The notes beneath the pieces were generated by a model that saw only the letters and a program-made list of their open reading frames with translations, did not search any database and had not been told where the DNA came from. Shown in pieces: positions 1-32,740 of a DNA stretch of 32,740 bases. Each line of letters begins with the position of its first letter. Position 1 is the stretch's first letter. Source of the stretch: Candidatus Saccharimonadota bacterium (GTDB lineage: Bacteria; Patescibacteriota; Saccharimonadia; Saccharimonadales; Saccharimonadaceae); NCBI GenBank assembly GCA_017404795.1, contig JAFRBR010000014.1, positions 1-32,740 on the forward strand, in the 5' to 3' direction. A program made the translations under genes and the position numbers.

Positions 1-91
1 AATGGGATAAAGAAAACCTAGCAAGTTGGATTAAATATAAGAATATTTAACAATTTGCATACCATACATTAAAAATGAGATTTTGTCAAAA

Positions 92-125
92 CGACATTTT
101 AACATGATAAACTATGCGACATTTT
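92..125 (+). promoter_or_regulatory. Direct repeat upstream of sufC, possible operator
   Basis: The 9-mer CGACATTTT occurs at 92-100 and again at 117-125, 25 bp apart (about 2.4 helical turns), just upstream of the sufC -10 box. Such spacing would suit a dimeric regulator of the Fe-S operon, but no known operator consensus is recognised. The region before it (1-91) is AT-rich and shows no gene. Confidence 0.2.
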
Positions 126-144
126 CACGTAATATTGACAGTCA

Positions 145-153
145 TGGTATAAT
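145..153 (+). promoter_or_regulatory. Extended -10 promoter of sufC operon
   Basis: TGGTATAAT is an extended -10 element (TGnTATAAT). A TTGACA lies at 135-140, but it is only 7 bp upstream and so cannot act as the paired -35. Transcription would start near 160-161, directly at the GTG of sufC, predicting a leaderless mRNA. Confidence 0.6.
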
Positions 154-160
154 GTACTCA

Positions 161-856
161 GTGTTAGAGCTAAAAAATATCAGTTTCAGCCCCAGAGACG
201 GTTCTAAGCGTAAAATCTTGGACCAGATTTCTCTGTGCATCAACCCCGGCACTCTTACCGTTATCACTGGCCCCAATGGTTCCGGCAAATCCACCCTCGC
301 CCAGATTATCATGGGCCTTAAAGCCCCCACCTCTGGCCAAATCTTCCTCAATAATCAAAATATCACTAGAGACGACATCACCACTCGCGCCAAGAAGGGC
401 ATCAGCTTCTCCTTCCAGCAGCCCGTTAAGTTCAAAGGTCTCACTGTCTACGAACTTTTAAACATCGCTAGCGGCGAACTTACCAGCCAAAAATCAGCCG
501 GCCAATACTTGAGAAAAGTCGGTCTAGACCCAGCCACATACCTCCCCCGCGAAATCAGCGACAAACTCTCTGGCGGGGAATTAAAACGTATCGAAATCGT
601 CTCCGTTCTCGCCCGCAAAGACTCCAAACTGATTATTTTTGACGAGCCCGAAGCCGGTATCGACCTCTGGAGCTTCACTCATCTCATCAAAGTCTTCCAG
701 AAGCTAAAATCCGAAAACCGCACCCTCATCATCATCTCCCACCAAGAGAAAATCCTCAAAATCGCTGACCGGATCATAGTTCTAGAGAACGGCAAAATCA
801 AATCAGCAGGCTCTCCCACCAAAATCCTTCCAATAATCACCGGAGGTAAACCATGA
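161..856 (+). CDS. sufC: SufC-like Fe-S cluster assembly ATPase
   Basis: ABC-type ATPase of about 231 residues that energises the SufB-like scaffold during Fe-S cluster assembly in the cytosol. Visible motifs are Walker A GPNGSGKST (residues about 37-45), signature LSGGELKR (about 136-143) and Walker B LIIFDEPEAGID (about 157-168). It has no membrane segment, unlike a transporter permease. The frame is open upstream to an ATG at 83 and has another ATG at 152, but the 152 ATG overlaps the -10 box. GTG at 161 matches the usual start of the family (LELKNISF) and the predicted transcription start. It overlaps the next gene by 4 bp (ATGA), so the two are translationally coupled. The pairing of one SufC with one SufB/D-like protein and no sufS, sufE or sufU alongside matches the minimal SUF-like (SMS) arrangement known in archaea and CPR bacteria. 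The function call is strong; assignment to SMS is inference. Confidence 0.88.
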   Translation: MLELKNISFSPRDGSKRKILDQISLCINPGTLTVITGPNGSGKSTLAQIIMGLKAPTSGQIFLNNQNITRDDITTRAKKGISFSFQQPVKFKGLTVYELLNIASGELTSQKSAGQYLRKVGLDPATYLPREISDKLSGGELKRIEIVSVLARKDSKLIIFDEPEAGIDLWSFTHLIKVFQKLKSENRTLIIISHQEKILKIADRIIVLENGKIKSAGSPTKILPIITGGKP

Positions 857-1779
857 ACCTAAGCGACGCAGAAAATCAGATTTTCTGTGAACTACTAGCC
901 GGTCCAAGCGAAATTCCCGAGGGCGCCTATAATTTCCGCGTCAACGGCAAATCTATCGGTCGTCACTCCACCGCCAACATCAATATCATCCCCAAACCAA
1001 ACGGCCAAGGCCTAGATATTTTCATCAAGCCAAACACTAAAAACGAAACCGTCCACATCCCAGTCGCCATCAGCGTTACCGGCCTTAAAGAGGTCGTCCA
1101 CAACGATTTTCACATTGGCAAAAACTCCGAAATAACCATTATCGCCGGCTGCGGCATCTATAACTGTGGCGGCGCAAATTCCCAACATGATGGTATCCAT
1201 CGCTTCAACGTCGGCAAGGGCGCTAAAGTCACCTACATCGAAAAACACTACGGCTTCGGCCCTGGCCAAGGTGGCAAAATCTTAAACCCCACTACCGAGC
1301 TCCACCTCGATGAGGGCTCCATCGCCCACCTCGAACTCGAACAAATCAAAGGCGTCGACTCCACCATTCGTAAAACCACTGCCGATCTCGCCAAAAACGC
1401 TAAACTCACCGTCAAAGAGCGACTTTTAACTCACGGCCGCCAAACCGCCGAAAGCATCTACCAAATAGAGCTAAACGGCAAAGATTCCACCGCCGACCTC
1501 GCCTCCCGTTCCGTCGCTCGAGACCTTTCCAGTCAAATCTTCAAAGCCACAATTACAGGGAACAACATCTGCCGCGGTCACTCCGAATGTGACGCCATTA
1601 TCATGGATCAGGCCAAAGCCCACGCCATCCCAGCCTTAGGCGCCAAGACCAAAGATGCCGCGTTAATCCACGAAGCCGCCATTGGCAAACTCGCCTCCGA
1701 CCAACTCGCCAAACTCATGACCCTCGGCCTCACTCGCCCCGAAGCCGAATCCAAAATCATCAACGGCTTCCTAAAATAG
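853..1779 (+). CDS. sufB: SufB/SufD family Fe-S scaffold (short, SMS-like)
   Basis: Protein of 308 residues in the SufB/SufD family, which forms the right-handed beta-helix platform where Fe-S clusters are built with SufC. It is much shorter than canonical SufB (about 480-495) or SufD (about 420), which fits the short archaeal/CPR type. The core is AGCGIYNCGG near residues 98-107, followed by repetitive beta-rich sequence and the C-terminal HEA motif (IHEAAIGKLA, about 273-282) where SufB and SufD contact SufC. Cysteines in the core and in the SECDAI segment could serve in cluster assembly. It is coupled to sufC by an ATGA overlap and ends 102 bp before nrdD. Whether it behaves as SufB or SufD cannot be decided from sequence alone; being the only such protein, it would form a homodimeric scaffold. 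Confidence 0.8.
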   Translation: MNLSDAENQIFCELLAGPSEIPEGAYNFRVNGKSIGRHSTANINIIPKPNGQGLDIFIKPNTKNETVHIPVAISVTGLKEVVHNDFHIGKNSEITIIAGCGIYNCGGANSQHDGIHRFNVGKGAKVTYIEKHYGFGPGQGGKILNPTTELHLDEGSIAHLELEQIKGVDSTIRKTTADLAKNAKLTVKERLLTHGRQTAESIYQIELNGKDSTADLASRSVARDLSSQIFKATITGNNICRGHSECDAIIMDQAKAHAIPALGAKTKDAALIHEAAIGKLASDQLAKLMTLGLTRPEAESKIINGFLK

Positions 1780-1790
1780 CAAAAAACCAC

Positions 1791-1819
1791 TTGCATTTCC
1801 ATATCTAGTGTTATATACT
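1791..1819 (+). promoter_or_regulatory. nrdDG promoter
   Basis: TTGCAT (1791-1796), a 17-bp spacer, then TATACT (1814-1819). It drives nrdD, whose strong Shine-Dalgarno AAGGAGG lies at about 1868-1874. Confidence 0.6.
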
Positions 1820-1844
1820 GGGATACAGACACTAAATATAGCGT
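1796..1844 (+). promoter_or_regulatory. Pair of NrdR-box-like palindromes
   Basis: Box 2 (1829-1844, ACACTAAATATAGCGT) matches the established NrdR consensus acaCwAtATaTwgtgt at 14 of 16 positions. Box 1 (1796-1811, TTTCCATATCTAGTGT) matches at 11 of 16. Their starts are 33 bp apart, close to the roughly three helical turns typical of tandem NrdR boxes, and they flank the -10 hexamer, so NrdR binding should repress nrdDG. The nrdR gene itself is not in this window. Confidence 0.65.
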
Positions 1845-1881
1845 CATACATAAAAATGAACACAACAAGGAGGTAATACAC

Positions 1882-4065
1882 ATGTTCAAGCGCATCGTCA
1901 AGAGAGACGGCAAAATCGTCAAATTTAATCCCGAAAAAATCACCGAAGCTATCGCCAGTGCCGGTCTTGCTACCGAAGAATTCAAATATGACCGAGCCAA
2001 AGCTTTAACCGAAAAAGTCTTGCAAAAAGCCGAAGAGAAAATCACTGCTCGCACCCCTAGCGTCGAGCAAATCCAAGACATCGTCGAGGAAGTCCTCATG
2101 GAATCCAGCTTCAAAAAGACCGCCCGCGCTTACATTCGCTATCGCCAAGAAAGATCCGAAATTCGCAACGCCAAGTCTGACCTCATGAAAGTTTATCGCA
2201 CCATCAGCCACGCTGATGCCGCCGCAGACTCCGATGTTAAGCGTAGCAACGCTAATGTCGACGGCGACTCTGCCATGGGCAAAATGCTTCAGTTCGGTGC
2301 CGAAGGCTCCAAGGTTTTTGCCAAAACTATGCTTCTTCGTCCCGATATCGCCGCCGCTCACGATAACGGCGACATTCACATTCACGATCTCGATTTTTAC
2401 GCCACTGGTACCCTCACTTGTTGCCAGTCCGACCCCTTTACCATGTTCGAAAACGGCGGGTTTAACACCGGTCACGGGCACCTCCGCACCCCCAAATCCA
2501 TCGGCTCCTACGCTGCTCTGGCCGCTATCCTCCTTCAAGCCAATCAGAACGAGCAGCACGGCGGCCAGTCTATACCTAATTTTGACTACGCCATGGCCCC
2601 TGGTGTAGACAAATCATTCAGAAAAGCTCTCACCAAGAATCTCGAAAAATACAACTCCTTCACCGGCAAAAAACTAGATCTCAAAGTCAAAGACAGCATC
2701 AAATTTGGCGACGACGCCAAACTTAAAAAAGCCAAATGGCCAACCGAGGTTATTAAAGCCAGCAACGAAGACGTTGAACGCGAGACTCTTCAAGCCATGG
2801 AGGGCTTCGTCCACAATCTCAACACCATGCACTCTCGCGCTGGCGCCCAAGTGCCATTCACCTCAATCAACTTCGGTACCGACACCAGCCCCTCTGGTCG
2901 CTTAGTTTCTAAATACCTCTTAGAAGCCACCGAAAACGGTCTCGGCAAGGGCGAAACCCCAATTTTCCCAATCAGCATCTTCAAAGTCAAAGAAGGCGTC
3001 AACTATAACCCCGAAGACCCCAATTATGATCTCTTTAAGAAATCGATGGAAGTCTCTGCCAAGCGTCTCTTCCCGAATTTCTGCTTCATCGACGCCCCCT
3101 ACAACCTCAAGTATTACAAAAAGGGCGATTACCGCACCGAAATCGCTACCATGGGCTGCCGCACGCGGGTCTTTGCTTCTATTTTCCCAGAGTCAGACGG
3201 CATCGTCACTGGCCGTGGCAACCTCTCATTTACCACAGTTAACCTCGTCCGCATCGGCATTCACCACGGCATTTGTACCGGTGAAAGGAAAGAAGCCGAC
3301 TGGAACGGTTTTTATAAAGAACTTGACGAAAAAATGGACCTCGTAAAAGACGAACTCTTGGAGCGTTTCGAGTTCCAAGCTAATCAGCACGTCCGTAACT
3401 TCCCATTCTTAATGGGCCAAGGCAACTGGTTCGGCTCCGAAAAACTCGGCCCCAACGACCGCCTAAGAGATGTCATCAAACACGGTACTCTCTCTATCGG
3501 CTTTATCGGCCTAGCTGAAACTCTCGTGGCCATGGTCGGCAAACACCACGCCGAAGACGAAGACGCCAGGGAACTAGGCCTCGATATCATCACCCACATG
3601 CGTGAAAAATGTGATCAGTATAGTAAGAAGTACAAACTCAACTTCAGCCTTCTCGCCACCCCAGCCGAAGGCATTGCCGGTCGTTTCACCAAGATAGACC
3701 GCAAAGAATTTGGCGAAATCCCAGGTGTCACCGACCGCGATTTCTATACCAACTCCTTCCACGTGCCAGTTTATTACCCCATTTCTGCCTTTGAAAAAAT
3801 CGAACTCGAGGCCCCTTATCATGACCTCTGTAACGCCGGCCACATCACTTACATCGAATTAGACGGCGATCCCTCTCAGAATATCGCTGCCTTCGAATCC
3901 GTCATCCGCAAAATGCACGACTGCGGTATCGGCTACGGCTCCGTCAACCATCCCGTCGACCGCGACCCCGTCTGTGGCTTTTCCGGGGTCATCTCCGGCG
4001 ACCGCTGCCCCCACTGTGGCCGTCTCGAAGGCGACCTACCGTTTGAGAGGATTAAAAATGCATGA
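1882..4065 (+). CDS. nrdD: Anaerobic (class III) ribonucleoside-triphosphate reductase NrdD
   Basis: Protein of 727 residues that reduces ribonucleotides to deoxyribonucleotides without oxygen, using a glycyl radical made by NrdG. The N-terminal 90 residues (VKRDGKIVKFNPEKITEAI) form an ATP-cone allosteric domain. The catalytic barrel carries LTCCQ (Cys180/181), the active-site MGCRTRV (Cys426) and GRGNLSFTTVNL. The C-terminus is odd. The Zn-ribbon region reads DRDPVCGFSG then CPHCGR, so the first of the four usual cysteines is Asp, and the protein stops after PFERIKNA, exactly where relatives continue into the glycyl-radical motif (RITGYLVG-type). Gly699 in VCGFSG is the only glycine in a loosely similar context, 28 residues from the end. 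It is transcribed with nrdG, with an 8-bp overlap. Family assignment is certain; whether it works as a single chain is not. Confidence 0.93.
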   Translation: MFKRIVKRDGKIVKFNPEKITEAIASAGLATEEFKYDRAKALTEKVLQKAEEKITARTPSVEQIQDIVEEVLMESSFKKTARAYIRYRQERSEIRNAKSDLMKVYRTISHADAAADSDVKRSNANVDGDSAMGKMLQFGAEGSKVFAKTMLLRPDIAAAHDNGDIHIHDLDFYATGTLTCCQSDPFTMFENGGFNTGHGHLRTPKSIGSYAALAAILLQANQNEQHGGQSIPNFDYAMAPGVDKSFRKALTKNLEKYNSFTGKKLDLKVKDSIKFGDDAKLKKAKWPTEVIKASNEDVERETLQAMEGFVHNLNTMHSRAGAQVPFTSINFGTDTSPSGRLVSKYLLEATENGLGKGETPIFPISIFKVKEGVNYNPEDPNYDLFKKSMEVSAKRLFPNFCFIDAPYNLKYYKKGDYRTEIATMGCRTRVFASIFPESDGIVTGRGNLSFTTVNLVRIGIHHGICTGERKEADWNGFYKELDEKMDLVKDELLERFEFQANQHVRNFPFLMGQGNWFGSEKLGPNDRLRDVIKHGTLSIGFIGLAETLVAMVGKHHAEDEDARELGLDIITHMREKCDQYSKKYKLNFSLLATPAEGIAGRFTKIDRKEFGEIPGVTDRDFYTNSFHVPVYYPISAFEKIELEAPYHDLCNAGHITYIELDGDPSQNIAAFESVIRKMHDCGIGYGSVNHPVDRDPVCGFSGVISGDRCPHCGRLEGDLPFERIKNA

Positions 4066-4600
4066 TTATTTACTAAACAATTTACCTAAACAGCTTGAAA
4101 CTCCAGAGGGCTACATCAGGCTCAGTGGCCCCCTGGAGCACGACAACATCGTCAATGGCGACGGCCTCAGAGCCATTCTCTGGACCCAAGGCTGCCCCAA
4201 TCACTGCAAAGGTTGTCAAAACCCCGAAACGTGGAGCTACGAAGACGGCTATCTTGCCAAGATCGACGACCTAAAAGAAGAGTTGAAGGCCTTTAAGGGT
4301 CAAGCCGGCCTCACTTTCTGTGGCGGGGAACCATTCGTTCAGGCCAAGGCTTGCAAAGAAATCGCCGACTGGTGCCGTAGTGAGCTAGGCTGGAACGTCT
4401 GGAGTTTTTCCGGTTTTACTCACGAAATCATCAAAGAATACGGCAAAGAACCTTGGGAGTTTTTAAAATCCCTCGATGCTCTTATCGACGGCCCCTTCAT
4501 CCTAGAAAAGCGTGACTTAAGCCTCCGTTTTCGCGGTTCCTCTAATCAGCGTCTATTAAAATTACAGTCAGGTACTGGCAAAATTTTGTCAATTGAATAG
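4058..4600 (+). CDS. nrdG: NrdD-activating radical SAM enzyme NrdG
   Basis: Activase of about 180 residues that uses a 4Fe-4S cluster and S-adenosylmethionine to generate the glycyl radical on NrdD. The cluster motif CPNHCKGC is at Cys46, Cys50 and Cys53, in the context IVNGDGLRAILWTQGCPNHCKGCQNPETW that is typical of NrdG. TFCGGEPF follows near residues 87-94. ATG 4058 is chosen because GAGAGG lies 8-13 bp upstream and the longer frame upstream runs inside nrdD. It overlaps nrdD by 8 bp. A run of five A at 4054-4058 sits at the junction: slipping one base there would fuse NrdD to NrdG, although nothing shows this happens. Confidence 0.92.
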   Translation: MHDYLLNNLPKQLETPEGYIRLSGPLEHDNIVNGDGLRAILWTQGCPNHCKGCQNPETWSYEDGYLAKIDDLKEELKAFKGQAGLTFCGGEPFVQAKACKEIADWCRSELGWNVWSFSGFTHEIIKEYGKEPWEFLKSLDALIDGPFILEKRDLSLRFRGSSNQRLLKLQSGTGKILSIE

Positions 4601-4614
4601 AACTTTGATATAAT
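4586..4614 (+). promoter_or_regulatory. Promoter for the beta-sandwich membrane protein
   Basis: TTGTCA (4586-4591), 17-bp spacer, TATAAT (4609-4614), overlapping the 3' end of nrdG. The start codon at 4640 follows a GGAG ribosome-binding site. Confidence 0.75.
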
Positions 4615-4639
4615 AAGACAAAACAAGTGGAGAAATTTT

Positions 4640-5500
4640 ATGGACGAACACACATTCACCCTTACCCCAATGAATCAAGACATCGATCTGGAGGCCGGCC
4701 AGACTTATACCGGTTCTATCACTGTGGTCAACCCTTCGGATGCCACCACGGATTTTTCTTACAAAGTCACAGTCAATCCCTTTGGCGTGGTAGGTAGCAA
4801 CTACACCGTAGATCTTGCCACCGAATATAATCGCTCTATGATTACCAAATGGATCACAATTAATGAACCTACCGGCACCTTAAAGCCTAACGAATCTCGC
4901 CAAGTAGAATTCACTATCAAGGTTCCCGCTGACGCTCCAGCTGGTGGCCAGTATGCTGCTCTTTCGGTTGCTGCCGACGACTCTATGGACAGTGGCGACG
5001 GTTTATCCGTGCAAAGCGTTCTCGAGATGGCTAGTATTATCTATGCTAGAGTTGATGGTGAGACCGTGCACGAAGGCAAAATTTTAGAAAACAATATCCC
5101 ATCATTTGCTCTCACCACCCCTGTCACATTAACCGCCACAATCGAAAACACCGGCAACGTTCACGACTATGCCAATTACACTATTACCGTCAAAAATTTC
5201 TTTACCGGCCAAGTTATTCTTCCTACCGAAGAGAACGACGGTCACTATTCCGAGGTCATCATGCCAGAGACCACCTACGAATCCCAGCGCGAAATCAGCA
5301 ATCTTCCAGTTATCGGCGTTGTCAATGTTACCCAGACCATTCGCTTTAACGGGGAAGTATCCACCGTCGAGAACAATATCGTTATTTGCCCTATTTGGTT
5401 TATGGCCCTAGTAGTTCTTACCATAGCTGCTCTTATTACTACTATTGTTGCTATCATCAAGAAGCACCGCAGGAACAAGAAAAAGCTCTCTGCTATCTAG
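4640..5500 (+). CDS. C-terminally membrane-anchored beta-sandwich surface protein
   Basis: Protein of 286 residues, not recognised as a named gene. Residues 1-245 look like two Ig-like beta-sandwich modules. The first (LEAGQTYTGSITVVNPSD... KVPADAPAGGQYAAL) resembles the DUF916/WxL-type peptidoglycan- or host-binding modules of Gram-positives; the second is LTTPVTLTATIENTGNVHDYANYTITV. One transmembrane helix (about 250-272) is followed by a very basic tail (KKHRRNKKK), which by the positive-inside rule puts the N-terminal part outside. Unexpectedly there is no signal peptide: the N-terminus is MDEHTFTLTP, and an in-frame stop lies at 4598-4600 with a promoter between. A cell-surface role is inference. 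Confidence 0.6.
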   Translation: MDEHTFTLTPMNQDIDLEAGQTYTGSITVVNPSDATTDFSYKVTVNPFGVVGSNYTVDLATEYNRSMITKWITINEPTGTLKPNESRQVEFTIKVPADAPAGGQYAALSVAADDSMDSGDGLSVQSVLEMASIIYARVDGETVHEGKILENNIPSFALTTPVTLTATIENTGNVHDYANYTITVKNFFTGQVILPTEENDGHYSEVIMPETTYESQREISNLPVIGVVNVTQTIRFNGEVSTVENNIVICPIWFMALVVLTIAALITTIVAIIKKHRRNKKKLSAI

Positions 5501-5524
5501 GCTATCTGATTCTTCTAGGTTTAG

Positions 5525-5533
5525 TGGTATAAT
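5525..5533 (+). promoter_or_regulatory. Extended -10 promoter of the RelA/SpoT gene (leaderless)
   Basis: TGGTATAAT. The -10 ends 6 nt before the ATG at 5540, so the predicted transcript starts at or within a base of the start codon. No Shine-Dalgarno sequence is present. Confidence 0.6.
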
Positions 5534-5539
5534 ATAGGT

Positions 5540-7018
5540 ATGACCACCAAAGATTCTGACCGCATTAAACGGGCTATCGAAGTAGCCACCAAAGCCCATG
5601 AGGGCCAGCTTCGCAAAACCGGTGAACCATATATTATTCACCCCTTAGCCGTTAAGAAAATTCTAGAAGAATGGGGCATGGATGAAGACACTATTATTGC
5701 CGGCATTCTTCATGACACCGTTGAAGACACTGATCTCACTCTCGACGACATCAAAAAAGAATTCGGCGAATCAGTCGCCTTTCTCGTAGATGGTGTCACT
5801 AAACTCTCAACTGCCCGCAACGGTATGCGGGACATCGATACTTATCTCCCAGCCACTAAGGACAATTTCCTCCGACTCATGATTGCTCTAGGTGATGATA
5901 TCCGCGTTCTTATCATCAAGTTAGCCGACCGCTTGCACAACCTCCGGACCTTAAGCGCCCTCCCCCCAGACAAGCAGAAGAAAATTGCTAAAGAAACCCT
6001 TGAAGTTTTTGCGCCTCTAGCCGACCGTCTCAATATGGGACTTCTCCGGGTAGAAATGGCCGACCTCTCTTTTAAATACGTCAACCCCAAACGTTTTGAT
6101 GAACTAGAAAAACTAATCAAAAAACACAACAAATCCGCCGAAAAATCCCTCGCTAGAACCGAAGAAGAAATCAAAAAAGCCCTGAGGAAAGAAAAAATCA
6201 AATACAAACTCTCCGGCCGCGTTAAATCAGTCTATTCTTTGCACAAAAAACTCGCCAAACACCATCAAAATATGGGCGAAATCTACGATTTAATGGCTCT
6301 GCGTATCATCGTAGAAGACGTCACCACTTGCTATCTTGTTTTAGGCATCATCCATTCGCTTTATACCCCCATGGCCGGCCGCATCAAGGATTACATCGCC
6401 AAGCCCAAATTAAACGGCTATCAATCTCTGCATACTACTGTCATCACTAAAGACAAACACATCGTAGAATTCCAGATTCGCACTAGAGAAATGCACGAAT
6501 ACGCTGAACGAGGCCTCGCTGCCAGTTTTTATTACAACGAACAGAAACTCACCGAAAACTACAAAAAAGGCAAAATCGAGCATTTACCCACCAATCTTCT
6601 CTGGATTAACGAGCTTCAGATGACCGCCGCTCGGCTTCGCGAAGGGAAGAAGGTAGACTTGAAAAAGTTAAAATTAAATCTTTTTGCCGACAAAATCTTC
6701 GTCTACACCCCTAAAGGCGACATTATTGACCTCCCAGCTGGCGCTCTACCCCTGGATTTTGCTTACAAATTGCATTCTGAAATCGGCGACCACGTAGTCG
6801 GTGTCAAAATCAACGGCAAAATGTCTAATCTGAACAAAAAATTAGAACACGGCGATGTAGTCGAAATTCTCACCTCTAAAAATCAGACCCCCAAACAATC
6901 TTGGTTCGGCAAAATCATTACCCCTCATGCCCGTCAGCGACTCCGCCGTGCCCTCCGCCTCTCCGATAAACAAGATATTATTTCTAATAAATCTAAACGT
7001 AAGTCACACAAAACGTAA
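5540..7018 (+). CDS. relA: RelA/SpoT-type (p)ppGpp synthetase/hydrolase, short form
   Basis: Protein of 492 residues of the RSH family, which makes and degrades the stringent-response alarmone (p)ppGpp. The N-terminal HD hydrolase domain keeps its metal ligands (His34, His58-Asp59 in GILHDTVEDT). The synthetase domain follows (RVKSVYSLHKKL near 227, YDLMALRIIVED near 250, LNGYQSLHTTV near 290). A TGS domain lies at about 390-445 (IFVYTPKGDIIDLPAGALPLDFAY). The protein ends soon after TGS, so the zinc-finger/CC and ACT regulatory domains of the usual 720-750-residue proteins are absent. Both active sites look intact, so it is probably bifunctional. It is monocistronic, apparently leaderless, and is followed by a long hairpin element. 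I cannot separate RelA from SpoT/Rel, so the symbol is generic. Confidence 0.9.
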   Translation: MTTKDSDRIKRAIEVATKAHEGQLRKTGEPYIIHPLAVKKILEEWGMDEDTIIAGILHDTVEDTDLTLDDIKKEFGESVAFLVDGVTKLSTARNGMRDIDTYLPATKDNFLRLMIALGDDIRVLIIKLADRLHNLRTLSALPPDKQKKIAKETLEVFAPLADRLNMGLLRVEMADLSFKYVNPKRFDELEKLIKKHNKSAEKSLARTEEEIKKALRKEKIKYKLSGRVKSVYSLHKKLAKHHQNMGEIYDLMALRIIVEDVTTCYLVLGIIHSLYTPMAGRIKDYIAKPKLNGYQSLHTTVITKDKHIVEFQIRTREMHEYAERGLAASFYYNEQKLTENYKKGKIEHLPTNLLWINELQMTAARLREGKKVDLKKLKLNLFADKIFVYTPKGDIIDLPAGALPLDFAYKLHSEIGDHVVGVKINGKMSNLNKKLEHGDVVEILTSKNQTPKQSWFGKIITPHARQRLRRALRLSDKQDIISNKSKRKSHKT

Positions 7019-7032
7019 AACCATACACTCAA

Positions 7033-7147
7033 GAGCAATTTATCGCTATTTTTAGGGCATTTTCCCGGAGTCCCAGCGAAAAGTCAAGGCCTCCGTGCCT
7101 TTACTTTTCGCGGACGGAGGCGCCCTAGAAATAGTGATAAATTGCTC
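7033..7147. repeat. Long imperfect palindrome after the RelA/SpoT gene
   Basis: Two 26-nt arms (7033-7058 and 7122-7147) are complementary at 24 positions. Nested inside is a second hairpin with 15-nt arms (7076-7090 / 7097-7111, one mismatch) and loop CTCCGT. The whole unit fills the gap between the relA stop and the tRNA-Thr promoter. It may act as a two-way terminator, or it may be a palindromic repeat family member. No second copy is seen in this window. Confidence 0.7.
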
Positions 7148-7164
7148 ATTATTTCTGGCCTGTA

Positions 7165-7173
7165 TGTTATAAT
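7165..7173 (+). promoter_or_regulatory. Extended -10 promoter of tRNA-Thr
   Basis: TGTTATAAT, a TGn-extended -10 element, ends 9 nt before the mature tRNA 5' end. Confidence 0.6.
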
Positions 7174-7182
7174 AAGAATAAT

Positions 7183-7258
7183 GCCGATGTAGCTCAGTTG
7201 GTAGAGCAGCTCATTCGTAACGAGCAGGTCACAGGTTCGAGCCCTGCCATCGGCTCCA
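7183..7258 (+). tRNA. tRNA-Thr (anticodon CGT)
   Basis: Full cloverleaf: acceptor GCCGATG/CATCGGC, D arm GCTCAGTTGGTAGAGC, anticodon loop TTCGTAA with anticodon CGT, T arm ACAGG-TTCGAGC-CCTG, and an encoded 3' CCA. It reads ACG codons. No promoter or terminator is visible before the next gene 19 bp downstream, so it may be cut from a tRNA-mRNA co-transcript. Confidence 0.96.
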
Positions 7259-7277
7259 TATATTAAAAGGAGGAACC

Positions 7278-7889
7278 ATGACAAAAGCAGAAATTATTAA
7301 ACGGCCCGTCGAACGGATCAGTGCCGACATTAAGAAATCGGCTTGGTCTGCCGTGGCCGAATCATTATTGATTTTAATTTTTGGGATTTTAATGGTTGTC
7401 TGGCCCGATATCACCGTCGTTGTCATTGCTAATATCCTTGGCGCCATTTTTATCATCAGTGGCATCTATCAGATTATCAATTATTTTGTCGTTAAAGGGC
7501 AAACCGATTTCTTCAACAACAGTCTTCTCATAGGCATGCTTTCTTTGTTAGTCGGTATTGCTATCCTCATCATCGGCGAAGATCTCGCTAATGTCTTCCG
7601 CGTTATTATTGGTATTTGGGTCATCTACGAAGCACTTGCTCGGGTAAATACCGCCATTAAACTTCATGCTGCTGGTATCAAGGCTTGGAGCTACATCTTA
7701 ATTATCGCTATTTGTATGCTAGCAATTGGTATCTTTGTTACCTTTAACCAGGGCGCCATTATCTCGTTAATCGGCTGGATGATGATCCTAACCGGTGTCT
7801 TTGGTATTGTCGGCGACGCTATGTTCATTCAATACGTCAACAAAATCACCGACACTCTGACTGGAAAGGCAACCAAAAAAGAGAACTAA
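7278..7889 (+). CDS. HdeD/DUF308-type integral membrane protein
   Basis: Protein of 203 residues with about six hydrophobic helices in three pairs (first SLLILIFGILMVVWPDITVVVIANILGAIFIISGIYQII). The repeated G-hydrophobic-WPD/TFNQGA pattern is typical of the DUF308/HdeD family. HdeD in E. coli is an acid-resistance membrane protein; most relatives have no known role. A strong AGGAGG sits 5 bp before the ATG. It opens a three-gene run with the next two genes (stop and start directly adjacent each time) and may share a transcript with the upstream tRNA-Thr. Confidence 0.7.
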   Translation: MTKAEIIKRPVERISADIKKSAWSAVAESLLILIFGILMVVWPDITVVVIANILGAIFIISGIYQIINYFVVKGQTDFFNNSLLIGMLSLLVGIAILIIGEDLANVFRVIIGIWVIYEALARVNTAIKLHAAGIKAWSYILIIAICMLAIGIFVTFNQGAIISLIGWMMILTGVFGIVGDAMFIQYVNKITDTLTGKATKKEN

Positions 7890-8252
7890 ATGAGTATTTT
7901 CAAAGAGGATTTTATCAAAATTTATCAAAACGAGCGTGGCGTCCTCGTTTTGATGATTTTTAATTTATTATTATCCATTGCTTTGATTATCTTTTCTATC
8001 GTTAGCCTTAATCCCAACGCTTCCGTTGTCAAAGTCGGCTATGGCGACATTGGCGGTTATCGCGACGGCACTTGGGTAGACATGCTGGCCTACCCACTAC
8101 TAGCTCTAATTTTTGGCGTTTTTCATAATCTTCTCGCAGTGCGGGTTTTCCATAAACGTGGTAGTGGGATGGCTAAGTTCTTCCTGCTCACCACTACCAT
8201 GCTGATTTTTGGCACTTTGCTAGTCTTAATTCGTGCCCTTGGAGAAGGTTAA
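7890..8252 (+). CDS. Small membrane protein of unknown function
   Basis: Protein of 120 residues, not recognised. A short basic/acidic N-terminus is followed by three predicted membrane helices (about 17-38, 65-87 and 97-116), with a soluble segment between the first two (NPNASVVKVGYGDIGGYRDGTW). Its ATG directly follows the previous stop (TAA-ATG), and the next gene starts the same way, so the three genes form one operon. It may be an accessory subunit of the glycosyltransferase downstream, which is inference from position only. Confidence 0.6.
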   Translation: MSIFKEDFIKIYQNERGVLVLMIFNLLLSIALIIFSIVSLNPNASVVKVGYGDIGGYRDGTWVDMLAYPLLALIFGVFHNLLAVRVFHKRGSGMAKFFLLTTTMLIFGTLLVLIRALGEG

Positions 8253-9881
8253 ATGCCCAACCAAGATTTAGAAATTCCTCAGGGTAAGCGCCAGCCACTC
8301 TATCGTTTTTTTGAAATTGTTCCCGGTGCTATCTCCTACGGTGCCATTATTTTGCTATTTATTTTATCTTGGCTAGATCCTGTCATCGGCTCTATTTATC
8401 TCTTTGCCCTCATTGCCGCTACTTTAGTCAAAGCCATTGCGGTAGCTTACCGCACAGTTCAAGGATACAAAGTCATCAAGCGCGCCGGTCGGGTAGACTG
8501 GGCCAAGCGTCTCGCAGATTTAGAACATCCCCACGAATCTTACGAGCGGCTACGCGATGACAACAATACCAGCTACCATTTTAATCGCCACCTTGAAAAC
8601 CTCAAAATGATGGCTGCCATGGAGCACGAATACCCCAAACCTTCCGAAGTCTTTCAAATTGTCATTATGACGGCTTACGATGAAGGAGCCGAGGTCCTCG
8701 GTCCTTCTATCGAGGCGGTCAAGGACACCACTTTCCCAAATGAGCGGATTATTTTTGTTCTCGCCTACGAACAGAGGGGCGGGGAAGCTATGTCTACCAC
8801 TGTACAGCAATTGGCCACTAAATACCAAGGTGTTTTCAGGGATTTTCTCTTAGTAGAGCATCCAGACAATTTACCCGGCGAAGTTATCGGCAAAGGTCCC
8901 AATCTCGTCTACGCTGGTCAAGCAGTCGCTGAATACGTCAAGAAACAACACCTCCCTCTAGCAAACATTATCGTCACCTCTCTTGATAGTGATAATCGCA
9001 TGGCTCCGAAGTATTTGGATTCAGTTGCTTATGAGTTTGTCGTGCACCCTAATCGTCAACGTCTTAGCTACCAGCCAGTATCGCTATTTATGAATAACAT
9101 TTGGGATGCTCCAGCGCCCTCTCGCATCATTGCGGTCTCCAATTCGTTCTTTAACGTCATCACTACTATGCGCCCCCATGCCTTGCGTAATTTCGCCAGT
9201 CACTCCCAACCTCTGCAGGCTCTAGAGGCTATGAATTTTTGGAGCAAACGCACTATCGTCGAGGATGGCCATCAATATTGGCGTAGTCTATTTTTCTTCC
9301 ACGGTGACTATTCGGTCCTCCCTATTCGTATTCCCATCTATCAAGATGCCGTCATCGATGAAACTTTCTGGAAGACAGTCAAGGCCCAATTTATCCAAGT
9401 TCGTCGTTGGTATTACGGCGCTTCCGACGTCGCTTATGTCGGCACCCGCCTCTTTACCCGCAAAGAAAATCGCATTATGCCATTCTGGCAACTCTTTCCC
9501 AAATTCTGGCGCTTACTCGACGGTCACATCACTTTAGCCATCTTGGCTCCCATTGTAGCCTTCGGCGGCTGGGTCCCTATGATCATGAATCTATCCTCGC
9601 ACGAGATGGTCGCCTACAATATTCCCAGCATCGTCGGCATCGTAGAAACTTTCGCCTCTATTGGCTTAATCGTCTCTATTCTAGTTTCCTTTAAAATTCT
9701 CCCCAAGCGCCCCGCCAAATACCGCAAAGGCAAGAATATCCTCATGGTCATCCAATGGATTTTAATGCCTGTCACCTCTATCCTCTATCAGTCCGTGGCT
9801 GCTTTTTATTCTCAGACTCGCCTGATGCTCGGTCTTTACATGGAAAAATTCGATGTCACCAAGAAAATCGTCAAAACCTAG
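8253..9881 (+). CDS. Membrane GT2 glycosyltransferase (processive type)
   Basis: Protein of 542 residues. Two hydrophobic helices at about 26-66 precede a family-2 glycosyltransferase domain. The domain has VIMTAYDEG at the nucleotide-sugar site, the metal-binding LDSDNR (Asp245/Asp247), the ED pair Glu337-Asp338 and QVRRW (382-386), equivalent to the QxxRW of cellulose and hyaluronan synthases. Three or more C-terminal helices (about 428-448, 461-483, 502-525) could form the export channel. This layout fits a processive synthase that makes and exports a cell-surface polysaccharide. The sugar is unknown, and no PilZ domain is seen. It is the last gene of the 7278-9881 operon and is followed by the tRNA-Val promoter. 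Confidence 0.78.
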   Translation: MPNQDLEIPQGKRQPLYRFFEIVPGAISYGAIILLFILSWLDPVIGSIYLFALIAATLVKAIAVAYRTVQGYKVIKRAGRVDWAKRLADLEHPHESYERLRDDNNTSYHFNRHLENLKMMAAMEHEYPKPSEVFQIVIMTAYDEGAEVLGPSIEAVKDTTFPNERIIFVLAYEQRGGEAMSTTVQQLATKYQGVFRDFLLVEHPDNLPGEVIGKGPNLVYAGQAVAEYVKKQHLPLANIIVTSLDSDNRMAPKYLDSVAYEFVVHPNRQRLSYQPVSLFMNNIWDAPAPSRIIAVSNSFFNVITTMRPHALRNFASHSQPLQALEAMNFWSKRTIVEDGHQYWRSLFFFHGDYSVLPIRIPIYQDAVIDETFWKTVKAQFIQVRRWYYGASDVAYVGTRLFTRKENRIMPFWQLFPKFWRLLDGHITLAILAPIVAFGGWVPMIMNLSSHEMVAYNIPSIVGIVETFASIGLIVSILVSFKILPKRPAKYRKGKNILMVIQWILMPVTSILYQSVAAFYSQTRLMLGLYMEKFDVTKKIVKT

Positions 9882-9889
9882 CCAAAATA

Positions 9890-9898
9890 TGGTATAAT
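9890..9898 (+). promoter_or_regulatory. Extended -10 promoter of tRNA-Val
   Basis: TGGTATAAT, ending 12 nt before the mature tRNA. Confidence 0.6.
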
Positions 9899-9910
9899 TA
9901 TAGCTTAAGT

Positions 9911-9987
9911 GGGTGATTAGCTCAGTTGGCTAGAGCGTCTCGTTTACACCGAGAAGGTCGGGGGTTCGAGCCCCTCATCACCCACCA
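9911..9987 (+). tRNA. tRNA-Val (anticodon TAC)
   Basis: Cloverleaf with acceptor GGGTGAT/ATCACCC, D arm GCTCAGTTGGCTAGAGC, anticodon stem TCTCG/CGAGA around loop TTTACAC (anticodon TAC), T arm GGGGG-TTCGAGC-CCCTC, and an encoded CCA. Confidence 0.96.
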
Positions 9988-10042
9988 AACGGTTTATAAA
10001 ATTAATTTTAACTATTTCGTAATCTGTAAACGTTTGTTAAAT

Positions 10043-10067
10043 CCCTCGAAAAATAGAGGGTTATTTT
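10043..10067 (+). terminator. Intrinsic terminator after tRNA-Val
   Basis: CCCTC (10043-10047) pairs with GAGGG (10056-10060) around an A-rich loop and is followed by a T-rich run. The stem is only 5 bp. It lies between the tRNA and the convergent nifS-iscU operon. Confidence 0.5.
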
Positions 10068-10127
10068 TATGTCATTTTTGCGACAAAAATGTGCCGAAAA
10101 ACATAATTTACCTCTATAATTTTTCTG

Positions 10128-10541
10128 TTAAATCCCCTCGCCTGCAGAATGGTTCTTTTCGTATTCTTTTACCGCATCTGCAAGTGCTTCGTGGCCAAGA
10201 ATCGAACAGTGGAATTTATGTTTCGGCAAGTTGCCAAGATAATCATCGATTGCCTTAGCATCAATTTTTAATGCTTCATCAATAGTTTTGCCTTTTATCA
10301 TTTCGGAAAGCGCTGAGGTTGAAGCAATCGCTGATGCGCAGCCATAAGTTTTCCAACGCGCATCAATTATTTTATTATCTTCGACTTTGATGTACATCTT
10401 CATCTGGTCACCGCAGACTGGATTCCCGACGGTTCCAACCGCATCATAATCAAACTGGCTTTCATCGCCAAAGAGAAAATTGCGCGGATTCATGAAATGA
10501 TCTTTTACTTTATCTGAATAAACCCATTCTCGGTTTTCCAT
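10128..10541 (-). CDS. iscU: IscU/NifU-type Fe-S scaffold protein
   Basis: Protein of 137 residues, the U-type scaffold on which sulfur from cysteine desulfurase and iron form a cluster. The three conserved ligands are Cys43 (GNPVCGDQM), Cys68 (YGCASAIASTSAL) and Cys112 (HKFHCSILGHEAL). The Asp next to the first cysteine is also kept. The usual LPPVK motif before the third Cys reads LPKHK. It is directly downstream of nifS (1-nt overlap), so the two form a minimal NifS-IscU pair, the arrangement called MIS in recent comparative work; that label is inference. Iron donor, chaperones and ferredoxin are not in the window. Confidence 0.92.
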   Translation of the reverse strand: MENREWVYSDKVKDHFMNPRNFLFGDESQFDYDAVGTVGNPVCGDQMKMYIKVEDNKIIDARWKTYGCASAIASTSALSEMIKGKTIDEALKIDAKAIDDYLGNLPKHKFHCSILGHEALADAVKEYEKNHSAGEGI

Positions 10542-11692
10542 TATTTCTTCTCCATTTTTACGGTGCTGATTTTTTGTAAGCGGTCAATTATTCCTGGTAA
10601 AACTTCCATCACTCTTTCAATGTCTGCTTCAGTATTATCTAGCCCAAACGAGAAACGAATAGACGAATGAGCCACTTCGGCGTCGCCAGTTTTTGCCATC
10701 AGGACATGGCTCGGCTTTGTATCACCAGACGCACAGGCCGAACCAGTCGAAACCACTATGCCTTCAGCGTCGAGATATAGCTGAATCGACTCTCCTTCGG
10801 CGGCTTGAAAAGAAGCATTAAGGATATTTGGCAGGGATTTGCCCAGGGCTATATCGGTATTGAGACTACTACCTGGTATTTCAGTAAGAATTCTCCGCGC
10901 TAAGAGGTCGCGGAGCTTGCGAACGTGCGTATTGTATTGCTCCCAGCTCTTCTCGCGCTGAATCTTTTTGAGAGCAGCACCGAAACCAATAATGCCAACA
11001 GTGTTATAGGTGCCGCCACGACGTTTATTTTCCTGATTTCCACCAATTATTAGTGGGGCGAACGGAACGCCCTCTTTAACATAAAGTGCGCCGACGCCAA
11101 TAGGTCCACCAATTTTGTGCGCACTGAAAGTAGCGTAATCTAGACCGAGCTCGTAAACGTTAATTGGAATCTTACCAAGCACCTGCGTTAAATCCGAGTG
11201 TACATAGGCACCACGTCGGTCGGTTACTAATGGCTTGCCCCATTCAGAAATCGACTCAAAAAGCGAATCTTCTTTCGGGGCTGTAAGGATTCGCGCTTCT
11301 TTTACAATTTTTTGAATATCTAAAATTTCGCCGATTTCATTATTGGCGAGCATATATGAATAGAGCTTTGGCAATTTGTTGCCAGAAACTTTGTCGGCAA
11401 GCTCTATGATTGAATGGTGCTCAAGCGGCGACGTTTCGACCTGATGTCCGGCAAACGTGCGAACAATTGTATTATTCGACTCACTGGCACCAGAAGTAAA
11501 TATAATTTCAGAAGGTTTCGCGCCGATCAGTTTGGCTAAAGTTTTTCGCACCTCTTCGATTTCATTCATTGCTAGGTGTCCAGGAGTATGTAGAGCCGAT
11601 GCATTCGCAAAGAAACGCGTTTCCGCGCCATGCATAGCATTAAACACCTCTAGCAACATAGGCGATGTTGCCGCATAGTCCAAATACACCAT
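10541..11692 (-). CDS. nifS: Cysteine desulfurase (NifS/IscS family)
   Basis: PLP enzyme of 383 residues that converts cysteine to alanine and delivers persulfide sulfur to the scaffold. Key residues are the PLP lysine Lys193 (SAHKIGG), the NNEIG motif (about 117-121), a substrate region HSDLTQ, and the catalytic Cys320 in GSACASG on a long loop of the IscS/NifS type. Between EHHSI and NNEIG the protein is shorter than usual, while an insertion (about 135-155) precedes the VHSD segment. It is the only cysteine desulfurase in the window, so it may also supply the SufCB-like system, tRNA thiolation or both. The minus-strand -10 box lies 9 nt before the ATG. Confidence 0.92.
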   Translation of the reverse strand: MVYLDYAATSPMLLEVFNAMHGAETRFFANASALHTPGHLAMNEIEEVRKTLAKLIGAKPSEIIFTSGASESNNTIVRTFAGHQVETSPLEHHSIIELADKVSGNKLPKLYSYMLANNEIGEILDIQKIVKEARILTAPKEDSLFESISEWGKPLVTDRRGAYVHSDLTQVLGKIPINVYELGLDYATFSAHKIGGPIGVGALYVKEGVPFAPLIIGGNQENKRRGGTYNTVGIIGFGAALKKIQREKSWEQYNTHVRKLRDLLARRILTEIPGSSLNTDIALGKSLPNILNASFQAAEGESIQLYLDAEGIVVSTGSACASGDTKPSHVLMAKTGDAEVAHSSIRFSFGLDNTEADIERVMEVLPGIIDRLQKISTVKMEKK

Positions 11693-11701
11693 ATTCCTTT
11701 A

Positions 11702-11707
11702 ATTATA
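11702..11707 (-). promoter_or_regulatory. -10 box of nifS-iscU
   Basis: TATAAT on the minus strand (11707 to 11702). A start 6-7 nt on would leave only about 2-3 nt of leader before the nifS ATG. No convincing -35 is seen. An AAAGGA lies between the -10 and the ATG but would be mostly outside the transcript. Confidence 0.5.
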
Positions 11708-11818
11708 TCATGAGGTGCAAGTTATTGCCCTCACCCCAGTTAATCTTCAACCATTTTCCAAGTTATGCAACATTTGTCTCAAAACCAAAAAAATTAAAAA
11801 TCAGAATTCCCCAAACTA

Positions 11819-11827
11819 TGCTAAAAT
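11819..11827 (+). promoter_or_regulatory. Candidate extended -10 promoter of the racemase-like gene
   Basis: TGCTAAAAT, a TGn-extended -10 with one mismatch to TATAAT. The following leader holds GGAGGGGGAAGGA, about 15 nt before the ATG, which is further than usual. Confidence 0.4.
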
Positions 11828-11865
11828 TTCCCCAAGTGGAGGGGGAAGGATATTTTTGAATCAAA

Positions 11866-12534
11866 ATGTTAAAAGTTGTGGTGTTTGATGGTGGTTACGG
11901 TGGCGAATTTTTCGCCGACCAATTAGAGTCCGAACTGCCAATTCTAGAAGTAATTCGCGTAATAGACTGGCGTAATGCCGACCAAATTTTGACCAGCCCT
12001 AGAAAGGCCCGGAGAGTAGCAAAAAACGCCCTCCGCCCCTATATCGGCAAAGTAGATTTAATCATTTTTGCTAATCACCTGCTTACAATTACCAGCCTGA
12101 AATACTTTCGTCGGAAGTACAAGAAGCAAAAATTCTTAGGTTTATCTCTCAAGCAGCCAGACACCTTTATCCGGCGCGATGTCCTAATTCTTACCACCAA
12201 AGCCGTTACTCGAACCATCAATTACTATAATTTTTTGTTTCACATCAAACGCAAGGTCGAAACCATGACCCCAGATGATTGGCCAGCCCAAATTGACGAC
12301 GGCGAGCTCACCGAATCAGAAATTCGGACCGCATTAGAAACCTCTCTCGCTCACAAACAATTCAAACCTGAAGAAGTAATTCTCGCCTGTTCGCAATTCA
12401 GCGACATCAAAAACGAACTCAGAAACATCCTTGGCTCCAACCTCAAAATCTACGACAGCTTTAGCGACACCATCAGAAACACCTCCAAAATCCTCCGTAT
12501 CCGCGGCGGAGTAGGGAAAAAGCCCAAGAAATAA
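11866..12534 (+). CDS. Asp/Glu racemase-like protein, first catalytic Cys missing
   Basis: Protein of 222 residues that resembles glutamate racemase MurI. VVVFDGGYGGEFFADQLESELP lines up with IGVFDSGVGG-type N-termini, and VILACSQFSDIKNELRNIL...IYDS with the C-terminal VILGCTHYP...LIDS region. MurI makes D-Glu for peptidoglycan using two cysteines. Here the second is kept (Cys175 in ACSQF), but the first (usually in an ACNT motif) is replaced by the segment FANHLLT (Asn70), and the His after the second Cys is lost. A two-base racemisation is therefore unlikely; a one-base lyase or hydrolase activity, a regulatory role or a non-enzymatic fold are alternatives. It is about 40 residues shorter than MurI. 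ATG 11866 is preceded by an in-frame TGA. Confidence 0.6.
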   Translation: MLKVVVFDGGYGGEFFADQLESELPILEVIRVIDWRNADQILTSPRKARRVAKNALRPYIGKVDLIIFANHLLTITSLKYFRRKYKKQKFLGLSLKQPDTFIRRDVLILTTKAVTRTINYYNFLFHIKRKVETMTPDDWPAQIDDGELTESEIRTALETSLAHKQFKPEEVILACSQFSDIKNELRNILGSNLKIYDSFSDTIRNTSKILRIRGGVGKKPKK

Positions 12535-12566
12535 CTAACATCAACCCCGACATCCTATTGTTTGTA

Positions 12567-12575
12567 TGGTATAAT
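12567..12575 (+). promoter_or_regulatory. Extended -10 promoter of thrS
   Basis: TGGTATAAT followed by about 16 nt of leader with AGGGAG 6-7 nt before the ATG, so unlike several neighbours this transcript has a leader. Confidence 0.65.
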
Positions 12576-12597
12576 GGACTAAACAAAGGGAGTCAAA

Positions 12598-14346
12598 ATG
12601 AACGAAAATCTAGAACCAATGCGTCACACGCTCAGCCACATTCTCGCGGCCGCAGTCAAGGAATTATACAAGGATGCCAAATTTGGCATCGGCCCAGCCA
12701 TCGATAACGGCTTTTATTATGATATTGATTTTGGCCAGACCAAAATCAGCGACACTGATTTACTCAAGATCGAAAAGAAAATGCACAGCCTTATCGACCG
12801 TAAATTACCGATGACCAAGCGCAAAGTCACCAAGACCGAGGCCCTGGGTTGGGCCCGTGACCACAACCAAGATTACAAGATTGAGTTAATCGAAGAACTC
12901 CCTGAGAGCGACCCCATTACTTTTTATGATTTGGGCGAAGTCTTTACCGACCTCTGCAAAGGCCCTCACGTTAAAAATACTAAAGAAGTCGGCCCCTTCA
13001 AACTCATCCGCGTCGCCGGTGCCTACTGGCGTGGCGACGAGCATCGTCCCATGCTCACGCGCATTTACGGCGTAGCCTTCTCGACCGACGACGAGCTAAA
13101 CGCTTTTCTTAAGCAACAGGAAGAAGCCAAAAAGCGCGACCACCGCAAACTCGGCAAAGAGCTAGATTTATTCTGTTTTTCCGATCTTGTTGGTGCTGGC
13201 CTACCCATGTTCACCCCTCGCGGTACCGAGCTTCGTGAATTAATGGCCAATTATTCCCTAAGCCTCCGCGGCAAAGAGGGTTTCAAGAAAGTCTGGACCC
13301 CTCACATCACCAAGACCGACCTCTATAAGACTTCTGGTCATTACGCCAAATTTGGCGACGAGCTATTTATGGTACATTCCCAAGTCAGCGGGGAAGATTT
13401 CGCCATGAAACCAATGAACTGTCCCCACCACACTCAGATTTTTGCTTCTCGCCCCCGCACTTATAAAGAAATGCCAGTACGCTACATGGAAGCCACCACT
13501 GATTACCGCGACGAAAAGACCGGCGAACTGGGCGGCCTTTCCCGCGTCCGTTCACTCACTCAGGATGATTCACATGTCTTTTGTCGTCGCGACCAAATCA
13601 AAGAGGAAGTTAAGCGTTTAGTCAGTATCGTTAAAGAGCTCTACGAGACTGTTGGTATGCAGAAACTCCGCGCTCGCCTCTCTTATCGCTCCGATGAGGA
13701 CAAATACCTCGGTGATAAGAAGCTTTGGGCCATGGCTCAGGAGCAAATTAAACAAGCCGCCATCGATAATAACTTAGATTATTTTGAACAAGAAGGCGAA
13801 GCCGCCTTTTACGGCCCCAAAATCGATTTCATGGCCGAAGATGCCCTCGGTCGCGAACATCAACTCGCCACCATCCAGTTAGATTTTGTCATGCCAGAGC
13901 GTTTTGGGCTAGAGTTCACTAACCAAAAGGGCGAAAAAGAGTGCCCCGTGATGATCCACCACGCCACCCTCGGTTCGATCGAGCGTTTTCTCTCGGTCTT
14001 TATTGAACACACTGGTGGTTGGTTCCCATTCTGGTGTGCCCCAGAGCAAGTCCGCGTCCTCACTGTCAACAATCAAATCAACGATTATGTCTCTCAGATC
14101 ACCGAAATTCTCGACCAAATCATCCTCGACCAACCCCTTAAATATAACGAACTCAGATACACTGTAGACGATTCCGCCGACTCCCTCGGCAAAAAAATCC
14201 GTCGCGCCACCGAGATGAAAATCCCCGCCGTATTAATTGTCGGCCCCAAAGACGCCGAAGAGGGTATCGTCTCCATCCGCCTCCGCGACAGGGAAGAAAA
14301 AGTCAAATTGACTAAATTGACGGAGTTTCTAAAGGGACTTAAATGA
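12598..14346 (+). CDS. thrS: Threonyl-tRNA synthetase (lacks TGS domain)
   Basis: Class II synthetase of 582 residues that charges tRNA-Thr. It begins directly in the editing/SAD region (MRHTLSHILAAAVKELY), so the roughly 60-residue TGS domain found at the N-terminus of most bacterial ThrRS is absent. The SAD motif LCKGPHVKNT is present (about 125). The core has the Zn ligand Cys275 in KPMNCPHH, motif 2 RYMEATTDYRDEKTGELGGLSRVRSLTQDDSHVF, and motif 3 MIHHATLGSIERF. The anticodon-binding domain (QVRVLTVNNQ...) ends the protein. The start is fixed by the ribosome-binding site and by the promoter just upstream. It overlaps miaA by 4 bp. Confidence 0.95.
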   Translation: MNENLEPMRHTLSHILAAAVKELYKDAKFGIGPAIDNGFYYDIDFGQTKISDTDLLKIEKKMHSLIDRKLPMTKRKVTKTEALGWARDHNQDYKIELIEELPESDPITFYDLGEVFTDLCKGPHVKNTKEVGPFKLIRVAGAYWRGDEHRPMLTRIYGVAFSTDDELNAFLKQQEEAKKRDHRKLGKELDLFCFSDLVGAGLPMFTPRGTELRELMANYSLSLRGKEGFKKVWTPHITKTDLYKTSGHYAKFGDELFMVHSQVSGEDFAMKPMNCPHHTQIFASRPRTYKEMPVRYMEATTDYRDEKTGELGGLSRVRSLTQDDSHVFCRRDQIKEEVKRLVSIVKELYETVGMQKLRARLSYRSDEDKYLGDKKLWAMAQEQIKQAAIDNNLDYFEQEGEAAFYGPKIDFMAEDALGREHQLATIQLDFVMPERFGLEFTNQKGEKECPVMIHHATLGSIERFLSVFIEHTGGWFPFWCAPEQVRVLTVNNQINDYVSQITEILDQIILDQPLKYNELRYTVDDSADSLGKKIRRATEMKIPAVLIVGPKDAEEGIVSIRLRDREEKVKLTKLTEFLKGLK

Positions 14347-15188
14347 GCTTAACACCGACGGGTGACACGCTTGGAGGGGACCCCAAAAATATTTTGCGAA
14401 GCAAAAATTTTTGGGGAGGAAAGCGGGGCAGGACCCGTCGGAGAGTCATCGTGATTTTAGGTCCTACCGGCTCAGGCAAGACAGGCGTTTCTATTAAAAT
14501 CGCTAAAGCGATAAACGGCGAAATTATTTCAGCTGATTCACGGGCGATTTATAGAGGCATGGATATTGGCACTGCCAAGCCCACTAAAAAAGAACAGCAA
14601 CAAGTCCCCCACTGGGGCCTAGATTTAATCGAACCCGGCGAACGTTTCACTGTTGCCGACTGGAAGTACTACACCGAACAAAAAATCCAAGAAATCAAAA
14701 CCAGAAACCACGTCCCCATCATCGTCGGTGGCACCGGCCTCTACATCGATGCCCTTATTTATGACTACCAATTCAAAGGCCCCACCGGTGCCAAAATCGG
14801 CGACTTCACCCAAAAAACTTGTTCAGATCGAACCTCCATTAAGGGAGACTACCTCTTAATTGGTATCAAGTGGCCAACTGAGGAGCTTCGAGCTAGATTA
14901 AAGCAAAGAATCGACCAAATGTTTACACCAGAATTATACACCGAAATTAAAAATTTAGTCCAGCACTACGGCTGGGACAGCCAAGCCATGAAAAGCAATA
15001 TTTACGAATACGCTTGGCGGTATTTACAGGGCGAATTGACCTTAGATCAAGCCAAAGAACAATGTTTTTATGAGGATTGGCATCTGGCCAAGCGCCAACT
15101 TACTTGGTTTAAACGCAATCCCAAAATTATTTGGCTCCCACTCGACAAAGTTTATTCATTTGTGCTAAAATATATACAAGATGAGTAA
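14343..15188 (+). CDS. miaA: tRNA dimethylallyltransferase MiaA, with repeat-encoded N-terminus
   Basis: Transfers an isoprenyl group to A37 of UNN-reading tRNAs. Motifs are P-loop GPTGSGKTG, SADSRAIYRGMDIGTAKP (substrate binding), VGGTGLYIDALIYDY and a short tRNA-binding C-terminal part (FKRNPKIIWL). The catalytic part is about 245 residues, shorter than the usual 300. The N-terminus is the puzzle. ATG 14343 overlaps the thrS stop (ATGA), but residues 5-34 are encoded entirely by a repeat element that recurs near 16.25 kb. The family domain begins only at VIVILGPTG. An alternative start is GTG 14451, with GGAGAG 5 bp upstream at the edge of the repeat, which would leave a very short first strand. 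Either the repeat is a 5' regulatory leader or it is translated as an extension. The 3' end overlaps the next gene by 8 bp. Confidence 0.85.
   Translation: MSLTPTGDTLGGDPKNILRSKNFWGGKRGRTRRRVIVILGPTGSGKTGVSIKIAKAINGEIISADSRAIYRGMDIGTAKPTKKEQQQVPHWGLDLIEPGERFTVADWKYYTEQKIQEIKTRNHVPIIVGGTGLYIDALIYDYQFKGPTGAKIGDFTQKTCSDRTSIKGDYLLIGIKWPTEELRARLKQRIDQMFTPELYTEIKNLVQHYGWDSQAMKSNIYEYAWRYLQGELTLDQAKEQCFYEDWHLAKRQLTWFKRNPKIIWLPLDKVYSFVLKYIQDE
14355..14441 (+). repeat. Structured repeat family R1, copy 1
   Basis: Hairpin element between thrS and the MiaA domain. The closing helix is CCGACGGGT / ACCCGTCGG (14355-14363 with 14433-14441), then an inner helix CGCTT/AAGCG (14368-14372 with 14421-14425), then a variable AT-rich apical stem. 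Conserved unpaired segments are GAC and GGA on the 5' side and GGA and GGGCAGG on the 3' side. It differs from copy 2 at one position over 86 nt. It is open in the miaA frame. Confidence 0.85.
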
Positions 15189-15786
15189 AATTGCTAGCAC
15201 TCCTACCGAAAAACTCTTTGGCTCCAAGACTCGGGCCAAACTCTTGCAATTATTTTTCGAAAACCCTGAAAAGTCCTTCTACGTCCGCGAAATGACCAGA
15301 GTCATCGAAGAGCAGATTAACTCCGTTCGTCGCGAGCTCAACAACCTCGACAGTATCGGAATTATTAAAAGCGAGACTTTTGATAACAAAATTTATTATT
15401 CAGCCAATAATAAACATCCCTTCACCCGTCCGCTTACCGAAATTTTCTCAAAAAAAGTTAGCCCACAACGTGGCCAAGAGTCGCCAACTAGCGCTTGGGA
15501 TGATTATATCCGTCCAGTCAAACACTATTTAAAGGGTCTAATCGTCACTAACCGTTTACCCGGCCAAGACGGCATCGACCTTCTCATTATTGGCAACGAC
15601 AAGACCAAAAAACTCACCCGCTGGGCCGAAGTAGTAGAGAAGAAACTTGGCAAACCGATTAATTACGTCATTATGTCACCAGACGATTTCACTTACCGCA
15701 AAAACGTCCGCGATCGTTTTATCGCCGAAGTCCTAGAAATGGAAATCTCAGAAATTATTGACCCAGATAATTTAATAAAATCATAA
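15181..15786 (+). CDS. Winged-helix regulator with nucleotidyltransferase-like C-domain
   Basis: Protein of 201 residues. Residues 1-80 are a winged helix-turn-helix (GSKTRAKLLQLFFENPEKSFYVREMTRVIEEQINSVRRELNNLDSIGIIKSE), of the kind that selects repressors with a beta wing (NKIYYSANNKHPF). Residues 110-200 resemble the MNT-type nucleotidyltransferase fold fused to such HTH domains in many CPR and archaeal proteins (GIDLLIIGNDKTKKL...EKKLGKPINYVIMSPDDFTYR). The catalytic GSFARG-x-SDID pattern is reduced to IDLLIIG, so catalysis is unlikely. A DNA-binding regulator is the best call; target unknown. It overlaps miaA by 8 bp and is followed at 10 bp by the MBL-like gene, so it belongs to the thrS-miaA operon. 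Confidence 0.65.
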   Translation: MSKIASTPTEKLFGSKTRAKLLQLFFENPEKSFYVREMTRVIEEQINSVRRELNNLDSIGIIKSETFDNKIYYSANNKHPFTRPLTEIFSKKVSPQRGQESPTSAWDDYIRPVKHYLKGLIVTNRLPGQDGIDLLIIGNDKTKKLTRWAEVVEKKLGKPINYVIMSPDDFTYRKNVRDRFIAEVLEMEISEIIDPDNLIKS

Positions 15787-15796
15787 GGAGCACCAA

Positions 15797-16243
15797 ATGT
15801 TCGAAATTGAAAGCAAAGACCAAGACGAAATCTCTATCACCACCAAAAAAACCACCATCAAATTTAACATTGCCGATGCCTCTATCGATGCTGGCCTCGC
15901 TGTCGGCAAAATCACCGGCCCCGGCGAATTCGAAATTGGCGATGTCAGCGTGCGTGGTATTGCCACCGAAAGCGGCAAGACTATTTATGATGTAGAAATT
16001 GGCGGGGTCCATATCGGCATCATCGGCAACATCGAAGAAAACCTCGACGACATCGTCGCCGACATCCTCTGCACCTCCTCTGTCCGCGCCATTCGCGAAA
16101 TCGAACCTAGGCTCATCATCGCCATGGGCAATGTCGACGCCATGGTCACAGATCTCAAACTCACCGCCCGTACCGAGAAGAAACTCAAAGTCAAAAATCT
16201 CGACTCTCTCCCCGTCACGAAGGAAGTAGTGGTGTTAAACTAA
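15797..16243 (+). CDS. Degenerate metallo-beta-lactamase-fold protein (no metal site)
   Basis: Protein of 148 residues. ITGPGEFEIGDVSVRGIATESGKTIYDVEIGGVHIGIIGNIEENLDD and IREIEPRLIIAMGNVDA match the C-terminal half of UlaG-like MBL-fold hydrolases (GPGEYEI...TIYLIEIDGLRIAHLGD...IEPRIVIPMHY). The N-terminal half that holds HxHxDH is missing: only about 40 residues precede GPGEFEI, and the terminal metal-binding His is replaced (AMGNVD). It is therefore expected to be inactive as a hydrolase. AAGGAG precedes the ATG at good distance. It lies between the wHTH gene and repeat copy 2. Confidence 0.6.
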   Translation: MFEIESKDQDEISITTKKTTIKFNIADASIDAGLAVGKITGPGEFEIGDVSVRGIATESGKTIYDVEIGGVHIGIIGNIEENLDDIVADILCTSSVRAIREIEPRLIIAMGNVDAMVTDLKLTARTEKKLKVKNLDSLPVTKEVVVLN

Positions 16244-16244
16244 A

Positions 16245-16349
16245 ATGAATACGACGGGTGACACGCTTGGAGGGGACCCCAAAAATGTTTTGCGAAGCAA
16301 AAATTTTTGGGGAGGAAAGCGGGGCAGGACCCGTCGGAGGATGATATGA
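16245..16349 (+). CDS. Possible 34-residue basic peptide encoded by repeat R1 copy 2
   Basis: ATG 16245 opens a frame through the whole repeat. It reads MNTTGDTLGGDPKN then LRSKNFWGGKRGRTRRR, and ends at a TGA that overlaps the M50 protease start (ATGA at 16346-16349). The same peptide, with one Ile/Val change, forms the N-terminus of the MiaA reading frame. There is no clear Shine-Dalgarno sequence, although the stop of the previous gene is 1 nt upstream, so reinitiation is possible. It may be only a by-product of the repeat sequence. Confidence 0.25.
   Translation: MNTTGDTLGGDPKNVLRSKNFWGGKRGRTRRRMI
16251..16337 (+). repeat. Structured repeat family R1, copy 2
   Basis: Nearly identical to copy 1. 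The closing helix is CGACGGGT / ACCCGTCG (16252-16259 with 16329-16336). The Shine-Dalgarno of the next gene, GGAGG (16336-16340), directly abuts and partly overlaps the closing helix, 5 bp before the ATG at 16346, so folding of the element could affect translation of the M50 gene. Confidence 0.85.
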
Positions 16350-16984
16350 ACATCGGCTACATTTTAATAATATTGATTATTGTTGTGGGGTCGGTAATTT
16401 TGCACGAGCTAGCTCATGGGGTGGTCGCCTATTGGCTGGGCGATCGTACCGCAAAGGATGCCGGTCGCTTGAGTCTAAATCCTATTAAACATATTGACCC
16501 CTTTATGTCTATTCTAGTACCAGTAGTTTTATATCTATTAAACGCCCCAGTTTTTGGCGGCGCTAAGCCTGTTCCGGTTAATTTTGCCAATCTCAAATGG
16601 CGCGAATGGGGCATGGCTTTAGTTGCTCTAGCCGGTCCAATGACCAATTTTCTTTTAGCGTTTATCTTTTTCTTGATTGGCCATTTTTCTGGCGCCCTTT
16701 ACGGCGCCGGCGGGGAAACAGTAGCTTTTATTTTTAGTGAGTCAGTCCTCATCAATCTGGGCTTTATGATTTTCAACCTTATCCCTATTCCACCCCTAGA
16801 CGGCTCTCGCGTCCTCTACGCCATCGCCCCAGACGGCTTCCGCAATATCCTCGCAACCATCGAACGCTACGGCATCATCATCGTCTACGCCTTGATCGTC
16901 CTCTTCGGCGAAGTCTTCTCCCATCTGATGATAAGCGGCATGCAGGGGATCCTCAACTTCTTCTATCTATTAGTTGGTGAGTGA
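16346..16984 (+). CDS. M50 family (site-2 type) membrane metalloprotease
   Basis: Protein of about 212 residues, an intramembrane zinc protease of the S2P/SpoIVFB-like group that cuts membrane substrates such as anti-sigma factors. The HELAHG zinc motif (His20, Glu21, His24) lies in the first membrane helix, and the third ligand is in NLIPIPPLDGSR (Asp near 154). Four to five membrane helices are present; no PDZ domain. ATG 16346 is chosen because the helix starts there and GGAGG is correctly placed; longer frames upstream run through the repeat. The stop codon lies inside the left arm of the following long hairpin. Confidence 0.88.
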   Translation: MNIGYILIILIIVVGSVILHELAHGVVAYWLGDRTAKDAGRLSLNPIKHIDPFMSILVPVVLYLLNAPVFGGAKPVPVNFANLKWREWGMALVALAGPMTNFLLAFIFFLIGHFSGALYGAGGETVAFIFSESVLINLGFMIFNLIPIPPLDGSRVLYAIAPDGFRNILATIERYGIIIVYALIVLFGEVFSHLMISGMQGILNFFYLLVGE

Positions 16985-17017
16985 TTAGTAATTTTGTGAG
17001 CATTGAGCAAGCCCGGT

Positions 17018-17030
17018 TATTTTTTACAAC
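17018..17030 (+). repeat. 13-mer TATTTTTTACAAC, site 1
   Basis: Exact 13-mer in the left half of hairpin R2 copy A, paired with site 2. Confidence 0.85.
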
Positions 17031-17082
17031 GGTCACGGATGAGTATCCTGTACTGAAATACAGGTACGAATCCGACTGACCC

Positions 17083-17095
17083 GTTGTAAAAAATA
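17083..17095 (-). repeat. 13-mer TATTTTTTACAAC, site 2 (reverse)
   Basis: Exact reverse complement of site 1, 52 nt downstream, forming the inner stem of R2 copy A. Confidence 0.85.
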
Positions 17096-17149
17096 ACATG
17101 GCGCGCAGCGAATCGCGAGCAAAATTACTAATCGCTCGCCCAGATGTGA

Positions 17150-17155
17150 TATAAT
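17150..17155 (+). promoter_or_regulatory. -10 box of the unassigned structured RNA
   Basis: TATAAT ending 8 nt before the first base of the RNA closing stem, so the transcript should begin at or near 17162-17164. Confidence 0.6.
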
Positions 17156-17163
17156 ATAACTAA

Positions 17164-17294
17164 GCCCCATTGGCAGCATGATTTTCCTGAATAATCATGT
17201 TATAGGGATTTCGTGGCACTGCACCCGTGGGTACAGAGCATAAGATTTTACCCACCTTGTATATATTACGGGGAAAACAGGCCAATGGGGTTTT
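17164..17294 (+). ncRNA. Unassigned structured RNA or 5' leader, about 130 nt
   Basis: Closing stem GCCCCATTGGC (17164-17174) with GCCAATGGGGT (17281-17291), perfect apart from one terminal G-U pair and followed by TTTT. Inside, CATGATT/AATCATG forms a 7-bp hairpin directly after the stem, and GTGGGTA/TACCCAC forms another; CCC before it and a downstream GGGG could extend it. It has its own -10 box. No start codon with a ribosome-binding site lies inside, and the next gene begins 15-18 nt after it. It lacks the SRP, tmRNA, TPP, SAM and cobalamin signatures I checked. A 6S-like RNA or a leader regulating the Nudix/RNase HI gene are both possible. Confidence 0.6.
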
Positions 17295-17302
17295 AAAGAA
17301 AA

Positions 17303-18154
17303 GTGGGCATGAAACAAAGAATTCGCGTAGTTGGTATTATCAAAAACGAAGAGGGGACCTTAGTTTTTAAGCGTAGCCGAGGCCGTAGTGAAGCCCCGGT
17401 TTTTTGGGAGCTTCCGACCGGTAAGATTAAATTCGGCGAACAACCCGAAGAAGCCATGGCTCGATCACTTACCGAGTATACTGGCCTAATCGCCAACTCC
17501 GTCAAGCTAAAAGACGTTATTACCTTTCTTGCCCCCGAAGGTGCCAGCCAATTAAGTAATCTCTATATCATCTACGAACTCAATATCGAGGGAGAATTGA
17601 AACCCACTCCGCGCGACCGCTACACCGCCTATAAATTTGTAAAAGATTTTGTTGCCGCTCATACTCACCTCAGCGAAACCACCACCTCAGTGCTAGAAAT
17701 AGAAGAAGGCAAAATCGCTACCAACCATACCACCGCTCGCGACACCGCCAACGGCATTACCATCAATGTCGACGGTGCTTCACGTGGCAATCCCGGTCCA
17801 TCTGGCATCGGCTATTGCATTTACGATAACAATCACATCATCGAACGGGGCGGGGAATTTATCGGTTTCGCCACCTCTAGGCTAGCCGAATATCTTGCTA
17901 TGAGAAAAGGCGTTGAGCGCGCCATCGAGCTAGGCTATAAAACTGTCAAATTCGTCTCCGATAGCCTGATGGTAGTGAATCAGCTCAACGGCGTTTTTTC
18001 TATCAAAAATCAAGATATCATCCTTGTTTATCAGGATATCCAGGGCAAATTAGACCAATTTGAGGCTGTCTCTTTCTCCCACGTCTCTCGCTCGCAGAAT
18101 ATGCTCGCCGATGCCGAAGCCAACGCCGCTATTGATAAAATTTTAGCAAAATGA
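17303..18154 (+). CDS. Nudix-like domain fused to RNase HI
   Basis: Protein of 281-283 residues; GTG 17303 or ATG 17309 are both possible, and ribosome-binding signals are weak. Residues about 1-118 resemble a Nudix hydrolase, but the Nudix box is degraded: G(x5)E is kept (GKIKFGE), while REUxEExGU reads RSLTEYTGL, so two catalytic positions are replaced. Residues about 150-283 are RNase HI with the four acidic residues: VDGASRGNPG, LAEYLAMRKG, VSDSLMVVNQL and MLADAEANAA. It would remove RNA from RNA-DNA hybrids. The Nudix-like part is probably a binding or structural domain. It ends directly at the rnpB promoter, whose -10 begins the base after its TGA. Confidence 0.82.
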   Translation: MGMKQRIRVVGIIKNEEGTLVFKRSRGRSEAPVFWELPTGKIKFGEQPEEAMARSLTEYTGLIANSVKLKDVITFLAPEGASQLSNLYIIYELNIEGELKPTPRDRYTAYKFVKDFVAAHTHLSETTTSVLEIEEGKIATNHTTARDTANGITINVDGASRGNPGPSGIGYCIYDNNHIIERGGEFIGFATSRLAEYLAMRKGVERAIELGYKTVKFVSDSLMVVNQLNGVFSIKNQDIILVYQDIQGKLDQFEAVSFSHVSRSQNMLADAEANAAIDKILAK

Positions 18155-18160
18155 TATAAT
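18155..18160 (+). promoter_or_regulatory. -10 box of rnpB
   Basis: TATAAT immediately after the upstream stop codon and 6 nt before the RNase P RNA 5' stem. Confidence 0.65.
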
Positions 18161-18166
18161 ATCCCC

Positions 18167-18502
18167 GAGCCTGAAAGACAATCGCTTTAAATAAGAGGAA
18201 AGTCCGGGCAACATAGAGCAGGGTAGTCGCTAACAGCGACCGTCCGTAAGGATAGGGAAAGTACCACAGAGACAATACTGCCCACCGGTTTTACCAGGGG
18301 CGATGGTGAAAAGAGTGGGGTAAGAGCCCACAGCGTACGGTAGCGATACAGTGCGGAGGCAAACCCTACCTGTTGCAAGGAGCGCTAGGTCACCTTAGCT
18401 CGAGGATGCGCGTTTACCGCTAGAGTACTATAGCAATGTAGTGCCAAGATAGATGATTGTCGGTCTCTTACGAGATTACAGAACCCGGCTTAATGACGGC
18501 TC
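18167..18502 (+). ncRNA. rnpB: RNase P RNA
   Basis: Catalytic RNA that removes tRNA 5' leaders. It has the universal P4 5' region GAGGAAAGTCCGGGC near 18195-18209, GGTAAGAGCCCAC near 18319, GGCAAACCCTACC, and the 3' P4 strand ACAGAACCCGGCTTA near 18478. The P1 stem is GAGCC (18167-18171) with GGCTC (18498-18502). The length of about 336 nt and the helix order fit the bacterial A type. Confidence 0.95.
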
Positions 18503-18509
18503 ATTTATC

Positions 18510-18543
18510 AAAAAACCACCCGAAAGGGTGGCTTTTTGTTTTT
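18510..18543. terminator. Bidirectional intrinsic terminator
   Basis: CCACCC-GAAA-GGGTGG with a run of A on the left and of T on the right, so it can stop both rnpB (plus) and the convergent infC-rpmI-rplT-rpmB operon (minus). Confidence 0.85.
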
Positions 18544-18553
18544 GTCAGCCAAA

Positions 18554-18781
18554 TTACTTCTTCGCTTTCTTCGTTGCGGCTTCTTTCGGGCTTTCAATCA
18601 GCCCCTTCTTCCTAAGAGTGCGCAGAGCCGAAGCCGAAATATTACACTTTACCTTTTGACCATTAATAATCAAAGTCCGTTTAGATACATTTGGCTTAAA
18701 AACCTTCCTAGTATGGCGCTGAGAGAAGGAAACATTGTGACCATACATCTTGCCTTTACCAGTAATTTCACAAATTGCCAT
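18554..18781 (-). CDS. rpmB: Ribosomal protein bL28
   Basis: 75 residues of the 50S subunit. It has the typical MAICEITGKGKMYGHNVSFSQRHTRKVFKPN start and TLIINGQKVKCNISASALRTLRKKG core, with a basic tail. It is the last gene of the infC operon (1 nt after rplT), an addition to the usual infC-rpmI-rplT set. Confidence 0.95.
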   Translation of the reverse strand: MAICEITGKGKMYGHNVSFSQRHTRKVFKPNVSKRTLIINGQKVKCNISASALRTLRKKGLIESPKEAATKKAKK

Positions 18782-18782
18782 C

Positions 18783-19130
18783 TTATTTCTCCTTCACCGT
18801 ATTAACAATTTTCTTAAATGCCTCAGGGTTATTTACGGCGAGATCAGCCAAAATCTTACGATCCACCCCAATATTTTTAGCCTTCATCCCCGCAATCAGC
18901 TGAGAATAAGACATACCCAGCTCCCGGGAAGCATTATTAATCCGAGTAATCCACAGAGCTCGGAGATCGCGCTTGCGGTTGCGTCGGTCGCGATAACTAT
19001 AAGACAAAGCCTTAATCACGCCTTGCTTACCTAGGCGATAACTGCGGCGACGATAGTGCTGCATCCCCTTAGTCTGGTTTAATAATTTCTTGTGTTTCGC
19101 GCGTGCCGCGACACCTCTTTTTACTCTCAT
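18783..19130 (-). CDS. rplT: Ribosomal protein bL20
   Basis: 115 residues, early assembly protein of the 50S subunit. MRVKRGVAARAKHKKLL, GMQHYRRRSYRLGKQ and RDRRNRKRDLRALWITRINNA are diagnostic. In other bacteria bL20 represses its own operon through the leader of rpmI. It starts 1 nt after the rpmI stop. Confidence 0.96.
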   Translation of the reverse strand: MRVKRGVAARAKHKKLLNQTKGMQHYRRRSYRLGKQGVIKALSYSYRDRRNRKRDLRALWITRINNASRELGMSYSQLIAGMKAKNIGVDRKILADLAVNNPEAFKKIVNTVKEK

Positions 19131-19131
19131 A

Positions 19132-19326
19132 TTACACTCCTAAAGCCCGTTTAACGTTTTTCTTAATTTTGCCATTTACCCCCGCAGCAGTCTTGATGTT
19201 GCGCTTCCTGGCTTTAGATTTTTTGGCGAGAATATGATTCCCAAAAGCCCGCTCCCGAACTAGTTTGCCCGAGCCGGTCACCTTGATCCGCTTGGCGGTG
19301 CCTTTATGCGTCTTTAATTTCGGCAT
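19132..19326 (-). CDS. rpmI: Ribosomal protein bL35
   Basis: 64 residues, very basic, starting [22 protein letters not shown], typical of bL35. AAAGGAAATT precedes the ATG. The 62-nt gap to infC contains GGCCGGC and could hold an L20-responsive structure, which I cannot demonstrate. Confidence 0.95.
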
Positions 19327-19388
19327 AATTTCCTTTCGTTAAAATTATTATTAAAAGTACGACCAGCCGGCCTAAGAAAAGTAGGAAA

Positions 19389-19907
19389 TTACTTTTTTCG
19401 TACCTGTACTGATAGGTTGCGTCCACTCATGTGCGGTGTCCCCTCCATCACGACGTCATCACCAAGCAGGGAAACAACTTTGTTCAAGAGTTCATTCCCA
19501 ATCTCTTTATGTGCCATTTCGCGCCCCCGGAAAATAATCATTATCTTCACGCGATCGCCATCATCGAGGAATTTGCGCATTTTGCGGACTTTAATGTTAA
19601 GGTCGTTATCGGAAATCTTCAGGCCAATCTTCATCTGCTTCAACTCGGATTGTTTTTCGCGAGCCTTCTTGCGATTTTTGGCCTCCTCCTTCATCTTTTG
19701 GTATTGGTATTTACCCCAATCGATGATTTTCACGACCGGCGGATTAGCATTGGCGGCAATCTCCACCAAATCTACTCCCTGTTCCTTCGCGAGAAGTTGG
19801 GCGTCACGGCTAGACATTATTCCTAGCTGTTCACCACTAGAACCGATTACGCGGACCTCCGGATAACGAATCTGTTCGTTCAACTTAGTCCGTGGTTTGT
19901 TTTTGAT
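19389..19907 (-). CDS. infC: Translation initiation factor IF-3, apparent AUC start
   Basis: IF-3 checks initiator codons on the 30S subunit. The protein has the N-domain (RTKLNEQIRYPEVRVIGSSGEQLGIMSSRDAQLLAKEQGVDLVEIA), a basic linker and the C-domain (KIGLKISDNDLNIKVRKMRKFLDDGDRVKIMIIFRGREMAH). The frame stays open upstream to ATG at 19955, but the promoter -10 box (19949-19944) lies inside that extension, so the ATG is not transcribed. Between the predicted start site (about 19937) and the conserved domain there is no ATG, GTG or TTG. AAAGGA (19918-19913) stands 5 nt before ATC at 19907 (2 nt before another ATC at 19910). A non-canonical AUU/AUC/AUA start used for autoregulation is established for infC in several bacteria. 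Confidence 0.88.
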   Translation of the reverse strand: MKNKPRTKLNEQIRYPEVRVIGSSGEQLGIMSSRDAQLLAKEQGVDLVEIAANANPPVVKIIDWGKYQYQKMKEEAKNRKKAREKQSELKQMKIGLKISDNDLNIKVRKMRKFLDDGDRVKIMIIFRGREMAHKEIGNELLNKVVSLLGDDVVMEGTPHMSGRNLSVQVRKK

Positions 19908-19943
19908 GATAGTCCTTTCTTCTCTTGAATTAACCTGTAAAAC

Positions 19944-19972
19944 ATTATACATCACCGTCTCCGAAAAGTCAA
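19944..19972 (-). promoter_or_regulatory. infC operon promoter
   Basis: On the minus strand TTGACT (19972-19967), 17-bp spacer, TATAAT (19949-19944). It lies across the 3' end of comM. Confidence 0.85.
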
Positions 19973-21460
19973 TGCTTCCGTTAGGTGTTTTGCTAGAATC
20001 ATTTCAGCGCCGTCCAGGTCGGCAATGGTTTGCGCTACCTTGATGGTCTTAAAATATGCCCGCGCCGAAAGTTCCAACTGTTCCGAGGCCCCAGCCAGTA
20101 TTTTTTCAGCCGCCGGCTCCATCTTGAGTAGCTGAGAAACCTCAAAGGATGAAAGGGAACTATTATACTTGCCGTCTTGACCGTAGCGGGCCCTCTGACG
20201 AGCAATCGCCCCTGTAATAGTATTTTTTACAACATTATGTTCGGTGGCTGTACTAGGTAAAGGTGCTCGCAAGTCCGCATTATTCACTTTTTCTACGCTA
20301 ATGTTCATATCTATCCGGTCAAATAGCGGACCAGACAACTTTTTCTGGTAATTCTGAATCTGTGTTTCAGTACATTTACACTCATGCGTCGGATCTCCCA
20401 GATAACCACAGGGGCAGGGGTTCATCGTCGCCACCAGCATAAAATCTGCCGGATAAACCGATTTGCGATTAGCTCGCGATATCGTAATCTGTTTGTCCTC
20501 TAGAGGCTGCCGGAGTGCTTCTAGCACCGAGCGAGGAAATTCCGGTATTTCATCCAAAAACAAAATCCCTTTATGCGCTAGAGAAATCTCCCCCGGTCCC
20601 GTTGCTCCTCCAATCACCGAAGGAGCCGAAGCTGTATGATGAGGGCTCCTAAACGGCCTACTAGTCACCGCTTCTCCAGTCGTTAAGCCAGCAATAGAGT
20701 ATAGTTTGGTGATATCTATCATTTCATCAGGGGTCAAATCCGGCAGAAGATTAGCTCCCGCTTTGGCCAGCAGAGTTTTGCCGGCCCCTGGTGGACCCGA
20801 TATCAGAATATTATGATGTCCTGCAATTGCAATTTCCATTGCCCGTTTGGCCAACTTTTGCCCCCTTATATGATCCAAAATTGGCTCTTTAGTCTCATTT
20901 TTGGCCCCTCCTGGCGTTTTACCATCCATCATGGCTTGTGGGAGGGTAACTTGGTTTTTGAGGGCCAAAAACAGTTCCTGTAAAGTCGCTACCCCATAGA
21001 CAGTCATTTCTGGCACCAATGCCGCTTGAGGCAGGTTTTTTACCGGTACATATATTTCTTGGTAGCCAGCTTTCTTCGCTGTCTCTACGATATTAATAAT
21101 CCCCCTTACCGGTTTCACTTCTCCATCAAGCGACAACTCCCCCACGAACATTTTGCCCCGAGTGTCGCTTCTGATCAGTTGCCCAGACAACACCAACACC
21201 GATAAAGCTATCGGTAAATCTAGATAGGCCCCGTCTTTAGGTAGCTCCGCTGGCGCCAAATTGATGGTCACCTTTTTATCGGGGAACGAGAAATCGGAGT
21301 TCACAATCGCACTTCGCACCCGCTCTCGCGCCTCGTTAATAGTTTTATTTGCCATGCCCACAATATTGAAAGCTGGTAGTCCTTTATTCATATCACCCTC
21401 GACTTCGACCAACTTTCCCGCGAAGCCGTAGGGCACAACTGAATGTATTTTACTTATCAT
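19952..21460 (-). CDS. comM: ComM/YifB Mg-chelatase-like AAA+ ATPase
   Basis: 502 residues. ComM is a hexameric helicase that promotes branch migration when transformed DNA recombines; the family is also called YifB. It has the N-terminal Lon-protease-like domain (VVPYGFAGKLVEVEGDMNKGLPAFNIVGMANK), Walker A GPPGAGKT, Walker B GILFLDEIPEFPRSVLEALRQPLED, and the cysteine cluster MNPCPCGYLGDPTHECKCT. ATG 21460 is chosen because the family starts at MISKIHSV; the longer frame would add about 42 unrelated residues and cross the promoter. The gene contains one copy of the 13-mer TATTTTTTACAAC. With no other competence gene in the window, a role in transformation is inference from the family. Confidence 0.92.
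   Translation of the reverse strand: MISKIHSVVPYGFAGKLVEVEGDMNKGLPAFNIVGMANKTINEARERVRSAIVNSDFSFPDKKVTINLAPAELPKDGAYLDLPIALSVLVLSGQLIRSDTRGKMFVGELSLDGEVKPVRGIINIVETAKKAGYQEIYVPVKNLPQAALVPEMTVYGVATLQELFLALKNQVTLPQAMMDGKTPGGAKNETKEPILDHIRGQKLAKRAMEIAIAGHHNILISGPPGAGKTLLAKAGANLLPDLTPDEMIDITKLYSIAGLTTGEAVTSRPFRSPHHTASAPSVIGGATGPGEISLAHKGILFLDEIPEFPRSVLEALRQPLEDKQITISRANRKSVYPADFMLVATMNPCPCGYLGDPTHECKCTETQIQNYQKKLSGPLFDRIDMNISVEKVNNADLRAPLPSTATEHNVVKNTITGAIARQRARYGQDGKYNSSLSSFEVSQLLKMEPAAEKILAGASEQLELSARAYFKTIKVAQTIADLDGAEMILAKHLTEALTFRRR
20221..20233 (+). repeat. 13-mer TATTTTTTACAAC, site 3 (inside comM)
   Basis: Exact copy within the comM reading frame, encoding the segment NVVKNT on the other strand. 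Confidence 0.8.
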
Positions 21461-21467
21461 GTCTAGC

Positions 21468-21496
21468 TTACTATCACGAACGTGTGAATTTTTCAA
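21468..21496 (-). promoter_or_regulatory. comM promoter (leaderless)
   Basis: On the minus strand TTGAAA (21496-21491), 17-bp spacer ending in TGA, then TAGTAA (21473-21468), a weak -10 helped by the TGn extension. The -10 ends 7 nt before the comM ATG, predicting a leaderless mRNA. Confidence 0.45.
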
Positions 21497-21605
21497 CCCC
21501 CCCACCCCACTTGCCGGATTTTTGGGCTTTTTTATACTCCAAAATTCACCAAAAATGCTTGTGGAAAACTTTCCAAAAAAATACAAAAATTGTTCAAAAA
21601 AAGTA

Positions 21606-21634
21606 TTGACATTAGCATTTTTAGGCGTTATAAT
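21606..21634 (+). promoter_or_regulatory. Perfect consensus promoter of a candidate sRNA
   Basis: TTGACA (21606-21611), 17-bp spacer, TATAAT (21629-21634): a full consensus sigma-70 promoter, the strongest in the window. Confidence 0.9.
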
Positions 21635-21640
21635 AGGGGT

Positions 21641-21755
21641 AGCTTTTGAATAAAAAAATTATACAAAAGCCAAAAATAAAAATTTAGCCAAAATAACTCC
21701 ACACTCTACTTAAGAAGACCGGTTTTCCTCGCAGTTACCGGTCTTCTTCTATTGT
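21641..21755 (+). ncRNA. Candidate small RNA, about 110 nt
   Basis: The consensus promoter starts a transcript near 21641. It runs through about 70 nt of A-rich, unstructured sequence with no ATG and no ribosome-binding site, and ends in a perfect 12-bp hairpin. No reading frame of useful length lies within it. The 13-nt hairpin loop TTTTCCTCGCAGT contains CCTC, complementary to Shine-Dalgarno-type GAGG. It does not drive tmRNA, which has its own promoter after the hairpin. The first 150 nt of the 21461-21790 gap (21461-21605) hold only the comM promoter. Confidence 0.55.
21712..21748 (+). terminator. Hairpin terminator of the candidate sRNA
   Basis: AAGAAGACCGGT (21712-21723) and ACCGGTCTTCTT (21737-21748) pair perfectly over 12 bp. 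The 3' arm and tail are pyrimidine-rich (TCTTCTTCTATTG), though without a pure T run. Confidence 0.65.
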
Positions 21756-21780
21756 CAAATGCTTAATAATATGATAAAAT
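21752..21780 (+). promoter_or_regulatory. tmRNA promoter
   Basis: TTGTCA (21752-21757), 17-bp spacer, TAAAAT (21775-21780), ending 10 nt before the mature tmRNA 5' end. Confidence 0.7.
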
Positions 21781-21790
21781 TAAACAAGTT

Positions 21791-22145
21791 GGGGCTGACA
21801 AAGCTTAGACGGATTATTAACAATCACGATGCATGTCGACTAAATACCGTAAGTATTAAATAAGTGCTAAAAACACGAAGACTGCGCATGTCATGTACAT
21901 GCCAGCTTATGCCTAAATAATTTTAGGCTGGTCTGCATTCAAGGTTCCGTAGAATGTAGATTATCATAACACGGTTCTTAGGATCTCTGGGTGGCGATTA
22001 GAGATTTGAAAATCAGCCATGGCAGTTATTAGTTTCGTTTTCTGCAGCTAATAATCATATGCCAAGAAGAAACAGAAAACTATACATGTAGATTCGTGAT
22101 CCAGTGATTTTTCGGACCCGGAGGCAGTATCCGGCAGCTCCACCA
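21791..22145 (+). ncRNA. ssrA: tmRNA
   Basis: Rescues stalled ribosomes and tags the unfinished protein. The tRNA-like ends GGGGCTG (21791-21797) and CAGCTCC-ACCA (22135-22145) pair over 7 bp, with an encoded CCA and a T arm GGACCCGGAGGC...TCC. The mRNA-like part is read as GCT AAA AAC ACG AAG ACT ... GCC TAA (21866-21916), giving the tag AKNTKTAHVMYMPAYA. The resume codon GCT and the A-Y-A ending are inferred from the frame and the usual Ala-rich end. The rest would form the pseudoknots. Confidence 0.93.
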
Positions 22146-22158
22146 AAATCAATACTTC

Positions 22159-22181
22159 ATGCCAGAATAGTGGCATTTTTT
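22159..22181 (+). terminator. Intrinsic terminator of tmRNA
   Basis: ATGCCA-GAATAG-TGGCAT followed by six T, 14 nt after the CCA end. Confidence 0.88.
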
Positions 22182-22197
22182 GATGTTTGTTTCGTCG

Positions 22198-22220
22198 TTT
22201 GTTGTAAAAAATACAACAAA
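22198..22220. repeat. Small palindrome containing 13-mer site 4
   Basis: TTTGTTGTA and TACAACAAA form a perfect 9-bp hairpin around AAAAA. It contains the exact reverse complement of TATTTTTTACAAC at 22201-22213. A related imperfect site lies at 22263-22276 (TTGTAAAAATTACA). Confidence 0.75.
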
Positions 22221-22296
22221 ATGAACAATAAAATAGAACAGGGAAGAAACAGGGCGATCATTGTAAAAATTACATCAATAAACTTGAACAAATCTC

Positions 22297-22325
22297 TTGC
22301 TTTTTTAAAATGTTTATGCTAGCAT
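22297..22325 (+). promoter_or_regulatory. Candidate promoter of the large structured RNA
   Basis: TTGCTT (22297-22302), 17-bp spacer, TAGCAT (22320-22325) with a TGC extension directly upstream. The -10 match is 4 of 6, so this is tentative. Confidence 0.4.
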
Positions 22326-22331
22326 AAGAAT

Positions 22332-22740
22332 AGCTGTGATAGCTCAAATAAAAACCTAAAACAAAAGGAACTTTACCAACATGAAAAAGCTACAAACGTA
22401 ATCCTTAGCGGGCGAAAAGGTAATTTCTAGCCATAAATTACACTTTCCTAGGAATTACCTAGAGCTCCGCTAAAGAGAATCCATGTCTCTGGGGATTCAA
22501 AATAAGCGTTGAGCGCATTAGCAAATCCTTCATTAGCACCTTAAACTAACATAAACCAGAATGAAGGGAAAAGCTAATCAGGACTTATGCTTCACTTTTA
22601 AAGTGAAGCGGTCAAAAGGAATGGCGGACCAGGGCTCTGGTTAATAGTAAAGATTATAGCACCGGATAGCCCCCCGCCTCCTCCTTGTATCAAGGAGGAT
22701 CAGAGACTACTAAAACACTAAAAATCTTGGGGGACTGAAC
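22332..22740 (+). ncRNA. Candidate large structured RNA, about 400 nt
   Basis: No protein is encoded in 22182-22761, but the second part is dense with strong helices in order. TTAGCGG/CCGCTAA (22405-22411/22467-22473) encloses a 13-bp helix (22418-22430/22448-22460, one G-U). Then come GAATCC/GGATTC (22477-22482/22493-22498), ATTAGC/GCTAAT (22517-22522/22573-22578) stacked outside CCTTCATT/AATGAAGG (22527-22534/22560-22567), a 9-bp hairpin (22589-22597/22601-22609), and AG-CCCCC/GGGGG-CT (22668-22675/22729-22736) around CCTCCTTG/CAAGGAGG (22680-22687/22691-22698). A tiny frame MKKLQT (22381-22401) with AAGGA upstream lies near the 5' end. It has no SRP, RNase P or T-box signature. Identity unknown. 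Confidence 0.5.
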
Positions 22741-22749
22741 TAAACATGA

Positions 22750-22755
22750 TATAAT
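22750..22755 (+). promoter_or_regulatory. -10 box of the 117-residue membrane protein (leaderless)
   Basis: TATAAT ends 6 nt before the ATG at 22762; no ribosome-binding site would be transcribed. Confidence 0.6.
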
Positions 22756-22761
22756 GAGGTT

Positions 22762-23115
22762 ATGAAACATAACCGCATTATCTACATCGTTGGCATTGTA
22801 GGACTCGCAACTCTCATCCTCATGCTCACCATCACCTCCCCGACGGGAATTGGCCCGCTAGGTGTTTTATTATTTTTTACAACACTATATTTGGTGTTTT
22901 TTTGTGTCATTTCGCTGCTTTTGCAGGCTTTTGTCCGTTTAGCCTTCAAGCGAAAAATGCTTAAAAAGAAAGATTATCTCTATTCCGCCGTTTTGGCTTT
23001 TGGCCCTATTATGCTTTTGACGGCCCGCTCATTTGGCGCTATTAGTCTCTGGACGGTGGCTTTAATCATCATTTTCTTAAGTTTAGCCGAATTTTTAGTT
23101 TACAAAAGAATCTAA
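22762..23115 (+). CDS. Small four-helix membrane protein, unknown
   Basis: Protein of 117 residues, not recognised. It has four predicted membrane helices (about 7-25, 32-57, 75-91 and 94-113), with a basic loop KRKMLKKKD between the second and third pairs. The coding sequence contains one exact 13-mer TATTTTTTACAAC (22871-22883, encoding LFFTT). It has its own promoter and is probably leaderless. It stands before the Pro-rich protein and the VirD4-like ATPase, so it might be a membrane partner of that ATPase; this is inference from position. Confidence 0.6.
   Translation: MKHNRIIYIVGIVGLATLILMLTITSPTGIGPLGVLLFFTTLYLVFFCVISLLLQAFVRLAFKRKMLKKKDYLYSAVLAFGPIMLLTARSFGAISLWTVALIIIFLSLAEFLVYKRI
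22871..22883 (+). repeat. 13-mer TATTTTTTACAAC, site 5
   Basis: Exact copy inside the coding sequence of the 117-residue membrane protein. Confidence 0.8.
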
Positions 23116-23122
23116 AGTATGA

Positions 23123-23128
23123 TAAAAT
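23123..23128 (+). promoter_or_regulatory. -10 box of the 162-residue protein (leaderless)
   Basis: TAAAAT, ending 6 nt before the ATG at 23135. Confidence 0.45.
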
Positions 23129-23134
23129 AAGCAT

Positions 23135-23623
23135 ATGGACAATGGTGATACACAGAATTTCGAGCTGGATCAGTTCAATCTCGATACCAGTAGTGAAGAT
23201 TGGAGCGGCGCTTCAAATACCCCCAATACTCCCAGCACTTCAGAGCACAATCAACGTGCTCTAGGCAGCACTGCAATTGCCACTCCCGAGGCGGACCCGA
23301 ACTCTGCCCCTCAATCAGAATCCACTCCAGAGGTTAACCCTAGATTCAACCCAGCAATGCCACCCACTCCAGAATTAGGGCAAGTTGCCTCCGCTATGCC
23401 CCCAGATTACGAAGCCCCCACCCCCACAGATAGCCCCTCTTCGGTATCTCCAGCTTTTTCTTTTCAGCCTCATCACGCCATGGCAGGGGATCATTTGAGT
23501 CCTGCCGCGGTTTCCGCCCTCCAGGATCGAGAACGAGAATTATCCGCCGACGGAGACATCGCCTCTTTTGTTGATTTTATCAGCGCCGCCAGGGAACAAA
23601 TCCAAAGCAAGGAGTCCGCATGA
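23135..23623 (+). CDS. Pro/Ser-rich acidic soluble protein, unknown
   Basis: Protein of 162 residues, not recognised. Residues 1-120 are low-complexity and probably disordered, rich in Pro, Ser, Thr and acidic residues. Only the last 40 residues (LSPAAVSALQDRERELSADGDIASFVDFISAAREQIQ) look like helices. It has no signal peptide or membrane helix. It precedes the VirD4-like ATPase, whose own C-terminus is also Pro-rich, so the two could work together. The -10 box TAAAAT lies 6 nt before the ATG. Confidence 0.55.
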   Translation: MDNGDTQNFELDQFNLDTSSEDWSGASNTPNTPSTSEHNQRALGSTAIATPEADPNSAPQSESTPEVNPRFNPAMPPTPELGQVASAMPPDYEAPTPTDSPSSVSPAFSFQPHHAMAGDHLSPAAVSALQDRERELSADGDIASFVDFISAAREQIQSKESA

Positions 23624-23642
23624 GCCGCTGTATCTGTTTCTG

Positions 23643-23655
23643 TAATTTTTACAAC
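23643..23655 (+). repeat. Near copy of the 13-mer (TAATTTTTACAAC)
   Basis: One base differs from TATTTTTTACAAC. It lies in the 67-nt gap between the 162-residue protein and the ATPase. Confidence 0.5.
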
Positions 23656-23690
23656 ATTAACGGCCCCTTTAAAAAGGAAAGGGCGGACTA

Positions 23691-26492
23691 ATGGAAACTT
23701 GGGTGGTCATCTTGATTATGGTTATAGCTGTAATCTTATTGATCGCAATTATTTTTGGCGCCCGGATCAGCAAACTACGCAAAGCCAAGCGGTATGAGCG
23801 CGGCCTCAAAATGACCCCACTGCTTATTCATTTGCCACCTACCACCGATGATATCGAAGGTGGCGGTCGTGACGCTCGAGATATCACCAATGAAGCTATC
23901 TCTAAGGCCCAGGTAATGTATTCTATCTTGGCCTCTACTGCCGCCAAAGGAACCAAATCCAAACTCTACGGTCAGCAGCATTTTTCTCTAGAGATCATCG
24001 CCAAAGATGGTCTTATCCGCTATTACGCCATAGTCCCCGCCGACCTTAAAGAGATAATGAAACAAGCTGTCCAGTCTGCCTATCCGACTGCCAGATTAGA
24101 GGAAAAACGCGAAGAAAACATCTTTAGAGGCGGCGGCGGCATTAGCGCTATCGCTGGCGCCGAACTAACCCTCAATAAAGAGTTCTACCTCCCGATTGCC
24201 ACCTACGAAGACACCAAGCGCGACGCCCAGATGGCTATTTTGAATGCTCTCAGCAGCGTGGGTAAAAACGAGGGCGCCGCTGTACAAATTCTTTTCCGTC
24301 CTGCACACAAAAATTGGTCATCTCACGGCAAAGAATACATGGAGAATATCCAAAAAGGCAAAAAAACCAAAACCGTTGGTGCTGGGCTAGGCGAATTAGC
24401 CATGGATATCCTGCGCGCTCCCTGGGAAGTTCCAGGAGAACACGAAAAAACCGAGCAGGAAATCATCACTAACGTCAAACAAGACGAAATCACCGCCATT
24501 GCCAACAAACTCCGCTTCCCAGCTTTTGAGACGCTTATCAGGGTTATAGCCAGCTCCGAGTCTGCCCCTCGTTCTGAGGCCATTATGGGCGGCGTCGTCA
24601 GCAGTTTTTCTCAGTTCAACTCCCCCGAGCTTAACGGCTTCAAGGTTAACACCATGAAAGACCCCAAGAAGCTGGCCGTCGACTACACTTTTCGCTTTTT
24701 CCCGATGCGAGTTAAATCCAACATCTTAAACAGCGTCGAATTAGCTTCTGTTTATCATTTGCCAGAGCAAAACGCCATTCCTAATTCTCAGGTTGAACGT
24801 CAACTTACCAAGCAGGTTGACGGCCCGGCCAAGCTTGCTACCGAAGGCGTGCTTCTCGGCACTAACGAATTCAGAGGAGCCAAGAAAGCTATTTATCTCG
24901 ACGATGACGATCGCCGTCGCCATATGTACGTAATCGGCCAGACCGGTATGGGTAAGTCTGTTTTCCTAGAGAATATTGCCTTTCAGGATATGTGTGATGG
25001 CCGCGGCTTTGCCTTTATCGACCCTCACGGTGATGCCGTTGAGGCTATTTTGAAACGCGTCCCAGAGGAGCGTATCGACGATGTAATCTATTTTGACCCC
25101 TCCGATATTGAGCATCCTGTAGGCATGAACATGTTTGAATACACTACCGATGACCAGAAGGATTTCATTGTTCAAGAGGGAATCAGTATGCTGCAATCTC
25201 TATTTGACCCCAATAACCAAGGCTTCTTTGGTCCTAGGGGTCAGCATATGTTTAGAAATGCCGCTCTTCTCTTGATGGCCGACCCAGCCGGCGCTACCTT
25301 TATTGATATCCCTCAATGCTTTACCGACCCCGAATTCGTCAAATCCAAACTGAGATACGTTACCGACAAAGCCGTTTATGATTATTGGACTAAGGAATTC
25401 CCCCAATCTCAAAAATCTAACGACGCCGGCGAGGTTATCACTTGGTTTGCCAGTAAATGGGGCCCTTTCCTAGCCAATACCATCATGCGTAACACCCTCG
25501 GTCAGGTTAAATCCGGCTTTAATATCCGTGAAATCATGGACAACAAAAAGATTTTCCTAGTCAATCTCTCCAAGGGTAAATTGGGCGATATCAACTCCAA
25601 CCTTCTCGGTATGATTTTCGTCATGAAGTTTCAACAGGCCGCTATGTCTCGACAAGATGTCCCTGAATCTCAGCGCCAAGACTTTTGTCTGTATGTCGAT
25701 GAGTTCCAGAATTTCGCCACCGATAGTTTTGAATCTATCCTCTCTGAGGCGCGCAAATACCGCCTTAATCTCATCGTCGCTAATCAGTTTATGACCCAAT
25801 TAACTGACAAAATCCGTGAGGCCCTTCTCGGTAACGTTGGTACTATCATCTGCGGTCGCGTTGGTGTCACCGATGCTGATCTGATGGTCAAAGCCTTTAC
25901 TCCTACCTTTACCGCCGAAGATCTCACCAAGACTGCCAATCACCAAGCAGTTGCCAAGGTGATGATGTTTGGTATGCCTTCTAACCCGTTTACTATGCGT
26001 CTGCCCGCCCCTATGGGAGAACCCAATAATGAATTAATGGAATCTCTCAAGGTATATTCTGCCACCAAGTATGGCAAAACTCGTGCCGAAGTGGAAAAAG
26101 AAATCCAAGACCGCTGGTCCGCCGCCGAAAAAGCCAAAGGCGGCGAAATCGGCGGGGCAGAAGACGTGTCGCCTCGCCCCACCCCAGTTAATCCGCCAAA
26201 TTCGCCTACAACGCCTCCAGCAGCCCCCACAAGCGCTTCCAATTCCAAACCGCTTATGGATAAGTCTTCAGCCCCAGAAGCCTCTTCTAGGCCCGCTGAG
26301 GTCCCTCAGAAAGGATTTTTGGACTCCTGGCTAGCCAATAAACCAATCAAGCCTGCCGAACCAAAATCCGCACCTGAACCAAAACCCGCCCCCGAGTCTA
26401 CCCCCAAACCTAAGCCCGCACCCGAGCCTAATCCTACTCCCGAGCCAGCTCCCGAACCTCAACCCACCGAAGCTATTTTTAAGATAAGATAA
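23691..26492 (+). CDS. VirD4/TraG-like membrane-anchored DNA-pump ATPase
   Basis: Protein of 933 residues. One N-terminal membrane helix (about 5-24) is followed by a positively charged segment, a domain of about 370 residues unique to this group, and then the RecA-like motor. Walker A is GQTGMGKS (416-423), followed by FAFIDPHGDAVEAILKRVP, with Walker B LYVDEFQNFAT (Asp670, Glu671) and SEARKYRLNLIVANQFMTQL. The tail (about 810-933) is a long Pro/Glu/Lys-rich linker. The family couples DNA or protein substrates to type IV secretion, but no relaxase, VirB4 or pilus genes are nearby, so it is an orphan here; DNA import or export at the membrane is inference. A GGAAAGGGCGG lies upstream of the ATG. 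The stop codon lies in the left arm of hairpin R2 copy B. Confidence 0.82.
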   Translation: METWVVILIMVIAVILLIAIIFGARISKLRKAKRYERGLKMTPLLIHLPPTTDDIEGGGRDARDITNEAISKAQVMYSILASTAAKGTKSKLYGQQHFSLEIIAKDGLIRYYAIVPADLKEIMKQAVQSAYPTARLEEKREENIFRGGGGISAIAGAELTLNKEFYLPIATYEDTKRDAQMAILNALSSVGKNEGAAVQILFRPAHKNWSSHGKEYMENIQKGKKTKTVGAGLGELAMDILRAPWEVPGEHEKTEQEIITNVKQDEITAIANKLRFPAFETLIRVIASSESAPRSEAIMGGVVSSFSQFNSPELNGFKVNTMKDPKKLAVDYTFRFFPMRVKSNILNSVELASVYHLPEQNAIPNSQVERQLTKQVDGPAKLATEGVLLGTNEFRGAKKAIYLDDDDRRRHMYVIGQTGMGKSVFLENIAFQDMCDGRGFAFIDPHGDAVEAILKRVPEERIDDVIYFDPSDIEHPVGMNMFEYTTDDQKDFIVQEGISMLQSLFDPNNQGFFGPRGQHMFRNAALLLMADPAGATFIDIPQCFTDPEFVKSKLRYVTDKAVYDYWTKEFPQSQKSNDAGEVITWFASKWGPFLANTIMRNTLGQVKSGFNIREIMDNKKIFLVNLSKGKLGDINSNLLGMIFVMKFQQAAMSRQDVPESQRQDFCLYVDEFQNFATDSFESILSEARKYRLNLIVANQFMTQLTDKIREALLGNVGTIICGRVGVTDADLMVKAFTPTFTAEDLTKTANHQAVAKVMMFGMPSNPFTMRLPAPMGEPNNELMESLKVYSATKYGKTRAEVEKEIQDRWSAAEKAKGGEIGGAEDVSPRPTPVNPPNSPTTPPAAPTSASNSKPLMDKSSAPEASSRPAEVPQKGFLDSWLANKPIKPAEPKSAPEPKPAPESTPKPKPAPEPNPTPEPAPEPQPTEAIFKIR

Positions 26493-26529
26493 CAAATAGG
26501 TAATTTTATGAGCATTTGATAAGCCCAGT

Positions 26530-26542
26530 TATTTTTTACAAC
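26530..26542 (+). repeat. 13-mer TATTTTTTACAAC, site 6
   Basis: Exact copy in the left half of R2 copy B. Confidence 0.85.
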
Positions 26543-26589
26543 TTTTCCTCATGCGAGCCAATCGTTCTTTGGTGAGCATTGAGTGAAAT

Positions 26590-26602
26590 GTTGTAAAAAA
26601 TA
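26590..26602 (-). repeat. 13-mer TATTTTTTACAAC, site 7 (reverse)
   Basis: Exact reverse complement of site 6, 47 nt downstream, forming the inner stem of R2 copy B. Confidence 0.85.
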
Positions 26603-26648
26603 ACCTGGCGCGAAATCAACCGCGAATAAAATTATTCTATTTGTTATC

Positions 26649-26677
26649 TTGAAAAAAAGATTAAATTGGTGTATAAT
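26649..26677 (+). promoter_or_regulatory. gyrBA promoter
   Basis: TTGAAA (26649-26654), 17-bp spacer, TATAAT (26672-26677). A purine-rich leader with AAGAAGAGG precedes the gyrB ATG. Confidence 0.85.
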
Positions 26678-26707
26678 AGGGAAAGAAGATTAAAGAAGAG
26701 GTAAAAC

Positions 26708-28693
26708 ATGGCTGACAAAGCTGAAAATTATGATTCGTCCGAAATCCGGGTGCTCGAAGGACTAGAACCAGTTCGTCTCCGCCCTGGAATGTATATCGGT
26801 TCCACCGGTTATGATGGTTTACATCATCTAATTAAAGAAATCGCCGACAACTCTATCGACGAGGCTATCGCAGGTTTCGCCAACAGAGTAGATATCACGA
26901 TTTTAAAAGATGGCGGTATTCGCATCGATGACAACGGGCGCGGTATCCCAGTAGACATCCACCCCAAGACTAAAAAATCCACTCTCGAGACAGTCTTAAC
27001 TGTCCTCCACGCCGGCGGTAAATTCGGCGATGGTGGTTACAAAGTTTCCTCTGGTCTTCACGGGGTAGGCTCATCCGTAGTAAACGCTCTTTCCACCCAT
27101 ATGGACGCCGAAGTTTACAGAGATGGCAAGACCCACCATATCGAATTTGACCTCGGTAAACCCACCATGGAGCTCCAAGTCACCAAGGGCTCCCCACGCG
27201 AGTCCGGTACCTCTATTACCTTCTATCCTGACCCCGATATCTTTAAAGAAACCACCACCTTTGACTACAACTGGGTTTCTAACTACGCCCGTCACCAGGC
27301 CTACCTTACCAAGGGTGTTTTGATTACCGTCACCGACGAACGCACCGGTGCTCACGAGTCCTTCTACTTCGAAGGCGGTATCAAGAGCTACGTCAAGCGC
27401 CTCAATAATGGCAAAGAACTCCTCTCTGATGATATTTTCTACGTCGACAAGCAAATTAAAGACACCGGCGTCGAAATCGCCCTTCAATACAACGATTCCT
27501 ACGCCGAGACCATGAAACCCTTTGCCAACAACGTCCTCACCCCTGACGGCGGGATGCACGTGGTCGGGTTTCGGACTGGTCTCACCCGCACGGTCAATGA
27601 TTACGCTCGTCGCAATAACCTCTTAAAAGAGAAGGAAGACAACCTCACTGGCGACGATATCAAGGAGGGCCTCACCGCTGTTATTCTAGTTAAATTACCC
27701 GATCCTCAATTCGAAGGCCAGACCAAAAACAAACTCGGTAACCCAGAGGTCCGTGGCTACGTAGACAAGGTCATGACCGAATACTTCGGTTACTACCTAG
27801 AAGAAAACCCCGCTATCGCCAAGAAAATCATCGGCAAAGCCACTCTGGCCGCCCGCGCCCGCAAGGCCGCCCGTGCCGCCAGGGATAATGTCATCCGTAA
27901 GGGCGCCTTTGAGGGTCTTAATCTACCCAGTAAACTCGCCGATTGCTCGTCAAGGAACAGGGACGATTGTGAGCTCTTTATCGTCGAGGGTAACTCTGCC
28001 GCCGGCTCTGCTAAGGAAGGCCGCAACCCTCAGATTCAGGCTATTTTACCTTTGAGGGGTAAGGTATTAAACACCGAGCGCGCCAGATTAGACAAAATGC
28101 TCGCCAACCAAGAGCTCGTCTCTCTAATCAAGGGTCTCGGCGTGGGGATTGGCGATCAGTTCAATATCGACGGCCTCCGTTACGATAAGATTATTTTCAT
28201 GACCGATGCCGATGTCGATGGTCTCCATATCGCTACCCTGCTGATGACCTTTTTCTTCCGCTATATGCCCCAGGTAATAGAGGAAGGCCACGTTTATCTG
28301 GCCAAGCCGCCTCTGTTCGGCTTAATCAAGGGTACCGGTAATACCCGTAAGATTGACTACCTCTATGACGAAGTCGCTCTCGAGAACAAGCTAGCTGAGA
28401 AAATCGCCGAGCGCAAGAAGAATGGCACCAAAATTGACGAATCCCAAGAGAGGTTCAAGCAGGCTGGTTATACCGCGCAACAGCGTTTTAAGGGTCTCGG
28501 CGAAATGGACGCTAAGCAGCTCTGGGAAACCACCATGGACCCAGAGAATCGCATTCTCGTCCAGGTACATATCGATGACGCCGAAAAGGCCGATGCCGTA
28601 TTTACGAAGTTAATGGGAGACCAGGTCGACCTCCGTAAGAACTTCATCCAAGCCGGCGCCGCAAGTGTAAACCTAGATGATCTAGATTTTTAA
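26708..28693 (+). CDS. gyrB: DNA gyrase subunit B
   Basis: 661 residues; with GyrA it introduces negative supercoils using ATP. The GHKL ATPase domain has EIADNSIDEA, DDNGRGIP and GLHGVGSSVVNALS, and the transducer domain has the lysine in QTKNKLGNPEV. The TOPRIM domain carries Glu427 (VEGNSAAGSA), PLRGKVLNTE and Asp500-Asp502-Asp504 (TDADVDG), then the C-terminal QRFKGLGEMDAKQLWETTMDP. The length is that of short GyrB proteins without the proteobacterial insert. It is 9 bp upstream of gyrA in one operon. Confidence 0.95.
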   Translation: MADKAENYDSSEIRVLEGLEPVRLRPGMYIGSTGYDGLHHLIKEIADNSIDEAIAGFANRVDITILKDGGIRIDDNGRGIPVDIHPKTKKSTLETVLTVLHAGGKFGDGGYKVSSGLHGVGSSVVNALSTHMDAEVYRDGKTHHIEFDLGKPTMELQVTKGSPRESGTSITFYPDPDIFKETTTFDYNWVSNYARHQAYLTKGVLITVTDERTGAHESFYFEGGIKSYVKRLNNGKELLSDDIFYVDKQIKDTGVEIALQYNDSYAETMKPFANNVLTPDGGMHVVGFRTGLTRTVNDYARRNNLLKEKEDNLTGDDIKEGLTAVILVKLPDPQFEGQTKNKLGNPEVRGYVDKVMTEYFGYYLEENPAIAKKIIGKATLAARARKAARAARDNVIRKGAFEGLNLPSKLADCSSRNRDDCELFIVEGNSAAGSAKEGRNPQIQAILPLRGKVLNTERARLDKMLANQELVSLIKGLGVGIGDQFNIDGLRYDKIIFMTDADVDGLHIATLLMTFFFRYMPQVIEEGHVYLAKPPLFGLIKGTGNTRKIDYLYDEVALENKLAEKIAERKKNGTKIDESQERFKQAGYTAQQRFKGLGEMDAKQLWETTMDPENRILVQVHIDDAEKADAVFTKLMGDQVDLRKNFIQAGAASVNLDDLDF

Positions 28694-28702
28694 GGAGATA
28701 CT

Positions 28703-31219
28703 ATGGAAGACAATCAAAAACCAGAAGAAATTGAAATTTTACCCGAAGGCATTGAAAAACGTGGCGTCGAAAGCACCATGGAAGACTATTTCCTCCGTTA
28801 CTCGATGTCCGTCATTGTTGACCGCGCTCTGCCAGATGTCCGCGACGGCCTCAAGCCTGTAAACAGACGTATCCTCTATACCATGAACAAAAACGGCTGG
28901 AAGGCCCCTCACGCTACGGTCAAATCCGCCCGTATCGTCGGTGACGTCATGGGTAAATACCATCCCCACGGCGACTCCTCTATCTACATGGCCATGGTCA
29001 ACCTGGCTCAGCCCTGGAAGATGCGCTATACCTTGATTGAGGGCCAAGGTAACTTTGGCTCCATGGACGGGGACGAGCCCGCCGCTTACCGGTACACCGA
29101 GGCTCGCATGGACAAGGTTGGTGCTGAGCTTCTCACCGATATCGAAAAGGACACTGTAGATTTTAGAGATAACTTTGACGGTACCGAGCAGGAGCCAGTA
29201 GTTTTGCCCGCTGCTCTCCCCAATATCCTCTTAAACGGTCAGATGGGTATTGCCGTTGGTATGGCTACTAATATTCCTCCTCACAACCTCGGGGAGCTAG
29301 TAGATGCTACAGTCGCCCAGATTGACGACCCCGAGATTTCCCTAGACGGCCTAATGAAATATGTCAAAGGCCCAGATTTCCCGACTGGGGCCGAAGTCTT
29401 CGGTGGCGCACCCATGCGTCAAGCTTACGCCACAGGGAAGGGCTCAGTCACCATCCGCGCCGTCACTAGCATCGAAGAGCGCGCCAAAGGCCGCTTCAAC
29501 ATCGTGATTACAGAGGTACCTTACGGTATGAGCAAAGAGGGCTTCATCGAAAAAGTCCGCGACCTCGCCATGGCTAAGAAGATTACCCATATTGCCGATG
29601 CTCGTGATGAGTCTGCTAGGGGCAAGATTCGCATTGTCGTAGAGCTGAAAAAAGACGCTTTCCCCAAGAAGATCTTAAACCAGCTCTATAAGATGACCGG
29701 TCTTCAGACCTCTTTCCACTACAATATGCTGGCTCTAGTCGATGGTGTCCAGCCCCGCATCTTAGGGCTCAAAGAGATTTTGGGCGAATTCATCAAACAT
29801 CGCCAGAAAGTCGTCCGTCGGCGCACCGAATATGACCTTAAGAAAGCCAAAGAACGCGCCCATATTTTGGAAGGTTTAAAGATTGCCCTCGATAACATCG
29901 ACGAAGTCATCAAAGTTATCCGCGCCTCTTATGATGATGCCGACCAACAGTTGATGAAGCGCTTCGGCCTCTCTGAGATTCAGGCCAACGCTATTCTCCA
30001 GATGCAACTTCGCCGTCTCCAGGGGCTAGAAAGAGATAAGATTGAAGACGAATTGAAACAACTCCATGAATTAATCAAGAAATTAGAGGCTATTCTCGCC
30101 GATGAAAACGAAATTCTCCGCGTGATTAAAGAGGAACTCATAGCCTTGAAAGCCAAATACGGTGACGAGCGCCGTTCCAAGATCATTAATCATGAAGCGG
30201 GGAAGTTCTCCGAAGAGGAATTGATCCCCGAGGAAGAAAGCGTCATCTTGCTCACCTCTGAGAATTACATGAAGCGCGTCCCTCAGACCGATTTCCGCAA
30301 GCAGAACAGAGGTGGCAAAGGCAAGCGCGGCATGACCACCAAGGAAGAAGATGTCATTGCTCAGATTTTGACCGCCAATTCTCACGACTATCTCTTATTC
30401 TTCACTAACCAAGGCCGCCTATTCCGCTTGAAAGCTTACGAAGTTCCCCAAGCCTCTCTAGCTGCTAAGGGTACCGCCGCTGTCAATCTCCTCAATATGC
30501 ACCCAGAAGAGAAGATTACCGCCATCATCAAACAAGGTGATGCCGGCGCTAACGGCTACCTCTTTATGGCTACCAAGAAGGGTACCATTAAAAAGTCCGC
30601 CATCAAAGATTTCTTCAATGTCCGTAGTAATGGCCTGATTGCCATCAAGCTCGCCGAAGGCGATGAACTGAGGTGGGTCAAAGAAACTACCGGTGAAAAT
30701 GATATTGTTATCAGCACCTCTGCTGGTCAGGCTACTCGCTTCAACGAAAAAGAAGTCCGCGTCATGGGTCGTGCCGCTATGGGGGTCCGCGGTATGCGCC
30801 TCCGTCCTAAAGATGAGATTGTTGGCATGGATGTTATCACCGATCCAGATCAGAAGCTCATTGTCGTCTCCGCTAATGGCTATGGCAAAGCCACTCTAGT
30901 TTCTAACTTCCCACCCCATAAGCGTGGTGGTGTCGGCATCAAGGTCGCCGCTGTTACTGCCAAGACCGGCCCGATTGTCGCTGTCCACACCCTAGATCCG
31001 CTAGCTAAAGAAGTCATCATGATGTCCACCAAGGGTCAGGCCATCCGTGTCGCCATGAAAGAAATCCCGACGCTAGGCCGTGCCACCCAAGGTGTCCGCA
31101 TCATGAAAATGAGCGAGGGCGACACCGTAGCTTCTCTCGGCATCGTCCTCCCCGAGGAAGATACCGATGCTAAAGCTTCTGAAAAAACAGAATCTACACC
31201 AAAAACCACCAAAAAATAA
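28703..31219 (+). CDS. gyrA: DNA gyrase subunit A
   Basis: 838 residues; the DNA-cutting and wrapping subunit. Catalytic Tyr131 (AAYRYTEARM, equivalent to E. coli Tyr122) is in the winged-helix domain. The C-terminal beta-pinwheel carries the GyrA box QNRGGKG, so it is gyrase rather than ParC. In the quinolone pocket Ser92 equals E. coli Ser83, but the position of Asp87 is Met96 (HPHGDSSIYMAM), unusual because that residue is nearly always acidic. AAGGAG precedes the ATG. It is followed by a hairpin without a T run (31242-31263). Confidence 0.95.
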   Translation: MEDNQKPEEIEILPEGIEKRGVESTMEDYFLRYSMSVIVDRALPDVRDGLKPVNRRILYTMNKNGWKAPHATVKSARIVGDVMGKYHPHGDSSIYMAMVNLAQPWKMRYTLIEGQGNFGSMDGDEPAAYRYTEARMDKVGAELLTDIEKDTVDFRDNFDGTEQEPVVLPAALPNILLNGQMGIAVGMATNIPPHNLGELVDATVAQIDDPEISLDGLMKYVKGPDFPTGAEVFGGAPMRQAYATGKGSVTIRAVTSIEERAKGRFNIVITEVPYGMSKEGFIEKVRDLAMAKKITHIADARDESARGKIRIVVELKKDAFPKKILNQLYKMTGLQTSFHYNMLALVDGVQPRILGLKEILGEFIKHRQKVVRRRTEYDLKKAKERAHILEGLKIALDNIDEVIKVIRASYDDADQQLMKRFGLSEIQANAILQMQLRRLQGLERDKIEDELKQLHELIKKLEAILADENEILRVIKEELIALKAKYGDERRSKIINHEAGKFSEEELIPEEESVILLTSENYMKRVPQTDFRKQNRGGKGKRGMTTKEEDVIAQILTANSHDYLLFFTNQGRLFRLKAYEVPQASLAAKGTAAVNLLNMHPEEKITAIIKQGDAGANGYLFMATKKGTIKKSAIKDFFNVRSNGLIAIKLAEGDELRWVKETTGENDIVISTSAGQATRFNEKEVRVMGRAAMGVRGMRLRPKDEIVGMDVITDPDQKLIVVSANGYGKATLVSNFPPHKRGGVGIKVAAVTAKTGPIVAVHTLDPLAKEVIMMSTKGQAIRVAMKEIPTLGRATQGVRIMKMSEGDTVASLGIVLPEEDTDAKASEKTESTPKTTKK

Positions 31220-31241
31220 TCTCAATTTTCCAGAGGTCAAA

Positions 31242-31263
31242 ACGCTCAAGCCACCTTTTGAGC
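31242..31263 (+). terminator. Weak hairpin after gyrA
   Basis: GCTCAA and TTGAGC pair around an 8-nt loop just after the gyrA stop, but no T run follows, so it is a doubtful terminator. Confidence 0.3.
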
Positions 31264-31274
31264 AAGGTCAGGGG

Positions 31275-31304
31275 TTGACTCTCTAGCTCTTTTGTGCCTA
31301 TACT
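31275..31304 (+). promoter_or_regulatory. Promoter of the secreted protein
   Basis: TTGACT (31275-31280), 18-bp spacer, TATACT (31299-31304), then a leader with AGAGGAG before the ATG at 31335. Confidence 0.75.
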
Positions 31305-31334
31305 CCTTCAAAATTAAACTAACAGAGGAGTATT

Positions 31335-32486
31335 ATGAAAAAACTACTTTTATTATCATCAACTTTTAGCCTGGTTTTTATGGGTTTGGTGTTCTCATCC
31401 AGCCCTCCAGCCTCAGCCAAAGAGGTCAAAGACGGCATCAACTACTGGTCTCTCACCGAGATGGCGGACTTCAAAACAGCGATCGACGCCGAAGACGAAA
31501 TCGTCTGTGCAGACGATTACGCCTGCCGCGAAGATTTGCACTTCAGGCGCCTAGATACCGGAGGCCAGTACTGGGCTCTAGAGGTCTTTGAAATGGAAAG
31601 ATTTATCGTTTCCTCAATTAACCCCAGTACGGACACCATCAAACTTTACTACCAAGACGAAGACAAAATGCTCAGTCGCATCTATGGCTACCCAATGCAA
31701 ATAGGGGTCAAAGACTTTTATTTACTCTGGGTAGAAGAAGGCTTGGGTGACCCATTTAGCCAGGGCGGCTGGCTGATGTATGGCCAGCGCTACCCCTATT
31801 TTCTTGGTGATAAAGAAACTGTAGAGGCGGCCACTCACATCTTAATCGATGAAAACCAAACCACCTCTGGATATGGCTGGTTTACTCCCAACGAAGAAAG
31901 AGAATATTCTGTGGCCGGCGGCAATCTGGCTAACAATACGACCCATGCTTTCTATTTTTCACTTCTAGGCACTGATAACGGTCGGATGGACGGAATTCGT
32001 GACTACAGCTCTTGTTTTGAAGCATCTCTAGGCTACCAAGATGGTATGGAATGCAAAATCATGTTTGGCGAAGATGGCATGACCACCTATTTACCAACCG
32101 GCTCCCCTAGGGAAGAAGTCGGGTCTTCTAACGACACAAGTCCCTTAACCGACCCCATAATCGAACCAGTAGCCGATACAAATAGCCTAGATCAGTCCCC
32201 TACTAGCCAGACCGGCACCGAAACAGCAACCGTTAGTACCGAAACAATAGCATCTAGCAACGAAACAACAATCTCTAACGCCGAAATTACAACCCCCAAC
32301 ACTGGCGAAAACGGGCACGAATTTAGCAACCCCGACTATTCGAGCGATAATCCCAGTTTTCCATGGTGGCTAGGCATGATTCTGACCCTAAGTTTAGCTA
32401 CTTTGATCTGGCTCTTTTGGCCTAGCACATCAAAAACTCCAAAATTGCATAAAAAAGGTATTGACAGGGCCAAAAAAGTGCGATAA
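31335..32486 (+). CDS. Secreted protein anchored by a C-terminal membrane helix
   Basis: Protein of 383 residues, not recognised. A clear signal peptide (MKKLLLLSSTFSLVFMGLVF, cleavage probably after ASA near residue 28) leads to an acidic, aromatic-rich ectodomain (about 30-250) with several cysteines that could form disulfides (EIVCADDYACRED, SSCFEASLGYQDGMECK). A Ser/Thr/Glu-rich linker (about 255-330) follows, then one membrane helix (about 343-363) and a short basic tail (KLHKKGIDRAKKVR). This is a classic type I surface protein, perhaps facing the host cell of an episymbiont, which is inference. A TPNTG segment lies before the helix, but it is not a proper LPxTG sorting signal. The 3' end overlaps the first rRNA promoter. 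Confidence 0.65.
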   Translation: MKKLLLLSSTFSLVFMGLVFSSSPPASAKEVKDGINYWSLTEMADFKTAIDAEDEIVCADDYACREDLHFRRLDTGGQYWALEVFEMERFIVSSINPSTDTIKLYYQDEDKMLSRIYGYPMQIGVKDFYLLWVEEGLGDPFSQGGWLMYGQRYPYFLGDKETVEAATHILIDENQTTSGYGWFTPNEEREYSVAGGNLANNTTHAFYFSLLGTDNGRMDGIRDYSSCFEASLGYQDGMECKIMFGEDGMTTYLPTGSPREEVGSSNDTSPLTDPIIEPVADTNSLDQSPTSQTGTETATVSTETIASSNETTISNAEITTPNTGENGHEFSNPDYSSDNPSFPWWLGMILTLSLATLIWLFWPSTSKTPKLHKKGIDRAKKVR

Positions 32487-32489
32487 AAT
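32461..32489 (+). promoter_or_regulatory. rRNA promoter P1
   Basis: TTGACA (32461-32466), 17-bp spacer, TAAAAT (32484-32489), overlapping the end of the previous gene. Only the third -10 base deviates from consensus. Confidence 0.75.
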
Positions 32490-32552
32490 GATTACAGTTC
32501 AGAGCTGCGAGTAATTATTTTAGTAGTCTTTGAAAATAGTTTAACAATTTAG

Positions 32553-32582
32553 TTGTGCAATTAATCATCGTCAGTTTATAAT
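32553..32582 (+). promoter_or_regulatory. rRNA promoter P2
   Basis: TTGTGC (32553-32558), 18-bp spacer, TATAAT (32577-32582). In tandem with P1, as is common for rRNA operons. Confidence 0.5.
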
Positions 32583-32614
32583 TTATGTTGAGTTGAACAA
32601 ATTCAATTAATAAA

Positions 32615-32705
32615 CCCGAGCGGGTGACGCGCTTGGAAGGGCTCCCGCGGAGCTCCCGATAGGGAGGAGCCGCGGGAGGGAAAAGCGCGGCAGGACCCGC
32701 TCCGG
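32615..32705 (+). repeat. Structured repeat family R1, copy 3 (16S leader)
   Basis: Closing helix GAGCGGGT / ACCCGCTC (32618-32625 with 32695-32702) and inner helix GCGCTT/AAGCGC (32629-32634 with 32683-32688). The core segments GGGTGAC, CTTGGA, GGGAAAAGCG and GGCAGGACCC are shared with copies 1 and 2. The apical stem is different and GC-rich (CCCGCGG...CCGCGGG). The element lies between the rRNA promoters and 16S, so it is part of the pre-rRNA leader. Confidence 0.8.
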
Positions 32706-32710
32706 ATACT

Positions 32711-32740
32711 TTAATGGAGAGTTTGATCCTGGCTCAGGAT
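32711..32740 (+). rRNA. rrs: 16S rRNA, 5' end only
   Basis: AGAGTTTGATCCTGGCTCAG, the universal 5' region of bacterial 16S rRNA, begins at 32718; the mature end should be a few bases upstream. The gene continues beyond the window. Confidence 0.95.

What the first reader, a model, noticed from the sequence alone, without database searches (positions are those of the whole stretch)
3931..4120. NrdD ends just before its glycyl-radical segment
The protein stops at PFERIKNA where relatives continue with an RITGYLVG-type motif carrying the radical glycine, and the first Zn cysteine is Asp (DPVCGFSG). None of the three forward frames after the stop contains the motif. NrdG follows directly, so activation seems intended. 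Either VCGFSG (Gly699) is a new radical site, a separate small protein supplies the segment as YfiD/GrcA does for pyruvate formate-lyase, or the enzyme is broken. The window sequence alone cannot exclude a deletion or assembly error.
Basis: partly seen in the sequence, partly recalled or inferred. Interest (0 to 1): 0.7.

Follow-up and report, generated by a model that had tools for sequence, protein, structure and literature searches.

The report
Ribonucleotide reductase with detached radical domain
In these tiny gut bacteria, the only enzyme that makes DNA building blocks has lost the piece that holds its catalytic radical, and a separate small protein encoded elsewhere in the genome carries exactly that piece, like a spare part that has become indispensable.

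Summary
In detail: the window's NrdD (1882-4065) ends just before the glycyl-radical segment, and no frame of the window contains it. The missing piece exists. A 145-aa protein on another contig (G000:C19, between polA and mutM) matches NrdD profile positions 532-562, while the window NrdD covers 2-529; both align end to end on Prevotella copri NrdD, putting the radical glycine at Gly94 of the small protein. Genus-wide (Ca. Nanosyncoccus, 174 genomes), 84 of 90 truncated NrdDs coexist with the small gene (6 misses; 8.1 expected from genome incompleteness), against 26 of 72 full-length ones. On a 38-row tree truncation happened once. The genome has no class I/II RNR large subunit. The small protein's N-terminus is predicted to be a degenerate ATP-cone. 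Gut and rumen virus contigs carry many similar stand-alone NrdD radical proteins; in three, truncated nrdD, small gene and nrdG lie together. Best reading: a GrcA/YfiD-like spare part for class III RNR that became an obligate subunit. GrcA is validated only for pyruvate formate-lyase; I found no report for NrdD in the open-access library. Complex formation and radical transfer are inferred.

The parts
1882..4065 (+). nrdD, 727 aa: ATP-cone (aa 4-92) + class III RNR barrel + Zn site; ends before the glycyl-radical segment
   Evidence: PF13597 profile 2-529/562, 607 bits; NF005497 1027 bits (cut-off 764)
2419..2424 (+). codons of Cys180-Cys181 (LTCCQSD), active-site cysteine position
   Evidence: invariant in 17 truncated and 21 full-length NrdDs; catalytic role from general knowledge of E. 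coli/T4 NrdD
3157..3159 (+). codon of Cys426 (MGCRTR), thiyl-radical cysteine position
   Evidence: invariant in all 38; aligned to MGCRTR of P. copri NrdD
3964..4020 (+). Zn-site region Asp695-x-x-Cys698 ... Cys709-x-x-Cys712; contains Gly699, not a radical site
   Evidence: same DPVCG in full-length relatives that have the normal radical glycine
4039..4065 (+). truncated C-terminus PFERIKNA*, where full-length relatives continue PFERLRRITGYLVG...
   Evidence: the continuation is encoded outside the window at G000:C19:28535-28969(-) as a 145-aa protein (L002:1414-1851 -)
4058..4600 (+). nrdG, 180 aa radical-SAM activase, overlapping the nrdD stop by 8 bases
   Evidence: TIGR02491 128.9 bits (cut-off 126.1)

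Best explanation
The organism (a Ca. Nanosyncoccus-type saccharibacterium) has a class III ribonucleotide reductase split into two gene products. The window NrdD supplies ATP-cone, catalytic barrel and Zn site. A 145-aa protein encoded on another contig supplies the glycyl-radical segment in trans: NrdG abstracts H from Gly94 of the small protein, the segment docks into the barrel where the cis C-terminus would lie, and Gly94 hands the radical to Cys426. The small protein began as a GrcA/YfiD-like spare part for NrdD (still coexisting with full-length NrdD in some relatives and in the sister genus) and became obligatory in one clade whose NrdD lost its own segment. Its N-terminal ATP-cone-like domain probably serves as the docking handle. 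Shown: sequence complementarity, co-occurrence, single loss, conservation, no other RNR large subunit found, virus contigs with truncated nrdD, small gene and nrdG together. Inferred: complex, radical installation, docking role, ancestral spare-part role.
For: Complementarity: own-genome PF13597 hits at profile 2-529 (window) and 532-562 (small gene); on PDB 8p23 the window NrdD aligns to chain 5-705 and the small family to 705-738, and the small protein's Gly94 falls on Gly711, the radical glycine of P. copri NrdD (PMC11226230). Co-occurrence: 84/90 truncated versus 26/72 full-length genomes carry the small gene, Fisher p 2e-15; 6 misses where 8.1 are expected from incompleteness, against 46 versus 6.8 in the full-length set. 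Truncation is one clade, one change, on a tree built without the segment. In truncated genomes the small gene mostly keeps one place by polA and mutM. FERLRRITGYLVG and RVKH invariant in the small family. Catalytic and Zn cysteines invariant in truncated NrdDs. No class I/II RNR large subunit in the genome and no PF01228-type glycyl-radical protein. Virus contigs with truncated nrdD next to a small radical gene and nrdG. N-terminus of the small protein folds as an ATP-cone in prediction.
Against: No biochemical evidence; no complex could be modelled (single chains only). Six truncated genomes lack a detectable small gene, two of them 92% complete. The small gene is not linked to nrdDG in this genus. 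The ATP-cone assignment has weak sequence support (hhalign probability 1.8%, E 0.028; no PF03477 hit) and the model's radical segment is low-confidence on its own.
Confidence: 0.88

Rival explanations
1. The truncated NrdD is dead or decaying and the cells salvage deoxynucleotides from their host bacterium; the small protein is a leftover or does something else.
For: Saccharibacteria are reduced, host-dependent cells (general knowledge); four genomes of the genus show no NrdD at all, one of them 96% complete.
Against: 508 of 727 columns invariant among 17 truncated NrdDs, catalytic cysteines intact; truncation shared by ~90 species; nrdG intact; small gene retained in essentially all truncated genomes; no other RNR large subunit found in the genome.
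Confidence: 0.04
2. The small protein is a regulator or decoy (competes with the cis radical segment or sequesters NrdG) rather than a radical supplier.
For: It coexists with full-length NrdD in 26 genomes and most virus contigs examined carry only the small gene, without nrdD.
Against: In truncated genomes there is no cis segment to compete with, yet the gene is kept; nothing else found in the genome carries the motif. Virus contigs with truncated nrdD, small gene and nrdG together.
Confidence: 0.04
3. NrdD uses another radical site in cis (Gly699 or another residue).
Against: Full-length relatives have the same Gly699 motif plus the normal radical glycine; it is in the Zn-site loop; it would not explain the co-occurrence of the small gene.
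Confidence: 0.01
4. The small protein is a facultative repair part only; the truncated NrdD obtains its segment another way (unseen gene, trans-splicing).
For: The genome is 94% complete and in 27 contigs.
Against: One and the same partner in 84 of 90 truncated genomes, none other detected in this genome by PF13597, PF01228 or A3 searches.
Confidence: 0.03

Closest known systems
GrcA/YfiD (E. coli) and T4 Y06I (vs.6), spare parts for pyruvate formate-lyase
   Same: Small (~14 kDa) protein repeating the C-terminal glycyl-radical segment of a large glycyl radical enzyme, with an extra N-terminal region; gives the radical in trans (PMC8683613; T4 vs.6 in PMC1524935).
   Different: Serves NrdD, not PFL; matches NRDD (PF13597), not Gly_radical (PF01228); N-terminus predicted ATP-cone-like where YfiD's is disordered; the partner enzyme permanently lacks its own segment, so it is a subunit, not a repair part.
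Class III RNR NrdD/NrdG (P. copri 8p23; PRK07111/NF005497 group)
   Same: ATP-cone, barrel, Zn site, NrdG; radical segment motif RITGYLVG.
   Different: Radical segment on a separate polypeptide encoded elsewhere; Asp replaces the first Zn cysteine (also in full-length relatives).
Split class II RNR NrdJa/NrdJb of Pseudomonas (cited in PMC9669993) and phage split nrdA/nrdD genes (PMC3653736)
   Same: RNR made from two separately encoded chains.
   Different: Those cuts separate other regions or come from introns, inteins and homing endonucleases; I found none described in which the radical domain alone is carried by an unlinked gene with its own extra domain.

Membership tests
Class III RNR catalytic subunit NrdD | NRDD/NrdD profile over its curated cut-off | tested here: met
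   PF13597 607 bits (26.2); NF005497 1027 (764)
Class III RNR catalytic subunit NrdD | Active-site cysteines | tested here: met
   C180/C181 and C426 invariant; role from established NrdD biochemistry
Class III RNR catalytic subunit NrdD | Glycyl-radical segment in the same chain | tested here: not met
   profile ends at 529/562, motif absent from the window
Class III RNR catalytic subunit NrdD | NrdG activase encoded with it | tested here: met
   TIGR02491 over cut-off, overlapping gene
GrcA/YfiD autonomous glycyl radical cofactor | Small protein with a radical-glycine segment homologous to the C-terminus of a GRE | tested here: met
   residues 85-117 match NRDD 532-562 and PDB 8p23 705-738
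GrcA/YfiD autonomous glycyl radical cofactor | Gly_radical (PF01228) family sequence | tested here: not met
   no PF01228 hit for the small protein nor in the genome
GrcA/YfiD autonomous glycyl radical cofactor | Partner is PFL | tested here: not met
   no PF01228 match in the genome; co-occurrence is with NrdD
GrcA/YfiD autonomous glycyl radical cofactor | Restores activity to the cleaved enzyme | not testable with these tools
   needs biochemistry
ATP-cone (N-terminus of the small protein) | Fold | tested here: met
   predicted model (pLDDT ~88 over residues 11-80) matches NrdR 9gex Z 9.1, rmsd 2.0 over 76, NrdB 5olk Z 7.8, P. copri NrdD 8p2c Z 7.6; the top 39 rows are RNR or NrdR entries, nearly all aligned on the cone; other folds at Z 5.0 or below
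ATP-cone (N-terminus of the small protein) | PF03477 profile and hairpin Lys-Arg (KRDG) nucleotide contacts | tested here: not met
   no PF03477 hit; alignment has YKNP/YFxP in place of KRDG; Lys-Arg contacts from PMC12662201

The most novel reading that the evidence does not exclude
The small protein is a true second subunit of class III RNR: a dissociable, radical-carrying cone-plus-glycyl-radical-domain protein whose docking on NrdD is controlled by cone-cone contacts (and perhaps by ATP/dATP via the cis cone), so that class III RNR becomes a two-component enzyme like class I. Viruses use related proteins to keep host NrdD alive or to build their own split enzyme.
Probability: 0.3. Interest if true: 0.92.

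Novelty: new variant of a known kind. Interest (0 to 1): 0.8.

Why it matters
A 2021 paper states that only two spare parts were validated, both for pyruvate formate-lyase, and asks whether other glycyl radical enzymes have them (PMC8683613). Here is a strong candidate for NrdD, seen at three stages: absent, coexisting with full-length NrdD, and obligatory. It gives a natural system in which the glycyl-radical domain can be added, withheld or swapped, useful for radical transfer, NrdG recognition and oxygen damage. It also suggests that many gut and rumen viruses carry NrdD spare parts, as T4 carries one for PFL, a plausible way to secure dNTPs during infection of anaerobes.

Tried and rejected
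Radical motif elsewhere in the window or NrdD frameshifted: no motif in six frames. PFL-type GrcA in the genome: none. Another RNR: none. Asp-for-Cys as a mark of the truncation: same in full-length relatives. Sequence proof that the small N-terminus is an ATP-cone: hhalign against NrdD cones weak, Pfam silent; only the fold comparison supports it. The N-terminal domain of the virus 'type B' small proteins (beta-alpha-beta-beta) gave no convincing fold match (best Z 4.8); it did not rank with ATP-cones, which does not exclude anything. Prophage insertion into host nrdD as source of the virus small ORFs was considered for L149/L191 (serine recombinase next to nrdD); it cannot explain the loci where nrdD, small gene and nrdG lie together, nor the Nanosyncoccus gene beside polA and mutM. 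Literature searches found no NrdD spare part or trans radical domain; the library is open-access only.

Full report
OBSERVATION. The window NrdD (1882-4065, 727 aa) ends at PFERIKNA. Pfam NRDD is matched from position 2 to 529 of 562, and no reading frame of the window has the radical motif. NrdG follows with an 8-base overlap. The Asp in the Zn site is real but is shared with full-length relatives, so it is a separate lineage trait.

THE MISSING PIECE. The same Pfam search of the whole genome (692 kb, 94% complete) gave one more match: positions 532-562, inside a 145-aa ORF on another contig, 28 kb into an 83-kb contig, with polA on one side and mutM on the other. Its sequence is ...KFERLRRITGYLVGTLDRWNDAKKAEESARVKH.... 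NrdD and the small protein align with no gap between them on the solved P. copri NrdD: chain 5-705 and 705-738. With the four-residue offset of that chain, Gly94 of the small protein falls on Gly711, the radical glycine.

CONSERVATION. Among 174 genomes of the genus, 90 have NrdD ending at about profile 529-532 and 72 have a full-length NrdD. The small gene was found in 84 of the 90 and in 26 of the 72 (Fisher p 2e-15). In this tally a second PF13597 match counts as the small gene; I read the small ORF itself in the 25 genomes and, in the sister genus, it was found by A1 match in four more. From the stated completeness, 8.1 of the 90 would miss it by chance and 6 do; in the full-length set 6.8 would and 46 do, so the gene is optional with a full-length NrdD and kept with a truncated one. 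In 380 genomes spread over the phylum only this genus and one sister genus have it, the latter with full-length NrdD. A tree of 38 NrdDs built without the radical segment puts all 17 truncated ones in one clade (one change), while presence of the small gene needs five changes. In most truncated genomes the small gene lies by polA and mutM; in full-length ones it lies in various places. The simplest history is: duplicate segment arises as an optional part; in one lineage NrdD loses its own segment and the part becomes essential. The direction is inferred from the sister genus as outgroup.

IS THE ENZYME ALIVE? Yes, by every indirect test. Cysteines 180, 181 and 426 and the Zn cysteines are invariant in truncated and full-length proteins, and 508 of 727 columns are invariant among the truncated ones. 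The genome has no class I or II large subunit, so NrdD appears to be its only route to deoxynucleotides (salvage aside).

THE SMALL PROTEIN. It has two parts. Residues 85-117 are the radical segment, invariant at FERLRRITGYLVG and RVKH. Residues 1-80 match no Pfam family, but the predicted model (pLDDT about 88 there) matches RNR/NrdR ATP-cones (NrdR Z 9.1 over 76 residues, NrdB 7.8, P. copri NrdD 7.6; the first row of another kind is at Z 5.0). The KRDG nucleotide-contact motif is replaced by YKNP and the like, and sequence comparison with NrdD cones is weak, so I treat it as a degenerate, ATP-cone-like docking module. Cones of class III RNRs contact each other and the core, which makes a docking role plausible. 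This step is inference.

VIRUSES. IMG/VR contigs encode the same cone-type small protein (L144-L148; terminase and dihydrofolate reductase genes nearby) and, far more often, small proteins with the same radical segment behind another ~50-residue domain, or almost nothing. Most contigs examined, up to 268 kb, have the small gene without nrdD, as expected of a part for the host's enzyme, though contigs may be fragments. Four contigs (G609, G613, G618, G619) have an NrdD that ends at the same point with a small gene close by; in G613, G609 and G618 an nrdG follows (the G618 nrdG by reading only). These are independent instances of the split architecture and the best linkage evidence that the small radical protein works with NrdD and NrdG. 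The isolated Eggerthella phage EL753P1 also has an nrdD without the segment and, 0.5 kb on, a remnant of a small radical gene whose frame is interrupted in the record.

MECHANISM AND LIMITS. Most likely NrdG acts on Gly94 of the small protein when it is docked on, or flipped out of, truncated NrdD; the loop then inserts in the barrel next to Cys426 and catalysis proceeds as in ordinary NrdD. YfiD with cleaved PFL gives the model: activation needs the partner enzyme, and YfiD's extra N-terminus helps binding (PMC8683613). None of these steps has been shown for NrdD. Function 'works like GrcA' is well supported; membership in the GrcA family (PF01228, PFL partner) is tested and not met.

NOVELTY. 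The 2021 YfiD paper says only YfiD and Y06I were validated, both for PFL, and speculates about other enzymes. I found no report of an NrdD spare part or of a glycyl radical enzyme whose radical domain is permanently on another gene product; the library lacks most subscription papers. I rate it a new variant of a known kind.

Noticed in passing
IMG/VR contigs L227-L300 (e.g. L227:4001-4258, L228:4001-4255): A large, diverse family of ~85-130-aa virus proteins: a beta-alpha-beta-beta N-terminal domain without clear fold match fused to the NrdD radical segment; also very short forms (50-75 aa, GEGVKFERLRRITGYLVG). Probably NrdD spare parts.
   Followed up: partly
L308, L310, L309, L311 (contigs G613, G609, G618, G619): Virus contigs with truncated nrdD and a small radical gene close by, with nrdG in three and a MazG-like gene in two.
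   Followed up: partly
L191:884-3161 / L149: Truncated nrdD directly preceded by a small radical gene and followed by a convergent serine recombinase; possibly an element inserted at the 3' end of nrdD.
   Followed up: no
L313:1-3075 (Eggerthella phage EL753P1, OP172808 6.6-7.2 kb): nrdD of an isolated phage ends without the radical segment; a small radical gene downstream has an interrupted frame in the record and is not annotated.
   Followed up: partly
L183:2995-3273: Virus ORF with the cone-like N-terminus that stops at FERLRRITGKTQ, i.e. in the middle of the radical motif.
   Followed up: no
window:83-1779: By reading, SufC- and SufB/D-like genes just upstream of nrdDG: an Fe-S cluster system beside an Fe-S activase.
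   Followed up: no
truncated NrdD C-termini, e.g. L020, L022, L029: Most truncated relatives end in a short Cys-containing tail (e.g. FEKVCNCAKGN, SCSC, ACC); the window protein has none. A redox role is conceivable.
   Followed up: no
L039 and L047 (genome G035): One genome has two different small radical genes on separate contigs; could be a duplicate or a second strain in the bin.
   Followed up: no
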